This document shows, one piece after another, positions 1 through 64,000 of a stretch of DNA of 64,000 nucleotides (position 1 is its first letter; each line of letters begins with the position of its first letter). The DNA comes from Verrucomicrobiota bacterium (GTDB lineage Bacteria; Verrucomicrobiota; Verrucomicrobiia; Opitutales; UBA953), in contig BGOK01000010.1 of the NCBI GenBank assembly GCA_003569205.1, forward strand, positions 1 through 64,000, written 5' to 3'. A model generated the notes under the pieces. That model was not told the DNA's origin. It made no database searches and saw only the letters and a list, made by a program, of their open reading frames with translations. The translations under genes and the position numbers were made by a program.

Positions 1-1209
1 CCTTCTTGTTATCGAAGACGCGCTTCCCGGCCGAGTCGACCCAGCCCTTACTGAGGACTTCACGTGCGTGCTGGCCTACGGAATGCCCGCCGACGAGGGA
101 TGACATGACTTCCTTGGCGGTGGCGACGTGGTCTTCCGGGAGGTACTGGGAGTCCGTTCGCGGGTAGGTGAGCGCCTTATGGTGCTCATAGAGACGCTGA
201 GCGGCGGAGAGGGTCGTCTTGGCCGAGAAGCCAAAGCGGCGGTTACCTTCGCGTTGCAACGTGGTCAGATCTAGCAGGCGAGGGGCGCTTTCTTTCTTGG
301 GTTTGCGCTCATCACTGACTTTGCCGACACCAATCTGCTCGGCTTCAGCGGCGACTTTGCGACCGGCGACTTCTTCAAAGAAACGCTCCGCATCTTTACG
401 GTCGGTGACGCCAGGGACTTGGGCGACGCCGCGGTAACTGTCCAGCGGCGACGGAAAAGTTAGCTTCAATCTTCCAGAAGGTCTTCGGGACAAAGCGCCG
501 GATTTCGAGCTCACGCTCAACGATGAGCATGAGCGTCGGTGTCTGGACGCGACCAGCGGAATAGGACTCGCGACGTAAGGCGCCGCCGATGCGGATGGTC
601 GAGAAACGCGTGGCGTTCATGCCGACCAACCAATCCGCCTGAGAGCGGGCCACGGCGGAATCGCGGAGGCCTTCTTTTGCGGACTCGGGCAACAAGTTCG
701 CGAAACTAGCGAGGATCGACGTGTTCGTCATGCTGGTCAGCCAGAGGCGCTGGAGCGGCAACTTACGACCCGTCAGCGTGTAGATATTGTGGAGGATGAG
801 TTCGCCTTCGCGGCCCGCATCGCAAGCATTCACCACGGAACCGACGTCCTTACGAAGCAGGAGCTTTCTTCAGCAGCTTATAGCGGCTGCCATCGTTGCG
901 TTCGCCCTCGATGACTTTCAGAATATCGTCGCAAACCGTCCCATCAAACTTCTCCGGCAGGATCGGCAGGTCCTTCAGCGTCCAGCGTTTGAACTTAGGA
1001 TCGATGTCCTGCGGGTCCTTGAGTCGGACTAAGTGGCCGATGGCCGAGCTGATCACCCATTGGTCATTTTCGAAGATCTCCCCGACCTTCGGCACTTTCA
1101 ACACCTTGGCGAGGTCTTGGGCCACGGAAGGCTTTTCCGCGATGACGAGGGACTTGGAGCCGGGAGCGGCGGTGACGGTGTCGACTGACTTGGAGGTTTT
1201 CTTGCGCAT
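1..1209 (-). CDS. topB: DNA topoisomerase III (topB), 3' end outside window, two apparent frameshifts
   Basis: Type IA topoisomerase, which relaxes or decatenates DNA by single-strand passage. The Toprim start SLVIAEKPSVA lies near residue 20 and NACDAGREGEL follows about 100 residues later; ESYSAGRVQTP precedes the catalytic-tyrosine region. The TYPRTDS motif, carrying the usual catalytic Tyr, is read from about 150-185. The frame is broken twice. One extra A in the run at 865-867 interrupts KLLKK|LLLRKDVGS, and one extra base at 436-437 interrupts AAGQ|YRGVAQVPG. With both corrected, one reading frame runs from the ATG at 1209 to the window edge. It lies 32 bases downstream of the aminotransferase gene, so it is probably the last gene of a panD-aminotransferase-topB run. 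Topoisomerase I is the alternative, but the N-terminus favours III. The indels look like sequence errors. Confidence 0.85.
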
Positions 1210-1241
1210 GCGTAGGATGATAACCGAGTGTCAAGCGTCGG

Positions 1242-2320
1242 TCACATCCCTTGCTCGGCGAGGGCGTCGTCGAGCGCGGTAATGAGGGTAGCAATCGTGG
1301 CGTCGGATTCGTCGCCCATATTAGAGATACGGAACGTCTTCCCCTTGAGTTTACCGTAGCCGCCGTCGATGACGAGCTGGTGGCGGGACTTCAGGGTCTT
1401 GTTGAGGCGCTCGAGGTCGGCGTTGCGGTCGTTTTTGAAGCAATTAAGTCCCCGGGTGGCGAATTTCACCTCCGGCAGGAGGGAGAAGCCCTTGCCGTAA
1501 CCCCAAGCCCGGACGCGCTCATTGAGGCGGCGGTGACGCTCGAAGCGGTTCTCCAAGCCTTCGGCGTCCACCTGATGTAGGCGGGCCTGCAGGCCGTAGA
1601 AGAGGGAGATGCAAGGGGTGGAGGGGGTCATGCCCTTCACATGGTTATCGTGGAATTCGATGAGGTCGAAGTAGTAGCCGCGGTCGGGGCTCTGCTTGGC
1701 ACGTTCGCGAGCGCGTTCGCTGACGGCAAAAATTGCCAGACCAGGGGGAGGGCGAGGGCCTTTTGGGAGCCCGTCAGAAGGATGTCGATGCCCAGCTCGT
1801 CTTTGGCGATGGGCAGCGTCGAGAATGAGCTGACCGAGTCCGCGATGGAAATCACGTCCGGGAACTCACGGACGACGGCCATGATGTCGGCAATCGGCGA
1901 AAGGGTCCCCGTGGAAGTTTCGGAATGGATAAAAGTGATGCAGTCGAACTTACCAGTCGCCAGCGCCTGGCGGACGGCCTCGGGATCGATGGGCTTACCC
2001 CAGTCGAACTGGAGGGCTTCGGCGTACTTGCCGCAACGCTTGGCGACGTCGTTCCACTTGTCTGAAAACGCGCCGTTCATGCAATTAAGCACGCCCTTAC
2101 GGCAGACATTACGCAGGGCACCTTCCATGACACCCCATGCTGAGCTGGTGCCAAGGTAGACGGGGTCTTGGGTGAAGAACATCTTCTGCAGGCGAGGCTG
2201 CATATCTTCATAGAGAGCGACAAAGTCCTTGGAGCGGTGGCCGATCATCGGCTTACGCATCGCTTGGATAATGTCCTCGGAGACGGTCAGGGGGCCAGGG
2301 ATATAGAGACGGTTGCTCAT
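1242..2320 (-). CDS. class V aminotransferase (alanine-glyoxylate / serine-pyruvate type), one frameshift
   Basis: PLP-dependent class V aminotransferase. The start [15 protein letters not shown] is typical of serine-pyruvate/alanine-glyoxylate enzymes. [12 protein letters not shown] contains the PLP-binding Asp, and [11 protein letters not shown] contains the Schiff-base Lys. The frame breaks just after that Lys at the G run 1744-1748, which is one G short. Restoring one base gives [15 protein letters not shown] and a 359-residue protein with a multiple-of-three length. The downstream half includes [12 protein letters not shown] and a C-terminal domain. Its start overlaps the panD stop by 4 bases, implying translational coupling. 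The exact amino donor and acceptor cannot be read from sequence. It could supply or remove glyoxylate or alanine near the beta-alanine step, but that is inference. Confidence 0.85.
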
Positions 2321-2718
2321 CTTTGGAAAGCGGTCAGGAGGTCAACGGGGACCTCAGGGTTATCGAGGCGCACCACGCGGCGGTTACGTTCGGCCAAGGT
2401 CGCGGTCTTGGGTTTCCAGTTCTTGGCCTCTTCGGGGGTTAGCTCAGCGAAGGTCATGATGACCAGCAGGTCGCCGGGCTTACCGAGGTGGGCGGTGGCG
2501 CCATTTAGGCAAATCTCGCGGGTGCCGGCGGGGGCCGGAATGGCATAAGTCTCAAAGCGCTCCCCATTGGCCAGGTTGCCCACCAAGATCTTCTCATAAG
2601 GCAGCATCCCGACTAGGTTCATGAGCTCGATGTCTATGGCGAGGCTACCCTCGTAATCGAGGCGAGCACCGGTGACTTCGGCGCGGAGCAGCTTGGTGCG
2701 CAACAGGTGGTAAAGCAT
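2317..2718 (-). CDS. panD: aspartate 1-decarboxylase
   Basis: Pyruvoyl enzyme that converts L-aspartate to beta-alanine for pantothenate and CoA. The proenzyme self-cleaves at the Gly-Ser of DYEGSLAID (about residues 21-29), leaving the pyruvoyl group on the new N-terminus. The family pattern is complete: [13 protein letters not shown], then [17 protein letters not shown]. At 133 residues the length is normal, with a slightly long C-terminal tail. It is the first gene of the minus-strand run and overlaps the aminotransferase by 4 bases. A ketopantoate reductase gene lies separately at 20256. Confidence 0.95.
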
Positions 2719-2785
2719 GGCGCTAAGTTCTCCTTCTCACTCGGGATGCTTGCCTGCGTCAAACAAGTTTGCATCGTGACGTCAC

Positions 2786-3986
2786 ATGGCGGCCAAACAT
2801 CGAGGCGTATTTTCATCCATCGGCGAGGCCGTGGCGAGCTTCGCCGTGGACGTCGTTTATGAGCGTCGAAAAGGGTTCGGCGCGACTCTCCTAGGCGGCT
2901 TTTTACGAGTGCTTTCATGGATTTTTGGGCTTTTGGTCCGACTGCGACTTTGGCTCTACCGTCACCGCCTCTTTCGGGACACCCCACTGGGGTGCAAGGT
3001 GGTCGTGGTAGGAAATTTAACCGTCGGGGGACCGGGAAGACCCCGATCGTGATGAAAATGGCCCGGGTGCTGGCCCAGCGTGGCCGAAAAGTGGCGATTC
3101 TCTCCCGTGGGTACAAAGGGGCTTCCGACTCGATGGCTAAGCGCTTTTGGCGTTGGTTGACCCAAGGCAGTCGCCCCGACCCTCTGGTGGTATCGGACGG
3201 TAAAAGTGTCCTCGTAGGGCCCGATGAGGCCGGCGATGAGCCTTATATGATGGCTACTAATCTCACGGGCACCGGGGTGGTCGTCATCGTGGATCGTGAT
3301 CGCGTCGAAGGGGGCGGTTTGCGCTCCGCCGCTTCGGGGTGGACACCATCCTACTCGATGACGGTCTCCAATACCTGCCCTTGCGCGGGCAGATTAACCT
3401 ACTGCTCGTCGACAGCCATGATCCTTTCGGGAATGGGGCGATGCTCCCTCGCGGTATTCTCCGTGAGCCCGTTTCGAACCTGAGCCGGGCCTCCTACGTC
3501 TTTATCACCAAATCGTCCGGACCGCCGGCCGAAGCCTTGGTGAGTTTGATTCGGCGCCATAATCCGCGGGCCGAAATCATTGCGTGTGCCCATACCGCCA
3601 CGGAATTGGTCGAACTCGAGTCCGGCTTAGCGGTGCCCTTAGCGACGCTCCAAGGTAAGCGTGTGGCCTCCTTCTCGGGCATCGCCACACCCGAGCGCTT
3701 TGAAGAAACCCTTCGTGGGCAGGGCGCCGTTATCGTCGCTAACCGTCGCTTCCTCGACCACCATGCCTTTAACGACGAAGACTTAGATGAGGTGCTCGAC
3801 CGGGCCATACGCGCTAAGGCCGAAATGATTGTAACAACGGAGAAAGATGCCGTCCGCATTCAGGGGCGTTTCCGCCCACCTATCCCGCTAGTCTTTATTC
3901 GCCTCGAGGTGGAAATCCTCGGCGACCGCGATGGCTTTAACGCGGCCGTCGAACGGATCTGCCTCGGGCCTTCGGGGCAGCGCTGA
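2786..3986 (+). CDS. lpxK: tetraacyldisaccharide 4'-kinase, two apparent frameshifts
   Basis: Inner-membrane kinase that phosphorylates the 4' position of the lipid A disaccharide. A hydrophobic stretch (about residues 40-55) precedes the Walker A region VGNLTVGG(T)GKTP. SRGYKG, VGPDEAGDEPYMM and DTILLDDGLQ are all characteristic. Three reading frames are needed. One base is missing at 3030/3031 inside the Walker A, and one G is missing from the run at 3310-3314 before RFALRRFGVDTILLDDG. Adding two bases gives 400 residues with no internal stop. The 3' end overlaps the convergent ppk gene by 50 bases. All key motifs survive the correction, so I read this as an intact gene with sequence errors. 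Confidence 0.88.
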
Positions 3987-6006
3987 CCGTCTCGGGCTGC
4001 AGGTGATTGGCCATCCCAAGGAAAGCGTCTTGTGCCAGCGGTCCGCGGCGACCGACCTCAAGGGCGGAACGGTAGCTGCCGTCTGCCTGCAGGAACTGGG
4101 CGTCACCCTGGCGATCCGCGTAGGTACCCAGAATCTCCTGTTCAACGCGCTTGCGGAGGTGCTTGCTGCGAATGGGGAAAATACATTCGACGCGGCGTAA
4201 GAAATTACGCGGCATCCAGTCGGCACTCCCCATGAGGATGACGGGGTCGCCGCCCGCATTCTCGAAGCGGAACAGTCGACTGTGCTCGAGGAACCGACCC
4301 AGCACGCTCCGGACGCGGATATTCTCGCTCTTGCCGGCAACCCCCGGGATGAGGCAACAGACGCCACGGACGACGAGGTCGACCTTCACGCCTGCTTGCG
4401 AGGCCATGCAGAGGGCTTTGATGACATCAGGGTCCACGAGGCTATTCACCTTCGCGAAAATGGCCGCCTTGCGGCCGTGCTGCGCCGCCGAGGCTTCGGC
4501 ATTGATGAGGTCGATGATGCCACGATGGAGGTCAAAGGGAGCGACGAGGAGGTGCTTGAACTTGGGCTTGGCGAGATTACCCGTCAGGACGTTAAAGAGT
4601 AACCCCACATCGGCCGTGACTTCTTCGTCGGCGGTAAAGAGTGAGAAGTCGGTATAGAGGCGTGCGGTCTTCGGGTTGTAATTGCCGGTGCCAAGATGGG
4701 CGTAGCGGCGGAGGCCGTCCTTTTCCTGCCGGACTACCAAGCAAGCCTTACAGTGGGTCTTCAAGCCAGAGAGTCCGTAAACGACGTGGGCACCGGCTTC
4801 TTCCAGCTGGCGGGCCCACTCGATATTGTTGAGTTCGTCAAAACGGGCACGCAATTCAACCAACGCCGTAACTTGCTTCCCATTACGGGCGGCTTCTTTC
4901 AGGGCCTCAACCACCGGGGAATCGCCACTGGTGCGGTAGAGCGTCAACTTGATTGCGACGACCGACTCATCCCGGGCGGCCTGGCGGATGAAGTCGACGA
5001 CCGGGTTGAACGACTCGTAAGGATGATGGAGCAAGAGGTCGTGCTTCGCGATGCGACTATAGAGCTTCTGGGGGTCCGTGAATTCAGACGGAAGTACGGG
5101 TGCGAAGGAGGGGTAGAGCAGGTCGGGGCGACCGACTTGGTCAATCAAGCTGCTCAGCCGGACCATATTGACAGGGCCGGCCGAGCGGAAGGCGTTATCG
5201 CTGCCCAGGCCAATCGCCTTGAGCAGCCAGGTCACTTCCTCATCGGGTGCCTGCGCTTCGATTTCCAGCCGCACGGGCGCACCTTTTCGCAGGTTACGGA
5301 TTTCATCTTCGATGGTCTCAAGGAGGTTACCTGATTCCTCCTCGTCGACGTAAAGGTCGCTATTGCGCGTAATCCGGAAAGCCCACGATCCGAGGACATC
5401 GAGGCCCGGGAATAGTCGGTCCACAAAGAGTTCGATGACTAAACTCAGCAGGGTAAAAGAGCGCTTGGCGCTGGTCCCTAAGGACAAGACGCGCGGGAGG
5501 ACGCGCGGGATGGGGACGACGGCCCGACGGAGTTCGCCAGTCTCCGGGTCGCGCAATAACGCCTGCAGGTAGAGACCCTTGTTCGTGAGCACCGGGAAGG
5601 GGTGTGAAGGATCGATGGCCAGCGGCGTCAGCGCAGGTAAAATATCGCGGTCAAAGCGCGGGGAGAGTTCCGCACGATCGGCATCGTTGAGTTGGTCTTT
5701 GGCTTTAACGACAATGCCTTCCTTGGCTAAGGCTGGCAGGAGTTGGTCACGCCAGCAGGCTTGTTGGGCGTCGACCAAGGCGTGAGATTGCCGCAGCACT
5801 TCCTGCAGGAATTCGCGCGTCGCCGGGTGCGTGGCTGACTCCTCTTGCTGCATGATGCCGGCAACGCGGATCTCAAAGAATTCGTCGAGGTTAGAACTGA
5901 CGATGGAAAGGAAGCGGACCCGCTCCAGCAACGGAACCGTGTCGTCTTCCGCCAGTTCTAAAACGCGGCGGTCGAAGGTGAGCCAACTGAGTTCGCGATT
6001 CAACAT
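3937..6006 (-). CDS. ppk1: polyphosphate kinase 1
   Basis: Makes inorganic polyphosphate from ATP, reversibly. At 689 residues it has the normal PPK1 length. The N-terminal domain starts NRELSWLTFDRRVLELA, and SSNLDEFFEIRVAGI follows. The catalytic half includes IKLTLYRTSGDSPVV and AHLGTGNYNPKTARLYTD, whose His is the phosphorylated residue in the family. The second histidine region is FLEHSRLFRFENAG. The C-terminal tail is rich in Arg and Pro. The gene faces lpxK and shares 50 bases with its 3' end. Confidence 0.97.
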   Translation of the reverse strand: MLNRELSWLTFDRRVLELAEDDTVPLLERVRFLSIVSSNLDEFFEIRVAGIMQQEESATHPATREFLQEVLRQSHALVDAQQACWRDQLLPALAKEGIVVKAKDQLNDADRAELSPRFDRDILPALTPLAIDPSHPFPVLTNKGLYLQALLRDPETGELRRAVVPIPRVLPRVLSLGTSAKRSFTLLSLVIELFVDRLFPGLDVLGSWAFRITRNSDLYVDEEESGNLLETIEDEIRNLRKGAPVRLEIEAQAPDEEVTWLLKAIGLGSDNAFRSAGPVNMVRLSSLIDQVGRPDLLYPSFAPVLPSEFTDPQKLYSRIAKHDLLLHHPYESFNPVVDFIRQAARDESVVAIKLTLYRTSGDSPVVEALKEAARNGKQVTALVELRARFDELNNIEWARQLEEAGAHVVYGLSGLKTHCKACLVVRQEKDGLRRYAHLGTGNYNPKTARLYTDFSLFTADEEVTADVGLLFNVLTGNLAKPKFKHLLVAPFDLHRGIIDLINAEASAAQHGRKAAIFAKVNSLVDPDVIKALCMASQAGVKVDLVVRGVCCLIPGVAGKSENIRVRSVLGRFLEHSRLFRFENAGGDPVILMGSADWMPRNFLRRVECIFPIRSKHLRKRVEQEILGTYADRQGDAQFLQADGSYRSALEVGRRGPLAQDAFLGMANHLQPETVSAAPKARGRSVRRPR

Positions 6007-6177
6007 GACAGCCTTAAGTCCTAGCCGCTCCTTGGGCCGTTGTCAGTAATGTCCTCTAGGAAAAAGGTGCCAACCATAGGTAAAATGGCTTAAAACAGGA
6101 GTTTTTGACCCTGCACAATGTAACATCTTCGCAACACGGCCTTGGCAACCTTCCCCTGGGTCGGTTGTCTATGGGAC

Positions 6178-7965
6178 ATGCCCCTCATTTCCGAAAAGGA
6201 ACTCAAAGCTTCCTACGACGTTATCATCGTTGGCTCTGGGGCGGGGGGCGGCCAGTCGGCCTACACCCTCACCATGAATGGCGTGAAGGTTTTGCTACTC
6301 GAAGCCGGTCGCAACTACGACCCCCTGACGGAGACGGCGATGTTCCAGACGCCCAGCTCGGCCCCACTGCGCGGCATTTCCGTGGAAGATAAACCCTTTG
6401 GGTTTTATGACGCCACCGTGGACGGTGGCTGGCAGGTCCCAGATGAACCCTATACGAATGCCTCCACCGAGGCGGAAAATAAATTCTGGTGGTGGCGCGC
6501 CCGTATGCTCGGTGGCCGCACCAATCACTGGGGTCGTATCTCGCTGCGTAATGGACCCTATGATTTTAAGCCCTACTCACGCGATGGCCTCGGCGTGGAT
6601 TGGCCAATGACTTACCAAGATGTCGCGCCCTATTACGACAAAGTCGAGATGCTGATCGGTGTCTATGGCTCCAATGAGGGCCTGGAAAATACGCCGGACT
6701 CACCCGAAGGCTGTCTGCTGCCGCCACCCAAAGCCCGTGCAGGTGAACTCTACATCAAGAAGCATGTCGCCCAGCTTGGCATCCCCGTAATTCCCATCCA
6801 CCGGGCCATCCTCAGTACGAAACAAGACGCCGACACGATTCCTGCGAAACTGCATCCGGGCAACCCGCGGGCTCAAGCTATTCTGGCAGAATCCATGCGC
6901 CAGCGCGCCGCTTGCTTCTGGGCGACCGATTGCGGCCGAGGTTGCTCGATTAAGGCCAACTACCAGTCGACCACGGTGCATCTGCCACCGGCCATGGCCA
7001 CTGGCAATCTCGACATTCTGCCCAATGCGATGGCACGCGCAGTCACCTTGGATACGCAGGGCAAAGCAAACGGGATCTCTTTCATCGACAAGGTTTCTGG
7101 ACGCGAAATCACCGCGAAGGCCCGCGTCGTGATTCTTGCCGCTAGTTCCGCCGAGTCCGCCCGCATCCTCCTGAACTCAAAATCCGCTAAGTTCCCTGAC
7201 GGCTTGGCCAATACGTCCGGCGAAGTGGGCAAGAATATTATGGACACCGTGGGTGCTAGCTTGGGCGGCCAAGTACCAGCCTTTGAAAATCTTCCAGTGC
7301 ACAACGAGGACGGCGCAGGGGACCATGTCTATGTTCCGTGGTGGCTCTATAAGGAACAGAAAGCTGGCAAACTCGACTTTGCTCGTGGTTACCACATTGA
7401 GTTCTCCACCGGACGACGCATGCCCAATGTTGGCGTAGCGGGTCCCGCCAAGCCGGGCTACGGTAAGTCCTTTAAGGAAGATCTCCGCCGGAGTTACGGC
7501 AGTTTCATCGGGTTCTCCGGTCGCGGCGAAATGATTCCGAACAAGGACTCTTTCTGCGACCTCGACCCGTCCGTCAAAGATAAGTGGGGCATCCCTGTGC
7601 TACGCTTCCACTGGAAGTTCTCCGACCACGAACTGAAGCAAGCGCTACATATGCACCAAACCTTTGCCCAGATGATTGAAGCCATCGGCGGTAAGGTCGG
7701 CGGAAAACCAGCGACCGAAGGGGCGAAGGCAATCAAACCGGGCGGCTTCATCATCCATGAAGTCGGCGGGGCCATCATGGGGGCTGACCGCAAGAAGTCG
7801 GTGACTAACCAGTGGAATCAGTGCTGGGATGTGCCCAACCTGCTCATCAACGACGCGGCTCCCTTCTGCAGTAATGCCGATAAGAACCCGACCCTCACTA
7901 TCATGGCGCTCGCCTGGCGCGCCTGCGACCACCTCATCGAAGAGATGCGTCAAGGTAACCTCTAA
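6178..7965 (+). CDS. GMC family FAD-dependent oxidoreductase
   Basis: Glucose-methanol-choline family dehydrogenase of 595 residues. The FAD-binding fold begins DVIIVGSGAGGGQSAYTL with a GxGxxG motif, followed by LLLEAGRNYD. RMLGGRTNHWGRIS matches the flavin-loop segment. The C-terminal GMC domain has the HEVGGAIMGAD segment and NKNPTLTIMAL-like NADKNPTLTIMALAWRA. I chose the ATG at 6178 over one 36 bases upstream because the FAD motif then falls at the usual distance. The next gene, 12 bases on, encodes a gluconate 2-dehydrogenase subunit 3-type protein, which fits a membrane-associated sugar or alcohol dehydrogenase. No cytochrome c subunit gene is adjacent. The substrate is unknown. Confidence 0.88.
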   Translation: MPLISEKELKASYDVIIVGSGAGGGQSAYTLTMNGVKVLLLEAGRNYDPLTETAMFQTPSSAPLRGISVEDKPFGFYDATVDGGWQVPDEPYTNASTEAENKFWWWRARMLGGRTNHWGRISLRNGPYDFKPYSRDGLGVDWPMTYQDVAPYYDKVEMLIGVYGSNEGLENTPDSPEGCLLPPPKARAGELYIKKHVAQLGIPVIPIHRAILSTKQDADTIPAKLHPGNPRAQAILAESMRQRAACFWATDCGRGCSIKANYQSTTVHLPPAMATGNLDILPNAMARAVTLDTQGKANGISFIDKVSGREITAKARVVILAASSAESARILLNSKSAKFPDGLANTSGEVGKNIMDTVGASLGGQVPAFENLPVHNEDGAGDHVYVPWWLYKEQKAGKLDFARGYHIEFSTGRRMPNVGVAGPAKPGYGKSFKEDLRRSYGSFIGFSGRGEMIPNKDSFCDLDPSVKDKWGIPVLRFHWKFSDHELKQALHMHQTFAQMIEAIGGKVGGKPATEGAKAIKPGGFIIHEVGGAIMGADRKKSVTNQWNQCWDVPNLLINDAAPFCSNADKNPTLTIMALAWRACDHLIEEMRQGNL

Positions 7966-7977
7966 AACTTCTCCCCG

Positions 7978-8631
7978 ATGACCACTCCTGATAATTCTTC
8001 CCGCCAGATGCCTCGGCGCGTTGCCTTAAAATGGCTCGCCGCCGCCGCTGCCGGCATGGCCCTAGCTGGCCGCGTCGATCTGGCTGCCGCGCAAGTCCCG
8101 ACTAAGTCGGGTAAGCCGATTGGCCCAGACCCAGTCCTTAACAAAGAATACAAGCCGGGCGAACTGTGGCCACTCCTCATGACCCCCGCCCAACGGCGCG
8201 CTGCCGCGGCCCTTGCCGACCTCATCCTCCCTCCTGATGACGGCGGGCTCAAGCCGTCCCAGCTCGCGGTGCATGAGTTCATCGACGAGTGGATCAGTTC
8301 GCCGTATGACCAGACCGCCAAAGATAAGCCGACTATCTTGCCCGGCTTGGACTTCTTGGACGCGGAAGCTACCAGCCGCCACCAGGCCCTCTTTGCAGAC
8401 CTGCCCGCCTCGCAGCAAGCAGGTATCGCTGATGCCATTTGCGGCGCCACGCCGGTCGCTAAAGAATACCGTCCACATGTTAAGTTCTTCGACCGGTTCC
8501 GCTATCTCGCAGCCGGCGGCTACTACACGACGCCACAAGGCATGAAGGAGCTAGGTTACGTGGGTAATCGGCCGACGTTGACGTTCGATGGACCCACACC
8601 TGAAGCGTTGAAGCACCTGGGCTTGGCTTAA
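7978..8631 (+). CDS. gluconate 2-dehydrogenase subunit 3-like protein, Tat signal
   Basis: Small-subunit partner of GMC dehydrogenases (Gluconate_2-dh3 family), 217 residues. It begins with a twin-arginine-type leader: the RR of MPRRVALKWLAAAAAG, followed by an Ala-rich hydrophobic stretch, with possible cleavage after AAAQ (about residue 39). The mature part has the family pattern LTPAQRRAAAALADLILPPDD and ends with a Tyr/Gly-rich YLAAGGYYTTPQGMKELGY. In characterised systems this protein carries the folded flavoprotein through the Tat system. It is co-directional with the GMC gene, and its stop overlaps the convergent methyltransferase stop by 4 bases. Confidence 0.85.
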   Translation: MTTPDNSSRQMPRRVALKWLAAAAAGMALAGRVDLAAAQVPTKSGKPIGPDPVLNKEYKPGELWPLLMTPAQRRAAAALADLILPPDDGGLKPSQLAVHEFIDEWISSPYDQTAKDKPTILPGLDFLDAEATSRHQALFADLPASQQAGIADAICGATPVAKEYRPHVKFFDRFRYLAAGGYYTTPQGMKELGYVGNRPTLTFDGPTPEALKHLGLA

Positions 8632-9791
8632 GCGCGGACCGAATAAATAATTCGCAGTTCTGGGACGCCGCTTAAGCGGACCCGCGGAGCGGGCGGTTGA
8701 GCATGCGCGATGATGTCGCCGCGCTCAAAGGTTTCGGCCAGCAGCTTGATGTCATGTTTCGAAAGGCCACGGGTAGGTACTTCGACCGTTTGCAGGGCCC
8801 CATGCTGGATACCAATGAAGCGAAGCATCCCCTTGATCATCTGCACATCGGAGACTACCCGAACTGCCGCCGGGTCGACGGGCGGGGTCACTTGATTCGA
8901 GAATAAGGCGAAAGAGAAACGTACCTCCCGTAAATCACGGTGGAGCTTGCGATTGACGAATTCCGTGGAAACCGGCGCCGACCAGCGACGGGCCTCATGC
9001 GTCCAATGAAGCCCTTGCGCCAACTGGGGGCAGGGCAGGGCGTCGAGGTCTGGTCCGAGGCGCGTGAGTAAACCCTCTGCCGCCACGCGATCGCTGAGAC
9101 GCTGTAGTCGCTCCGAAGTGACCCGCAAGGCCGGCTCCAGAATGATGAGCAAGCCTTCGGGATGAAGGCGGCGTTTTAGTTCAGTGACCCAGCGCATCAA
9201 ACCATCGGCATCAAGCTCCTTAAGTTCATTGAGTACAAACCCAGCCACAATGACGTCAAAGGTTTCCTCTGGCCAGGCCGCGGGCCGGCTCGCATCGCCC
9301 ACGCGAGTCGAGACGTCAGCCTTCTCACCCAAGACGGTCTCCGCGAAATTTTCCAGTGCCACCAAAGCGGAGGGCGACTTATCAAGGGCATGTAAACTCA
9401 CGCGACGGGCGCCGTCCGAGAGCAAACGATGGGCCACCGAGACCCCGCAAGAACCTGGGCCAGAACCAAGGTCGAGGATCCGGGCGCGATCAGTCGGCGG
9501 TCGCCAGCCACGAAAGTCTATGGCATACGATAGCGCAAAAGAAGTCCGGGTGAAGCTTTGCGGCAGGAAGAAAACCCCGTAGCCGGCGAGTAAGCCCTGC
9601 TCGGCGAAGTAGTCGGGGAAGGTCTTTTCGGGGCGCTCGGTCGTAAAGAGGTCCGAAAGCCTGCCGACGTAGGGCATCAAGCGCTCTAAGGCTAAATCAC
9701 CGGAAAGTTCGGTGGCGACCTCGGCTTGACGAACCCAGAATTGCTCGGCGGCGAGAGGGTAACCGAAACGTTCGGACTCAGGCGCCGACAT
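8628..9791 (-). CDS. Rsm22-like SAM-dependent methyltransferase
   Basis: A 387-residue protein resembling the mitochondrial/bacterial Rsm22 family, linked to small-subunit rRNA methylation or ribosome assembly. The class I methyltransferase core is visible: ARILDLGSGPGSCGVSVAH is motif I, and FDVIVAGFVLNELKE is the motif IV region. GLLIILEPALRVTSERLQRL follows. The family's cysteine-rich Fe-S segment is reduced here to ALPCPQLAQGLHWTHEARRW, with few Cys. The 5' end overlaps recR by 14 bases, so the order recR-then-this gene suggests co-transcription. Activity is inferred from family membership. Confidence 0.78.
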   Translation of the reverse strand: MSAPESERFGYPLAAEQFWVRQAEVATELSGDLALERLMPYVGRLSDLFTTERPEKTFPDYFAEQGLLAGYGVFFLPQSFTRTSFALSYAIDFRGWRPPTDRARILDLGSGPGSCGVSVAHRLLSDGARRVSLHALDKSPSALVALENFAETVLGEKADVSTRVGDASRPAAWPEETFDVIVAGFVLNELKELDADGLMRWVTELKRRLHPEGLLIILEPALRVTSERLQRLSDRVAAEGLLTRLGPDLDALPCPQLAQGLHWTHEARRWSAPVSTEFVNRKLHRDLREVRFSFALFSNQVTPPVDPAAVRVVSDVQMIKGMLRFIGIQHGALQTVEVPTRGLSKHDIKLLAETFERGDIIAHAQPPAPRVRLSGVPELRIIYSVRA

Positions 9792-10380
9792 CGCGTCGGC
9801 CCTCCAAGGCGCTGCGTAAAGTCGCGGGATCAGCGAAGGTTAAACCGCTCCCGCTCGGTAGGCCAAAGCCAATCCTGGAGACCTTAATCGTGTCACGGAT
9901 ACCGTGAATACACTCCCGAATATAATGACAGGTCGCTTCGCCTTCGATGTCATTGCCCAGGGCCAGGACGACTTCGGTAATAGGTTCATCCCGTAAGCGC
10001 TGCTCCAGGGTCGTCAGGTTGAGCTCTTCGGGGCCCACGCCATTAATCGGCGAAAGCCGACCATGGAGGACATGGTAGGAGCCACGGTGGGCGAGGGAAC
10101 GTTCGAGCGCCATTAAGTCAGGGACTTGCTCGACAACGCAAAGGGATGCGGGGTCGCGCTTGGGGTCACTGCAGACCTCACAGAGTGGGGCTTCGGCCAA
10201 ACTACCGCAACGGTCGCAGCGACGGACGCATTGGGCGGCAGCCTCCAAGGAGGCTAGCAGCGGGGCGAGCTTGGCGGGCTTTTCGACCAGAAGGTGCAAG
10301 GCAATCCGTTCCGCGGAACGATGTCCGAGGCCGGGGAGGAGGCGAAGGAGCTGACGAACTTTCTCGAAAGACGGGGTCAC
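9778..10380 (-). CDS. recR: recombination protein RecR
   Basis: Recombination mediator that works with RecO in RecF-type gap repair. It has 200 residues, the normal size. The helix-hairpin-helix is LLRLLPGLGHRSAERIALH (about 11-29). The C4 zinc finger is CDRCGSLAEAPLCEVC (about 55-70). The Toprim domain starts LCVVEQVPDLMALERS. The C-terminal Walker B-like segment is SRIGFGLPSGSGL. It sits 8 bases downstream of ybaB, the classic recR neighbour. Confidence 0.97.
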   Translation of the reverse strand: MTPSFEKVRQLLRLLPGLGHRSAERIALHLLVEKPAKLAPLLASLEAAAQCVRRCDRCGSLAEAPLCEVCSDPKRDPASLCVVEQVPDLMALERSLAHRGSYHVLHGRLSPINGVGPEELNLTTLEQRLRDEPITEVVLALGNDIEGEATCHYIRECIHGIRDTIKVSRIGFGLPSGSGLTFADPATLRSALEGRRDVGA

Positions 10381-10388
10381 GGGCTAGA

Positions 10389-10694
10389 TTAGAGCCCGGG
10401 CAAGGAAAAGCCCGCCGTCGCCTTGGACATCTCAGCGTCGTAGATTTCCTTGGCCTTGGTGGAAGCCTCTTGCAATGCAGCCACGAGGGCAGACTCCACG
10501 ATGGCCTTATCCTCTTTGATAAACTCGGGGTCGAGGGCCAAGCCCATGACTAAGCCATGGCCATTGACCGTCACCTTGATGGCGCCGCCGCCATGGGAGA
10601 CCTCGAGCCGTTGGTCGCCCAGTCGCTGTTGAACCTCAGCGATGCCACGTTGCATCTTCTGGGCCTGTTTAAGGAGTTTGCCTACGCCTGCCAT
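10389..10694 (-). CDS. YbaB/EbfC family nucleoid-associated protein
   Basis: A 101-residue DNA-binding protein that dimerises and coats DNA. The pattern is typical: MAGVGKLLKQAQKMQRGIAE, a basic/Gln-rich helix, then VTVNGHGLVMGLALDPE and a C-terminal helix. It is the upstream partner of recR, as in many bacteria. In other species the pair accompanies dnaX, which is not seen here. Confidence 0.93.
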   Translation of the reverse strand: MAGVGKLLKQAQKMQRGIAEVQQRLGDQRLEVSHGGGAIKVTVNGHGLVMGLALDPEFIKEDKAIVESALVAALQEASTKAKEIYDAEMSKATAGFSLPGL

Positions 10695-10792
10695 AGTGCC
10701 GTCACATTCGACCAGCCTAGGCGATGAGTCAAGGGCGACCCACTGACCTCCCGGCTTGCGAGTAGGGCGAAAAGGCGTTAGTCTCTTTTTCT

Positions 10793-11098
10793 ATGGCTTC
10801 CCCTCGGGACATCCAGTTGGTCGGAACGTTCGTGGCGGTGACTTGGGAGGATGGCCAAGAACACTTTTTGACCGGGGAGTTCCTCCGTGAACGTTCCCCC
10901 AGCGCCGAAAATATGGGCGAGGTCGACATCCTGGGCCAGCGCTGGGGTGGCGATGGCCCACGCCAGTTCCCAGGGGTCACTGTCTTGGGGATGCAACGCA
11001 TCGGTAACTACGCTGTGACTTTCGAGTTCAGCGATGGCCATCGCACGGGTATCTACAGCTGGGACTACCTCCGAGCGATTGCGTCTGAAGCGAAATAA
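10793..11098 (+). CDS. DUF971 family protein
   Basis: A small 101-residue protein of the DUF971 family, related to the N-terminal domain of gamma-butyrobetaine hydroxylase. Visible features are VAVTWEDGQEHFLTGEFLRE near the start, GNYAVTFEFSDGHRTGIYSW (about 70-90) and the final WDYLR. In other bacteria such proteins are linked to Fe-S cluster metabolism or lie beside mrp/apbC; no such neighbour is present. It is transcribed divergently from ybaB and may share an upstream region with it. Confidence 0.85.
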   Translation: MASPRDIQLVGTFVAVTWEDGQEHFLTGEFLRERSPSAENMGEVDILGQRWGGDGPRQFPGVTVLGMQRIGNYAVTFEFSDGHRTGIYSWDYLRAIASEAK

Positions 11099-11119
11099 AA
11101 TTTATTACGGATTGCGAAT

Positions 11120-12695
11120 ATGCCAAAAAAGAAAACTATACGTCACGTGAAGAAAACCTACGTGTTGGATACGAACGTTTTAATTCATGACCCCGAATCG
11201 CTGTTCAAGTTCGACGAACACACCGTGGCAGTGCCGGTAGAAGTGTTGTCGGAACTCGATCGACTCAAGACCCAACCGGGCCAACTCGGTGCCAGTGCGC
11301 GCCGCGTCAACCGGTCGATTCGCGCGCTCTTTGAAAACCGTCCGCTGAAAGAAATCACCGAAGGCGACCCCGGCAAGCCAGGCGCCCTACACGCCAAGCT
11401 GCGGGACGGTGGTGAGTTAAGGGTGGTCATCAACGACTCCCTCATCCGCGAACATTTTAATGGCGAACGTTCGGAACGCCTGCGGGCGGTTTTCATGCAG
11501 GTCGACGCCCCCGACCACCGCATCATCGCCTCGGCGCTCTACCTGCGTGATACCACCAAGGGCTCCGTCATCCTCGTCACAAAGGACGCCTGCATGGCCC
11601 TCAAAGCCCAAGCCTTGGGTTTAGAAGTAGAGGACTACCGGAACGATCGGATCGAGACCAGCGACGTCGGTGACTACAAGACTGTCACGGTGACCGCGGC
11701 GGCGATGCGCGACTTTAAGGAACTCGCCCAAGTCGAAGTGAAGCTCAAGGGAGAGGATAGCCCCTCGGTGAATGAATACGTGATGCTGACTTCGAGCGAT
11801 TGGAGCGAACCGGCCCGCCATGTCGGCGAAAATGTCTTTGTCCCTCTCGGGCTGTACCGCGAATTCCTTTCGACCGATAGTGGCGCCCGGAAAGGCCTGC
11901 AGATGCCTCGCGGCATGCGCGTCATTCCGAAGAACTTTGAGCAGTGGATCTTCTTGGACGCCCTCCTGAACCCAGATATCAAGCTGGTGACCTGCTTCGG
12001 GCGCGCCGGCACCGGCAAGACTTTCCTATCCATCGCGGCCGCGCTCTCCCAAGTGCTCAGTGACTTCTCTCCTTACAAGAAGCTCTACGTTTCCCGTCCG
12101 GTCGTGCAGATCGGCAAAGATATCGGTGCCTTACCTGGCACGAAGGAAGAGAAGCTCTCGCCTTATATTCAACCTTACTTTGATAACCTCGAGGTGCTCT
12201 TTTCTCGCAATGGTGCCCCCGCGGCGCCGCAGATTGCACCGTCCAGCAAGGCTTTGGTCGCCACCGCCTCCCCTACGCAACACAGAAGAAGGCCTCAGGC
12301 TAGTGAAGGCCCGCCCAGCCCATCTTTGGTTCCCAGTTCCAGCAGGTCGGCCAACCGCGCAAGCCCCTACCAGTGGTTAATCGACTCGGCCTGATTGAGT
12401 ATCGAAGCCATGACCTTTATCCGCGGGTCGCTCTATCGGGCATGCTTTCATGATTGTGGACGAAGCACAGAACATGACGCCCATGAGGCCAAGACAGTTA
12501 TCACGCGTATCGGCGAAGGCTCCAAGCTCGTCCTGATGGTGACCTTGATCAGGTCGACACCCCCTACCTAGACGGTAAGTCAACGGCCTCATTCACACGC
12601 ACGAGCGCATGAAAGGTCACACTATCACGGCCAATGTCCGCCTGCTCCATGGTGTCCGCAGTGTGCTCTCCGAGCTAGCATCGAAGCTGATGTGA
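11120..12695 (+). CDS. PIN domain-PhoH family ATPase (YlaK type), 3' third frameshifted
   Basis: N-terminal PIN ribonuclease-like domain (YVLDTNVLIHDPESLF; further acidic DAPDHRIIASAL and VTKDACMALKAQ) joined to a PhoH ATPase. Walker A is CFGRAGTGKTFLSIAAALS (about residues 293-311). SRPVVQIGKDIGALPGTKEEK is diagnostic. The 3' part needs six single-base repairs: missing G at 12388-12389, extra T at 12400, extra G at 12425-12427, missing C at 12480-12482, missing G at 12538-12539 and missing A at 12582-12583. These restore AMTFIRG, MIVDEAQNMTPHEAK (Walker B), LVLMGDLDQVDTPYL and the stop at 12693-12695. The repaired length is 525 codons. Likely roles are RNA processing or stress; most likely intact in the organism. 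Confidence 0.87.
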
Positions 12696-12700
12696 GCAAC

Positions 12701-12725
12701 TTCCTCGGGGCAACCCCCTGAGGAA
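12701..12725 (+). terminator. stem-loop after the PhoH gene
   Basis: TTCCTCGGGG pairs with CCCTGAGGAA across a 5-base loop, with one G-T pair. It begins 5 bases after the repaired PhoH stop and lies before mutS. No T run follows, so it may be only a weak or factor-assisted terminator, or an RNA-stabilising hairpin. The surrounding consensus contains indels, so single bases here may also be wrong. Confidence 0.4.
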
Positions 12726-12772
12726 CGCAGTCCGTCCTTGCCGACCTTGCGTGAGGGCTTTCGCTTCTCGGT

Positions 12773-15343
12773 GTGGCCCCGGAGACCCCCATGCAGCGAC
12801 AGTACCGTGAGTTTCGAGAGAAACTCGCGAGCGGGACCATCCTGCTTTTTCGCTTAGGGGACTTCTACGAAGTCTTCGGGGAAGACGCCGAAATAGCGTC
12901 CAAGGTCCTCGGGCTAACCCTGACCAAGCGCCACGAGACCCCGATGGCTGGGTTACCGTACCATGCGGCCCCCGCTTACGTTAACCGCCTCCTGACCGCT
13001 GGCTGGAAGGTTGCCATCTGCGACCAACTGGAGGCGCCCGTCGCCGGGAAATTAGTCCGCCGAGGTCTCACGCGCATCCTGACGCCGGGGACGGCCCTAG
13101 AGGACTCGCAGCTCGACTCGCGTCGCGGGAATTACCTCGCCGCACTTTCTTGGGATAAGCACGGCTGGCATGCCTCGTGGCTCGATGTTTCTACGGCGGA
13201 CTTCCGACTCGCCACCGACCAGAACCCGCAGCGTCTCCTGCCTTTGTTACATTCGGTCAGTCCACGCGAAGTGATTCTACCCGAAGGGCTCGAACCTCCG
13301 CCCGAGTTCCGGGAAGCCTTCGAGGTCTTCATGCAGGGCAGGGCAGTCTCTCGTTTACCTGGATGGAACTTTGAAGTCGCCGCCGGCGCTCGCTTGGTCG
13401 CCCAGACGCTCGCCGTGCATGGCTTAGCCGGCTTTGGCCTCACGGAGGAGCATCCCGCCCTCGGGGCTGCGGGCGCAGTGCTGGGTTATGTGACCGACTC
13501 GCTCTGCGATCGCCCCAAGAACCTCTTTCGACTCATCGAGGCTAAATTGGGAGCTGCCGTCCTCCTCGACGCTGCGTCCTCGCGCAACCTCGAACTTTTT
13601 GCCGCAACCAACGGTTCACGTGAGACGTCCTTACTCGAAGCCATTGACAAAACCGCCACCCCCGCCGGAGCGCGCCAGCTCGCCTTGTGGCTGGCCGAAC
13701 CATCGACTGATTTGACCGTCATCCACCGGCGGCAGGCGGCGGTGGGTGAGTTTTTCAAGCACGCTGGGGCATCGTCCCGACTGGGCGAATCACTCAAGGG
13801 CGTCCGTGATGTTCCGCGCATCCTCGCCCGCCTCCAGAATCGTCTCCGTAATCCGCGCGAACTCGGCGGCATCAAGGATACCTTACAGGCCTTACCTTTA
13901 TTGAAAGAAGAATTAGCCGCCTTGCCAGGCGGTGCCCTGCAGGCCTGCGCGGAGCGTATCTCACTGGAATCACCCCTCCTCGGAAAGCTCACCGCCGCCC
14001 TGGCGGAGGAACTACCCGTGGACCTGACCGAAGGCGGCGCCTTGCGCACCGGTTTCGACGTGGAACTCGATCGACTCAGGTCTTTAGCAACCGACAGTAA
14101 GACCTGGATTGCTGACTTCGAGCGACAGGAGCAGGCCCGCACCGGCATCAAATCCCTCAAGGTGCGGTACAACGGCGCCTTCGGCTACGCGATTGAGATC
14201 ACCAAAGCGAACTTGGCGGCGGTCCCGGCAGACTACATTCGTAAGCAGACCATGGTGAACGCCGAGCGCTTCACGACCGAAGAACTTCGCACCAAGGAAC
14301 GTGAAGTTTTACGGGCGGATGAACAAGCCTTGGCCCGTGAGACCGAACTCTTCCAAACGTTGCTAGCCGATGTCCTCGCGTGCACGGAGTCACTCTTGGC
14401 GACCGCTAACGCGATTGCTGAGGTCGATATTCTCCGAGGCTGGGCGGAACTCGCCCGCGAGGCCAACTGGGTCTGCCCGACCGTCGATGACTCCGATGTC
14501 CTCGAGATTACCCAAGGCCGCCACCCGGTCGTCGAACGCATGCTGCAAGCCCGCCCCGGGGCAGGCTCCTTCGTGCCGAACGACACGCGCCTGAGCAGTA
14601 GCGGTGAACAAATCGCTTTGCTGACCGGTCCGAACATGGCTGGTAAATCGACCTACATTCGCCAGGTCGCTTTAATCGCGTTGCTGGCCCACTTGGGCTG
14701 CTGGGTCCCCGCGCAAGCCGCCCACATCGGGTTGGTCGACCGAATCTTCTGTCGCGTGGGTGCCTCGGACGAACTCGCCCGCGGTAATTCGACCTTCATG
14801 GTCGAGATGAACGAGACGTCTAATATCCTTAATAACGCGACCGTCCGCTCCTTAGTCGTCCTCGACGAAATTGGTCGAGGGACGAGCACCTACGATGGCA
14901 TCAGTATCGCCTGGGCAGTCGCCGAACACCTGCATGGAACCGGGCCAGCCGGACCACGCACCCTCTTTGCAACCCACTATCACGAGCTGACCCAGCTAAC
15001 CGGACTCCTGCCGCGCCTCCGTAATTGGTCCGTCGCTGTGAAGGAATGGCAGGACGAAATTGTATTCGTCCGTCGCGTTGTCCCGGGGGCCGCTGACCGC
15101 TCGTATGGCATCCAAGTTGCCCGCCTCGCCGGCATGCCTCCGAGCGTCGTTACACGCGCTCGGCACATCTTATCAGGCTTGGAGACCGGCGCGGGCTTAC
15201 CCGTCCAGAAGTCAGTTGAAATCGCTCAGGTCACGTTGACGCCGCAAGAGGCCGCCCAGAAAAAACCTGAGGCCACATCGAAAGTCCCCAAGGCCACACC
15301 GAAGAAAGATGTGAGCGGGCCTGAACTCGACCTCTTCGGGTAA
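12773..15343 (+). CDS. mutS: DNA mismatch repair protein MutS
   Basis: Recognises mismatches and starts repair with MutL. It has 856 residues. The mismatch-binding domain has LLFRLGDFYEVFGEDA, where the Phe-x-Glu of the family appears as DFYEVFG. The ATPase has Walker A TGPNMAGKSTYIRQVALIA, then NSTFMVEMNETSNIL, Walker B VVLDEIGRGTSTYDG and FATHYHELTQL. The GTG at 12773 places TPMQRQY at the normal position; the ATG at 12791 would truncate that conserved segment. The C-terminal tail is Lys/Pro/Thr-rich and ends LDLFG. The stop abuts the convergent lipoate ligase gene. Confidence 0.97.
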   Translation: MAPETPMQRQYREFREKLASGTILLFRLGDFYEVFGEDAEIASKVLGLTLTKRHETPMAGLPYHAAPAYVNRLLTAGWKVAICDQLEAPVAGKLVRRGLTRILTPGTALEDSQLDSRRGNYLAALSWDKHGWHASWLDVSTADFRLATDQNPQRLLPLLHSVSPREVILPEGLEPPPEFREAFEVFMQGRAVSRLPGWNFEVAAGARLVAQTLAVHGLAGFGLTEEHPALGAAGAVLGYVTDSLCDRPKNLFRLIEAKLGAAVLLDAASSRNLELFAATNGSRETSLLEAIDKTATPAGARQLALWLAEPSTDLTVIHRRQAAVGEFFKHAGASSRLGESLKGVRDVPRILARLQNRLRNPRELGGIKDTLQALPLLKEELAALPGGALQACAERISLESPLLGKLTAALAEELPVDLTEGGALRTGFDVELDRLRSLATDSKTWIADFERQEQARTGIKSLKVRYNGAFGYAIEITKANLAAVPADYIRKQTMVNAERFTTEELRTKEREVLRADEQALARETELFQTLLADVLACTESLLATANAIAEVDILRGWAELAREANWVCPTVDDSDVLEITQGRHPVVERMLQARPGAGSFVPNDTRLSSSGEQIALLTGPNMAGKSTYIRQVALIALLAHLGCWVPAQAAHIGLVDRIFCRVGASDELARGNSTFMVEMNETSNILNNATVRSLVVLDEIGRGTSTYDGISIAWAVAEHLHGTGPAGPRTLFATHYHELTQLTGLLPRLRNWSVAVKEWQDEIVFVRRVVPGAADRSYGIQVARLAGMPPSVVTRARHILSGLETGAGLPVQKSVEIAQVTLTPQEAAQKKPEATSKVPKATPKKDVSGPELDLFG

Positions 15344-15344
15344 G

Positions 15345-16040
15345 TTAGATGCGCTGATTCCAGTCGACGGAATTGAACCGGGCCCAAGTTTCCTCGTGGT
15401 CGTGCTGATCGTAGATTGGCTCCGCCACCGCGACGGGCGGGCTGTTTAGAACCTGACCCAGCGCGGCGGGAAAATCCTTTTCAAATCGATTCCAGTCACA
15501 GCCCGGAAGGAAAGGCCGCCAGATATAGCCCTCGAGGAGCAAGCCGTGACGGGTCCGTTTTTGGGCCGCGCCAGCGACCTTGCGGCCGTCATCGGAGCGC
15601 ACGAGGTCATTCGGCTCAGCGCGTTGGGCACAGTGATCAGGCGACTGAAAGGGTCTGGAACCAGCAGGGAGGGGGGCAAGGTTGACCGGCTGACCTTGAG
15701 CCCTGAGGGCCTCGGCGAGGGCCTGATGGACTGCCTCGTAGCTCGCCATGGCTTCCGCTTCGCAGAGCGGATGTCCAGAGGGCAGCACCACCGCGAAAGT
15801 CCAATCTTCCAAGTGCGAAACAAGGCCGCCACCCGTGGCCCGACGGACCAATTGAGTGCTGGCAGGGACCAGCGCTCGGTAGGTCTCCCATTTTTGGGAA
15901 ACACCGAAAGTATAGGCGGGTACCGTCCATGCATACGGACGATAGCGCACGCGCTCGGGGTGCGAATACTTCTCCAGTAAGAGCAGGTCCGCCGCCATGT
16001 TTGCGACGGCATCGGCAGCCTGGCGGGGAAGTACATCCAT
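15345..16040 (-). CDS. lipoate-protein ligase / octanoyltransferase family protein
   Basis: BPL/LPL-fold protein of 231 residues that attaches lipoate or octanoate to carrier domains. RRATGGGLVSHLEDWTFAV and RKVAGAAQKRTRHGLLLEG match the family's lipoyl-binding loop and catalytic Lys region. A Cys lies 17 residues before that Lys (SPDHCAQRAEPNDL), close to the position of the active-site Cys in LipM-type octanoyltransferases. I therefore cannot tell LplA from LipM activity. It is downstream of the reductase gene with a 1-base gap, suggesting one transcript. Confidence 0.8.
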   Translation of the reverse strand: MDVLPRQAADAVANMAADLLLLEKYSHPERVRYRPYAWTVPAYTFGVSQKWETYRALVPASTQLVRRATGGGLVSHLEDWTFAVVLPSGHPLCEAEAMASYEAVHQALAEALRAQGQPVNLAPLPAGSRPFQSPDHCAQRAEPNDLVRSDDGRKVAGAAQKRTRHGLLLEGYIWRPFLPGCDWNRFEKDFPAALGQVLNSPPVAVAEPIYDQHDHEETWARFNSVDWNQRI

Positions 16041-16041
16041 G

Positions 16042-17007
16042 CTAGAAGTCTATGCCTTTTTCCAACAAACGCACGACCTTTCGACCCGTCGCCTGTTCGT
16101 ACCACGTTTCCGTGCCACGAGGGATGCGGAGCTCGTTCAATTGATCCGCAAACGGCTGGGCGGGTGTGCGTAACTTGCCGGCTAACGGGTGAAGTTGCAG
16201 GCTCAAATCGCGCGGGCGGGGACCCAGTTGCGGCACATCGCTCCGTTGCGCGGCGCGAATGAGTTTCTCAGGATCGAGCCCGAAGTGCTCGGCGACCTTA
16301 ACGCCCATGTCGTAACGGCTGAGCGGCTCGAGGCCGGCCCAATGATAAACCCCGGAAAGGTTAGGGCGCTCGCAAAGTTCCACCGCCGCATCAGCTAAGT
16401 TACTCAAGCTCACGGGCTGGCGAATCTCGTCGGTGAATAAAGGCGTCTGCTTACCGGCGGCCCAATCCTTGAACAGCCGTTCGTGGAGGCCGCGGTCGCC
16501 GGTGCCTGAATTCCCATTTAGCAAAGTCGTCCGAATCACCGCCGCATGCTCGCGGCCATACTTTAATACCTCCACTTCACCGGCCGCCTTGGTCCGACCA
16601 TAGAGGTGTAAGGGTGACGGGGACGCCGTGTTTGCGTAACGACCAGTTTCGCCGTCAAAAACCATGTCGGTCGAAAGATGGATGCATTTAGCCCCAACGT
16701 GGAAAGAGAGTTGGGCCAAACGACGGGGCAGGTCGATATTCAAGGCCTCCGCCTTGGCGGGTTCGCGATCGCAGCCGTCGATGGTGGCAAGGGCAGCGCA
16801 GTTAATCACGGCCTGGGGAAACTCCTCGAGCATGAGGGTCTGGACAGCGGCAATATCGCAGAGGTCCATCGTGATAGAACGTAGGAGGCCAGGGACGACC
16901 ACGGCCTTGGAACCACCGACGGCTAAGACATCGTGCCCGCGCCGCAAAGCGGCAATGACGACCTCGCGGCCGGCGAAACCATTGGCTCCTGTGACAATTA
17001 TCCGCAT
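16042..17007 (-). CDS. RmlD-like NAD(P)-dependent sugar-nucleotide reductase/epimerase
   Basis: Extended SDR protein of 321 residues. The cofactor motif is IVTGANGFAGREV (GxxGxxG). CAALATIDGCDREP, HLSTDMVFDG and LYGRTKAAGE (the YxxxK) resemble dTDP-4-dehydrorhamnose reductase. RTTLLNG and the C-terminal RPRDLSLQL also fit that group. No rmlABC genes lie nearby, so the true substrate is uncertain. A lone RmlD-like protein could act on another sugar nucleotide or be the methionine adenosyltransferase-like type. It is transcribed with the lipoate-type ligase. Confidence 0.78.
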   Translation of the reverse strand: MRIIVTGANGFAGREVVIAALRRGHDVLAVGGSKAVVVPGLLRSITMDLCDIAAVQTLMLEEFPQAVINCAALATIDGCDREPAKAEALNIDLPRRLAQLSFHVGAKCIHLSTDMVFDGETGRYANTASPSPLHLYGRTKAAGEVEVLKYGREHAAVIRTTLLNGNSGTGDRGLHERLFKDWAAGKQTPLFTDEIRQPVSLSNLADAAVELCERPNLSGVYHWAGLEPLSRYDMGVKVAEHFGLDPEKLIRAAQRSDVPQLGPRPRDLSLQLHPLAGKLRTPAQPFADQLNELRIPRGTETWYEQATGRKVVRLLEKGIDF

Positions 17008-17088
17008 CGCTGGAAAAGTAGCACTCGAAGGGTCGGAGGCAAGCGGGGAGGATGTGGCTCACGCTTGCCAAAGCGGTCAAGAGTAGCC

Positions 17089-18192
17089 ATGGTAGTAACT
17101 TCCATGCCGACTTATTCCGAATTGGCCAATCGGCCCGTCCTGTCGCAACCCGTCTATGAAGCCGGCCGCCCCATTGAGGTCGTCGCCCGCGAGTTCGGCT
17201 TAGACCCGGCTTCGGTCATCAAATTAGCCTCGAACGAGAATCCACTGGGGCCATCCCCCAAGGGCTTGGCCGCAGCCCAGAAGGCCTTGCAGGTCTGCCA
17301 CCTCTACCCCGACGGCGGCAGCACTTTCCTTCGCGAGAAATTAGCGGCTCACTGGGCCATGAAGCCCGATAACTTTGTCGTCGGGAATGGCTCGAACGAG
17401 GTGATGATCATGCTCGCCCAAGCCTTTCTCCGCCCAGGCGATGAAGTCGTCTTTGGCTCCCAAGCCTTCATTGTCTACAAGTTAGCCACGATGCTATTTG
17501 GCGCCACCGCGGTCGAGGTGCCGATGCCCGGTTTCCGTCACGACCTCCCAGCCCTGCGGGCGGCCGTGACCGACCGGACGCGCCTTCTTTTCCTCGCCAG
17601 CCCGAACAACCCCACCGGCGGGACGGATGACCCCAAGGAAATCATCGCCCTCGCGCAATCCCTGCCTGACCACGTCATCTTCTGCCTCGACGAAGCCTAC
17701 GCCGAATACCTCGATGCCTCGGCGGACCTCCGTCCGCTCATCGCCTCCGGTCGCAAGGTCGTCGTCTCGCGGACCTTCTCGAAAGCCTATGGCTTAGCGG
17801 GCCTTCGCGTTGGCTACATGATGGGTTCCGCTGAAGTCATCGGCTTACTCAACCGCGTCCGCCAACCTTTTAACGTTAACCTCCCGGCTTTGGCCGCGGC
17901 GGAAGCCGCCCTCGATGACGCGGACTTCGTCCAACGCACGCGTGAAGTTAACGCCACTGGCTTAGCCCAGTTAGCGGCAGGACTCACCGCCTTGGGCTAT
18001 GAATACATCGACGGCAAAGCCAACTTTCTAGCGGCAAAGATACCCGACGCCGACGCGGTCTTCACGCGTCTTCAGAAAGCTGGGGTCATCGTCCGGCCGC
18101 TCCGTGGCTATGGCATGGTCGGCTGGCTTCGGCTCACCGTCGGCACCTCCGCCCAAAACGCTCGCCTCCTCGCGGAGCTTACCCAGCGCTAA
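17089..18192 (+). CDS. hisC: histidinol-phosphate aminotransferase
   Basis: Class I/II PLP aminotransferase of the histidine pathway, 367 residues. KLASNENPLGPSPK, YPDGGSTFLREKLA, FLASPNNPTGG, DEAYAEYLD and RTFSKAYGLAGLRVGY are all present; the Lys of SKAYGL holds PLP. The ATG at 17089 and one at 17104 are both possible; neither has a strong Shine-Dalgarno. hisF is 6 kb away, so the his genes are scattered. The stop lies 1 base before the start of the next gene, so the two are probably co-translated. Confidence 0.93.
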   Translation: MVVTSMPTYSELANRPVLSQPVYEAGRPIEVVAREFGLDPASVIKLASNENPLGPSPKGLAAAQKALQVCHLYPDGGSTFLREKLAAHWAMKPDNFVVGNGSNEVMIMLAQAFLRPGDEVVFGSQAFIVYKLATMLFGATAVEVPMPGFRHDLPALRAAVTDRTRLLFLASPNNPTGGTDDPKEIIALAQSLPDHVIFCLDEAYAEYLDASADLRPLIASGRKVVVSRTFSKAYGLAGLRVGYMMGSAEVIGLLNRVRQPFNVNLPALAAAEAALDDADFVQRTREVNATGLAQLAAGLTALGYEYIDGKANFLAAKIPDADAVFTRLQKAGVIVRPLRGYGMVGWLRLTVGTSAQNARLLAELTQR

Positions 18193-18193
18193 G

Positions 18194-18589
18194 ATGGACT
18201 TCGAAGACGCCGTTCGGCAAGTGCGTGAAAAGGATCAGCGCTATAGCCCGCAAGCCTACGACCTAGTCCGCCTCAGCCTTGACCACGCCCAGAAGCTCAT
18301 CCACGGCGAACCCAAGAAAGGTAAAGCGATGGTCAACCGACACGTCACCGGACCGCAACTGCTCGAAGGCTTCCGCCAGCATGTCATCGAGACCTATGGT
18401 CCCATGTCTTATCAACTGCTTCAGAATTGGGGCCTCAAAAAGACCGACGACGTTGGCAATATCGTGTTCAACATTATCAGCACTGGCCTGTTTGGTCGCT
18501 CCGCAGAGGACAACCTCAAAGACTTCTGCGGCGTCTACGACTTCAAGGAAACCTTCCTGAAGCCTTTCGGCCCCAAAGCGAAGGCCTGA
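18194..18589 (+). CDS. Minf_1886-type conserved protein of Verrucomicrobia/Planctomycetes
   Basis: A 131-residue protein of unknown function, matching a family (Minf_1886 type) known mainly from Verrucomicrobia and Planctomycetes. Visible landmarks are YSPQAYDLVRLSLDHAQK, HVTGPQLLEGFRQH and the central TDDVGNIVFNIISTGLFG. It has no membrane segment or signal peptide and is probably cytoplasmic. It begins 1 base after the hisC stop. It converges with the HAD-DciA gene; their stops abut exactly. Function is not known. Confidence 0.82.
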   Translation: MDFEDAVRQVREKDQRYSPQAYDLVRLSLDHAQKLIHGEPKKGKAMVNRHVTGPQLLEGFRQHVIETYGPMSYQLLQNWGLKKTDDVGNIVFNIISTGLFGRSAEDNLKDFCGVYDFKETFLKPFGPKAKA

Positions 18590-19645
18590 TTAGGCGTTCA
18601 CAAAGGCTAGGCTCTTAACCTCCGTACAGCCCGGCAGGTCGCGGATTTTGGCCAACAGGGCACGCTCGTGAAACCGCAGCTCTGTCTTGATGACGGAGTT
18701 CTCGCACTGGATGACGAGCCGGCCGCCATCGACCATCTTGAGCGGTGCACAGCGCCGAGCTAACTTCAACGGGAGTAGTTCGCTCCAATGGGCGATGATC
18801 ATGTCCTCCGGGACGGGCTTATCGAGCCGCATCTTCTTAAAGGCTTCCCCCATGGCTTCATCCATGGTCTTTAATTCGCGATCAGTCGAACGCCCACGGT
18901 CCTCGGGGACCCCGCGGAGGTTGGCGAGCAGGTTGACGACATGGCGCGAGAACTTCCCCTTGGTCTTGCCTTCGTTGAGCAACGCTTGAATCAGCTTAGG
19001 CACTTCGACGAGCCGTTCCGCGCGGAGGCATTTCTCGGGTGCGTGCCGTCCACCAATAATCACGCCCACGGCGCCGGCATTACGCGGGCCTTCCCCGTCC
19101 TCGACCGGACTATCCCCGACATGCACCAAGGCCGTCAGTGCCACGCCGAGGCTACGGGCCGCATGCGCATAAGCCTTTGCGTCTGGCTTGGCATAGCCCA
19201 TTTCCTCGGAGAGGAAGATGCCGTCAAAATGTCGTGCGAGATCCTTCTGCTCCAATACCCGCCGCATCCGCGAATCAGCATTAGACAAGATGGCCACCTT
19301 GATCCCGAGAAACTTTAGGGCTCCGAGAACGCTGACCATGCCCAGGCAGACCCGCCAAGCCTTAGCGTCCGCAAAGGCGTGCCAGCATTCCTTGAAAACC
19401 GCGTCGGCTTGAGAGCCAGGTAAGTGCGCACCAAAAGTTCGTTCCACCACTTCTCTCCAGAAGACTTCCGCCTTAGCTTGTTTATTGGCCGAACGTAACG
19501 CTGAAGCAAAGGCTACCTCCAACTCAAGGGCATCCACTTTGATGCCATGCTTCTCGGCACAGGCGGAGTAGACCGCTCCCACCGAAGGATGAGGGAAAAG
19601 TACCGTCCCCGCTAAATCAAACGTCACCGCCTTTACACTAGCCAT
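18590..19645 (-). CDS. HAD-family hydrolase fused to DUF721 (DciA-type) domain
   Basis: A 351-residue two-domain protein. Residues 1-220 are HAD subfamily IA: motif I TFDLAGTVLF (D10, but Ala at 12 where the second Asp usually lies), ILSNADSR, K153 of YAKPD, and GDSPVEDGEG (D178, D183). Residues about 231-351 match DUF721, the family that includes the DnaB helicase loader DciA: KFSRHVVNLLANLRGVPEDR, IIAHWSELLPLKLARRCAPL, GGRLVIQCENSVIKTELRF and LLAKIRDLPGC. No stop or alternative frame separates the halves, and no ATG lies at the junction. The ATG at 19645 starts the HAD domain well; a start 51 bases upstream adds only a Pro-rich leader. HAD catalysis may be altered by the missing Asp. Confidence 0.75.
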   Translation of the reverse strand: MASVKAVTFDLAGTVLFPHPSVGAVYSACAEKHGIKVDALELEVAFASALRSANKQAKAEVFWREVVERTFGAHLPGSQADAVFKECWHAFADAKAWRVCLGMVSVLGALKFLGIKVAILSNADSRMRRVLEQKDLARHFDGIFLSEEMGYAKPDAKAYAHAARSLGVALTALVHVGDSPVEDGEGPRNAGAVGVIIGGRHAPEKCLRAERLVEVPKLIQALLNEGKTKGKFSRHVVNLLANLRGVPEDRGRSTDRELKTMDEAMGEAFKKMRLDKPVPEDMIIAHWSELLPLKLARRCAPLKMVDGGRLVIQCENSVIKTELRFHERALLAKIRDLPGCTEVKSLAFVNA

Positions 19646-19726
19646 GACAGGAGGTTGCGCGCTGAGCGGTGAAGGAGGGAGGGGGTGGCCGGGCAATAAT
19701 TCATCAAAATACGTAGGAGGAGGCTC

Positions 19727-19743
19727 CTGGGGGAGGCCCCCAG
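19727..19743. other. perfect GC-rich hairpin between divergent genes
   Basis: CTGGGGG-agg-CCCCCAG, a 7-bp perfect stem with a 3-base loop, in the 154-base gap between the HAD-DciA gene (minus) and the lipoprotein gene (plus). It lies upstream of both genes, so a terminator role is not expected. It could be a protein site or a leader structure. The rest of this gap shows nothing else clear. Confidence 0.3.
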
Positions 19744-19799
19744 CGTAGCCCCATCATGTCCCGGCTTGTCTAATCGCCATCCCAAGTCATCAACAAGTT

Positions 19800-20255
19800 A
19801 TGCACCTACCCCGTCTAGCCCTGCTGTCCCTGCTCGGAATTTCCGCCTTAGCCACCTCCGGCTGCAATACCTCGACCCCGGTGGCCGCTGGCCAAGTGTC
19901 CAAGGTCTACGTCCGGGACGTGGCCGCCTCTTCCCTGCACGCCACGGATATTCTCGCCAACGCCGTCCATGACGCCGGGGTACGGGCACTGTCGGCCCAA
20001 GGGTATACCGTCGTAGCGACGGAGGGTGAAGCCGATGCCGTCCTGCGCAGTAGCTGGCAAACGCAAAAGAGCGCCGGTAACCGCTCGGACATCCCCAATG
20101 TCAGCCTCTCCCTTGCACTCTTTGATAAGTCGAACCGTCGTCTGTTTGACGGGAACTCCGGCCCTGGGGTCGCCGCTAATTTTTGGAACGATGGTCGCGC
20201 TACCGCCGAAGTGACTGCGATTTTAAAGGGTCTGCCCGCGCCCGCGAAGAAGTAA
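19800..20255 (+). CDS. lipoprotein of unknown function
   Basis: A 151-residue exported lipoprotein. The signal peptide MHLPRLALLSLLGISALATS ends in a lipobox with Cys22. The mature part starts with a short linker, then SKVYVRDVAASSLHATDILA and a segment (GYTVVATEGEADAVLRSSW) that resembles small beta-alpha proteins with an outer-membrane or periplasmic role. I do not recognise the family. The stop abuts the convergent ketopantoate reductase gene. Confidence 0.72.
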   Translation: MHLPRLALLSLLGISALATSGCNTSTPVAAGQVSKVYVRDVAASSLHATDILANAVHDAGVRALSAQGYTVVATEGEADAVLRSSWQTQKSAGNRSDIPNVSLSLALFDKSNRRLFDGNSGPGVAANFWNDGRATAEVTAILKGLPAPAKK

Positions 20256-21167
20256 TCAACGCGCCTTCAGCTTAGCCTCAATCTCGTGCTTGAGGAGTGC
20301 GAGTTCGGGCATCTTGGCGCCTGCGGCCATCCCGCGAAGGAGCGGCTCGCCCCAAAGCCCACTCACTTCCACCTCACGACCTTCCAGGTAGTCAATCAGA
20401 CTGGAAGGGCGATAGGCGCCCATGCGCTCGGTGACGTCGATCTGGCCCTGCAGGTGCTGCTCGCTGACGGTATGCCCGCACAAGCCTGCCGCCGCGCGGA
20501 CCTCTTCCATCAGGCGACGGGCGCGTGCTTTGAGCACCGGGTCGGCGAGAATCAGATCCGTCGTGATTCCCCCACCCGCAATGGCCAAACCATTGAAAGG
20601 GATATTCCAACAGAGCTTTTTCCAGAGTACCGCTTCCAAGGAGTCCTCGGCACGACAATCCACGCCCGCCGACTTAAACCAATCCACGCACTGCGTTACC
20701 GATGGGTTGATGGGGCCTTCCGCCGCAGCCATCCGGATATAGCCCGCATGCGTATTGGAGACGACCCCCGGCTCAATCCGATTGATGCATACGAAGCACA
20801 AGCCAGCGACCAGTCGTTCCACTGGCACGATAGCACGGAAGGCCTCGACGTTACCCATGCCATTCTGCAAGGTGAGCAAGAGGGTCTGCGGCCCCAGCAA
20901 GGGCTGAATGAGTGCGGGCAAGAGGGCATTAGCCGTGGCCTTGGCGGCCACGATAACAAGGTCGCAGGGACCGACTCCTGCGCCAGTCGGCGAAGCAGAG
21001 GCCAAGCGAACGACCCGCTCTCCGTTCAGGTCACGCATCACCAAGCCACGTTGTTGGAGGACTAGATAGTCACTCCGACTGATCGCATGCACTTCGTGGC
21101 CAGCCAGCGCCAAGAGGCCGCCATACCAACCGCCGATCGCACCTGCGCCGACGATGATAACCTTCAT
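20256..21167 (-). CDS. panE: 2-dehydropantoate 2-reductase family protein
   Basis: Reduces ketopantoate to pantoate with NADPH for CoA synthesis. It has 303 residues. The N-terminal Rossmann motif is IIVGAGAIGGWYGGLLA; VIVAAKATAN and LLLTLQNGMGN follow. The catalytic Lys is in AVLWKKLCWNIPFNGLAIAGG, and the C-terminal helical domain includes the RPSSLIDYLEGREVE segment typical of PanE. The start overlaps the nadB stop by 4 bases, so nadB and this gene are coupled: NAD and CoA precursor synthesis in one unit. Confidence 0.9.
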   Translation of the reverse strand: MKVIIVGAGAIGGWYGGLLALAGHEVHAISRSDYLVLQQRGLVMRDLNGERVVRLASASPTGAGVGPCDLVIVAAKATANALLPALIQPLLGPQTLLLTLQNGMGNVEAFRAIVPVERLVAGLCFVCINRIEPGVVSNTHAGYIRMAAAEGPINPSVTQCVDWFKSAGVDCRAEDSLEAVLWKKLCWNIPFNGLAIAGGGITTDLILADPVLKARARRLMEEVRAAAGLCGHTVSEQHLQGQIDVTERMGAYRPSSLIDYLEGREVEVSGLWGEPLLRGMAAGAKMPELALLKHEIEAKLKAR

Positions 21168-22774
21168 GGCCGGCTCTGCGGACGACGCACAGAAGTATGG
21201 CGGGCCGCTGGCAGCTTGCCCGGATAATCTAGAGTAAAGTGTAGGCCGCGACTTTCGTGCCGTTGCAAGGCGCAGTCGATGATGAGGTCGGCGACTTGAA
21301 TCAAGTTACGTAATTCCAGTAACCGTGGTTCCACGCGAAAATTCCAATAATACTCCCGGACCTCGTCCGCCAGCGTGCCAATACGCGTGCGGGCCCGTTG
21401 TAGGCGCTTGGTCGAGCGGACGATACCGACATAATCCCACATGGTCCGACGAAGCTCATCCCAATTATGCGTCAAGACCACGCGCTCATCTGGGTCGCCC
21501 GCGGAACCGTCCACCCAAGCCGGCAGGGGCAGGGCAGGGCGATGGGCCTGCCGGATATCCGCTTCGGCCGCTAAAGCGCCGTCATGGGCAAGCACGACGG
21601 CTTCGAGGAGTGAATTAGAGGCCAACCGATTGGCCCCATGCAGGCCCGTACAGGCGACCTCTCCGACTGCGAAGAGCCCGCGGATCGTCGTTTGTCCCTG
21701 CAGGTCGGTCGCGACGCCGCCGCAAAGGTAGTGGGCGGCGGGCACGACCGGAATCGGCTGGGTCGCGAGGTCGAAACCTGCTTTCCGACAAGTCTCGTAG
21801 ATATGCGGGAAGCGCTCGGGGAGGTGACCCTGGGCGACTTGGGTGGCGTCGAGCAGGACGTGCGGCGAACCATCACGCTTCATTACGGAGTCAATCGCAC
21901 GGGCAACGATATCGCGAGGGGCCAAGTCCCCCAGCGGATGAAAATCCTTCATGAAGGCGCGGCCCGAAAGGTCGCGTAAGATGGCGCCTTCGCCACGCAC
22001 CGCTTCTGAAATCAACGCCCGACTTCCATCCGGAGCCTTGAGTGCGGTGGGATGAAACTGGACCATCTCCATATCACGGACTTCGGCCCCCGCACGATAG
22101 GCCATCGCGATGCCGTCGCCGGTCGCTATATCTGGATTGGTAGTGAATTGATAAACCTGTCCCATGCCGCCGGTGGCCAGAATAACCGTAAAGGCCGCGA
22201 GCGTCTCCACTCGGCCCACTTGGGTATTCAGGACGTGCAAGCCATAGACGCGATCGTCGGCCGAACCCACCTGGCAGCCACCGAGTTTGGCGTTGGTCAG
22301 TAAATCGACCGCGAGATGATGCTCGAGCATCGTAACCTTGGGCTGACGGGCAATGGCCCGGAGGAGGGCAGATTCGATGGCCCGACCCGTCATGTCACGG
22401 GCGTGTAAAATACGTCGCTTCGAGTGTCCGCCTTCACGGCCGAGATCCGGGCGACCGTCGGTACAATTCTCAAATTCGACTCCCCAAGCGATGAGTTCAG
22501 CTACGCGAGCCGGGCCGGCCTCAATGATATGACGCACCACTTCCAAGTCACATAAACCATCGCCAGCCGTGAGGGTGTCTTGGACGTGGCTCTGAAAGTC
22601 ATCCGCCTGGTCGGTCACGCAAGCGATACCGCCCTGGGCCCAATTCGTGTTGGATTCCGAGCTGGTCTTCTTGGTGACGATGGCAACGGAGTGACCGCGG
22701 TTTGCCAAATTAAGCGCAAAACTAAGCCCGCCAATGCCACTTCCTACGACAATTGCGTCAAAATGCGTAGCCAT
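21164..22774 (-). CDS. nadB: L-aspartate oxidase
   Basis: FAD enzyme oxidising L-aspartate to iminoaspartate, the first step of de novo NAD synthesis. It has 536 residues. FAD motif DAIVVGSGIGGLSFALNLA, then NTNWAQGGIACV, ATGGMGQVYQFTTNPD, EMVQFHPTAL, SEAVRGEGA and GEVACTGLHGANRLASNSL are all diagnostic. The ATG at 22774 puts the FAD motif at residue 7; a further upstream ATG adds 21 unlikely residues. No nadA or nadC is present in this window. Confidence 0.95.
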   Translation of the reverse strand: MATHFDAIVVGSGIGGLSFALNLANRGHSVAIVTKKTSSESNTNWAQGGIACVTDQADDFQSHVQDTLTAGDGLCDLEVVRHIIEAGPARVAELIAWGVEFENCTDGRPDLGREGGHSKRRILHARDMTGRAIESALLRAIARQPKVTMLEHHLAVDLLTNAKLGGCQVGSADDRVYGLHVLNTQVGRVETLAAFTVILATGGMGQVYQFTTNPDIATGDGIAMAYRAGAEVRDMEMVQFHPTALKAPDGSRALISEAVRGEGAILRDLSGRAFMKDFHPLGDLAPRDIVARAIDSVMKRDGSPHVLLDATQVAQGHLPERFPHIYETCRKAGFDLATQPIPVVPAAHYLCGGVATDLQGQTTIRGLFAVGEVACTGLHGANRLASNSLLEAVVLAHDGALAAEADIRQAHRPALPLPAWVDGSAGDPDERVVLTHNWDELRRTMWDYVGIVRSTKRLQRARTRIGTLADEVREYYWNFRVEPRLLELRNLIQVADLIIDCALQRHESRGLHFTLDYPGKLPAARHTSVRRPQSRP

Positions 22775-22850
22775 AGAGCAGTTGAAATTAGGGTTAGTCA
22801 GGGTGTGAACAAGCGGATTTGACTGTTTTAATAACAATCCTTACCCCTGC

Positions 22851-24167
22851 TTGGTGGAATTCATAGTGATTTTAGCCTGCTGGGCAACCATCGGCTTGTT
22901 CGAACTCTCGGAAATGGCACTGGTGTCGTCCAATCGTCGACGCCTGCAACGGCTGGCCGAAAACGGCAGCAAGGGTGCCAAGGCCGCCCTCGAACTACTC
23001 GCCAACCCCTCCAAGTTTCTCTCCACCGTCCAAGTCGGCCTAACCTTTGGTAGTATCATTGCGGCGACCTTTGGCGGCGGCCCGCTCGCCGCCTACCTCA
23101 AGCCCTTACTCGAGACCAGCACTTGGTCATGGCTCCAAGAGAACGCGGACGGCATTTCACGCGTGAGCGTTTCTTTCGTGATTGGTTCGTTGACCATTAT
23201 CCTCGCCGAAATCGTCCCGAAGCGCCTCGGCCTTTCGAATCCAGAGGGCCTCGCCGTCTTATTGTCACGTCCGATGACGGTCATCTCTTTTTTGGCTTCC
23301 CCGTTGGTGAGCACGATGAGCTTTGCGGCCGATCTAGTGCTCGGTGTCTTCGGTCGGCGCCGGGCCCCCGAAGATTCGATGTCGGAGGATGAACTGCGAA
23401 TGATGGTCGACCAAGGCATGGCTTCCGGTGTCTTACATGCCTCCGAGCACCGCATGGTGCATGGCGCCTTGGCGATGGACGGCACGACGGCCGAACAACT
23501 GATGACGCCGAGTAATCGCGTCGTCTGGCTCAACCTCTCCGACCCTGATGAAGTCAACTGGCGCAAGGTCGTGGCTTCGGGACATACTTGGTTTCCAGTC
23601 TTTCAGGATTCGCCGGATAAACCGCTGGGAGTCGTTTCCGTTAAGCGTCTTTGGGCCAACCTTTCACTGGTCGGTGCCGCTTCCATCAAGGACGTGCTCA
23701 CGGAAGCCCCGACGGTCACGCCCTATAACACCGGGACGCAACTCTTAGAGAAATTCCGTAAAGACAAGATTCACATGGCACTCGTGGTCGACGAATTCGC
23801 CCGCGTCCGCGGTGTCGTCACCTTAAATGACGTCTTAGAATCAGTGGTCGGTGAACTCCCGAACGAAGGCACCCCTTCGGCCCACGCTAAGCCGGTCCGT
23901 CGCCGCGAAGACGGTAGCTGGCTGGTGGATGCCGTCGTCTCGTTAGAAGATTTCCGCGAGCAAACCGGCCTGATTGGAAAATTTCCCAGCGAAGGCACGG
24001 GTAGCTTCACGACGGTTTCAGGCTTTCTAATGCGTTCCCTTGGACGCATCCCGAAAGAGGGCGATCGCGTCGAAGCATTGGGCATGATCTTTGAGGTTAT
24101 CGACATGGACAACCATCGACTTGATAAGGTCCTCGTGATGCCGAAGGCCCAGCCTAAGACCGCTTAG
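22851..24167 (+). CDS. CNNM/CorC-HlyC family transporter (DUF21-CBS-CorC)
   Basis: Integral membrane protein of 438 residues with the CNNM/CorC layout, implicated in Mg2+/Co2+ efflux or homeostasis. The DUF21 membrane domain (about 1-180) has a first helix with [16 protein letters not shown] and later [19 protein letters not shown]. Two CBS motifs follow (about 210-330; [11 protein letters not shown] and [20 protein letters not shown]). The CorC_HlyC domain is at the C-terminus ([18 protein letters not shown]). The start is a TTG at 22851 or the next GTG; neither has a clear ribosome site. The stop overlaps the convergent hisF stop by 4 bases. Confidence 0.9.
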
Positions 24168-24922
24168 AGCCGAACAGGTAAGCCAGCCAACCGGAGGTAT
24201 TCTTTGGCCTGCTTCACCGTGTAGGTACCAAAGTGGAAGATACTCGCCGCGAGGACGGCGCTGGCTCGACCGTCTTTCAGGACATGGGCGAGGTGCTCGA
24301 GGTTGCCCGCCCCACCTGAAGCGATCAGGGGCACTTCAACGGCATCCGCGACCGCGCGATTTAACGGGACGTCATAACCTGCAGCGGTGCCATCGCGGTC
24401 CATACTGGTGAGAAGAATTTCTCCAGCGCCAAAATTATGAACCTGACGAGCCCACGCGATGGCATCCATGCCAGTGGCGTTACGCCCACCATGGGTAAAG
24501 ACTTCCCATTTTCCAGGGGCCACTTGTTTGGCGTCGATTGCCACCACAATGCACTGGCTGCCAAACTTTCGGGCGGCTTCGAGCACCAGGTTGGGATCCT
24601 TGACGGCGGAGGTATTGAGGGAAACTTTATCGGCTCCGGCGTTAAGCATGGTGCGAATATCCTCAACCGAACGCAGGCCACCGCCGACCGTCAAAGGCAT
24701 GAAGACCTGATCGGCCGTGCGCTCGACCACATCGACCATCGTCTTGCGCTCATCGCTCGAGGCCGTGATATCCAAGAAGACGAGTTCGTCTGCCCCTTGC
24801 TTTTCGTAGGCCGCCGCCACCGCCACTGGGTCGCCCGCATCGCGCAATTCCTCAAACTTGACGCCTTTAACCACGCGGCCGCCATGGACATCGAGGCAGG
24901 GGATAATGCGGACAGAAAGCAT
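24164..24922 (-). CDS. hisF: imidazole glycerol phosphate synthase subunit HisF
   Basis: Cyclase subunit of IGP synthase, forming imidazole-glycerol phosphate and AICAR with HisH. At 252 residues the (beta/alpha)8 barrel is complete. The first catalytic Asp is in [17 protein letters not shown], and the second in [27 protein letters not shown] and IASGGAGN bind phosphate. hisH is not adjacent. It is the last gene of the metG-isochorismate synthase-dtd-hisF run, 33 bases after dtd. Confidence 0.97.
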
Positions 24923-24955
24923 GGCGAGGTCTACAGGGGTAGGAAAACGGTCAAT

Positions 24956-25393
24956 TTAGTAAAGCACTACCGTGACGGGCCCATCGTTGACTAAGGAAAC
25001 TTGCATATCCGCCCCGAACACGCCCGTGGGGATGGGCCGTTCTAATTCGGTGCTGAGCTGCTGGACAAAGAGGTCGAATAAAGGCTTAGCCACATCGGGC
25101 TTAGCGGCGTTATTGAAGGAGGGCCGATTGCCCTTCGTAAAGTCCGCCAAGAGGGTGAACTGACTAACCGCTAGGACCTGACCATCCGTATCTTTAATCG
25201 ATAAGCCCATCTTACCGTCCACGTCTGCCATTAGCCGCACCTTTGCGACCTGCGCCACCTGACGCTGCACCTCGACCGCGGTATCGTCTTTACTGATGCC
25301 GACTAAGAGCAGGTAGCCAGCGCCGATTTGTCCCACGGTGTCCCCAGCAACGGTCACCGCGGCGCTTTCAACGCGTTGGATAACAACCACCAT
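24956..25393 (-). CDS. dtd: D-aminoacyl-tRNA deacylase
   Basis: Removes D-amino acids and glycine mischarged on tRNAs. It has 145 residues, full length. It shows IQRVESAAVTVAGDTVGQIG, SQFTLLADFTKGNRPSF with the conserved Ser-Gln/Thr core, and the Gly-cisPro motif in LVNDGPVTVVL. It starts 2 bases after the isochorismate synthase stop. Its pairing with metG and hisF is probably only operon packing, though metG supplies another tRNA-quality function. Confidence 0.95.
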   Translation of the reverse strand: MVVVIQRVESAAVTVAGDTVGQIGAGYLLLVGISKDDTAVEVQRQVAQVAKVRLMADVDGKMGLSIKDTDGQVLAVSQFTLLADFTKGNRPSFNNAAKPDVAKPLFDLFVQQLSTELERPIPTGVFGADMQVSLVNDGPVTVVLY

Positions 25394-25395
25394 AC

Positions 25396-26736
25396 TTAGG
25401 TCAGCGCTTCCAAGATGGTCCGTAGCTTCATCTCTGTCTCCGCAGATTCGGAAGCAGGATCAGACCCTTCCACAATACCCGCTCCCGCAAAGGCCCGGGC
25501 GACATTACCTTTAAGGCGCGCGCAGCGCAGCGCGACGAAGAGTTTTCCGGTGCGGCCGTCAGCGCCTACCCAGCCGACGGCGCCCGTGTAGAGTCCACGA
25601 TTATGCGGTTCAAAACCAGGGATGAAGGGGAGGGCCAAGTCGCGCGGCTTACCGCCGACCGCGGGTGTCGGGTGGAGTTCACCGGCGACCTCTAAGAAAC
25701 GACGGTCGGCCGGCATGATGCCGACGATGGGCGTGCGTAGGTGCATGACGTTACCGAGCCGGAGTAACTCCGCGCCCCGTGAAGTCGCGGCAAGTACCCC
25801 AACCATCCGTAAACGCCGCAAGATAGAGGCCGTGACCGCGCCGTGCTCGCGCTGGTCCTTGTCACTAGCGAGCAAGGCTTCGGCCAGACTGGCGTCCTCG
25901 GAAGCGGACTCGCCACGGCGGGTCGTACCAGCGACGGCCTCGGAACGAACTTCGCCATCAAAAAGCGAGAGCAGTGTTTCCGGGGTAGCCCCAACCAACG
26001 CACCTTCGGGTTCGTCGACTAAGTAGGCATGGCAAGGCGGATTTGCCCGCCGAAGGCGGTGCAAGGTGGCGTAAGCATTGAACGGCTCGGCGCGCCGCCA
26101 ATCAAAGGCACGAGTGAGCACGATTTTCTCAAAAGAGCCCTCCTTGATTAGCTCCGTTGCGCGCTGGACGGCTCGCGGAAACCAGTTTCCACCAACTTCA
26201 CTCAGCACTGTCGGTACCGGAGCGCGTAACGCCGAAACAGACGGGCGATACGTGAAGCGACGGAACTGTTCGGCCCGGATAGCCAGACGCGCCGCACAAC
26301 CTGGGGTGGCTTTGTCAGCTAAGGTCACGGTGGTGACGCCATCCTCGGTGATCACCTGCCAAGCGGGTAGAAATAGCCGGGCTTTCTGCGCTTCTGCACT
26401 GTCACCAGGGTAAAAGGGGAAGGTTGCAATCACGCGAGGAGTACCCCCGATGCACGTCATGGTAGCATACAGTTCCCGTAACCAGCGGTCGGCCTGTTCG
26501 AAGCGTTGCGGACCAGCGCCTAACCATTCAGCGATGGGGCTGGCGGCGGCATGCGCTCGTCGGCGCGAGGGGTTCTCAAAATATCCGCGTGGTGCCGGCT
26601 CATCGAGTGACTCCAAGACCGCCAGCGGATCGAGCTCCGGCACCTTGAACGTGCAGCAAATGTAGCCTTCACCTTGCCGAGCCTGTTCTGCTGCGCTCAA
26701 GGCGACCAAAAGGTCTTCTGCAGTGAGGCTGGCCAC
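25396..26736 (-). CDS. isochorismate synthase
   Basis: Chorismate-utilising enzyme of the MenF/EntC group, 446 residues. The C-terminal half carries the family core: FEKIVLTRAFD (catalytic Lys), GALVGATPETLLSL, EAVAGTTRRG, RTPIVG, GELHPTPAVGG and GLYTGAVGWVG, plus AGAGIVEGSDP. The N-terminal 150 residues are poorly conserved, as usual. In a genome with respiratory chains this would feed menaquinone synthesis; no other men gene lies in the window. It is separated from metG by 6 bases. Confidence 0.88.
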   Translation of the reverse strand: MASLTAEDLLVALSAAEQARQGEGYICCTFKVPELDPLAVLESLDEPAPRGYFENPSRRRAHAAASPIAEWLGAGPQRFEQADRWLRELYATMTCIGGTPRVIATFPFYPGDSAEAQKARLFLPAWQVITEDGVTTVTLADKATPGCAARLAIRAEQFRRFTYRPSVSALRAPVPTVLSEVGGNWFPRAVQRATELIKEGSFEKIVLTRAFDWRRAEPFNAYATLHRLRRANPPCHAYLVDEPEGALVGATPETLLSLFDGEVRSEAVAGTTRRGESASEDASLAEALLASDKDQREHGAVTASILRRLRMVGVLAATSRGAELLRLGNVMHLRTPIVGIMPADRRFLEVAGELHPTPAVGGKPRDLALPFIPGFEPHNRGLYTGAVGWVGADGRTGKLFVALRCARLKGNVARAFAGAGIVEGSDPASESAETEMKLRTILEALT

Positions 26737-26742
26737 GAGTAA

Positions 26743-28284
26743 TTAAGTCTGGGCCGGGGCTTCCGGCTCCTCCATGGGAGGGAATAAGATGCACTTTTCG
26801 GCGACCTTAGCACCCGTCGGGAGGGTCGACCAGAACCGTACGGAGTCGAAACTCACCGCTGGGAGGAGGCCAATGTTGACGAGGAGTTGCGCGCAGGTCG
26901 TGGGCATGACCGGAGTCAAGACAGTGGCGACCAAGCGAAGGCCCTCGGCCACGTGAGCTAAGCATGAATCGAGACGGGCGCGATCGGCGGTATCGGCTGA
27001 CTTGGCGAGTTTCCAGGGAGCGCGGGCCTCGATGTAGGCATTCATCGCGCTGACAAAGACCCACAGCGACTCCAAGGCATGACTGAGCTGCACTTCGGCG
27101 AAATGGGCGAAGAACTTCCGCTCCGTTTCCGCCCACAACTTGCGGAGGTTCTGTTCCAGTTCCTCATCCGCTCCCGGTGCGGGCACGGTGCCCGCGTAGT
27201 TGCGGCCGACCATGTTGAGTAAGCGGTTCACGAGGTTACCTAGGTTATGGCCGAGGTCGGCTTTGTAACGCTGGGCAAAATTTAACGATGAAAAATCGGC
27301 GTCTTCACCCACGACCATTTCGCGGCAGAGGTAATAGCGGAACGCATCCGTACCGAACTTATGGGCAAAGCTCAGGCTGTCGGTAGCGTTACCATCGCTC
27401 TTCGAGGCCTTCGCGCCGTTCACCGTCCACCAGCCGTGCACCAGCAGTTGCTTCGGTGGGGCAATATCCAAGGCCTTAAGGATACAGGGCCAATAGACGG
27501 CATGAGGCGGAGTGAGAATGTCCATACCGATGACATGCATATCGGCTGGCCAGCGACCCTTATCGACCACGGCAGAGTAGTAATTCGTCAGGGCGTCGAA
27601 CCAAACGTACGTCACAAAGTCATGGTCGAACGGCAGTTCAATACCCCACGTCAGCCGAGACTTCGGACGCGAGATGCAGAGGTCGTTCAAGGGTTCCTTG
27701 AGGAACTCGAGGACCTGCTTGCGCCGATGGGCGGGGTTAATGAAATCGGGGTTGTCCTTCAGGTGCTCGATGAGCCAGGGCTGGAACTGCGAAAGGTTAA
27801 AAAAGTAGTTCTCCTCGGTCGCTTGGGTGACCTCGCCAAAGATGGCCGGCCAAGTGCCCTGTGGGTCACGGTCCCTGTCGCTGAGGAACTGCTCCTGACG
27901 AACGGAGTACCAACCCGACTTGGTCGCCTTAAAGATCAGGCCTTTGTCGAAGAGCTTTTGCAGGAAGTCTTGCACCACCACTTTGTGGCGGGGCTCGGTG
28001 GTCCGGATGTAGTCGTCGTTGGAGATGTTCAGCAATCCGAGCATCTCTTGAAAAACTCCCGCGACTTCATCGACTAAGACCTGCGGCTCGATCTGGCGCT
28101 TCTGAGCCGTCTGTTGGACCTTCTGGCCATGCTCATCGAGGCCCGTGAGGAAGTAAACATTGTCGCCGAGCATGCGGTGGTGACGTGCCAAGACGTCGGC
28201 GAGGACCTTTTCGTAGGCGTGACCGATGTGAGGGTCGCCATTCGCATAATCGATGGCAGTGGTGATGTAGAAGGGACGCGACAT
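26743..28284 (-). CDS. metG: methionyl-tRNA synthetase
   Basis: Charges tRNA-Met. It has 513 residues, with no C-terminal EMAP-type tRNA-binding domain. The HIGH motif appears as GDPHIGHAYEKVLAD (about 16-30), and the KMSKS loop as NGAKASKSDGN. The insert lacks zinc-binding Cys pairs: GWYSVRQEQFLSDRDRD stands where some MetRS have Cys knuckles. The ATG at 28284 follows an AGGAG ribosome site about 9 bases upstream, which decides the start over a more distal ATG. It heads the minus-strand run metG-isochorismate synthase-dtd-hisF. Confidence 0.95.
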   Translation of the reverse strand: MSRPFYITTAIDYANGDPHIGHAYEKVLADVLARHHRMLGDNVYFLTGLDEHGQKVQQTAQKRQIEPQVLVDEVAGVFQEMLGLLNISNDDYIRTTEPRHKVVVQDFLQKLFDKGLIFKATKSGWYSVRQEQFLSDRDRDPQGTWPAIFGEVTQATEENYFFNLSQFQPWLIEHLKDNPDFINPAHRRKQVLEFLKEPLNDLCISRPKSRLTWGIELPFDHDFVTYVWFDALTNYYSAVVDKGRWPADMHVIGMDILTPPHAVYWPCILKALDIAPPKQLLVHGWWTVNGAKASKSDGNATDSLSFAHKFGTDAFRYYLCREMVVGEDADFSSLNFAQRYKADLGHNLGNLVNRLLNMVGRNYAGTVPAPGADEELEQNLRKLWAETERKFFAHFAEVQLSHALESLWVFVSAMNAYIEARAPWKLAKSADTADRARLDSCLAHVAEGLRLVATVLTPVMPTTCAQLLVNIGLLPAVSFDSVRFWSTLPTGAKVAEKCILFPPMEEPEAPAQT

Positions 28285-28352
28285 TGCTGAGTCTCCTACC
28301 CTAGGGAGCAGGGGCCTTGTAGGACAACCCTGAAGGGGCACGGAAGGGGCAC

Positions 28353-28384
28353 AAAAAAGGCCTCGGGGTAGCCCCGAAGCCTTT
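28353..28384 (-). terminator. rho-independent terminator after the 28404 gene
   Basis: Reading the minus strand, AAAGGCTTCGGGG pairs with CCCCGAGGCCTTT across a 3-base loop with one mismatch, followed directly by six Ts. It lies 20 bases past the stop of the 592-residue protein and before the metG start. This is the strongest terminator in the window. It separates the unknown gene from the metG transcript. Confidence 0.85.
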
Positions 28385-28403
28385 ATCGTTCAGGAAGCCG
28401 AGC

Positions 28404-30182
28404 TCAACCACCGGCACGGACGATGTCCGGCTGGAAGGCGATCTCGAAGGCATAGGGAGTGCCGGCCCTTAGAGCCAACGGCTTACTGCGCTCAAGGACT
28501 TGATAGAAATGCATCTTGCCCCAGCAGGTGCGGTGCTTCGGGTCTTCACTGACAACCTTAGTTTCCAACCACTCGCCGTGGAAGTCATCCTTGAGGACTT
28601 CGCAGCGATGCGATTCGGGGCCAAGGATTAAGGCACTACCTGGGGTCATGCGTGAATGCGTGGCGGCAATCGGCAGCACCAAGCGGAAGTTCTCGAGCGT
28701 CACGGCGGCTTTCGGAATTAGGATAAAGCGCCCGACGATTCGGCCACCATTCAACTCCCAATCGACCTTCAGGCTGGCGACTCCGCTCGAGAGTTTTTCG
28801 TCCTTGTCGATGAGGTCGGGCTGTTCGTAACGGAAGTGATAGGTGCCAGCCTTGGTGCCCATGGCCACCTGCAGGTTTTTGCCGTAGAACGAGGGCGTGT
28901 AGACGCGGTCGCCGATCGTATACTCTGGAATGAACGGGGAAGTGTAGACGTTGGCCGGCCAATCCATGACGCCGGGCATATGCGGGAACGCCAGCGAGTC
29001 GGAGAATTTATGCGAACCATTAGACAGCACGGGCAACACCATGTGTAAACCTGAGGTCGGGTCAGAGTAGGAGAGTAAGCCCTGTTCCTTGCGGGGGGTC
29101 TTATCCATGGAGTATAGTCGGCAAACGGCTTGCCTGGAGGTTGGACGGAAAACATCCATGGTACCACCGACGGTCTTAGCGAGGCGCGACCATTGGGACA
29201 GGTAGCGTGCGGCATCGAAGTTCGCCATCCGTGTGGTGTGCCCTGGGATGGTGTCGCGTTCGCCATCGCGGATCACGATGAGACCATGCTCGGCGTCGAA
29301 GAAAGTTGTGAAGAAGTGAGCGTAGAGGCGGCGAACTAGGTCGCGGGCGAGCGGCTCCTTGTCGACCGGGATCCAGCGATCACGCAGGGCTTGGAGCAAG
29401 AGCGTGATGCAGTGCGTCTGGCCATAGGAACCGATACCTCGACCAAAGGACCAACCCAGACCATCCTCGCGGACCGTTTCAAGGATGATACGCAGGTACT
29501 TCTCCGCATGCGTGCGAAGCTTGGGGAGCTTAGAATCACGCAACTGAATGTTGGCGTGGAGCTGGAGCGCTTGACGGATGAAAATGAGTGCGACCACACC
29601 ATACAGGTCGAAGGCGCCACCTAGGTTATCGGGGTGGGACTGACGGGAGGCGTCATCATGGAATCCACCCGTGGAGGCGGCGGTGATACGTTCAACGAAG
29701 CGATCGACCAACGCGCCAGTTTCGTCTTTCTTAGTTAGGCCAAAAGAGAAGCGACAGACGGCCTTAGCGATATCGAAGGCCTGTACGTGGTCGTGGTGGT
29801 CACCGGTGACAGCCAGGCGTTCGTCGATGAGGTTACGGGTAGCCTCATCGAGGATTTCCCAGACGGGGTTGCGCTCCCGGGTCGGACCAAAGGCCAGTAA
29901 GCCAAGGCAGGCAAAAGCCATCCCGTTATCGGAGCCATTGGAGAGGCGGACCTGAGCGGTGATGGTACGAGCGGCAATCTCGGGGATGTTGCTGCGGTCC
30001 AAGGTGAGTTCACCGGTGGCCCGGTAATACTCGCCAAAGGCCAAGGCAGCGTGGCCCGGCTCATCAGCGCGGGAAACTTCGCCGGGGACGGGAGTGATCG
30101 ACCCATCGGCGGAGATGGAACCTAAATTGAGTTTGAGGAGGGCCTTGGTCTGGTCCAGGCACTGGCTCGCGAAATTCTGCAT
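28404..30182 (-). CDS. uncharacterised 592-residue protein
   Basis: I do not recognise the family with certainty. The N-terminal two thirds look helical and repeat-like, as in an alpha/alpha toroid: GHAALAFGEYYRATGEL, NGMAFACLGLLAFG, HDHVQAFDIAKAVCRFSFGL and GSYGQTHCITLLLQALRD. The C-terminal third looks beta-rich (VDWELNGGRIVGRFILIP, EWLETKVVSED), like the sandwich of polysaccharide lyases or heparinase-type enzymes. No signal peptide is obvious with the ATG at 30182. A start 84 bases upstream would add a basic leader. A carbohydrate-active role is a guess from this architecture. It is a stand-alone gene with its own terminator. Confidence 0.65.
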   Translation of the reverse strand: MQNFASQCLDQTKALLKLNLGSISADGSITPVPGEVSRADEPGHAALAFGEYYRATGELTLDRSNIPEIAARTITAQVRLSNGSDNGMAFACLGLLAFGPTRERNPVWEILDEATRNLIDERLAVTGDHHDHVQAFDIAKAVCRFSFGLTKKDETGALVDRFVERITAASTGGFHDDASRQSHPDNLGGAFDLYGVVALIFIRQALQLHANIQLRDSKLPKLRTHAEKYLRIILETVREDGLGWSFGRGIGSYGQTHCITLLLQALRDRWIPVDKEPLARDLVRRLYAHFFTTFFDAEHGLIVIRDGERDTIPGHTTRMANFDAARYLSQWSRLAKTVGGTMDVFRPTSRQAVCRLYSMDKTPRKEQGLLSYSDPTSGLHMVLPVLSNGSHKFSDSLAFPHMPGVMDWPANVYTSPFIPEYTIGDRVYTPSFYGKNLQVAMGTKAGTYHFRYEQPDLIDKDEKLSSGVASLKVDWELNGGRIVGRFILIPKAAVTLENFRLVLPIAATHSRMTPGSALILGPESHRCEVLKDDFHGEWLETKVVSEDPKHRTCWGKMHFYQVLERSKPLALRAGTPYAFEIAFQPDIVRAGG

Positions 30183-30395
30183 GCGAAGGGTTTGGATTGA
30201 GGCAGGACACCCCCCTGTCAATGCCACATCGTAAAAAAATCGTAATTTTCTGATTTTCCTCAGCAATTTGCGCTGACCTGTCGCAGGCTTACCCCTCGAA
30301 GGCGACCTCGACCGGACAGGCCACTAAACGGTCCTGCAGGCGACGCAACCGGCCAAGCGAAACTCGATGAGCCCAGGAGGGTGGTGGGGCATGAA

Positions 30396-32633
30396 TTAGC
30401 GAGGCAGGGGGCCACCCAAGGAGCGTCGAAAGAAGTCCAAGCGCTTCTCGCGCATATCGCTACGTTCGCAGGCGCCGTGGCCACCGCCAGGGATGACGGT
30501 GAATTCCACGAGGTCCTTCTTGCCGGCGGCGAATAACGCATCGCGTAGGTCGTAGGTGCACTTGACGTCCACGTTGGTATCGGACTCGCCCACGGTAAGG
30601 AAGAGTTTGCCCTTGAGTTTGCTAGCTTCGGTGAGGCAGGCGTTCGCAGCGTACCATGGACCGACGGGGTAGCCCATCCATTGCTCATTCCACCAGAGCT
30701 TATCGACGCGGTTATCGTGGCAGCCGCAATCCGCAGCGGCGGCTTTGTAGAAGTCGCCATGGCGGAGTAACGCGTGCACGGCGTTCTGACCACCCGCCGA
30801 TCCACCGAAGATGCCGACGCGGTTTAGATCCATCTGGGGCTCAACCTGGCCAGCGGCCTTCAGCCAAACCACGCGATCAGGCAACCCCGCGTCCCCGAGG
30901 TTACGCCAGGCTTCCTGATGAAACTCTTTACCACGATTCCAGGTGCCACGACCGTCGATTTGAACCACGTAGAAATTCTGCAGCGCGGGCTCACGGAAGG
31001 AGTTATTCCAGACGGCGAAAGACTTGGGGACGAAGGAGTCCTGCGGACCAGCATAGATGTATTCAATCACTGGATATTTCTTCTGCGCATCAAAGGGGTA
31101 GGGCCGCACGATGACGCCATGGATAGCGAACTTACCGGCGCGATCTTTTGCGACGAAGCGACGCGGTGCTTCCCAGCCCGCCGCCCGGAGTTGGGTGTCA
31201 TCGGCCTGGCCGAGCTGCACCATTTCGCGACCATCAGTGGCGCGACGGAGAACAAAGCGGGGTGGGAGGTCGACGCGCGAATAGGTATCCACGACGTATT
31301 GGCGGCCGGGGCCGAACTGGACGTCGTGCGTGCCGTCGCCTTGCGTGAGCGGCACCAAACCCGTGCCATCGAAGTTTACGCGATAGACCTGACGATAATA
31401 AGGATCCTCGTTCAGATTGCGGCCAAGGCCGATGAAGGTCACCTGCTGAGCGGCTTCATCAATATGCACGACGGACTTCATCACCCAAGAGCCGCTGGTC
31501 ACCGCATTGAGCGTCGCGCCCGTCTTTAGGTTCACGCGGTACAAGTGCGTCCAGCCCGAACGTTCCGAAACCCACAGGGTCGTGTCGTCCGGCAGGTCGT
31601 AACGGTACGAGCTGCCATAAGTGTAGACGAACTTCGGGTCTTCCTCCGTCAGGAGCTTACGCCATTTCTTCGTGCTCACGTCAAAATCAAGGATGCCATG
31701 ACCCGTGAAACCACGGAGCGTATAAGTGGAGCGCAAGCGGGCGGAGTCTGCAGTCCAGTCCAGCCGATCGGTGTTCATAGTCAGCGCGAGTACATCGCTG
31801 CCCGGGAAGCGGAAGCCGCCCGCCACGCTGAAGACACAGGCTAACTGCTGGGTCTTGTCATCGCCTGGCTTGTCGTAATCGATTTCTTTTTCGGTCTGTT
31901 TGACCGAATCCTTCACGAGGTATTTACGCACCGGCACTGCGCGGGTCGCCCAGAGTGCGAAGTGCTTGCCGTCGGGAGACCACGCGGGTTGGCCGCTCCA
32001 GGCAAAGCCCGGAGGAAGGGCAGGGGTGTTGGGGCCGCCCGTGGAGACATAGACAACCTTTTCGCCGTCTTTCGACGTGGCGGTCACTTCCGTGACGGTC
32101 ACCGCGACCACCCAGCGTCCGTCCGGGGATTTACTACCATAACGCGAAGCGCTCAGGATGCGCGTTGAACCCGAACTGCGGATTCGGCCACCGGTGGGTG
32201 CCGGCTTCAATTCAGGCGCCTTCGCCGGGTCTTGTTTCACTACCGAGCCATCTGGTGAAAGCGTGCAGACGAAACCATTGCCCTCGATCCACAGCGTGCC
32301 GTCGTTCTGGGGAAGCACGCGGGAGATGCCGAGATTGCGAGCCTCGGCCTTGGGTTTGATTTCCTTGCGGAGCGCGGCCGCCAAAGCTTCCGCATTAAAA
32401 GCCGGCGTCAGCTTCCCCGTCGCACACTCGACGAGTTTAAATTCCGTCAGGCCTTCCGGCGTCCGCCAGCTATAGGTGAGACGCTCACCGGAGGGGGACC
32501 ATTGGACGTTCTCCAAGCGGGTATTACTGATGGAGCGACTCCACGTTTCAGACTGCTTTTGCGAAAGCTGAGTGGATGAGACTTGGGCACAGAGTACCCA
32601 AGGAAACAGCAGCCATAAGCAGCGAAGGGGCAT
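30396..32633 (-). CDS. S9 family (DPP IV-like) prolyl oligopeptidase
   Basis: Secreted or periplasmic serine peptidase of 745 residues. The start MPLRCLWLLFPWVLCAQV is a signal peptide, cleaved near CAQ. A beta-propeller follows (WSPDGKHFALW, GSWVMKSVVHIDEAAQQVTF). The C-terminal alpha/beta hydrolase contains the nucleophile in VGIFGGSAGGQNAVHALL, the Asp in VGESDTNVDVKC and the His in VIPGGGHGACERSD. The family would remove N-terminal dipeptides or cut short peptides. It is co-directional with the dehydrogenase/cytochrome gene, 54 bases downstream of it. A start 15 bases further upstream is also possible. Confidence 0.88.
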   Translation of the reverse strand: MPLRCLWLLFPWVLCAQVSSTQLSQKQSETWSRSISNTRLENVQWSPSGERLTYSWRTPEGLTEFKLVECATGKLTPAFNAEALAAALRKEIKPKAEARNLGISRVLPQNDGTLWIEGNGFVCTLSPDGSVVKQDPAKAPELKPAPTGGRIRSSGSTRILSASRYGSKSPDGRWVVAVTVTEVTATSKDGEKVVYVSTGGPNTPALPPGFAWSGQPAWSPDGKHFALWATRAVPVRKYLVKDSVKQTEKEIDYDKPGDDKTQQLACVFSVAGGFRFPGSDVLALTMNTDRLDWTADSARLRSTYTLRGFTGHGILDFDVSTKKWRKLLTEEDPKFVYTYGSSYRYDLPDDTTLWVSERSGWTHLYRVNLKTGATLNAVTSGSWVMKSVVHIDEAAQQVTFIGLGRNLNEDPYYRQVYRVNFDGTGLVPLTQGDGTHDVQFGPGRQYVVDTYSRVDLPPRFVLRRATDGREMVQLGQADDTQLRAAGWEAPRRFVAKDRAGKFAIHGVIVRPYPFDAQKKYPVIEYIYAGPQDSFVPKSFAVWNNSFREPALQNFYVVQIDGRGTWNRGKEFHQEAWRNLGDAGLPDRVVWLKAAGQVEPQMDLNRVGIFGGSAGGQNAVHALLRHGDFYKAAAADCGCHDNRVDKLWWNEQWMGYPVGPWYAANACLTEASKLKGKLFLTVGESDTNVDVKCTYDLRDALFAAGKKDLVEFTVIPGGGHGACERSDMREKRLDFFRRSLGGPLPR

Positions 32634-32687
32634 ACCGACATTAAACACCCAATAGTTTAAGTATTCAACCCTACATCAAACTAGGGT

Positions 32688-35600
32688 CTACTTCTTAGCC
32701 TTCGGGGCCTTCGTCTTCAGCGAAGCTAAGTAGGCCACGACATCACGGAGCTCGTCGGGGGTCAGAATACCGAGCATCGGCGGCATCATTGAGATGGGCG
32801 GCGTGCGGCTGACGACCGCCCCGGGCGCGACGTCCTTCATGACCCCATCTGCTTGGCGTAAGCGCAAGGCCAACGGGGTCTCGCTGAGGACGCTACCGGC
32901 CAAAACCTCCCCCGACTTTAAAGTCAGGGTCTCAAACCCAAAGCCAGGCACAATCTTCGCGGAAGGATTGATGAGCGACTCGGCGATTTCCGCCGGGGTC
33001 CGTTGCTCGCCGACTTTCTTTAAATGCGGTCCGACCTCGCTACCTTCGTCTGACTCAAAGCGGTGGCAGGCGACGCAATTAGCGGCAAGGTGTTCTTGCG
33101 CAAGGGCGCGACCACGCACGGGGTCGCCACCCGCGAGCAAGAGTTCATAGGGTAGCCCAGGCGCGGCTAGCTGCTCGGGCTTGCGAGTCGCTTCCAGATA
33201 ACGTTGTAGGGCAACCTTGACCGCAGGCTCGGTCGAGCCCAGCGCAGCAAGGAAGACATCTAAACGGAGGGACTCGTTGAACTTGGGCTGCGAAAGCTTG
33301 TTGACCAGGGTTAGGCGCGGTTGGCTCGCCGCCGCTTCGGCGCTGGCAAAGAGCACGCGGACCGCCGCTTGCTTTTCGGCGAGGTTAGACCCCGCGACAT
33401 CAAGGAAACGGATGGAAACCGACAAGGCGCTGGCCGGGTCAACTTGGGCCAGCAGTTGCATCCCCTCGATTCGCAGCGTCGTTTCGCTCCCATCGTTGGT
33501 GGCGGCCAGGAGGGCTTCCTTGATGGCGGCTGGGGACTCCGTCTTAGCCGACAGGAGTCGGAGGACCTGCAAGCGGACCGACGCGCCGATCTTAGTGTCC
33601 TTGGCTAACTTTAGTAAATCAGTGGTCGGTACGTCCAGCCCGTAGCGAACTAGGATTTCGACGCCCTTCGCCTTAAGTGACTCGTTTTTAAACGCGAGTA
33701 GTTTGGCCTGACCTTGCCGAAGGACAGCGGTCAAGGCAGGGCGATCGCGCTTGGTGTAGCGCTTGGCCGTACCATCAACGAGGTCAAGGATGGGCGGAAG
33801 TTCGAAGACCAAGAGGGCTTGGAGCGCTTCATCCACCAACGGGGTAGACTCTGGTTGTGACTCTAGCCACCGGAGGATGCGTTTAGCAGCCTCGGGGCTT
33901 CCTTCGCGGAGGTTCTGATTAATGACTCGGCGGAAGGCCGTGGCGGGCAAGGTAGACTGGCCTAACGACTGGGCCAAGGCGGCCTGAGCCGCGGGGATAC
34001 CTTCATCATCATGGATGGCACGGACGGCTTCGTTGAGCACGTCCTGGTGGGGAGAGGCCAGCAACTGGGCCAAGAGTGGGGAACGCTGCCTGGCTAAGGC
34101 CAAGGTAGCAAAGGTAGCCGGGGCGGCTTCCGGGCCTTGGGCCAGTTTCAACAAATCTTCTGACCGCTGAGTCCCTGCCAAACCCATGACTAAACCATGT
34201 CGCAACCACGGCATCTTCAGGTCAGCGGTCGCATCGTGGAGGAAAGCTCCGATGGGGGCTGGCGTCGCGACCAAGCCGAAACGACCGAGACCTAACCGCC
34301 CCAAGGTGATGCCAGCCTGCATCCGGAGGCGGGGGTTAGTAGAAGCGAGTTGAGCTACAATCTTCTGTGCAATGGCGTCAGTGATTTCGGTCTCGAGCGT
34401 CATACGCGTGGGGGGAGGTAAGCGCCCCTCCGAAAGAACCTTGAGCGTCTGCACGCGGATTTCGTCGTCCGCATCGCCGAGGAGTTGCGTCGCCCCTTGG
34501 AGAGAAGTCAGCCGACCATGGCGTAAACCCATGCCCCAACCCCAAATGGCATGGATGCGGGCGAGGCGCTCACTCTTAACATTCAGAGCGACAGCGAGTA
34601 GGTCAGCCCAAGCCCCGAGTCGATCTAAGCGGAGCGTGGCATTGACGCGGACCCGTTGGTCGGGGTGTCCCAATAATGCCAAGAGACGTTCTTTCGGCAG
34701 TGGGGTCGAAAGCGGGAGCGAGAGGATTTCTTTGGATACGGGATCGGTCTTCGTGGCGACGTCCATGTTCCAGACCGCCCCTTTACCGTCGAGCGGGTAG
34801 CCGCCAATCCAGTCCGCGAAATAGGCCTTCCCATCGGGCCCCCAGGCCATCCCGATGCCCATGATGCCTCGGTTGATCGTGCGAAGACCCACCATCGTGA
34901 AACTATCACCGGCGGGCTGGAGCGCGAAAGCATCCATCTTACCATTCGGGAACTGATCGAGGATGAACTGACCGCGCAGGGAGCCATCCAGCGCGTGGCC
35001 TGGCTCCCGCAGGAAGCCCGCGGGACCATCGGAGTAATTGGCGACCGGCGGGGTGTAGCAGAGGGGCTGATTCGGGGCACCGTTAGGCTGCCAAATGTTT
35101 TCACGCATCCAGCGGCTGTTCAGCTTCATGTACTGGTGCTGATTCCGCCAACCCGTGTCGGAACCTTCGACGACGTAGACCAGGCGTTCACGCTCCTTGG
35201 GTTGGTCGGCATCGTTATCGACGCCAATAATATTCCCCAAATCGTCGAAAGCAATTTCCTGCACGTTGCGTAAGCCGGAGGCAAAGACCTCAAAGCCCGA
35301 ACCATCAGGCTCGGAGCGGAACACGGCGCCCGAGTGCGGATAGAAGAAATGTTTTCCTTCCTTACTGGTGACGTTCGACCCTTTATCGCCAATCGTCCAA
35401 TAGATGCGACCATCGGGACCAAGGCGTAAGCCATGCATGTCATGACCCGCGTAAGCGATATGGGCGCCGAAGCCGGTAACAACCAACTCCTTCAAGTCAG
35501 CAACGCCGTCGCCATCGGTATCCTTTAACCGCCAGAGATCCGGTTGCGCCGTCACATAGACCCACCCGTCATGATAAAGTATCCCCGCGGCGATACCGGC

Positions 35601-36035
35601 ACCGACGGCGTTGAAGCCCTCGGCGAAGAGGGTCATCTTATCCGCCACACCATTTCCGTCCGTATCGACTATCTTATAGATACGCTCTTTATGGAACGAG
35701 AGATCCTTCCAATCAACGCTGCCATCCCCGTTGTGATCCTTGACGCTCCCACGGGGGCCTGGCAGAACGCCCGGTGCCATCACTCGCTTATAGAAAGCCT
35801 CCTTCTCGAGCGGAGAGGTGAGGGCGACGTCGTCAGCAACCCACTGCATGTGCTCGCGAATGTCGAGGTCGCCCACCTTGCGGCGTGTCGTGGCACACAC
35901 GTAGACCGCCCCTTTCTCATCGACGGTCACAGCCACGGGGTCAGGCACATTGATTGCCCCAGACCACTTTACAGGGGTCACTTCCGCCGCCGAAAGGCCG
36001 AGGGTACAGGCAAACAGGGCAAACAGAGGGCGCAT
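32688..36035 (-). CDS. PVC-type membrane-bound dehydrogenase with HEAT repeats and C-terminal cytochrome c
   Basis: Secreted protein of 1115 residues with the layout known from Planctomycetes and Verrucomicrobia (TIGR02604-like N-terminus plus TIGR02603-like cytochrome). The signal peptide is MRPLFALFACTLGLSAAE. Residues about 20-420 form an NHL-like propeller (DGWVYVTAQPDLWRLKDTDG, GLRLGPDGRIYWTIGDKG, NRGIMGIGMAWGPDGKAYFA). About 450-950 are HEAT-like helical repeats. The haem c site is CVACH in LAANCVACHRFESDEGSEVG, with a Met-rich PPISMMPPMLGILTPDEL as likely axial ligand region. These proteins are tied to carbohydrate oxidation in the group, but the substrate is unknown. The gene is upstream of the S9 peptidase. 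Confidence 0.87.
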   Translation of the reverse strand: MRPLFALFACTLGLSAAEVTPVKWSGAINVPDPVAVTVDEKGAVYVCATTRRKVGDLDIREHMQWVADDVALTSPLEKEAFYKRVMAPGVLPGPRGSVKDHNGDGSVDWKDLSFHKERIYKIVDTDGNGVADKMTLFAEGFNAVGAGIAAGILYHDGWVYVTAQPDLWRLKDTDGDGVADLKELVVTGFGAHIAYAGHDMHGLRLGPDGRIYWTIGDKGSNVTSKEGKHFFYPHSGAVFRSEPDGSGFEVFASGLRNVQEIAFDDLGNIIGVDNDADQPKERERLVYVVEGSDTGWRNQHQYMKLNSRWMRENIWQPNGAPNQPLCYTPPVANYSDGPAGFLREPGHALDGSLRGQFILDQFPNGKMDAFALQPAGDSFTMVGLRTINRGIMGIGMAWGPDGKAYFADWIGGYPLDGKGAVWNMDVATKTDPVSKEILSLPLSTPLPKERLLALLGHPDQRVRVNATLRLDRLGAWADLLAVALNVKSERLARIHAIWGWGMGLRHGRLTSLQGATQLLGDADDEIRVQTLKVLSEGRLPPPTRMTLETEITDAIAQKIVAQLASTNPRLRMQAGITLGRLGLGRFGLVATPAPIGAFLHDATADLKMPWLRHGLVMGLAGTQRSEDLLKLAQGPEAAPATFATLALARQRSPLLAQLLASPHQDVLNEAVRAIHDDEGIPAAQAALAQSLGQSTLPATAFRRVINQNLREGSPEAAKRILRWLESQPESTPLVDEALQALLVFELPPILDLVDGTAKRYTKRDRPALTAVLRQGQAKLLAFKNESLKAKGVEILVRYGLDVPTTDLLKLAKDTKIGASVRLQVLRLLSAKTESPAAIKEALLAATNDGSETTLRIEGMQLLAQVDPASALSVSIRFLDVAGSNLAEKQAAVRVLFASAEAAASQPRLTLVNKLSQPKFNESLRLDVFLAALGSTEPAVKVALQRYLEATRKPEQLAAPGLPYELLLAGGDPVRGRALAQEHLAANCVACHRFESDEGSEVGPHLKKVGEQRTPAEIAESLINPSAKIVPGFGFETLTLKSGEVLAGSVLSETPLALRLRQADGVMKDVAPGAVVSRTPPISMMPPMLGILTPDELRDVVAYLASLKTKAPKAKK

Positions 36036-36152
36036 CACACCTTCTTTAACCCACCAAGACCAGGTAAAGTTCCCTCGGACCATGGGCTCCAAGCACTAAA
36101 ATACTTTCATTATCCCCGTTTCGGCTTGGTCCCGTGATAAACGAGATGGTGT

Positions 36153-36174
36153 CCAAGGCGCTTAAGCACCTTGG
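36153..36174. other. 22-base near-perfect palindrome in the gap after the deoxysugar operon
   Basis: CCAAGG-C-GCTTAAGC-A-CCTTGG, a palindrome with one mismatch, about 70 bases past the end of the aldolase/dehydrogenase gene and upstream of the PVC dehydrogenase gene, both on the minus strand. No T run follows on that strand. It could be a weak terminator of the sugar operon or a protein site for the next gene. Nothing else stands out in 36036-36244. Confidence 0.35.
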
Positions 36175-36244
36175 CCGTAGCCAAGCCCACCTGAAGGGTG
36201 AGCTGATCGACGAAGCAAGGAACGAAGCGCGAAATGCGCACGTT

Positions 36245-38437
36245 TTAGCGGAGGAACGCCTCGTGGAGGCCGCCGTCGACCGTGATGATTTGGCCGGTCG
36301 TCTTGCTGAGGCGATTAGTCACGAGGAGGAAATAGGCTTCAGCCTGGTCGGCAGGGGTGATGGGGTTCTTGGTCAGGGTCCGATCGGCGTAGAAGCGGGA
36401 GAGCTTCGTAGTCAGCGAGTCGGATGCCTCATCATCGGTGTAAGGAATGTTATACTTCGCAAGCGACGCAATCACTCGGTCGCGCGGGAACATGGCCGAA
36501 CCTTGGACGACGGTCGCCGGGGCGACGCCGTTGACACGAACCAGCGGGGAAAGCTCCATCGCCAATTCGCGGACGAGGTGGTTGGCCGCAGCCTTCGAGG
36601 TATCATAGGCAACCGAGCCCTTCTTGGCCACTGCGGCATTAGCGCTCGTGGTCAGGACGAGGTTACCGCGGAGGCCCTGTTCTTTCCAGGTCTTAAAGGC
36701 TTCGTCCGCGACGAGGTAGCTGCCCGTGACATTGAGGGCGAAGGTGAGAGCCCACTTGTCGTCGGGGATGTGACCAGTGGTATCCGGCGAGACGAAGATA
36801 CCAGCCGTCACGCAGATGGAGTCGAAGCAACCGTAGGCGAGGGCGACCTGATCCAGCATCTTGCGAATCGAAGCGCGGTCCATGATGTCGCCGCCGAGGC
36901 CGATGGCTGGGCCGCAATTTGAGAGACCCGTGCCGGCAACGCCGATACCGACGCCATACTTATCGGTGATTTCCTTGGCCGTGGCTTGCGCAGCTTCGAC
37001 GTTCTTGTCGACGCAGACGATATGGGCGCCTTCCTTGACGAGGCGGTGGGCGGTTTCCTTACCAATGCCCGAGCCGGCACCGACGACGATGATGACCTGA
37101 CGGGCGAGTTCCTTCTCAGCCGGCATGCGCTTGAGTTTGGCTTCTTCCAAGAGCCAATACTCGATGTCGAAAGCTTCCTGCTGCGGCAGCGAGACGTATT
37201 CATCAATCGCTTCTGCACCGCGCATGACTTCGACGGCACAGTTATAGAATTCAGCCGTGACGCGGGATTCGGACTTATCCTTACCCCAAGCGATCATGCC
37301 GAGACCAGGGATGAGAACGACGGTCGGGTTCGCATCGCGCATAGCGGGCGAGTTCGCACGCTTACAGGCGTTGTAATAAGCGGCGTAGTCCTTGCGATAC
37401 TGCTCGAGGGCAGCGACCAGCTTGGCCTTGAGGGCCGCGACGTCTTCGGACTGCGGATTCCAAGCGACATAGAGGGGCTTGATCTTCGTGCGAAGGAAGT
37501 GGTCTGGGCAGGAGGTGCCGAGTTCGGCGAGGCGCGGGGCATCGACCGAGTTGACGAAACGGAGGATCTTCGCGTCGTCCTGGATCGTGCCGACGAAGCG
37601 CTTCTCCTGGGAGACTTGACCGCGCAGCCAAGGCAGGATGGCCGAGAGGGTGGCGTGCCGCTGCTCGGTTTCGAGCGTCTGGTACTTGGCGCCGCCGAAG
37701 GCCTTGGCGTCGCCGCCCTTGGCCTGGTACTTGCCATCGATGTAGGCCGACGCCTGTTCGATCATGGCCAAAGTCAGCTCGTAGCAGGCCTTATCGTCGT
37801 CCGCCCAGGAGATGAAGCCGTGCTGGCCCATCATGATAGCTTTGATGTCTGGCTGGGCGCGGGAAATATCCTGCATGGCGAGGCCGAGTTCGAAGCCCGG
37901 GCGCATCCACTTCACGTAGGCCATCTTTCCGGCGAAGATCTGCTTGGTCAGGGCCTCGCAGTTCTTAGAAGCTGCGATTGAGATAATCGCATTAGGGTGC
38001 ATGTGGTCGACATGCTTACCTGGTAGGAAGCTGTGCAGCGGGGTATCAATCGAAGACGCGCGGGGGTTAAGATTGAACGTGGTGTGGTTATACATCGCCA
38101 CCATGTCATCCTCGGCCTGGGACTTCAGGCCCTTGTCAGCACGTGCGGCATAGACCGCCTGGAGGCTGATGAGCTTATCCTGATAGAGAGAGGAGAAATT
38201 CTCACGGAGGCTGGTGCGCAGGTCACCGCCCGAACCCTTGACCCAGAGCACTGGGGTTTCCTTGCCAGTCAGGGGGTCCTTTTCAACAATCTTGGAGGAG
38301 GTGTTGCCGCCGCCCGTGTTGGTAATGCGCTGATCGGCGCCCAACTGATTGGAGCGGTAGATTAGGCGGGCCACCGGATCGAGTTTCGCCGCTTCGGCGT
38401 CGTTCCAGAGGTGGGAGACGTGCTTGTAGGTATACAT
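36245..38437 (-). CDS. bifunctional class II aldolase / short-chain dehydrogenase (RhaEW type)
   Basis: A 730-residue fusion. The N-terminal part (about 1-430) is a class II aldolase: NTGGGNTSSKI, zinc ligands in HVDHMHPNAIISI and MMGQHGFISW. The C-terminal part (about 440-730) is an SDR: VIIVVGAGSGIGKETAHRL and the YxxxK of VAYDTSKAAANHLV. Fused proteins of this kind cleave rhamnulose-1-phosphate (or fuculose-1-phosphate) to DHAP and L-lactaldehyde, then oxidise lactaldehyde. It is the last gene of the operon, 43 bases after the kinase. The choice between rhamnulose and fuculose is not settled by sequence. Confidence 0.9.
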   Translation of the reverse strand: MYTYKHVSHLWNDAEAAKLDPVARLIYRSNQLGADQRITNTGGGNTSSKIVEKDPLTGKETPVLWVKGSGGDLRTSLRENFSSLYQDKLISLQAVYAARADKGLKSQAEDDMVAMYNHTTFNLNPRASSIDTPLHSFLPGKHVDHMHPNAIISIAASKNCEALTKQIFAGKMAYVKWMRPGFELGLAMQDISRAQPDIKAIMMGQHGFISWADDDKACYELTLAMIEQASAYIDGKYQAKGGDAKAFGGAKYQTLETEQRHATLSAILPWLRGQVSQEKRFVGTIQDDAKILRFVNSVDAPRLAELGTSCPDHFLRTKIKPLYVAWNPQSEDVAALKAKLVAALEQYRKDYAAYYNACKRANSPAMRDANPTVVLIPGLGMIAWGKDKSESRVTAEFYNCAVEVMRGAEAIDEYVSLPQQEAFDIEYWLLEEAKLKRMPAEKELARQVIIVVGAGSGIGKETAHRLVKEGAHIVCVDKNVEAAQATAKEITDKYGVGIGVAGTGLSNCGPAIGLGGDIMDRASIRKMLDQVALAYGCFDSICVTAGIFVSPDTTGHIPDDKWALTFALNVTGSYLVADEAFKTWKEQGLRGNLVLTTSANAAVAKKGSVAYDTSKAAANHLVRELAMELSPLVRVNGVAPATVVQGSAMFPRDRVIASLAKYNIPYTDDEASDSLTTKLSRFYADRTLTKNPITPADQAEAYFLLVTNRLSKTTGQIITVDGGLHEAFLR

Positions 38438-38480
38438 AGTGCTTGGCTGGTAAAGGCAGGGAAGGGAGGCTTAAGCAGGT

Positions 38481-39950
38481 TTATGACTTCTTTAAACCAT
38501 TAAACTTCACTAAGGCGTCGAGCCAATCGAGCGTCGGATTGGGTTTGTAAGTCACTACTTCAAAGGACTTTCGGACCACTCCGCGGAGGGCATCGAGGTT
38601 CTTTAACTCCTTCATCGCGACGGCTTGGACGAGAATATTACCCGCGGCGGTGGCTTCGACCGGGCCAGCGATGACCGTCCGGCCCGTGGCGTCAGCCGTG
38701 GCTTGGTTCAGGAGTGCATTACGGCAACCACCGCCGACGATGTACAAAGTCGAGAGCTTACGGCCTGTTAGTTTCTCGATGCCGTCCATCTCGACACGGT
38801 AAAGGAGAGCGAGCGACTCCAGTACGCAGCGGGCAATCTCGCCATGGGTTTGGGGGACGGGCTGCTTCGTCTCGCGGCAGAAATCTTGGACCTTCTTCAC
38901 CATATCACCGCGCTTGGCGAAGCGCACGTCATCCGGACGAATGAAGCTACGGAGCGCTGGAGCCTTCAGGGCGAGCTTGACGATCTCGCCGTAGTCGGAA
39001 ACTTCCCCGCGCTCCAGCCACTCACGGCGGCATTCCTGGAGGACCCACAGGCCCACGAGGTTTTTGAGGAAGCGGGTCGTGCCCGCAAAGCCGACTTCGT
39101 TCGTATACTTCGCCTCCCGTACGGTCTCGTTAACGAGAGGCTTCGGAAGTTCGACGCCCAGCAGGGACCAAGTACCCGAAGAGAGGTAAGCCCAATCGTC
39201 ACCCTTTGTGGCCGGCACCGCGGCGACGGCGGCGGCGGTGTCGTGCGCGCACGTCGTGACGACCTCGGCAGACTTGAGGCCGGTTTCCTTGCTTAGGTAA
39301 GGCAGCAGTTTCCCAAGCTTCGTGCCCGGAGCCACCGGCTTCGGGAAGATGTGCTTGGGGATGCCGAGCTTCTTGAGCACCGGCCAAGCCCAGTCGCGCT
39401 TACGGGTATCCCATAACTGACTCCCAGAAATGAGCGTCTCTTCGGCCCGGGCTTGGCCCGTGAGCAGCCAAGTGATGTAATCGCCGATGAGCAGGAACTT
39501 GTCGGCAAACGCCAGCATCTCGGGACGATTCTCCACATCGTCAAACAGCTGATAAAGCGTGTTGATAGAAATAGACGCAATGCCCGTGCCTTCGAATAAC
39601 TGCTTCTGCGAGAACTTCTTCATCGCCTTATCAAAGGACTTAAAGCTGCGCTCGTCGCGATAGGTATAGGGCAGGGATAGCATCGGACCATCGCCCTTGA
39701 GTAAGACGTAGTCGACGCCCCAGGAGTCGCAGGCGATTGACCGGATCGGCCCGAGCTTGGCCCCCTTGGCCAAACCAATCCGAATTTCTCGGAAGATACG
39801 GACAATATCCCAGCGCAAGGTACCGTTGGCGGTGATGGCACCATTGGCGAAGCGGTGAATCTCCTTCATCGTGAGCTTACCGCCCTTAAGGGTCCCGAAG
39901 ATCACGCGGCCGGATTCGGCGCCGAGGTCGATGGCAAGGTAGTTGGACAT
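38481..39950 (-). CDS. rhaB: rhamnulokinase-like FGGY carbohydrate kinase
   Basis: FGGY kinase of 489 residues that phosphorylates L-rhamnulose or a related deoxyketose. MSNYLAIDLGAESGRVIFGTL is the RhaB-type N-terminus. ACDSWGVDYVLL, TCAHDTAAAVAAVPA and YLSSGTWSLLGVELP are family motifs. The C-terminal ATP-site segment is LYIVGGGCRNALLNQATAD. It lies between the class II aldolase and the bifunctional aldolase/dehydrogenase. No isomerase (RhaA or FucI type) or transporter is in the window. Confidence 0.92.
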   Translation of the reverse strand: MSNYLAIDLGAESGRVIFGTLKGGKLTMKEIHRFANGAITANGTLRWDIVRIFREIRIGLAKGAKLGPIRSIACDSWGVDYVLLKGDGPMLSLPYTYRDERSFKSFDKAMKKFSQKQLFEGTGIASISINTLYQLFDDVENRPEMLAFADKFLLIGDYITWLLTGQARAEETLISGSQLWDTRKRDWAWPVLKKLGIPKHIFPKPVAPGTKLGKLLPYLSKETGLKSAEVVTTCAHDTAAAVAAVPATKGDDWAYLSSGTWSLLGVELPKPLVNETVREAKYTNEVGFAGTTRFLKNLVGLWVLQECRREWLERGEVSDYGEIVKLALKAPALRSFIRPDDVRFAKRGDMVKKVQDFCRETKQPVPQTHGEIARCVLESLALLYRVEMDGIEKLTGRKLSTLYIVGGGCRNALLNQATADATGRTVIAGPVEATAAGNILVQAVAMKELKNLDALRGVVRKSFEVVTYKPNPTLDWLDALVKFNGLKKS

Positions 39951-39985
39951 GGGAAGCAGGAAGGGGAGGGGGAGCGAAAGGGCAA

Positions 39986-40741
39986 TTAGAGCCCGAGCAT
40001 CTTTTGACGATAATGCTCATCGGGCCGGCCAGCGATGCGCTCGCACTGCGCAGCGGTCAAGAAAACCGGGCCGCCGAGGGCGGCAGCGCCAACAAAGATC
40101 TCGGCGGCTTTTTCGGCCATGAGCAGGGAACCAAGGACGGCTTTCGGGGACGGGCCGACAGCGATGATACCGTGGTTTTGGAGTAAGATGATTTTGGGCT
40201 CACGGCCCGTGCGCTGGACGAAGGCATGCACCTCGCGGCGAATCGATTGAGCCAGGCCGAGACCAGGCTCCGCGTAAGGCACGAAGACCGATTCAATGCC
40301 GCACATCACGATCTCATCTGGGCAGGCGCGGCGCTCAGCATAGTCACGCGCCCGGGGCGAACAGAGAATTTGATTCACCGCAATGGCGTGGACATGGCCA
40401 ACACAAGCGACGCCAGGTAAAGTCAAAAGGTACGCATGGAAGAGGGCCTCAATGGAAGGCTTCTTGGCGGCTTCGCTCATGCGGGAGGCGAATAGGATGT
40501 TGTCGATTTCCGTATCCGTGGCGGCGGTCGCATCCAAGAGCGGCAATAAGCGATCAAAGCGGCAAGTCGTCAGGTCGGCGGGTTGGAGCGAGGCGAGGTT
40601 GGAGCCGGAAGCCTTGACCGCGAAAGTCTGCTCATCGAGGCGCAGGGAAGTATTACCTTCACCCAAAATAGCCATCCGCAGCCGCTCACCCCCCAGAGCA
40701 TGGGAAAGGTCTAACAAGGACTGAAGGGCGTCTTGTGACAT
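39986..40741 (-). CDS. class II aldolase/adducin family protein (fuculose-phosphate aldolase-like)
   Basis: Stand-alone class II aldolase of 251 residues. The phosphate-binding GEGNTSLRL, KASGSNLASL, the Glu in KPSIEALFHAYLL, zinc ligands in CVGHVHAIAVNQ and LLQNHGIIAVG are all in place. It would cleave an L-ketose-1-phosphate, giving DHAP and an aldehyde. Because the operon also encodes an aldolase module within the fusion protein, the two may serve different sugars (for example fuculose-1-phosphate and rhamnulose-1-phosphate). That split is inference. It is 27 bases from the regulator gene and 35 from the kinase. Confidence 0.87.
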   Translation of the reverse strand: MSQDALQSLLDLSHALGGERLRMAILGEGNTSLRLDEQTFAVKASGSNLASLQPADLTTCRFDRLLPLLDATAATDTEIDNILFASRMSEAAKKPSIEALFHAYLLTLPGVACVGHVHAIAVNQILCSPRARDYAERRACPDEIVMCGIESVFVPYAEPGLGLAQSIRREVHAFVQRTGREPKIILLQNHGIIAVGPSPKAVLGSLLMAEKAAEIFVGAAALGGPVFLTAAQCERIAGRPDEHYRQKMLGL

Positions 40742-40768
40742 GACCAGGGGCGTCCGCAGTGGACGAAC

Positions 40769-41545
40769 TTAGGCGGTGAGAACGTGGTCGGGAGCCATCT
40801 TAACCTTAGCCTGCACGACATCGGCTACATCAGCGTCCGTCACTAAAAATAGCGTGGATACGTCGCGGGTCACCGCACAGGGACCGCCTCGGCCAAGCTT
40901 TACCTTGTTCATGCAGATCAAGACTTCATCACTGCGACGGATAACCTCACGCTGTTGGTGAGAAATATCACGCTGCGAATTCCAAAGACCGTTCTCGTCG
41001 ATGCCTTCAGCGCCGAGGAGCGCCACATCGAAATTCCAGCGGGCAACTTCTTCGAGCGTACGATCGCCAGCGACCATCGCGTGACGCGTCAGGAACAAGC
41101 CGCCAGGAATGTAGACCTCGACGCCGGGGAGAGAGGAAATTAATTGCGCCGTCGGGAGACAGGTCGTGACAATCTGTAAATCTGGGGTGCCAGAAGCAGC
41201 GATGGCTTCAGCGGCAAAAAAGATGGTTGAACCCGAGTCGAGATAGACCGTCATCCCGGCCTTGACGCGGGATGCCGCCTTATTGCCGATCTTGCGCTTA
41301 GCTTCGGCGTCTTCGACCTTACGATCATCGAGCGGCGGAAAGTTGCGGTTGAAGTCGGACAGTGCGCCCCCATGCGTACGCGTGATGCGTCGCTGATTTT
41401 CTAATTCCGTGAGGTCGCGGCGGGCAGTGGCCTCGGACACATTAAACTGTTTGCAGATTTCGAGCACCGGCACGTAACCGACCTTACTCAGTAACTTGGC
41501 GATGGCTTCACGACGGGCTTCAATGATATGGCGGGCGACTTTCAT
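40769..41545 (-). CDS. DeoR family transcriptional regulator
   Basis: A 258-residue DeoR-family repressor. The N-terminal winged HTH is ARREAIAKLLSKVGYVPVLEICKQFNVSEATARRDLTELE (positions about 9-48), and ITRTHGGAL follows. The C-terminal DeoRC sensor domain (VYLDSGSTIFFAAEAI, MVAGDRTLEEV, LLGAEGIDENG) binds a phosphorylated sugar intermediate. It is first in the operon with the class II aldolase, kinase and bifunctional enzyme, so it probably regulates its own operon. A perfect inverted repeat 72-91 bases upstream is a candidate operator. Confidence 0.92.
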   Translation of the reverse strand: MKVARHIIEARREAIAKLLSKVGYVPVLEICKQFNVSEATARRDLTELENQRRITRTHGGALSDFNRNFPPLDDRKVEDAEAKRKIGNKAASRVKAGMTVYLDSGSTIFFAAEAIAASGTPDLQIVTTCLPTAQLISSLPGVEVYIPGGLFLTRHAMVAGDRTLEEVARWNFDVALLGAEGIDENGLWNSQRDISHQQREVIRRSDEVLICMNKVKLGRGGPCAVTRDVSTLFLVTDADVADVVQAKVKMAPDHVLTA

Positions 41546-41616
41546 GGGGGTGCCGATTTATGCTCGATAACTCTCAAGCAATCAATAACGCAGTTCCAGT
41601 CGGTTTGGCCCAAGTG

Positions 41617-41636
41617 GTATATTTCGCACAATATAC
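41617..41636. promoter_or_regulatory. perfect inverted repeat, candidate DeoR operator
   Basis: GTATATT-tcgcac-AATATAC, a 7-bp perfect palindrome with a 6-base centre, in the AT-rich gap upstream of the DeoR-family gene. The left half contains the TTTCG core seen in several DeoR-family operators. It would overlap a plausible minus-strand promoter. The link to this regulator is inferred from position only. Confidence 0.5.
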
Positions 41637-41677
41637 ATTATGTCTAATTGCTAAATAGTCAGTAAATAAGGGGTCGG

Positions 41678-41695
41678 ATACCATGTTTATGGTAT
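41678..41695. promoter_or_regulatory. inverted repeat upstream of the amidase gene
   Basis: ATACCA-tgttta-TGGTAT, a 6-bp perfect stem 55 bases before the amidase start. A related sequence in opposite orientation, CCATAAACCATG, overlaps the amidase start codon at 41742-41753. Together they could be a binding-site pair for the plus-strand gene. No regulator can be assigned. Confidence 0.3.
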
Positions 41696-41750
41696 TGTCT
41701 TGGGGGTTTATACGGGGTCGATTATTTAGATAAATATCAGGCCATAAACC

Positions 41751-42644
41751 ATGACTCCCTCATATTTAAAGCGTTTAGCAGTGCTGTGTTCGATTTTAGC
41801 CATCTCTGGTTGCGGCACCACCTCGTCCAAAGACTCCGGCGGGACGTCGGATGGCTTGTTGGTCGTTAATCCGAAGCTTTCCATCATTCAAGGTCCAGCC
41901 TCGGCGGGGGTTGAGGCCCGCAAGCAGCCTATCTCGATCCTAGTGCTCCACCATACCGCCTCATCCCTGCCCTCTGCCCTCGATACCCTCCAGGGGCGGA
42001 CCAAGGGACACAAGGTCGGCGTCCACTACCTGGTGAGTGCCGAGGCACCCAAGGCGCGCATCTTCCGGATGTGTCCCGACTCCCTTGCCGCGTTCCATGC
42101 CGGCAAAAGCGCCTGGGGAAAATTCGAGAGCCTAAACCAGTCGTCGCTGGGCATCGAGATCGTTAATTACGACGGCAATATTAACCCATACCCACAACCG
42201 CAGGTTGAAGCCGTCCTCGCGCTAGCGCAGCACTTGGTGACCACCCACCAGATTAGCCCAGAAAATGTGGTCGCGCATTCCGACATCGCCGTCGGTCGCA
42301 AGATTGATCCCGGTTCGTTATTCCCTTGGGAATATTTTGCCGCTAACGGCGTTGGTGCTTGGCCTGATGCTAAAGATGTTCAGGTGTTCCGCATCTTGCT
42401 GAAATCCAAGAAGCTTACGAACCCGGAAATCCAGCAACTGCTGCGGGCCTACGGCTATCGTCTGGATGACAATACAGATAAGACGTTGGGTCTAGCCATC
42501 GAGGCGTTTCAACGCCACTTCCGCGCGGCCAAGGTCGATGGCGTGGCGGACGACGATACGGTCGCCATCCTGCAAGCTTTGGTGAAGAAGTACCGTAGCG
42601 CCCCTGCGAAAGCCGCCACCCCTGCCCCGTCCCGCCGAGTGTAG
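41751..42644 (+). CDS. N-acetylmuramoyl-L-alanine amidase lipoprotein with peptidoglycan-binding domain
   Basis: A 297-residue exported cell-wall hydrolase. The signal peptide ends in the lipobox LAISGC (Cys at about 21). The Amidase_2 domain has ISILVLHHTASSLPS with the first zinc His, then VGVHYLVSAEAPKARIF, SSLGIEIVNYDG and VAHSDIAVGRKIDPG with the second His. The C-terminal PG_binding_1 domain includes IQQLLRAYGYRLDDNTDKTL and DDDTVAILQALVKKY. It would cut the amide between MurNAc and L-Ala, as in AmiD-type recycling enzymes. It is transcribed away from the DeoR gene. Confidence 0.9.
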   Translation: MTPSYLKRLAVLCSILAISGCGTTSSKDSGGTSDGLLVVNPKLSIIQGPASAGVEARKQPISILVLHHTASSLPSALDTLQGRTKGHKVGVHYLVSAEAPKARIFRMCPDSLAAFHAGKSAWGKFESLNQSSLGIEIVNYDGNINPYPQPQVEAVLALAQHLVTTHQISPENVVAHSDIAVGRKIDPGSLFPWEYFAANGVGAWPDAKDVQVFRILLKSKKLTNPEIQQLLRAYGYRLDDNTDKTLGLAIEAFQRHFRAAKVDGVADDDTVAILQALVKKYRSAPAKAATPAPSRRV

Positions 42645-42676
42645 TTAGCCCACGCTTACAGCGAACCGTAGTTTGC

Positions 42677-44260
42677 TTAGCGCCTGAGACGGAGCTTCCG
42701 GAGCAAACGTTCGCCGAAGCCTAGCACCATGTCGCGTTCGGGGTATTTCCACCAAACCAGCAAAGCCGCGTAGAGCGCCGCGGCGAGGCCTCCCGCTATG
42801 GCCATGGAGAGGAGGAGATTAACTTTCGTATTCAACCAAAGTTCCGCTAACCGGTAGACAAACCCAAAGCCTTGGTAAGCGACAATCCCCATGAGGAGAG
42901 ATCCGCCCAAGGCCTGCAGGAAGGGCTTCGTCAGATTCTCCGTCAGGAAGGACGGCGCGGTGAGGCGCAACTTCCGGCGCAGTAGGAAATACTGCACCAC
43001 GGCTGAGGTAGCGTTAGCGACGGCCAGTCCTTCAATGCCATAGCCTTGTACGACCGCTACAATCGAACCGGTGATGTTAATCCCGACGGCCCACAGGGCG
43101 ACCCGGAAGGTGGCTTGGGTCTGGCCCGCGACGTTCAACGCCCTCGTCACCATCGAAATCATCGCATGGAAAGGCATCGCCAAGGCGAAGAGGACCAACA
43201 CTGAACGGGTCTTGGCGCAGTCTTCGGCGGAGAAGCGTCCAAACTCAAAGAGGAGCCGGATAATCTGTTCGGAATAAACGGCGAGGCCGATGGCCGCACC
43301 GATATTGATCGCGAGAATCAGGCGCATCCCCCGAGCGTAGTTACGCCCCATCGCGGCATTATCCTTTTCCACGAAAGCGGTCGCCATGGCCGGGAACATC
43401 ACCGTGGCGATAGCCGTCGAGAACAGCCCAATCGGGAGCTCGACGATACGGTTAGCGATGTAGTAATACGTCAGGGAGGAGCCCGCTAGGTCGAACGCCA
43501 AAGATCGCGAAATCAAAAAGTTAATCTGCAGGATGCCGGCCCCTAAAGCGGCGGGGATGAAGGCGACCCGCAGGGCTTGCCAGGCGGCGGCGTCGGCCCG
43601 CACCGGCGTACTCCGCCAGCCGGCTTGATGGAGACCCCACATCGGAATCAATAGCTGGAGCGTGCCACCGGCCAAGGTGCCGAAGCACAACCAACGCGCG
43701 CGGCCCAAATCGCCATCTCCGAGATAATACCCGAAGAAGCCTAACCCTAAAATCATGCAGACGTTGAGAGCCGACGAAGCAATCTCTGCCAAACCGAAAC
43801 GGCCACTCAAGTTAACGGCGGAGGTGAACAGTGCCGCCACGCAGATGAGCGGCATATACGGCATACACCACGCGGTGAACTCGGCGGAGTTCACATAACG
43901 TGGATCCTTGAAGAGCATCATCGCCAGCAGCGAAAGGCCGATGCAGACGAGCGTGATGCCCAAGAGCCACGGAAGGATTTTCTGCAGAACGTAGTTCAGG
44001 AAGGCATGCGATGCCGGGCGGCCATGCTTCACTTCGATTTCCGCCAAGACCGGGACCGTCGCCGCCGTCAGGGCACCCTCGCCGAGCAGGCGGCGAAAGA
44101 GGTTCGGAATCTGAAAGGCAAAAAGGAACGCCGCGCCAATCGCACTGGCGCCGAAGAAGGCGGCAATCAGCTGGTCGCGAAAGAGCCCTAGCACACGCGA
44201 TACCATCGTCCAGGAGGCCGTCTTGGCCATATCCTGATACTGGCGCGTCTGCTCGGACAT
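42677..44260 (-). CDS. murJ: lipid II flippase MurJ
   Basis: Integral membrane protein of 527 residues with about 14 helices. It flips lipid II to the periplasm for peptidoglycan synthesis. RVLGLFRDQLIAAFFGASAI and NLFRRLLGEGALTAATVPVL match the MurJ N-terminus with its conserved Arg residues. KDPRYVNSAEFTAW and YYIANRIVELPIGLFSTAIA are in later helices. It is 5 bases downstream of hisS. Together with UppP and the mre cluster it makes this half of the window rich in wall-synthesis genes. Confidence 0.95.
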   Translation of the reverse strand: MSEQTRQYQDMAKTASWTMVSRVLGLFRDQLIAAFFGASAIGAAFLFAFQIPNLFRRLLGEGALTAATVPVLAEIEVKHGRPASHAFLNYVLQKILPWLLGITLVCIGLSLLAMMLFKDPRYVNSAEFTAWCMPYMPLICVAALFTSAVNLSGRFGLAEIASSALNVCMILGLGFFGYYLGDGDLGRARWLCFGTLAGGTLQLLIPMWGLHQAGWRSTPVRADAAAWQALRVAFIPAALGAGILQINFLISRSLAFDLAGSSLTYYYIANRIVELPIGLFSTAIATVMFPAMATAFVEKDNAAMGRNYARGMRLILAINIGAAIGLAVYSEQIIRLLFEFGRFSAEDCAKTRSVLVLFALAMPFHAMISMVTRALNVAGQTQATFRVALWAVGINITGSIVAVVQGYGIEGLAVANATSAVVQYFLLRRKLRLTAPSFLTENLTKPFLQALGGSLLMGIVAYQGFGFVYRLAELWLNTKVNLLLSMAIAGGLAAALYAALLVWWKYPERDMVLGFGERLLRKLRLRR

Positions 44261-44265
44261 CGGGA

Positions 44266-45603
44266 TTAAGGCAAGATGGCCCGCATGCCTTCTTCCAACA
44301 CAGCGCGCAGCGCCGGAACCAAATCCGTCCGTGGGATTTCAGCTTCGGTCCGGTCCGTGAGGCTACGTACCTTCGTCACACCCTTCGCCACTTCCTCGCC
44401 GCCGTAGACGAGGGCATATTTAGCACCTGCGGTTTCGGCCTGTTGGGCGAGCTTACCAAATTTTCCGTCGCGTAAATTATACTCAACGCGAAAACCCGCG
44501 CGACGGAGGTTGGCGACGTCCTCCAAGGCGGCATTCCGGGCATCTGGACCGAGTACCATGACAAAGAAGTCCGGGCCGTCGGCATACGCCGGGATGAGTT
44601 TCTTGGCTTCGAGCAAGTCACGCAGCGTCACATCGCCCATACCAAAGCCGACGGCGGGGAGATCCGGACCGCCGAGCTTCTTGACCAGGGCATCATAACG
44701 ACCGCCGCCCGCTAAGGCGCGGGCTTCACCGCCCGTTTCAAAGGCCTCGAAGACGAAGCCAGTGTAGTAGGCCAAACCGCGGACGATCGTAAGGTCCATC
44801 ACGATGCATTCACCGAAGCCCATGGACTTGAGCGTGCCGAGCAAATGATTCCATTCTTCTAGTCGCGCCAGCATCGCGGCATCGCCGGCAGCGAGCGTCG
44901 CAAGGTCCTCCAGTGAGCGGGTCGCGGCAAAGGCACGAGCAGCCGCCAAGGTTTTCTCCGGGTCGCAAGCCGTCCCGACTAACGCGGCCGTCATCGCGGT
45001 GGCTAAGTCGCTCGGGGAGCCGCGCTCCAGTTTATCGACCACGCCGAGCACGGCGGTGGCGTTGACTTCGGGGACGCCAACGCTCGCGAGGTAGCGGAAC
45101 CAAAGCGTGCGGTCGGAAATACGGATGCGGAAATCCTGCTGCGTTAGCCCGAAACCTAAAAGACAATCGGCACAGAGTGCGATGAGCTCTGCATCGGCGG
45201 CGGGACCAGCCTCACCCAGCAAGTCGGCGTTCAGCTGATAGAAAGCACGGAGGCGGCCTTTCTGGGGCTTCTCGTAACGGTAGTTCTCGCCAATGGCGAA
45301 CCAGCGAATGGGCTTTGCCATGCCGTTGGCGCGGGCGCCGACCATGCGGGCCAGCGAAGGCGTCATTTCGGGTCGAAGGCTCACTTGGCGGCCCCCTTTA
45401 TCCTCAAAGTTGAATAACTGCCGAACAATCTCTTCGCCGGACTTCTCGGTAAAAAGCTCCAAGGGCTCGAGCACCGGCGATTCCCACTCACGGAAACCAT
45501 AACGGCGGCAAGCTTGGCGCCAGACGTCAAAGATATGCCCTAAGACCGCACGGTCTTCGGGATAGAACTCCCGGAAGCCGGGTAGCGTTCGAATGTCGGA
45601 CAT
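44266..45603 (-). CDS. hisS: histidyl-tRNA synthetase
   Basis: Class II synthetase of 445 residues. Motif 1 includes RRYGFREWESPVLEPLELF; motif 2 is FAIGENYRYEKPQKGRLRAF; the histidine-specific loop is IVRGLAYYTGFVFEAF, where RGLDYY is more usual (Asp to Ala). Motif 3 is LPAVGFGMGDVTLRDLL. A complete anticodon-binding domain follows (FFVMVLGPDARNAALEDV to the end), which argues against the short regulatory paralogue HisZ. It sits between the HU-type gene and murJ. Confidence 0.92.
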   Translation of the reverse strand: MSDIRTLPGFREFYPEDRAVLGHIFDVWRQACRRYGFREWESPVLEPLELFTEKSGEEIVRQLFNFEDKGGRQVSLRPEMTPSLARMVGARANGMAKPIRWFAIGENYRYEKPQKGRLRAFYQLNADLLGEAGPAADAELIALCADCLLGFGLTQQDFRIRISDRTLWFRYLASVGVPEVNATAVLGVVDKLERGSPSDLATAMTAALVGTACDPEKTLAAARAFAATRSLEDLATLAAGDAAMLARLEEWNHLLGTLKSMGFGECIVMDLTIVRGLAYYTGFVFEAFETGGEARALAGGGRYDALVKKLGGPDLPAVGFGMGDVTLRDLLEAKKLIPAYADGPDFFVMVLGPDARNAALEDVANLRRAGFRVEYNLRDGKFGKLAQQAETAGAKYALVYGGEEVAKGVTKVRSLTDRTEAEIPRTDLVPALRAVLEEGMRAILP

Positions 45604-45620
45604 TGAAAGTCGGGCGAAAC

Positions 45621-45956
45621 TTACTGCTTAGGCTGCTCGGGGGCGGCGTCCGTCTTCTCGACGTTATACGACTTGAGCTTAGCCTTCAGTTCCTTGCCGG
45701 CTTTGAATTTGATGACCGCACGCTTCGGAATAACGACGTCGGTCTCAGGGCGGTTCGGATTGCGACCAATGCGGCTCTTGCGCACCTGAACCTGGAAGAC
45801 ACCGAAGTTGCGCAACTCAACATCGCGACCGGACAAGAGCGCCTCGCTGATGGCATCCAAGGTGAGCTGAACGCTATCGCGGATGTGCTTTTGCGGGTAG
45901 CCCTTTTCGGTAAAGATTTTTAGGACGATTTCCCGCTTGGTGAGGTTGTCGGACAT
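45621..45956 (-). CDS. HU/IHF family DNA-binding protein
   Basis: Small histone-like protein of 111 residues that bends DNA. The fold matches HU/IHF: LTKREIVLKIFTEKGYPQKH, ELRNFGVFQVQVRKSRIGRN with the GRNP arm, and VIPKRAVIKFKAGKELKAKL. The last 15 residues form a polar tail (EKTDAAPEQPKQ) not found in the minimal family. Whether it acts as homodimer HU or IHF-like cannot be read. It lies 17 bases upstream of hisS. Confidence 0.95.
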   Translation of the reverse strand: MSDNLTKREIVLKIFTEKGYPQKHIRDSVQLTLDAISEALLSGRDVELRNFGVFQVQVRKSRIGRNPNRPETDVVIPKRAVIKFKAGKELKAKLKSYNVEKTDAAPEQPKQ

Positions 45957-46027
45957 AGAGGTTCGTAAGTGTTGATAGACAAAGGCATGGGAAACGCCCT
46001 ATGGCAACACCGCACCCACGAAAAAGG

Positions 46028-46909
46028 CTATTCAAGGTTCTGCACCTGCTCCCGAATCCGCTCGATCTCGGTTTTAGCCTCTAAAACGGCCTGAGTGGTG
46101 GGGATTTCGGCTGCCTTACTCCCAACGGTATTAACCTCCCGGAGAAGTTCTTGGACGAGGAAATCGAGTTTTCGACCACTTTTCTCGACCTTCAACTCAT
46201 TGGCAAACTGTAGGATATGGCTTTTGAGGCGGACGACCTCCTCGGTGATATCACAACGGTCGGCGAAGAGAGCCAGCTCCTTGAGCACGCGCTCATCGGA
46301 AGGATCGAGACTCAGGCCGGCTTCCTGTAGACGTTTCAGGAGCGCCGCTCGATGGCGCTTCGGTGCCTCCCGCTCGCCGACTTCCATGTCCGCAACCAAC
46401 AATGAAATTTTCTGCAAGCGGGCGCTGAGGTCGGCGACTAGACTACGGCCCTCGGCCTCACGCATCGCCACCAACTGATCCAAGGCGGCGATAAAGCCCT
46501 GGGCGACGGCGACTTCACAAGTTTCTAAGGTGGGCAAAGGAGCGCGCGCCGAGCGCTTACTTTCTGCGAGCTGCAGCAGCAAGCGGGCATCGGGTTCGAA
46601 AGGAACGCCCGCCCGTGCGGCGAGGCCACGCAGATCGGCCAAAGTGTTCAGTACCGCCTCATCATCCCACGCCGTCGTAGTCGGCTTGGCGGCCACGTCG
46701 GCAAACGTCACCCGCACCGTCACCTTACCGCGGACCAGTCGGGCCCGAATCCACGGAGCGGACAGCGTCTCCAGCGACGACCATTCCTCCGGCGCGTAGC
46801 AGGAAACTTGTAGGTTCTTCTGATTGACCGTGGCGATTTCAACGGAGAGGCGGCGATCTGGGAGGTTGATTTCTCCGCGGCCGAAACCCGTCATCGAAGT
46901 CGCCGCCAT
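46028..46909 (-). CDS. YicC family endoribonuclease
   Basis: A 293-residue member of the YicC/YloC family, RNases linked to small-RNA and mRNA decay. It has the N-terminal SMTGFGRGEINLPDRRLSVE and the C-terminal DUF1732 part (AALLKRLQEAGLSLDPSDER, FLVQELLREVNTVGSKAAEI). It follows trpB by 2 bases, so both are likely on one transcript. Confidence 0.92.
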   Translation of the reverse strand: MAATSMTGFGRGEINLPDRRLSVEIATVNQKNLQVSCYAPEEWSSLETLSAPWIRARLVRGKVTVRVTFADVAAKPTTTAWDDEAVLNTLADLRGLAARAGVPFEPDARLLLQLAESKRSARAPLPTLETCEVAVAQGFIAALDQLVAMREAEGRSLVADLSARLQKISLLVADMEVGEREAPKRHRAALLKRLQEAGLSLDPSDERVLKELALFADRCDITEEVVRLKSHILQFANELKVEKSGRKLDFLVQELLREVNTVGSKAAEIPTTQAVLEAKTEIERIREQVQNLE

Positions 46910-46911
46910 GC

Positions 46912-48147
46912 TCAGAGCTTGATTTCAACGCCCATCGCGCGGGCGGCGCTCCACACGTCCTTGTCGCCGCGGCCGGAGAGGTTGATGAGCACGATATTCG
47001 TGCGCGGACCATCCGCCGCGACCTTGCAACCGTGGGCGATGGCATGACTCGACTCAAGCGCCGGGATGATGCCTTCGGTCCGCGAGAGGAGTTGGAAGGC
47101 GTCGAGGCATTCCTGGTCATTCGCGTAGGCAAACTCAATGCGACCCTTGTCGTGGTAATAGGCATGTTCGGGGCCGACGGCGGCGTAATCCAAGCCCGCG
47201 GAGACCGAATGAGTCCCTTCAATCTGCCCTTCGCTGTTCTGTAAAATATGGGTCATGCAGCCCTGCAACACGCCCAAGCGACCACCGGCGAAACGCGCGG
47301 CATGTTCGCCCGTCTTGATGGCGCGACCACCAGCTTCGACGCCGATCAGCTGGACACCCGGTTCGTCGAGGTACTCAAAGAACGACCCGATGGCGTTCGA
47401 ACCACCGCCCACGCAGGCCACGACGGTATCGGGCAAGCGGTCTTCGGCCCGAATCATCTGCTGCTTGGACTCGATTGAAATAATCCGGTGGAAATCGCGA
47501 ACCATCATCGGATACGGATGTGAACCGTAAGCCGTGCCCAAGATATAATGCGTATCGCGCACATTGGTCACCCAATCGCGCATGGCCTCATTGACGGCCT
47601 CTTTCAACGTTCGTTGACCCGCTTCGACGCCACGGACCTCGGCGCCCATGAGACGCATCCGATAGACATTGAGTGCTTGGCGTTCCATGTCCGTCGCACC
47701 CATGTAGATGACGCACTTCAGGCCGAAACGGGCGCAGACGGCGGCGGTTGCGGTGCCGTGCTGCCCAGCGCCGGTTTCGGCGATGATGCGCGTCTTGCCC
47801 ATGCGCACGGCGAGTAAGGCCTGGCCGATGACGTTGTTGATCTTGTGGGCCCCCGTGTGGAGCATATCCTCGCGCTTGAGGTAAATCTTGGAGCCACCGC
47901 AGAGCTTGGTCAGCGCCTCGGCGTAATAGAGGCCCGTGGGGCGGCCGGCATATTCCACCAACATATCCGCGTAGGCTTTCTGAAAAGCTGGATCACGCCG
48001 GGCCTCAGCGTAGGCCTTGGTTAAGTCGAGCAAAGGCGTCATTAATGTCTCAGGGACATACATGCCGCCGAACTGGCCGAAACGGCCATGGACGTCGGGA
48101 ACCTGAAAGCGAGGCTCGGTGGTCGGGATAAGGCTGGAGGCCGACAT
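46912..48147 (-). CDS. trpB: tryptophan synthase beta chain
   Basis: PLP enzyme that joins indole and serine to tryptophan. It has 411 residues. The N-terminal FGRF-type start is [15 protein letters not shown]. The PLP Lys is in [37 protein letters not shown] and [10 protein letters not shown] follow. C-terminal [15 protein letters not shown] and [11 protein letters not shown] complete it. The ATG at 48147 keeps the normal N-terminus; an upstream start would add 18 residues. trpA is not adjacent, which is unusual because trpBA pairs are common. Confidence 0.96.
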
Positions 48148-48246
48148 AAAGTGTCCTTCGATAAAGCGAGAAGCCCTCCGAAGGGCAAGCGACAAGGTCA
48201 CATCGCTGGACTTGCCCTACTCGCCTATCCCGACCATTAGGAAGGC

Positions 48247-49212
48247 ATGCGTGGCCTTTGCCTACTCTTGCTGACTCTCTGGGCACCACTATCGATGGCG
48301 GACTCGACATTCTCCCACACCCAAGAAGTCAGCGTGGAAGAGGCCCGCGCCCAGTTTACGACCACCCGCGTCATCGTGACCGGCGTGGTCGAAGGGGTCA
48401 CGGAATTCCTGCCCGTTTCTTCGACGGGTCACATGATTATCAGCGACCGCCTTCTGAGCGTAGACAAAAATAAGGACAAGGTCGTGCGGGGCGTGGTCGA
48501 TCGCAAAGGCCGCCCCGTCAACTTAGAGCGCGTTGCCGATGACTATATCGTGATTATCCAGATTGGCGCCATTCTCGCGGTGCTCGTCGTCTTCTTCGAC
48601 CGACTCCGTCAGCTCGTCGTCGGATTAGTTAGACTCGAACGCCCTGCCCTGGCACTCACGCAGTCGATCGCGATCGCCTTTCTACCCGCCGCCGTGCTCG
48701 GCTACCTCCTCAAGGATTACATTCCCTTTAGCATCGAGATTGTCGCGCTGGCACTGATCGGGGGCGGGGGCGTCATTCTGTTCGCCGAACGGCACCTGCC
48801 GAAGCACGCGGCGCAACCGGACGAAGTCCTGCACCTCAGTTGGAAACAGTCCCTGACGATTGGCCTCTGCCAATGTGTCGCCCTGATCCCCGGCACGAGC
48901 CGTTCGCTGGCGACCATCCTCGGCGGCCGCTGGGCAGGCCTCTCCGCAGCGGCGGCGACCGAGTTTTCGTTCTTGGTCGGATTGGCCATCCTTTCCGCTG
49001 CATCACTCTATAAACTCTACGCCCTTGGTCCGGCCGTTAGCCAAGTCTACCCTTTAGGCAGTGCCGGCCTCGGCCTAATCATTGCGGCCGTGTCCGCCTT
49101 CCTCTCGGTCAAATGGATGGTGGGCTTCATCATGCGACGTGGCATGGGCCCGTTCGCTTGGTATCGCATCGCCCTCGGTTCTGCCATCCTGGCTTGGGCT
49201 ATTGCGACCTAA
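48247..49212 (+). CDS. uppP: undecaprenyl-diphosphatase (BacA/UppP) with N-terminal extension
   Basis: Membrane phosphatase recycling undecaprenyl pyrophosphate, 321 residues. Motif 1 is GVVEGVTEFLPVSSTGHMI and motif 2 is ALIPGTSRSLATILGGRWAG, both catalytic. The protein begins with a signal-like leader, MRGLCLLLLTLWAPLSMADS, then a linker of about 20 residues before the usual family start. It also has a short polar insert after the first motif (DKNKDKVVRGVVDRKGRPVN). It is transcribed divergently from trpB. Confidence 0.93.
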   Translation: MRGLCLLLLTLWAPLSMADSTFSHTQEVSVEEARAQFTTTRVIVTGVVEGVTEFLPVSSTGHMIISDRLLSVDKNKDKVVRGVVDRKGRPVNLERVADDYIVIIQIGAILAVLVVFFDRLRQLVVGLVRLERPALALTQSIAIAFLPAAVLGYLLKDYIPFSIEIVALALIGGGGVILFAERHLPKHAAQPDEVLHLSWKQSLTIGLCQCVALIPGTSRSLATILGGRWAGLSAAAATEFSFLVGLAILSAASLYKLYALGPAVSQVYPLGSAGLGLIIAAVSAFLSVKWMVGFIMRRGMGPFAWYRIALGSAILAWAIAT

Positions 49213-49329
49213 GGGACGAAGACTGCACAAATGCCCCCGCCTCAAGGCCTTGCGGGTGTGGCCAGTGGGCAGCCTGCCAAAGTTATTCCCAGCAGGGGTC
49301 CACCGCTTAACCCTTTGGGCAAAAGGGGT

Positions 49330-49359
49330 TTGACTCCCTTATTCATAGGTTATTCATAG
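49330..49359 (+). promoter_or_regulatory. tandem 10-base repeats with promoter-like elements before mreB
   Basis: TTATTCATAG occurs at 49339-49348 and again at 49350-49359, an 11-base period equal to about one helical turn. TTGACT at 49330-49335 is a good -35 box; TTCATA at 49353-49358, 17 bases later, is a weak -10. GAGGA follows about 15 bases before the mreB ATG. The repeats may be a regulator site overlapping the promoter. Confidence 0.4.
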
Positions 49360-49377
49360 AGGAAACCAACCCATCTG

Positions 49378-50394
49378 ATGTTCAAGCGCTTCCCCGGGCT
49401 ATTCACGCAAGCCATCGGCATCGACCTCGGTACCGCCAACACGCTCGTCTTCCTCAAGGATCGCGGCGTCGTTCTCCGCGAGCCTTCCGTCGTGGCCATT
49501 CGTACGAGCACCCGCAAGCCCATCGCCGTCGGCAACGAAGCCAAGATGATGCTGGGACGGACACCGGGCGACATTCAAGCCCTCCGCCCGATGAAGGACG
49601 GTGTCATCGCCGACTTCGAAATCAGCGAGCACATGCTCCGCTACTTCATCGGCAAGGTCGCCCGTAAGTCTTTCTTAACTAACCTCACCGTTGTCGTCGC
49701 CGTGCCTTATGGCATCACCGCCGTTGAACGCCGTGCCGTCATGGACTCCGCCTACCGCGCGGGGGCCGATGACGTCATCACCATTCCAGAGCCGGTAGCT
49801 TCCGCTATCGGCGTCGGCCTCCCGGTCGAAGAACCGACGGGCTCCATGATCGTCGACATTGGTGGCGGTACGACCGAAGTCGCCGTCATCTCCCTTGGTG
49901 GCATTGTCCACGCCCGCTCCATTCGCGTGGGGGGCGACGAGTTCGACCTTTCCATTACCAAGTATATCCGCTCGTCGTATAACCTGATTATCGGCGAACG
50001 CACCGCGGAAGAGATTAAGATCAAGATTGGTTCCGCCTACGCCCTCGAGCAGGAATTGACCTATGAAGTCCGTGGTCGCGACGCGGTGACGGGTTTGCCC
50101 CGCTCCCTCCACCTGACCTCACAGGAAGTCCGCGAGGCCATGGCAGACAATGTGAACCAGATCATCGAGGCCGTGAAGAGCTCGCTCGAGCGTATCCCGC
50201 CCGAACTCTCGGCCGACCTCGTCGACCGCGGTATCGTCATCGCGGGTGGCGGTGCCCTCATCCGCCGCATTGACCGTGCCCTCTCCGAAGCCACCGGCCT
50301 CCCGGTGATTGTCGCCGAAGACCCTTTGTGTGCCGTTGTCAATGGCACCGGTAAGATCCTCGCCAACGCCTCCCGCTGGAGCGGCCGAGAGTAA
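49378..50394 (+). CDS. mreB: rod shape-determining protein MreB
   Basis: Actin-like filament protein that positions wall synthesis along the inner membrane. It has 338 residues. Phosphate 1 is AIGIDLGTANTLVFL, with connecting TVVVAVPYGITAVERRAVMD; phosphate 2 is SMIVDIGGGTTEVAVISLGG; and the adenosine motif is GIVIAGGGALIRRIDRAL. It is the first gene of mreB-mreC-mreD-mrdA, so it fixes the rod-shape complex. Confidence 0.97.
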   Translation: MFKRFPGLFTQAIGIDLGTANTLVFLKDRGVVLREPSVVAIRTSTRKPIAVGNEAKMMLGRTPGDIQALRPMKDGVIADFEISEHMLRYFIGKVARKSFLTNLTVVVAVPYGITAVERRAVMDSAYRAGADDVITIPEPVASAIGVGLPVEEPTGSMIVDIGGGTTEVAVISLGGIVHARSIRVGGDEFDLSITKYIRSSYNLIIGERTAEEIKIKIGSAYALEQELTYEVRGRDAVTGLPRSLHLTSQEVREAMADNVNQIIEAVKSSLERIPPELSADLVDRGIVIAGGGALIRRIDRALSEATGLPVIVAEDPLCAVVNGTGKILANASRWSGRE

Positions 50395-50414
50395 TTCCTG
50401 CGGGCCAACCCGCC

Positions 50415-51308
50415 ATGGATAATAACCGCCAAGGAGCCAAAGCGTCCTACGTCGCCCTAGTTTTCTTCACGGGGCTATGGATGATTTTGCCTAGCGCTGT
50501 CCGTCGCTTCAACCGCGAAGCCTTCGCCGAATTCCAAGCCCCGGCCTTACACCTGGTCGGTAAAGGGCGTGACCTCGCTCGTTACTGGGAACTCCAAAGC
50601 CGCTCTCCGGAAGAACTCGTTGCCGCGGCCCGGGACCTCGCCCGCATCAACGCAGCGCTGGAGCTGAAGATTCATTCCTTAGACGACGCCCGCAAAGAGA
50701 ATACCCGTCTCCGCGAGATGCTGCGCTACCCGCAGTCGACGGAATTCGTCACGGTCGTCGCCCGGGTCTCCGTCCGCGAAACTTCCTCTTGGTGGCAACG
50801 CATCATCATCCGCAAAGGCCGCAGCGATGGCGTCCGCCCCGGCTGCCCCGTGGTCTTCGGTGACCGCGTCATCGGCCGAGTGAGCGTCGTCCACTTGACC
50901 ACGAGCGAGGTGGACCTCGTCACCAGCCCGGGTTTCCGCTGCACCGCTTTTCTGGAAGGCGACGATCAAAACCACGTCGTTCACGTCAGTGGTCGCGCCG
51001 GCTTAGCGCTCTCCGCCCCGCGCGCCATGGTCTCCATCATCCCGCTCGGCTACAATCCACCGGCCGGCCAAATTGCGAAGGTCATGACCACGGGTCTGGG
51101 CGGGGTCTTCCCTTCTGGCCTCACGTTGGGCACGCTGGAAACAGGCGTCCAGACGACTTCCGAAAAACATATGCTGACGGGCGCCCTCACCCCCGCCAAA
51201 GAACTTAGCTTTATTCAAGAAGTGTCGGTGTTGATTCCAAAATACCCCACGGCGGGTGAAATTCTCCTCACCCCGGCCGATACCGGCAAAGCGGAAGAAT
51301 TCCGATGA
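50415..51308 (+). CDS. mreC: rod shape-determining protein MreC
   Basis: Bitopic membrane protein of 297 residues bridging MreB and PBP2. One N-terminal helix (ASYVALVFFTGLWMILPSAV) is followed by a coiled coil (about 60-95, with LARINAALELKIHSLDDARK). The periplasmic beta part has SSWWQRIIIRKGRSDGV and GCPVVFGDRVIGRVSVVHL. It overlaps mreD by 4 bases. Position and architecture both support the call. Confidence 0.93.
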   Translation: MDNNRQGAKASYVALVFFTGLWMILPSAVRRFNREAFAEFQAPALHLVGKGRDLARYWELQSRSPEELVAAARDLARINAALELKIHSLDDARKENTRLREMLRYPQSTEFVTVVARVSVRETSSWWQRIIIRKGRSDGVRPGCPVVFGDRVIGRVSVVHLTTSEVDLVTSPGFRCTAFLEGDDQNHVVHVSGRAGLALSAPRAMVSIIPLGYNPPAGQIAKVMTTGLGGVFPSGLTLGTLETGVQTTSEKHMLTGALTPAKELSFIQEVSVLIPKYPTAGEILLTPADTGKAEEFR

Positions 51309-51835
51309 GCCTAAGCTGGGCCTGGCTTTTCCTCCTGCTGGCGACCTTCCCTTGGTTGCTCGGGGTCGACTTGCTCTCAGACTCAATCGCCACCTCGGGC
51401 GTCTGCCTCTTCATCTCCGGCGCAGCCATCATTGCGCCCTGCCGGCGTCTCCGCCGGTGGCAAGCGGTGCTCTTCTCCGCGTGCATCGGCTTCCTCTTTG
51501 AAGCCCTGCGGCCCATTCCCGATGGATCGCTGGCGCTCCTCTTGGTCTTTGCGGCCATCTACCTGACTTCCCACCGCGACGAGATTCGTGACATGCCCAG
51601 AATGTTTTGGGCGGCCGTCCTCGTGAATGGCTTAGCCTGCACGGCTTGGTTCCTCGCCGCCGGCCTAGCCTATCTGAAAGAGGTCCCGCTGCTCTCGCTG
51701 CACTTCCTCGGTCAGTGGTTATTGCATCTGCTACTCGCAACCATCCTCGCGATATTGCTGCTGGTGCCGCTGGCCCTGGTGCAGAACTTCGCCATGGATA
51801 AGATTGGTGTCCCCCAGCCCGACGAAGCCGCATGA
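51305..51835 (+). CDS. mreD: MreD-like membrane protein
   Basis: A 176-residue, very hydrophobic protein with about five helices and little sequence conservation. The call is mainly from its place between mreC and the PBP2 gene, overlapping both by 4 bases. IGFLFEALRPIPDGSLALLLVF resembles the conserved core of MreD proteins. The C-terminus ends in a polar PQPDEAA tail. Confidence 0.78.
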   Translation: MSLSWAWLFLLLATFPWLLGVDLLSDSIATSGVCLFISGAAIIAPCRRLRRWQAVLFSACIGFLFEALRPIPDGSLALLLVFAAIYLTSHRDEIRDMPRMFWAAVLVNGLACTAWFLAAGLAYLKEVPLLSLHFLGQWLLHLLLATILAILLLVPLALVQNFAMDKIGVPQPDEAA

Positions 51836-53913
51836 AGGACTTCGACGGCCAGAACCCCTCCGCCCCTTCGGACCCCATTTCCGCCTGGCGACTGCGCGTG
51901 ATTTTCTTCTTTTTCTGCGCTGGTTTCGTCTACGTTGCCGTGGGCCTGAGCTATCGTCAGCTAGTCCAAAGTGTGAGCCTCACCGAGAAATCGGATAACC
52001 AAGGCCAGCGGGTCGTCATCCTACCGCCATCACGCGGTAAGATTTTTGACCGTAACGGGTACGTCCTCGTCGACAACCGTGTCCGCTGGAGTGTGAAAGC
52101 GGACTTACTCGCGTTGCAACCGGAGTTCCGCAAGGAATACCTCGCTCTCCTCAAGAAGGAAAAGGACCGCTTCCCCGACCGCCGCCCCGACTACGACCAA
52201 CTCCAGCAGACCGCGCGCCTCAACGTGCTTAACGCTTGGCTGACTAAAATCTGGTTTGTCATCGACTCGACAAATCAGAAAGCGGCGAAAGGCACTGCGA
52301 AGGTTAAGTCGACCCCCGACCTGCATCCGGAAGAACGCATGGTGCACCCGGATACCCTCCGCAAGCACCTGAACGAACGCCGCGCCCTGCTGTTCCCGCT
52401 GATTCTCGACCTCGCTTTTCCGAACTCGGGCCACGCCGTCACCTCAGAGGAAGGTAATCGGTCCGTTGCGCGCTTCATCGAGCAATTCCCGGTCCAGGGA
52501 CCCATTACCCTCGAAGCCGACATGGTGCGCTCCTACCCCAATGGCAAGTTAGCCTCCCACGTCTTAGGTTACGTGCGCGACACCGATATCCTGAAAGGTC
52601 AACTCGACGACGAGCTCGCCGAAAAATTCGCTAACCTGCAGAAGCTGGGCTACACCGGCAAGAAAGGTGCCGACGGAATCGAGGCGACCTACAACGAAGT
52701 GCTTTCGGGGCACAGCGGCTGGGAACATTGGACCAAGACCTCGTCGGGCTATAACAAAGAACGGCTCGAGGCCAAACCCCCGAAGCAAGGCGCGGACGTG
52801 GCCCTCTCGCTGGATACCAAAATTCAGAAATCCGCCGAAGAGGCCTTGGCTAAAATTGTGGACTCCCAAGGTAAGGCCCTCCCCGCGGCCGCGGTCATGC
52901 TCGACGTCAATACGGGCGAGATCTTGGCCTTGGCTAGCCAGCCCTCTTTTGACCCTAATGAAATGGCGGACCGCGTCACGCAGGCCTACTTTGATCAAGT
53001 GAACTCGGAAGGCGGCTGGCTGAACCGCTCCACTCAAGGGCTTTACGCCCCTGGCTCGACCTTCAAATTGATCACGGCCACGGCTGGCATGCGTGCCAAC
53101 AAAATAGACTGGGACGATATCTTGGACTGTGGTCCTAGCTATATGGTCGGAGGGCGCGCCTTCCCCGAACATGATCCGGTCGGCTACGGTCAAGTCGACT
53201 TAGAGAAGATGCTCGCCGTCTCCTGTAACGTCTGGAACTACCAGGTCGGCCTACGGACTGGACCCGAAAATCTCGCGAAGGAAGCCCGCCGCTTTGGGCT
53301 CGATGCTCCCCTGCTGCAAAAGCCAGCAGAGCATAACAACCACTCCACCACCGAACTCCCGAATCCGGCTACCCGCATGGTCGTCCCCGACCGCGCCTAC
53401 AAGCAGCGGATTGCGGGCGAACCTTGGACGGATGGCGACACGGCCAACACTTCCATCGGCCAAGGCTACCTGCTCACGACCCCGCTGCATATGGCATGCT
53501 TAATTGCTTCGATTGCCCGGGGTGAGACCCGGACGACTCCGAGTATCATCCATGACCCGGGCCGCGATGGTCGCCATGCTGGCGCCGAACCCATTGGCCT
53601 GAACACCCAGCAACTCAACGCTCTCCGCGAAGGCATGCTGCGCTGCGTCGAGGAAGGGACCGCCAAGAGCGTACGGATTCCTGGCCTACCTTACGCCGCT
53701 AAGACCGGCACTTCCGAATATTTCAAGAAAGGCGAAAAGGCTCACCTAGCGTGGATTATCGGTTACGCCCCCGCGGACAATCCCGTGGTGGCCTTCTGTG
53801 TGCTCGTGGAAGGGCAACTCGATACCAGCACCTGGGGCGGCAAGACGGCTGGCCCCGTCGCTCGCGACATGATCCTCGCTTGGCGGAGCGCGGCCGACGA
53901 GAAAGATAAATAG
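51832..53913 (+). CDS. mrdA: penicillin-binding protein 2 (elongasome transpeptidase)
   Basis: Class B penicillin-binding protein of 693 residues, the D,D-transpeptidase of lateral wall growth. A single N-terminal membrane helix (about 17-36, VIFFFFCAGFVYVAVGLSY) precedes the dimerisation domain (RVVILPPSRGKIFDRNGYVL). The active-site Ser is in LYAPGSTFKLITATAGM (SxxK), the second motif is AVSCNVWNY (SxN), and the third is AAKTGTSEYF (KTG). It ends the mre operon. rodA is not in the window. Confidence 0.96.
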   Translation: MKDFDGQNPSAPSDPISAWRLRVIFFFFCAGFVYVAVGLSYRQLVQSVSLTEKSDNQGQRVVILPPSRGKIFDRNGYVLVDNRVRWSVKADLLALQPEFRKEYLALLKKEKDRFPDRRPDYDQLQQTARLNVLNAWLTKIWFVIDSTNQKAAKGTAKVKSTPDLHPEERMVHPDTLRKHLNERRALLFPLILDLAFPNSGHAVTSEEGNRSVARFIEQFPVQGPITLEADMVRSYPNGKLASHVLGYVRDTDILKGQLDDELAEKFANLQKLGYTGKKGADGIEATYNEVLSGHSGWEHWTKTSSGYNKERLEAKPPKQGADVALSLDTKIQKSAEEALAKIVDSQGKALPAAAVMLDVNTGEILALASQPSFDPNEMADRVTQAYFDQVNSEGGWLNRSTQGLYAPGSTFKLITATAGMRANKIDWDDILDCGPSYMVGGRAFPEHDPVGYGQVDLEKMLAVSCNVWNYQVGLRTGPENLAKEARRFGLDAPLLQKPAEHNNHSTTELPNPATRMVVPDRAYKQRIAGEPWTDGDTANTSIGQGYLLTTPLHMACLIASIARGETRTTPSIIHDPGRDGRHAGAEPIGLNTQQLNALREGMLRCVEEGTAKSVRIPGLPYAAKTGTSEYFKKGEKAHLAWIIGYAPADNPVVAFCVLVEGQLDTSTWGGKTAGPVARDMILAWRSAADEKDK

Positions 53914-53916
53914 GTC

Positions 53917-54474
53917 CTAGCGAATGTAGACCAGCGTTCCGACCGACACGCGGTCAAAGAGCACAATGACATCGGCATCCGCCAGGAGCACGCAGCCGTG
54001 GCTATTGGGCTGGCCCAAGTTGGCGTGCTGATTCGTGCCATGGACGTAGACGTAGCGTTGCTTAGTGTCGACGACCTGCCCCGCGGCATTAGCGCCCGCG
54101 TTATGTCCGGGCTCGAGGCCAGCCAACCAAAGAATCCGCGAAGTAATGAGGTTATCCTCGGCCGTCGGCCAGTCGGACCAGACTTTCCCCGTTGGTTGGC
54201 GGGCCTTAAAAACCATACCCGCGGGAGCGCCGCCACCAATCTTCTCGGACACCTGATGCAGGCCCGTGGGCGTCTGATGCGAATCTTGGACGCAGCCACG
54301 GCCTGCGCGCGCCGTGCTGATGGTATACGAATCGCACCCTGCCCCATAAAAATGCCAGAGTTTTTGCTGGTCAACCGACACCAGAAGGCAATCTTCCGAC
54401 ATGGATACACCCAACGCCTGAAGGCGTTCGGCGAACTCTTTTTTCAAAACCAAGGATAACTCAGAACATGGCAT
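53917..54474 (-). CDS. L,D-transpeptidase (YkuD) family protein
   Basis: YkuD-fold transpeptidase of up to 185 residues. The active site is RYVYVHGTNQHANLGQ followed by NSHGCVLLADADVIVLF; the Cys is at about 161 if translation starts at 54474. The usual SHGCIRL Arg is replaced by Leu. No signal peptide or lipobox is visible with either the 54474 start or the internal ATG at 54402, so export is unexplained. The longer start overlaps the asd start by 7 bases, which makes 54402 more attractive. It would cross-link peptidoglycan at diaminopimelate or anchor a lipoprotein. Confidence 0.82.
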   Translation of the reverse strand: MPCSELSLVLKKEFAERLQALGVSMSEDCLLVSVDQQKLWHFYGAGCDSYTISTARAGRGCVQDSHQTPTGLHQVSEKIGGGAPAGMVFKARQPTGKVWSDWPTAEDNLITSRILWLAGLEPGHNAGANAAGQVVDTKQRYVYVHGTNQHANLGQPNSHGCVLLADADVIVLFDRVSVGTLVYIR

Positions 54475-55487
54475 ATCGAATTGGCATCGTGGGCGTGACC
54501 GGCGCGGTCGGTCAAGAACTGCTGGCGTTGATGGCCAAGCGAAAGTTCCCGGTCACCGAGCTCCGCCCCCTCGCTTCGGCCCGTTCGGCTGGGTCTAAGG
54601 TCAGCTATGGCGGCCAGGACTGGACCGTCCAGGAGGCCAAACCAGAGGCCTTTGAAGGCCTAGATTTCGTTATCTTCAGCGCGGGCGGCTCGGTTTCCCT
54701 CGCCCTCGCCCCAGAAGCGGTCAAGCGCGGGGTCATCGTCATCGATAATAGCTCGGCCTTCCGCATGGACCCGACGGTTCCCCTCGTGGTCCCGGAGATC
54801 AACGCCCATGCCCTGGACAACCACCAAGGCATCATCGCGAACCCGAACTGCTCCACGGCCATCGCTTTGATGGGGCTCTTCCCCCTGCACCAAGCCTTCG
54901 GCCTGAAGCGCTTCTTCGCTTCGACCTACCAAGCTGTCTCCGGTACCGGCGCCGAGGCTATGCGCGAACTCGACACGCAAGTCCGGGCGTGGGCTAAGGG
55001 CGAAGCCTCGCCGCCCAAGGTCTACCCGCACACCATCGCCTTCAACCTCATCCCGCAGGTCGACTCCTTCCAGGAAGATGGCTACACGAAGGAAGAAATG
55101 AAGATGCTGCACGAAGGCCGTAAAATCATGGGCCTGCCCGACCTCAAGGTCACGACGACCTGCGTCCGCGTCCCGGTCTTCCGCGCGCACTCGATTGCGA
55201 TCAGCGCTGAGTTCGAACGGCCGGTTGACCTAGCGGTCGCCCGCGCGGCGATTGCCGCCTTTCCCGGTGCCGAAGTCTGCGACGACCCTGCCAAGAAACT
55301 TTACCCCATGCCGCTGGATTATGCTGGCAAGGAAAAGTGCGGCGTGGGCCGACTACGTAAGGACACGCTTTTCGACAATGGCCTGTCCCTCTGGGTCAGC
55401 GGCGACCAGCTCTGGAAAGGCGCGGCGCTCAACGCCATCCAGATCGCCGAAGCCCTCCACGCCCGCGGCCGGCTGGCCCGCCGCTAA
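54468..55487 (+). CDS. asd: aspartate-semialdehyde dehydrogenase
   Basis: NADPH enzyme converting aspartyl phosphate to aspartate semialdehyde, feeding lysine, diaminopimelate, threonine and methionine. It has 339 residues. The N-terminal IGIVGVTGAVGQELLALM binds NADP. The catalytic Cys is in IANPNCSTAIALMGLF, and FRAHSIAISAEFERP carries the catalytic His. An AGGAT site lies about 9 bases upstream. Diaminopimelate from this step goes into the peptidoglycan built by the neighbouring genes. It is followed by the SpoU gene after 3 bases. Confidence 0.96.
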   Translation: MAYRIGIVGVTGAVGQELLALMAKRKFPVTELRPLASARSAGSKVSYGGQDWTVQEAKPEAFEGLDFVIFSAGGSVSLALAPEAVKRGVIVIDNSSAFRMDPTVPLVVPEINAHALDNHQGIIANPNCSTAIALMGLFPLHQAFGLKRFFASTYQAVSGTGAEAMRELDTQVRAWAKGEASPPKVYPHTIAFNLIPQVDSFQEDGYTKEEMKMLHEGRKIMGLPDLKVTTTCVRVPVFRAHSIAISAEFERPVDLAVARAAIAAFPGAEVCDDPAKKLYPMPLDYAGKEKCGVGRLRKDTLFDNGLSLWVSGDQLWKGAALNAIQIAEALHARGRLARR

Positions 55488-55490
55488 GCC

Positions 55491-56054
55491 ATGGCGCGGT
55501 CCAATGATCGAGCGCCCCGCCACGCGGACCTCAATAAACCCATCCGGCAGCTGGATGAGACGGATATCCCTGCTCTGCTCGCGCTGCACAAGGACCCGCT
55601 CATCCTCGTCCTCGATGGCGTCCAAGACCCGCATAACCTCGGGGCATGCCTCCGGACCGCCGATTGCGCGGGCTGCGCCTTCGTCGTCACGACCCGCAAG
55701 AACTCTTCACCGGTCAACGATACGGTCCGCAAGGTCGCCGTCGGCGCGGCTGAGCACATGCCCATCGTTCAGGCCCACAACCTCCGCAATGCCTTGGTAA
55801 AACTCAAGGAGGGCGGCGTCTGGATCGCCGGCACGAGCGACCACAAGACGAGCCAATCCCTCTTTACGGCTAAACTAACCGGACCGCTCGCACTTGTCAT
55901 GGGCGCCGAGGGCGACGGCATCCGTCACCTGACAGCCGAAACCTGCGATTTCTTGGTGCGCATCCCAATGCTGGGCGCCGTCCCTTGCCTCAACGTGTCC
56001 GTCTCTGCGGGTGTCTGCCTCTTTGAGGCCGTCCGCCAGCGCGGTCACCGCTAA
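55491..56054 (+). CDS. TrmH/SpoU family RNA 2'-O-methyltransferase
   Basis: SPOUT methyltransferase of 187 residues, near RlmB in sequence but without its N-terminal RNA-binding domain. Motif 1 is LVLDGVQDPHNLGACLRTAD, motif 2 is ALVMGAEGDGIRHLT, and motif 3 is IPMLGAVPCLNVSVSAGVCL, forming the SAM-binding knot. The target (23S rRNA or a tRNA) is not known. The start is an ATG 3 bases after asd. It precedes the tRNA-Lys pair by 56 bases, so a shared transcript is possible. Confidence 0.88.
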   Translation: MARSNDRAPRHADLNKPIRQLDETDIPALLALHKDPLILVLDGVQDPHNLGACLRTADCAGCAFVVTTRKNSSPVNDTVRKVAVGAAEHMPIVQAHNLRNALVKLKEGGVWIAGTSDHKTSQSLFTAKLTGPLALVMGAEGDGIRHLTAETCDFLVRIPMLGAVPCLNVSVSAGVCLFEAVRQRGHR

Positions 56055-56110
56055 GGGCTATTTATCCTTTACCCACGGCAGGCAAAGCCCTTTGCTGGCA
56101 GTCGTTCAAG

Positions 56111-56182
56111 GGCCGGATAGCTCAATGGTAGAGCAGTTGACTTTTAATCAATTGGTTCCGGGTTCGAGTCCCGGTCCGGCCA
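56111..56182 (+). tRNA. tRNA-Lys (anticodon TTT)
   Basis: Full cloverleaf. Acceptor GGCCGGA pairs with TCCGGCC; D arm GCTC/GAGC; anticodon stem GTTGA/TCAAT closes the loop CTTTTAA with anticodon TTT; T arm CCGGG-TTCGAGT-CCCGG. The discriminator is A at 56182. CCA is not encoded (ACTTT follows). Confidence 0.96.
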
Positions 56183-56203
56183 CTTTGAACACCGCTTAAC
56201 GGT

Positions 56204-56223
56204 CAGGCCCCATGGCCTGTTTT
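56204..56223 (+). terminator. rho-independent terminator between the tRNA-Lys genes
   Basis: CAGGCC-ccat-GGCCTG followed by TTTT, 22 bases after the first tRNA. This suggests that tRNA-Lys(UUU) ends its own transcript and that tRNA-Lys(CUU) has a separate promoter in 56224-56273 or is reached by read-through. Confidence 0.7.
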
Positions 56224-56273
56224 CGTGCTTGAAAAAATCCGGCTAGTCCGCACTCCTTCACGTTCCGCTGTCT

Positions 56274-56677
<404 letters not shown>

Positions 56678-56758
56678 GACTCCATAAATATGAAAAGCCC
56701 AGAGCCCGGCAGGCAACGGTGCGACCGTAGGGTTGATGGCCTATCAATAATATCAGTT

Positions 56759-58600
56759 TCACTCTACCGTCACCGACTTGGCCAAGTTGCGGGGCTGGTC
56801 AATCGAACAGCCGCGCAGGCGGGCCACATGATACGCTAAGAGCTGCAAGGCCACGGCTGCGGGGATTGTCGCGACCAAGGGATCACAATCCGGAATGACG
56901 ATGCGGTCATCGGCAATGGTGTCCGCAGACTGACCCGCCGTCACGACTGCTACAATCCGCGCCCCGCGGGCTTTGCATTCTTCCGCATTACTCCAGACTT
57001 TATCCAACTGCGGCGAGCGATTCGCCAGCACGACGACGGGCGTCCCCGGGGTGAGCAAAGCAATGGGACCATGTTTCATCTCGGCCGCATGATAGCCTTC
57101 GGCGTGAACATAGGATATCTCCTTGAGCTTCAAGGCGCCTTCCAGTGCAACCGGGTGCATCGGACCACGACCTAAAAAGAAAGCGTGCTCGGCGGTCGCC
57201 ATGCGGGCGGCTACCGACGCGATAGCGTCGTTCTGGGCCAGGACCTGCTCGATGAGCTCCGGTAACCGTGCCAATTCCGCAACCAGCGCCCTGCCCCGCT
57301 CCAAGGAAAGGCGACGCCCACGGCCTAACCGCAGGGCCATCAGCAAAAGAACCGCCACCTGACCAGTGAAAGCCTTCGTCGAGGCCACCGAAATTTCGGG
57401 GCCAGCATGAATGAAGACGCCTTGCCCCGTTTCGCGGGCGATGGTCGACCCCACGACGTTGACGAGCCCGAGGACCAAGGCGCCTTTGGCCTTAGCCTCC
57501 CGCACGGCGGCCAAGGTGTCCGCGGTTTCGCCGGATTGTGAGATGGCTAAGACGAGGTCGTGGCTACCGACCAAGGGATTCCGATAGCGGAATTCAGCGG
57601 CCTGCTGCACCTCGGCATTGAGGTCGGCCAAATCTTCAAAGGCAAATTCACCGACTTGCCCCGCATGCAAGGAGGTCCCGCAGCCAACGAGGATGATGCG
57701 TTGGATTTCAGCCAGGTCGCGCGAGGAGGTCCCCATGCCGGCCAAGACGGCGGTACCGTGCTCGGCATCGAGTCGACCACGTAACGCATTGCGGACGGAT
57801 TCCGGCTGCTCGTAGATTTCCTTAAGCATGAAATGCGCGTAGCCGCCTTTTTCAACTGCCCCGGCCGTTAAACCTAATTCCGCGACTTCACGTTCGCGGA
57901 TGACATCGTGGCGATCGCGGATATCGACGCTATCTGCCGTGAGGACCGCGATATCACCGTCGTCTAAATAGATGACGCGGCGGGTATGCGCCACCAAGGC
58001 CGCCGCATCCGAGGCTACGAGCGTCTCGCCGTCCCCTAGGCCCAAGACCAAGGGACTGCCCTTGCGGGCCACCACCAGCACGCCCGGTTGGTCGACCGCT
58101 AACACGGCGATGCCGTATGCACCTTCGACTTGGGCCAAGGCCTGCCCCACCGCTTTGCGCAGGTCTCCTTGATAATGCTCCCCAATCAAACGGGCTAAGG
58201 CCTCGGTGTCGGTTTCAGAGAGAAAGACATGGCCCTTGGCCTCCAAGCGAGCGCGGATGGACCGATAGTTCTCAATGATGCCGTTATGCACTAAACAAAG
58301 TCGTCCTTCCGCCGCCGCATGCGGATGGGCATTCGCCTCTGTCGGTGCGCCATGCGTCGCCCAGCGGGTGTGCGCGATTCCCGTCTGCGCCGCCACTTGG
58401 GCTGCGGGCGGCAACTGCGCATTCACTTTCTCCGTCAAGCGGGCGACCTTACCCACGGCACGAACGGTAGTCAGCTGACCGCGCGGCTCCTGCAACGCGA
58501 TACCAGCGGAGTCGTACCCACGGTACTCCAAGCGGCGCAACCCTCCCAGGAGAATGGGCAGCGCAGGCTGTCGACCGACATATCCGATGATGCCACACAT
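56759..58600 (-). CDS. glmS: glutamine-fructose-6-phosphate aminotransferase
   Basis: Makes glucosamine-6-phosphate from fructose-6-phosphate and glutamine, the entry to UDP-GlcNAc. It has 613 residues. The N-terminal Cys of MCGIIGYVG is the glutaminase nucleophile, and HTRWATHGAPTEANAHPH follows. Two SIS domains have ILVGCGTSLHAGQVGEF, AISQSGETADTLAAVREAK and GRGPMHPVALEGALKLKEIS; the C-terminus is QPRNLAKSVTVE. The ATG at 58600 is fixed by the Cys at position 2. It begins 1 base after the acyltransferase stop. There is no room for a glmS ribozyme upstream. Confidence 0.97.
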   Translation of the reverse strand: MCGIIGYVGRQPALPILLGGLRRLEYRGYDSAGIALQEPRGQLTTVRAVGKVARLTEKVNAQLPPAAQVAAQTGIAHTRWATHGAPTEANAHPHAAAEGRLCLVHNGIIENYRSIRARLEAKGHVFLSETDTEALARLIGEHYQGDLRKAVGQALAQVEGAYGIAVLAVDQPGVLVVARKGSPLVLGLGDGETLVASDAAALVAHTRRVIYLDDGDIAVLTADSVDIRDRHDVIREREVAELGLTAGAVEKGGYAHFMLKEIYEQPESVRNALRGRLDAEHGTAVLAGMGTSSRDLAEIQRIILVGCGTSLHAGQVGEFAFEDLADLNAEVQQAAEFRYRNPLVGSHDLVLAISQSGETADTLAAVREAKAKGALVLGLVNVVGSTIARETGQGVFIHAGPEISVASTKAFTGQVAVLLLMALRLGRGRRLSLERGRALVAELARLPELIEQVLAQNDAIASVAARMATAEHAFFLGRGPMHPVALEGALKLKEISYVHAEGYHAAEMKHGPIALLTPGTPVVVLANRSPQLDKVWSNAEECKARGARIVAVVTAGQSADTIADDRIVIPDCDPLVATIPAAVALQLLAYHVARLRGCSIDQPRNLAKSVTVE

Positions 58601-58601
58601 C

Positions 58602-59471
58602 TTAGACGAGGTCGCGGTCGACGATGTCCGCTGGTCGCGTGGTAAGGCCCGGCCAAATCTTGCGACCAGGGTAGATGGAAGTATGGATACCCGTGTGCAC
58701 GCCGTCGCCGATGATCGCACCGAACTTACGTCGGCCGGTGTCAATGAGTTCGCCTGCGACCATCGAACGATGCGGCCGGCCATCGTGACGCAGGTTCGAG
58801 ATCATCGTGCCCGCCCCGAAATTGACCTTCTCCCCTAAAACGGAATCCCCGACATACGAGAGGTGCCCGACGTTCGTCTTGTCGAGGAGGACGGAGTTCT
58901 TGAGCTCCACGGCCTGCCCGACGTGGCAACCATTCCCGACGGAAGTGGAGCCGCGGATATAGCAGTTGGGCCCGACCTTACAGCCGGCGCCAATGACGAC
59001 ATCGCCTTCGATGACGACACCAGGCAGGATACGCGTGCCTGGGCCGACCGAGAGGCGTCCGTCGACATAAAGCGAGGCGTGGCAGTCGCCCAGATTCTGC
59101 CAATCGGTTCGCAGTTTCAGGGCGCGTTCGTTAGCAACCAAGAGATCCCAAGCAAAGCGAAGCAAGAAACTGCCCTGCGCACGGCAGACGGGTCCGGTGG
59201 CCCCCGAACGTAGCATCAGTTCGGCTCCTTGGGCATCAACCAGGGCCGAAGCGGTCGACTCCGCCATAAAGGCCGCCACATCCGCCGGCTCCAGCCACGC
59301 ATGAGGATAGACTTCGATGATTTCACCTTTGGGCCAAGCGCCAGCTAAGGCACAGCGCTGGTGTTCTGACAGCGGAACGTTACCAATCGGAAAAGCGTCC
59401 AAGGCACGGGTGGCGGTCAAAGGAAGACACCCCGGCGTAGGCGTTGACGGTAGAAAACGAAAAGCTGGCAT
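58602..59471 (-). CDS. GlmU-like left-handed beta-helix acyltransferase, no uridylyltransferase domain
   Basis: A 289-residue protein with a left-handed beta-helix from about 138 onward. GTRILPGVVIEGDVVIGAGC starts the hexapeptide repeats. The signature KNSVLLDKTNVGHLSYVGDS followed by VLGEKVNFGAGT closely matches the acetyltransferase half of GlmU, with His203 at the catalytic His position. The first 130 residues are not a nucleotidyltransferase (too short, and no GxGTRMxSxxPK). So it could acetylate glucosamine-1-phosphate, with uridylylation done elsewhere, or act on a related sugar. It lies between glmM (6-base gap) and glmS (1-base gap), which strongly supports an aminosugar role. Confidence 0.82.
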   Translation of the reverse strand: MPAFRFLPSTPTPGCLPLTATRALDAFPIGNVPLSEHQRCALAGAWPKGEIIEVYPHAWLEPADVAAFMAESTASALVDAQGAELMLRSGATGPVCRAQGSFLLRFAWDLLVANERALKLRTDWQNLGDCHASLYVDGRLSVGPGTRILPGVVIEGDVVIGAGCKVGPNCYIRGSTSVGNGCHVGQAVELKNSVLLDKTNVGHLSYVGDSVLGEKVNFGAGTMISNLRHDGRPHRSMVAGELIDTGRRKFGAIIGDGVHTGIHTSIYPGRKIWPGLTTRPADIVDRDLV

Positions 59472-59477
59472 GGTCTT

Positions 59478-60827
59478 TTAGGCTAGATCGAGTTCCACGG
59501 CGGCGCGGAAGCGTTGGGCCCAAGCGGCGACCGTCGCTGCTTCGCGATGCTCAACGAGAATCCGGATTTTATTTTCGGTCCCTGAATAACGGATGAGGTG
59601 GCGGCCTTGGATGCCAAAGGTGGCATCCGCTTCCTGCACGGCGGCCTGCAGATGCTGCAGGGAGGCCAGCGGCGGCTTCGATTTGATCCGCAGATTCTCC
59701 AAAGACTGCGGATACTCGTGCATCGCCTTAGCCAAGTCGGACAACCGTGCGCCCTTCTGCTTCATGATTCTCAGCACCTGCAAGGCACTGAGGATACCGT
59801 CGCCCGTGGTGGCGTGGTCGGCAAAGATAAGATGGCCGGAATTCTCGCCACCAAAGGAATAGCCGCCGCTGCGCAAGGCCTCGATGACATGGCGGTCGCC
59901 GACCGCGGTGGTCAGGACCTGGACGCCGGCCTGGCGCATGGCCTCGTGCAAGCCGAGGTTACTCATCACGGTGCAGGCCATGGTGGACCCGCGGAGCGTG
60001 CCTTCCGTCTGCATGGCTAAAGCACAGAGGGTCAGCACCCGATCGCCTGAGACCGTTGCTCCGGTCTCGTCTGTGAAAATGACCCGGTCAGCATCGCCAT
60101 CAAAGGAGATACCGAGGTCAGCCCCTTGCTCACGAACCGCCTGGGCGGCGTGTTCGGGGTGCAACGCACCCACGCCGGCATTGATATTCAAGCCATCGGG
60201 ATCGACGCCGAGCTTGGTCACCTTCGCCCCGAGTTCCTTGAAGATAAGCGGCGCGAGGAGATACGCCGCCCCATGTCCGCAATCGACGACCAGCTTCAAA
60301 CCACTCAAATCCGTCGGCCCCAAACTCTGCTTGGCATATTCGATGTAGCGCCCGCGGGCATCATCGATGCGGTAGGCCTTACCGATTTTATCCGGACTCA
60401 CTGCCATGGGTTGGGCGTCGGATAAAATCTCCCGTTCAACCGCCGCTTCGAGCTCATCGGACAACTTGTAACCATCCGGCCCAAAGATTTTCAGGCCGTT
60501 ATCTTCATAAGGGTTATGCGAAGCCGTCAGCATGATGCCCGCGCCACAACCCATGGACTTCGTAAGGTGAGCCACGGCGGGGGTCGGAATCGGGCCGACG
60601 AGAAACACGTCCATTCCGCTCGCCACCAGCCCACTCGTCAGGGCCGTCTCCAACATGTAGCCTGAGATCCGCGTGTCCTTGCCGATGATCACGCGGTTGT
60701 GGTTGGCGCCCGATGACTTGAGCACCCGTGAAATGGCTTGGCCGGTTTTAAGGGCGATCTCCGCAGTGATGGGGTATTCGTTTGCTTTCCCTCGTATACC
60801 ATCGGTCCCGAAGAGTTTGGTAGCCAT
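59478..60827 (-). CDS. glmM: phosphoglucosamine mutase
   Basis: Converts glucosamine-6-phosphate to glucosamine-1-phosphate. It has 449 residues. LFGTDGIRGKANEYP starts it; MLTASHNPYEDNGLKIFGPDG has the phosphoserine of the alpha-phosphohexomutase family. The metal site is DGDADRVIFTDE, the sugar loop is GGENSGHL, and HLIRYSGTENKIRILVE binds phosphate at the C-terminus. It is first of glmM-acyltransferase-glmS. Its upstream region holds repeats (60866-60972). Confidence 0.97.
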   Translation of the reverse strand: MATKLFGTDGIRGKANEYPITAEIALKTGQAISRVLKSSGANHNRVIIGKDTRISGYMLETALTSGLVASGMDVFLVGPIPTPAVAHLTKSMGCGAGIMLTASHNPYEDNGLKIFGPDGYKLSDELEAAVEREILSDAQPMAVSPDKIGKAYRIDDARGRYIEYAKQSLGPTDLSGLKLVVDCGHGAAYLLAPLIFKELGAKVTKLGVDPDGLNINAGVGALHPEHAAQAVREQGADLGISFDGDADRVIFTDETGATVSGDRVLTLCALAMQTEGTLRGSTMACTVMSNLGLHEAMRQAGVQVLTTAVGDRHVIEALRSGGYSFGGENSGHLIFADHATTGDGILSALQVLRIMKQKGARLSDLAKAMHEYPQSLENLRIKSKPPLASLQHLQAAVQEADATFGIQGRHLIRYSGTENKIRILVEHREAATVAAWAQRFRAAVELDLA

Positions 60828-60865
60828 GGTGAAATTCCATACTTTTAGCCCTCTAACGCAAGTTA

Positions 60866-60904
60866 AATGATTGAAAACATTCCTTTATGACATTAATGAT
60901 TGAA
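60866..60904. repeat. 10-base direct repeats upstream of glmM
   Basis: AATGATTGAA is present at 60866-60875 and 60895-60904, 29 bases apart start to start (about three helical turns). The pair lies within 80 bases of the glmM start in the gap shared with the DUF6807 gene. It could be a binding site for a regulator of either gene. Confidence 0.4.
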
Positions 60905-60918
60905 TCAGTCGTAAATAA

Positions 60919-60934
60919 TTCCATCGAAATGGAA
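60919..60934. promoter_or_regulatory. inverted repeat in the glmM/DUF6807 gap
   Basis: TTCCAT-cgaa-ATGGAA, a perfect 6-bp stem with a CGAA centre, 67-82 bases before the DUF6807 start. It could act as an operator or as a stable tetraloop hairpin in the leader. Function not assignable. Confidence 0.35.
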
Positions 60935-60947
60935 CTACGTCTCATTC

Positions 60948-60972
60948 CTCCTATCTACCTAAAACATAGGAG
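60948..60972 (+). promoter_or_regulatory. 7-bp inverted repeat in the DUF6807 leader
   Basis: CTCCTAT and ATAGGAG pair across 11 bases. The right arm ends 28 bases before the ATG at 61001, too far to be the ribosome site although it contains AGGAG. It may be a leader hairpin or a dimer site. Confidence 0.35.
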
Positions 60973-61000
60973 CGTTTAACGCCCCTTTGCTCATATCTCC

Positions 61001-62203
61001 ATGGCCCCTCGCTTCACTTTAACTGTCCTCTTTTTCAGCGCGCTCAATGGTTTTGCCGCGACCTTCACGATTCCCGGCCCGAACCAATCCAAGGCCAATC
61101 AGGTGGTCGAAGTCACTGATGCGTCCCTAGATCGGTCACTCAGCTATGTCATCGCGACGCAGACTGCTGCCGGCGTGAACCTACTCCCCGCTCAGTGGGA
61201 TAGCAAAAAAGAAAAGCTCACCTTCATCCTACCCTACCAAGACATCGGCAAAACCTTCACGGGCTTTGCCACCCTCGGCAAACCGAAGACGTCGCTCGAG
61301 GTGCAGGCGCTGCGCGGCAAAGAAACGATTGAGGTATCGGAAGTCGGCGAAACGACCCGCACCATACTCAAATATCAAGATGCCGAAACCCTGCCCGCCA
61401 GCGTGAAGGAAGTCTACCGCCGCGGCGGTTTCATTCACCCGATTTACACGCCTGACCAGACTCTGGTCTCCGATAGCTTCGCGGCAGATCACCTGCACCA
61501 CCACGGTATCTGGATGGCGTGGTCGCATACGTCCTTCCAAGGCCGCAAGCCCGACTTCTGGAACGTCCAGGAAAACAAAGGCCGGGTGGCGGCTCTGGGA
61601 GTTGACCGTGTTTGGTCTGGTCCCGTCGAAGGGGGCTTTACCTCTAAACTCCGCAGCCTCGACACGGGCATCCAACCCGCCGTGCCCGTGCTCGACGAAA
61701 CTTGGACGGTGCGCTGCTACGCGGGTGGAGCTAACGCCCGGGCCAATGTGTTCGATGTGGAGACGACCCAGAAGAATATCGCCACTGATCCCTTGGAACT
61801 GACGAAGCATATCTACGGAGGCCTCGGCTTCCGCGGTCGCAGAGACTGGGACGCCAAGGCACCGTTACGCTTTCTGACGTCCGAAGGCACCACGGACCGT
61901 AAGAAGGGCGATGGCCAACGCGCCCGCTGGTTCTATTTCGGTGGACCTGCCGACGGCAAGTCGGTGGGAGTCGCCATCCTGTGCCACCCAGACAACCTGA
62001 ATGCCCCGCAGACGACGCGGTTCAACCCGACGATGCCGTTCGTGGCCTACACTCCCGTCCACGCAGGGAATACCACCATCGCACCGGGCTCCCTTTTCAC
62101 GCAAAAGTTCCGCTTCGTCGTCTTCAGTGGCGAGCCCGACACACTCTTACTGGAATCCTATTGGCAAGGTTTTGCAACCCCGGCGACCGTCACCGTTAAA
62201 TAG
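61001..62203 (+). CDS. DUF6807 (PmoA-like) family secreted protein
   Basis: A 400-residue exported protein. The signal peptide MAPRFTLTVLFFSALNGFAA is likely cleaved near residue 20. RRGGFIHPIYTPDQTLVSD followed by the His cluster in FAADHLHHHGIWMAWSHTSF is the hallmark of the DUF6807 (PmoA) family. The C-terminal half is beta-rich (IYGGLGFRGRRDWDAKAP, WFYFGGPADGKSVGVAIL). Family function is not established; members are common in PVC genomes next to sugar-degradation genes. It is 48 bases upstream of the DUF1549 cytochrome gene, so both may be exported together. Confidence 0.88.
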   Translation: MAPRFTLTVLFFSALNGFAATFTIPGPNQSKANQVVEVTDASLDRSLSYVIATQTAAGVNLLPAQWDSKKEKLTFILPYQDIGKTFTGFATLGKPKTSLEVQALRGKETIEVSEVGETTRTILKYQDAETLPASVKEVYRRGGFIHPIYTPDQTLVSDSFAADHLHHHGIWMAWSHTSFQGRKPDFWNVQENKGRVAALGVDRVWSGPVEGGFTSKLRSLDTGIQPAVPVLDETWTVRCYAGGANARANVFDVETTQKNIATDPLELTKHIYGGLGFRGRRDWDAKAPLRFLTSEGTTDRKKGDGQRARWFYFGGPADGKSVGVAILCHPDNLNAPQTTRFNPTMPFVAYTPVHAGNTTIAPGSLFTQKFRFVVFSGEPDTLLLESYWQGFATPATVTVK

Positions 62204-62251
62204 GGTGATTCACTGATTGAGTTCACTTAGATACCCGACACACCTTTATCC

Positions 62252-64000
62252 ATGAGTCCTACCCCACTCACCCTCGCGCTGCTCGGCTTAACGCTGGGCT
62301 TGCAGGCCGCCGACGAAGCGGTGGTGGATTTTAATCGCGAGGTTCGCCCCATCCTGTCCGACCGTTGCTACGGCTGTCACGGACCCGACGGCGATAAGGG
62401 ACGCAAAGCGGGACTTCGCTTAGATGAATTTGCCGGTGCCACCAAGAAACTCAAGAGTGGGGAAACCGCCATCGTCCCCGGCGACCTGGCCAAGAGTGCA
62501 ATCATCGGGCGTATCCGCTCCACCGATGAAGAAGAAATCATGCCGCCACCCGAGCTGCACCGTCCGCTGACTGCCACGGAAAAAGACGTGCTCACCCGCT
62601 GGATCAAGCAAGGGGCGAAGTATGACCGGCACTGGGGCTTCGTCACACCGCAGGCCTACCCACTACCCAAAGTGGCCGATGCGGCTTGGCCCAAGGATCC
62701 GCTCGATTATTTCGTGGCGGCGAAAGCTGCCCAAGTCGGTTTGAAGCCTTCGGCCCCTGCCGACCGTGTGACGCTCCTTCGCCGGGCCTCCTTAGCCCTG
62801 ACCGGCCTCCCGCCAACGACCGCCGAGGTCGACGCCTTCCTCGCCGATAAATCCCCCAACGCTTACGAGAAGCGCGTCGATGCCCTCCTCGCTTCCCCAC
62901 GCTTCGGTGAACACCTCGCCGTCAGCTGGCTCGACCTCTCGCGTTACGCTGACACTTGGGGCTACACCGGGGACAATGGGATGTTCGCGTGGCCCTGGCG
63001 CGACTGGGTCCTGCAAGCGCTCAATGACAATAAGCCGTACGACCAATTCTTGACCGAGCAATTGGCGGGCGACCTCCTTCCTAATCCCACCCAGGACCAA
63101 CGCGTGGCGACGGCTTTCAATCGCCTGCACCGGATGACGTTCGAAGGCGGCTCCATCGCCGAGGAATTTCGCCAAGACGGCATTAACGACCGCGTCAGTA
63201 CAGCGAGCTACAGCTTCATGGGTTTGACGATGGAGTGTGCGCGCTGCCACGACCACAAGTACGACCCTATCTCCCAAAAAGACTTTTTCTCGATGGCCGC
63301 CCTGTTCGGTGATCAAAACGAGAATGGCCTTCTCTCCTATCACGGCGAAGTGCCGCCACCATTTGTGCGCTTATTCAAGTCCGACGCCGACCGCACCAAG
63401 GAACAGCAGTTAAAGGCAGCCATCGCCGACGCCGAAAAAGCGCTGGCGGCTATCCCGACTCCGTCTTCAGCCAACCTCGGCCCGACCGCCCCGGCCGCCC
63501 CCGCCGTGCACCTTCCGCTGGATGTGTTCACCAAAACGGGCGCCGACAATGCCATCGCCAACGGTAAGCCCGCGAAGTTTGAACGCCGCAGCGACCCCGA
63601 CGACCTGCAACTGACCCCCGGCGTGAAAGGCCAAGGGGTTAAGTTTGATGGCGATGCGGGTTTCATCCTCCCCGACTTCCGCCAGCTGGGCCGGTTCGAG
63701 CCTTTGACGTTCTCTGCATTCATCCGCTTCGGTGAAAAGAACGCCCGCGCCACCGTGCTGCATTCCACTGGCTTCTATACCGGCGACGGCGATGCGACTG
63801 GCGTGGAACTGCTGGTCACCGAGGGGAAACTCCGCTGGAGCATGATTCACCTCTGGCCCAATAGCGCGGTCTCTATCATCACCAAAGCCGAACTGCCGCT
63901 TAACGCATGGCATCGCCTCACGGCGACCTATGACGGCTCTTCCCAGGCCTCCGGCCTCCACCTCTACTTAGATGGCCGCGAGATCGCCACGACAGTGGTG
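62252..64000 (+). CDS. planctomycete-type cytochrome c / DUF1549 protein with LamG-like domain, 3' end outside window
   Basis: At least 583 residues; no stop before the window edge. The signal peptide MSPTPLTLALLGLTLGLQAA leads to a PSCyt1 haem site, CYGCH in LSDRCYGCHGPDGDKG. The DUF1549 (PSCyt2) domain follows (VTLLRRASLALTGLPPTTAE, LDLSRYADTWGY), with a second CxxCH, CARCH in MGLTMECARCHDHKYDP. From about 470 the sequence looks like a concanavalin/LamG sandwich (TFSAFIRFGEK, WHRLTATYDGSSQASGLHLY), a common insert before the C-terminal DUF1553. The role is unproven; such proteins are abundant in Planctomycetes and Verrucomicrobia. Confidence 0.88.
   Translation, partial: MSPTPLTLALLGLTLGLQAADEAVVDFNREVRPILSDRCYGCHGPDGDKGRKAGLRLDEFAGATKKLKSGETAIVPGDLAKSAIIGRIRSTDEEEIMPPPELHRPLTATEKDVLTRWIKQGAKYDRHWGFVTPQAYPLPKVADAAWPKDPLDYFVAAKAAQVGLKPSAPADRVTLLRRASLALTGLPPTTAEVDAFLADKSPNAYEKRVDALLASPRFGEHLAVSWLDLSRYADTWGYTGDNGMFAWPWRDWVLQALNDNKPYDQFLTEQLAGDLLPNPTQDQRVATAFNRLHRMTFEGGSIAEEFRQDGINDRVSTASYSFMGLTMECARCHDHKYDPISQKDFFSMAALFGDQNENGLLSYHGEVPPPFVRLFKSDADRTKEQQLKAAIADAEKALAAIPTPSSANLGPTAPAAPAVHLPLDVFTKTGADNAIANGKPAKFERRSDPDDLQLTPGVKGQGVKFDGDAGFILPDFRQLGRFEPLTFSAFIRFGEKNARATVLHSTGFYTGDGDATGVELLVTEGKLRWSMIHLWPNSAVSIITKAELPLNAWHRLTATYDGSSQASGLHLYLDGREIATTVV

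Follow-up and report, generated by a model that had tools for sequence, protein, structure and literature searches.

The frame described here lies in a window of 64,000 nucleotides, the whole stretch of DNA that was analysed, and joins a haloacid dehalogenase-type (HAD) domain to DciA, the commonest bacterial helicase loader. The locus raises the question of whether an enzyme and a loader are truly encoded as one protein and, if so, what the HAD domain does there. A preliminary description had read the frame as one gene, had noted a defective HAD motif I, and had proposed that the fusion would couple the loading of the helicase to a metabolite or regulatory switch.

The fused gene and its junction

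The gene consists of one uninterrupted frame of 351 aa (Table 1), as previously described, although the strand (minus) had not been given; no internal stop codon was found in this frame (18590-19645). The proposed domain identities were borne out by profile searches: PF00702 (Hydrolase) matched residues 4-191 (E 2.6e-22, 80.6 bits; Pfam cut-off 26.4), and PF05258 (DciA) matched residues 262-347 (E 1.8e-14, 54.2 bits; curated cut-off 24). The AlphaFold2 model of the full chain, built on 24 relatives (mean pLDDT 84.6, pTM 0.62), agrees with the two-domain protein anticipated in that description. It contains two well-predicted domains separated by a low-confidence stretch at about residues 226-258 (pLDDT about 47-61 over most of it), and no confident HAD-DciA interface is indicated in it.

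Table 1. Positions in the window of the fused gene, its parts and its convergent neighbour.
Feature	Coordinates	Strand	Basis or remarks
Fused HAD-DciA gene	18590..19645	-	Single open frame, 351 aa plus stop; ATG at 19645, stop 18592-18590
HAD domain, residues 1-225, DREG-2/HDHD3-like	18971..19645	-	PF00702, TIGR02252, fit to 3k1z, motif conservation
Flexible junction, residues 226-258	18872..18970	-	Short linker and N-terminal DciA segment (KFSRHVVNLLANLRGVPEDRGRS); low pLDDT
Complete DciA unit, residues 229-351	18593..18961	-	End-to-end alignment with stand-alone Opitutales DciA; own model matches 7ykm, 8a3v
DUF721/KH-like core of DciA, residues 262-347	18605..18862	-	PF05258 E 1.8e-14
Minf_1886 family protein, convergent neighbour	18191..18589	+	TIGR04138 1.6e-36

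The view that no gene boundary had been missed also stands. At no codon from 201 to 257 do more than 8 of the 22 genus members have ATG, GTG or TTG, and a separate DciA translated from an internal start was rejected for lack of a conserved start codon at the junction. HAD and DciA share one frame in all 29 of the family loci that could be read through. Compared with its nearest relatives, the junction has changed mainly at third codon positions (7/7, 15/17, 13/16 and 15/18) and mostly silently, with no indels in these comparisons. Because of this conservation and this substitution pattern, an indel that removed a stop at the junction, the error which the preliminary description had wanted excluded, can be considered excluded on comparative grounds. 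The source MAG is composed of 34 contigs and indels had been suspected in the window, which might suggest that two genes were joined by an assembly error; such an origin is hardly conceivable, since dozens of independent assemblies carry the fusion and the junction changes are indel-free and mostly in third positions. Family-wide conservation of the fusion already refutes it.

The stop codons of the fused gene and of the Minf_1886 gene abut, the two genes forming a convergent pair, and this neighbour is not thought to be part of the HAD-DciA system. A second HAD-DciA locus (L002) was present in the same assembly (contig C29:6225-9331), with the same neighbours as the window locus. Over 3.1 kb, its identity is 89-90% with other species of the genus but 70% with the window locus. 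It was rejected as a paralogue, being closer to other species than to the window locus, and for the same reason contig C29 was probably mis-binned into the source MAG. A plasmid tblastn search with the window protein gave zero matches.

Distribution and origin of the fusion

Genomes, families and genera are referred to here by anonymous labels (G, f and g numbers). A DciA match was obtained in 67 of the 79 genomes of the taxonomic family to which the window belongs, and the matching frames almost always measure about 300-450 aa. Elsewhere in the order and class, most dciA genes stand alone and have about 120-200 codons. Further loci beyond those read through also carry the one-frame fusion; every one of the five genera has it, the more distant g2, g3 and g5 among them. 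Among the relatives carrying the fusion, lake-water Opitutae MAGs mostly show 54-98% identity, and gut lineages, Candidatus Spyradosoma for example, about 30%. In two incomplete genomes of genus g2 (G003 and G004) the fusion was not found, even with a genus-specific profile, an absence that may reflect loss, strong divergence or missing sequence. Altogether, these comparisons indicate that the fusion is real, old and common to the whole family. Separate genes in close relatives had been named as the observation that would speak against a single gene; all family loci examined are fused, and separate genes occur only outside the family, as the ancestral state.

In sister families of the Opitutales (f5, f10, f78, f85 and f87), a separate gene directly upstream of dciA, on the same strand, encodes a HAD of the same kind. 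In two genomes (G536 and G454), the HAD gene ends and dciA begins within a shared ATGA; G461 has 9 nt between the two open frames, and in G288 a single TAA separates two genes that are in the same frame. These pairs comprise the same two proteins, in the same order and strand as in the window gene, adjacent or overlapping, except that a stop divides them into two genes. Other members of the order either lack the HAD gene or have it elsewhere in the genome, and a scan of 30 class loci outside the order revealed no HAD beside dciA. The recurrence of this pairing in five other families may mean that the two genes are functionally tied and did not come together by chance.

In both the HAD tree (100/98) and the DciA tree (95/90), the fused proteins cluster as a single group, which suggests that the fusion apparently arose once. 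As the HAD gene immediately precedes dciA in sister families, and at times overlaps it by ATGA, the fusion came from a tight operon; in the simplest history, a single read-through event joined this closely coupled pair ahead of the diversification of the family. Two candidates for additional fusions were rejected: in G493 (family f10; reported open frame 438) a TAA lies between the genes, and no HAD was found in the 394-aa frame of G431 (L074).

The DciA part as the predicted helicase loader

In a fold search with the whole chain, HAD matches filled the results, and a separate model of the DciA part (pLDDT 79, pTM 0.52) was therefore used as a query of its own. The first Foldseek match of this model was 7ykm, the DUF721 domain of Deinococcus DciA (E 1.1e-3, prob 1.00, TM 0.74 by target), and the other leading match was 8a3v, V. 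cholerae DciA bound to DnaB (E 3.8e-3); with E-values that are modest in both cases, the predicted model has the KH-like DUF721 fold. In many stand-alone Opitutales DciA proteins the N-terminus reads MxFSR.. and continues with a segment like NLIANLRGLPEDRGRS; the DciA part of the fused protein opens with the same sequence minus the Met, which indicates that it is a complete loader unit. At the other end, the fused chain finishes 4 residues past the DUF721 match, and stand-alone Opitutales DciA proteins end alike. Unlike the V. cholerae and C. crescentus proteins, the window DciA therefore has no C-terminal DnaB-binding extension after its KH-like core. In C. crescentus, DnaB is bound by this extension (PMC9825169), which is a trait of some DciA groups and not of the whole DciA family (PMC9865707). 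Since the extension is missing in both fused and unfused Opitutales proteins, the conserved N-terminal helix of the DciA part is likely the DnaB contact. A counterpart of the ssDNA-binding Arg106 of Caulobacter could not be assigned in the window protein, its mapping being ambiguous. In genus g4 (Spyradosoma-like; L003, L004 and L008), the fused protein is 395 aa long, and its DciA part has an insertion of ~27 residues just past the conserved NLLALLRGLPEE segment.

Nearly all family genomes contain one DciA, and that copy is the fused gene. DnaB was found in 74 of the 79 genomes, and no DnaC/DnaI loader was found in the family upon inspection of the PF01695 profile matches. The matches are incomplete, falling mostly at positions 95-198, and their frames measure about 460-550 aa. 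They are read as cross-matches to DnaA-like AAA+ proteins; the exceptions are an IstB-like protein (IS21-type) in G007 and a partial match in G011. DnaC/DnaI was consequently rejected as the loader of this family. DciA and DnaC/DnaI replace each other (PMC5109545), and the family has DnaB without a domesticated DnaC/DnaI. From this rule, the single DciA and the presence of DnaB without a detected DnaC/DnaI, the fused protein is most likely the replicative helicase loader. In its PF05258 match, KH-like fold, single copy and DnaB/DnaC context it resembles known DciA proteins, from which it differs in that DciA is here the C-terminal part, behind an N-terminal HAD.

Close pairs of genus g1 gave dN/dS values of about 0.02-0.1 for the HAD part and about 0.005-0.06 for the DciA part, which points to purifying selection on both domains. 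These values bear on the idea that DciA might be a relic in a protein that is mainly an enzyme, with DnaB loaded by something else. Some DciA matches in genus g2 are indeed weak, and G003 and G004 gave none. Nevertheless, we regard a relic as very improbable, because DciA is under the stronger constraint of the two halves and persists in species where the enzyme has decayed (see below), and because it is the only DciA in a family where DnaC/DnaI was not found.

The HAD part and its relation to loading

The N-terminal part has an intact Rossmannoid HAD fold with a C1-type cap, as judged from the PF00702 match and the fit to human HDHD3 (3k1z), the closest structure to the modelled domain (Z 25.4, rmsd 2.9, 222 residues). 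The best NCBIfam model was TIGR02252 (DREG-2; 7.2e-41), although the window protein, at 140.2 bits, scores below the curated cut-off of 155.2; unfused relatives in G461 (157.4) and G463 (164.8) exceed it. The motif positions are the D10 nucleophile, A12, T14, S121, K153, D178 and D183, and include the motif I Asp (D10), the motif II Ser/Thr (S121), the motif III Lys (K153) and the motif IV acidic residues (D178, D183). The 24 aligned fused proteins show no variation at D10, S121, K153 or D183 and almost none at D178. Motif I (FDLAGT) keeps D10 and has A12 in place of the second Asp, as noted in the preliminary description. The second Asp of motif I is the general acid/base in HAD phosphatases, so phosphatase activity is not to be assumed for the window protein. 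Position 12 is A, S or T in the 24 fused proteins, and A, T, G or F in unfused HADs of the order, with V also among relatives; in HDHD3, whose motif I is DVKDT, it is K. Since unfused HADs and HDHD3 also have no second Asp, its loss is best seen as a trait of the HAD subfamily that is older than the fusion and not linked to it. The DREG-2/HDHD3 subfamily is thus the best profile and structural match and shares this feature, the window HAD differing from it in its fusion to DciA and its score below the TIGR02252 cut-off.

Genus g2 contains species with an intact HAD (G006, G007 and G009) and four with a decayed one: L184 (G008), L185 (G005), L186 (G002) and L211 (G001). The nucleophile D10 is replaced by G in G008 and by N in G005 and G002, with the cap deleted and the motif IV GD broken; in G001, motif I is unrecognisable, and the cap and motif IV are also lost. 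None of the four has lost the fusion to DciA, and each retains the C-terminal half of its HAD core (LHVG..L..D.NAALAAG.RA.WL.P), although the other catalytic motifs are gone as well. The loss of nucleophile and cap in four species that kept the fusion and DciA indicates that HAD chemistry is not needed for the predicted loading, HAD catalysis being, on these sequences, dispensable for whatever DciA does.

This dispensability is evidence against the metabolic switch proposed earlier. A HAD that binds or hydrolyses a phosphorylated metabolite or nucleotide, and thereby changes the activity of the attached loader, would fit the recurrent HAD-dciA adjacency and the one-chain fusion, the invariance of D10, S121, K153 and D183, and the strong constraint on the HAD in genus g1. 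We nonetheless consider such a sensor quite unlikely: the catalytic site is lost in four species with the fusion, the second Asp is absent even in unfused relatives and so is not linked to the fusion, and no contact between the domains is predicted with confidence. A regulatory switch is therefore a possible but disfavoured reading of the locus.

On the other hand, the conserved C-terminal core in the decayed species is contrary to what is expected of a pure passenger. It could mean that the HAD core is a non-catalytic partner in loading, which binds DnaB, DnaA or SSB, or stabilises or positions DciA, replacing the varied DciA extensions. Retention of the core in four g2 species after loss of nucleophile and cap, a DciA part that ends at the KH-like domain without the Caulobacter-type extension, and the variable N-terminal extensions of DciA proteins, which matter for loading (PMC12547741), are all in line with this role. 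However, the linker is of low confidence, the model indicates no confident interface, and sister families possess stand-alone, HAD-free DciA proteins with the same N-terminal helix, which makes a partner domain rather unlikely. We give a similarly low likelihood to the broader proposal of the HAD as a working part of the loader, acting as a sensor of phosphorylated compounds in most species and as a pseudoenzyme scaffold that positions DciA on DnaB in one genus. If true, the start of replication would be linked to, or built from, a metabolic enzyme.

The explanation that we favour, with some reserve, is that the loader of the family is a DciA placed C-terminally in a chain that starts with a DREG-2/HDHD3-type HAD, the HAD being a passenger whose chemistry lies outside loading. 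The DciA half would carry out loading through its KH-like domain, with inferred contacts to single-stranded DNA and DnaB, whereas the HAD would fold independently on a flexible tether. In most species the HAD would keep a small-molecule hydrolase or binding role of its own. As the essential gene now starts with it, this passenger would no longer be cleanly losable. The recurrent HAD-dciA pairing and the purifying selection on the HAD in genus g1, which shows that it does something there, count against a mere passenger.

In the open-access library that was searched, which lacks the principal survey on the diversity of DciA (Blaine et al. 2022), no paper mentions both DciA and haloacid dehalogenase. 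An enzyme fused to DciA would thus be a new domain architecture of a known loader, with no earlier report found in that literature. Since evolution has produced both the fusion and the inactivation of the HAD, a comparison of natural variants with intact and dead HADs could show if loading is influenced by an N-terminal partner. G006, whose HAD is intact, is placed with weak support among the decayed species of the DciA tree, so that decay of the HAD may have occurred more than once.
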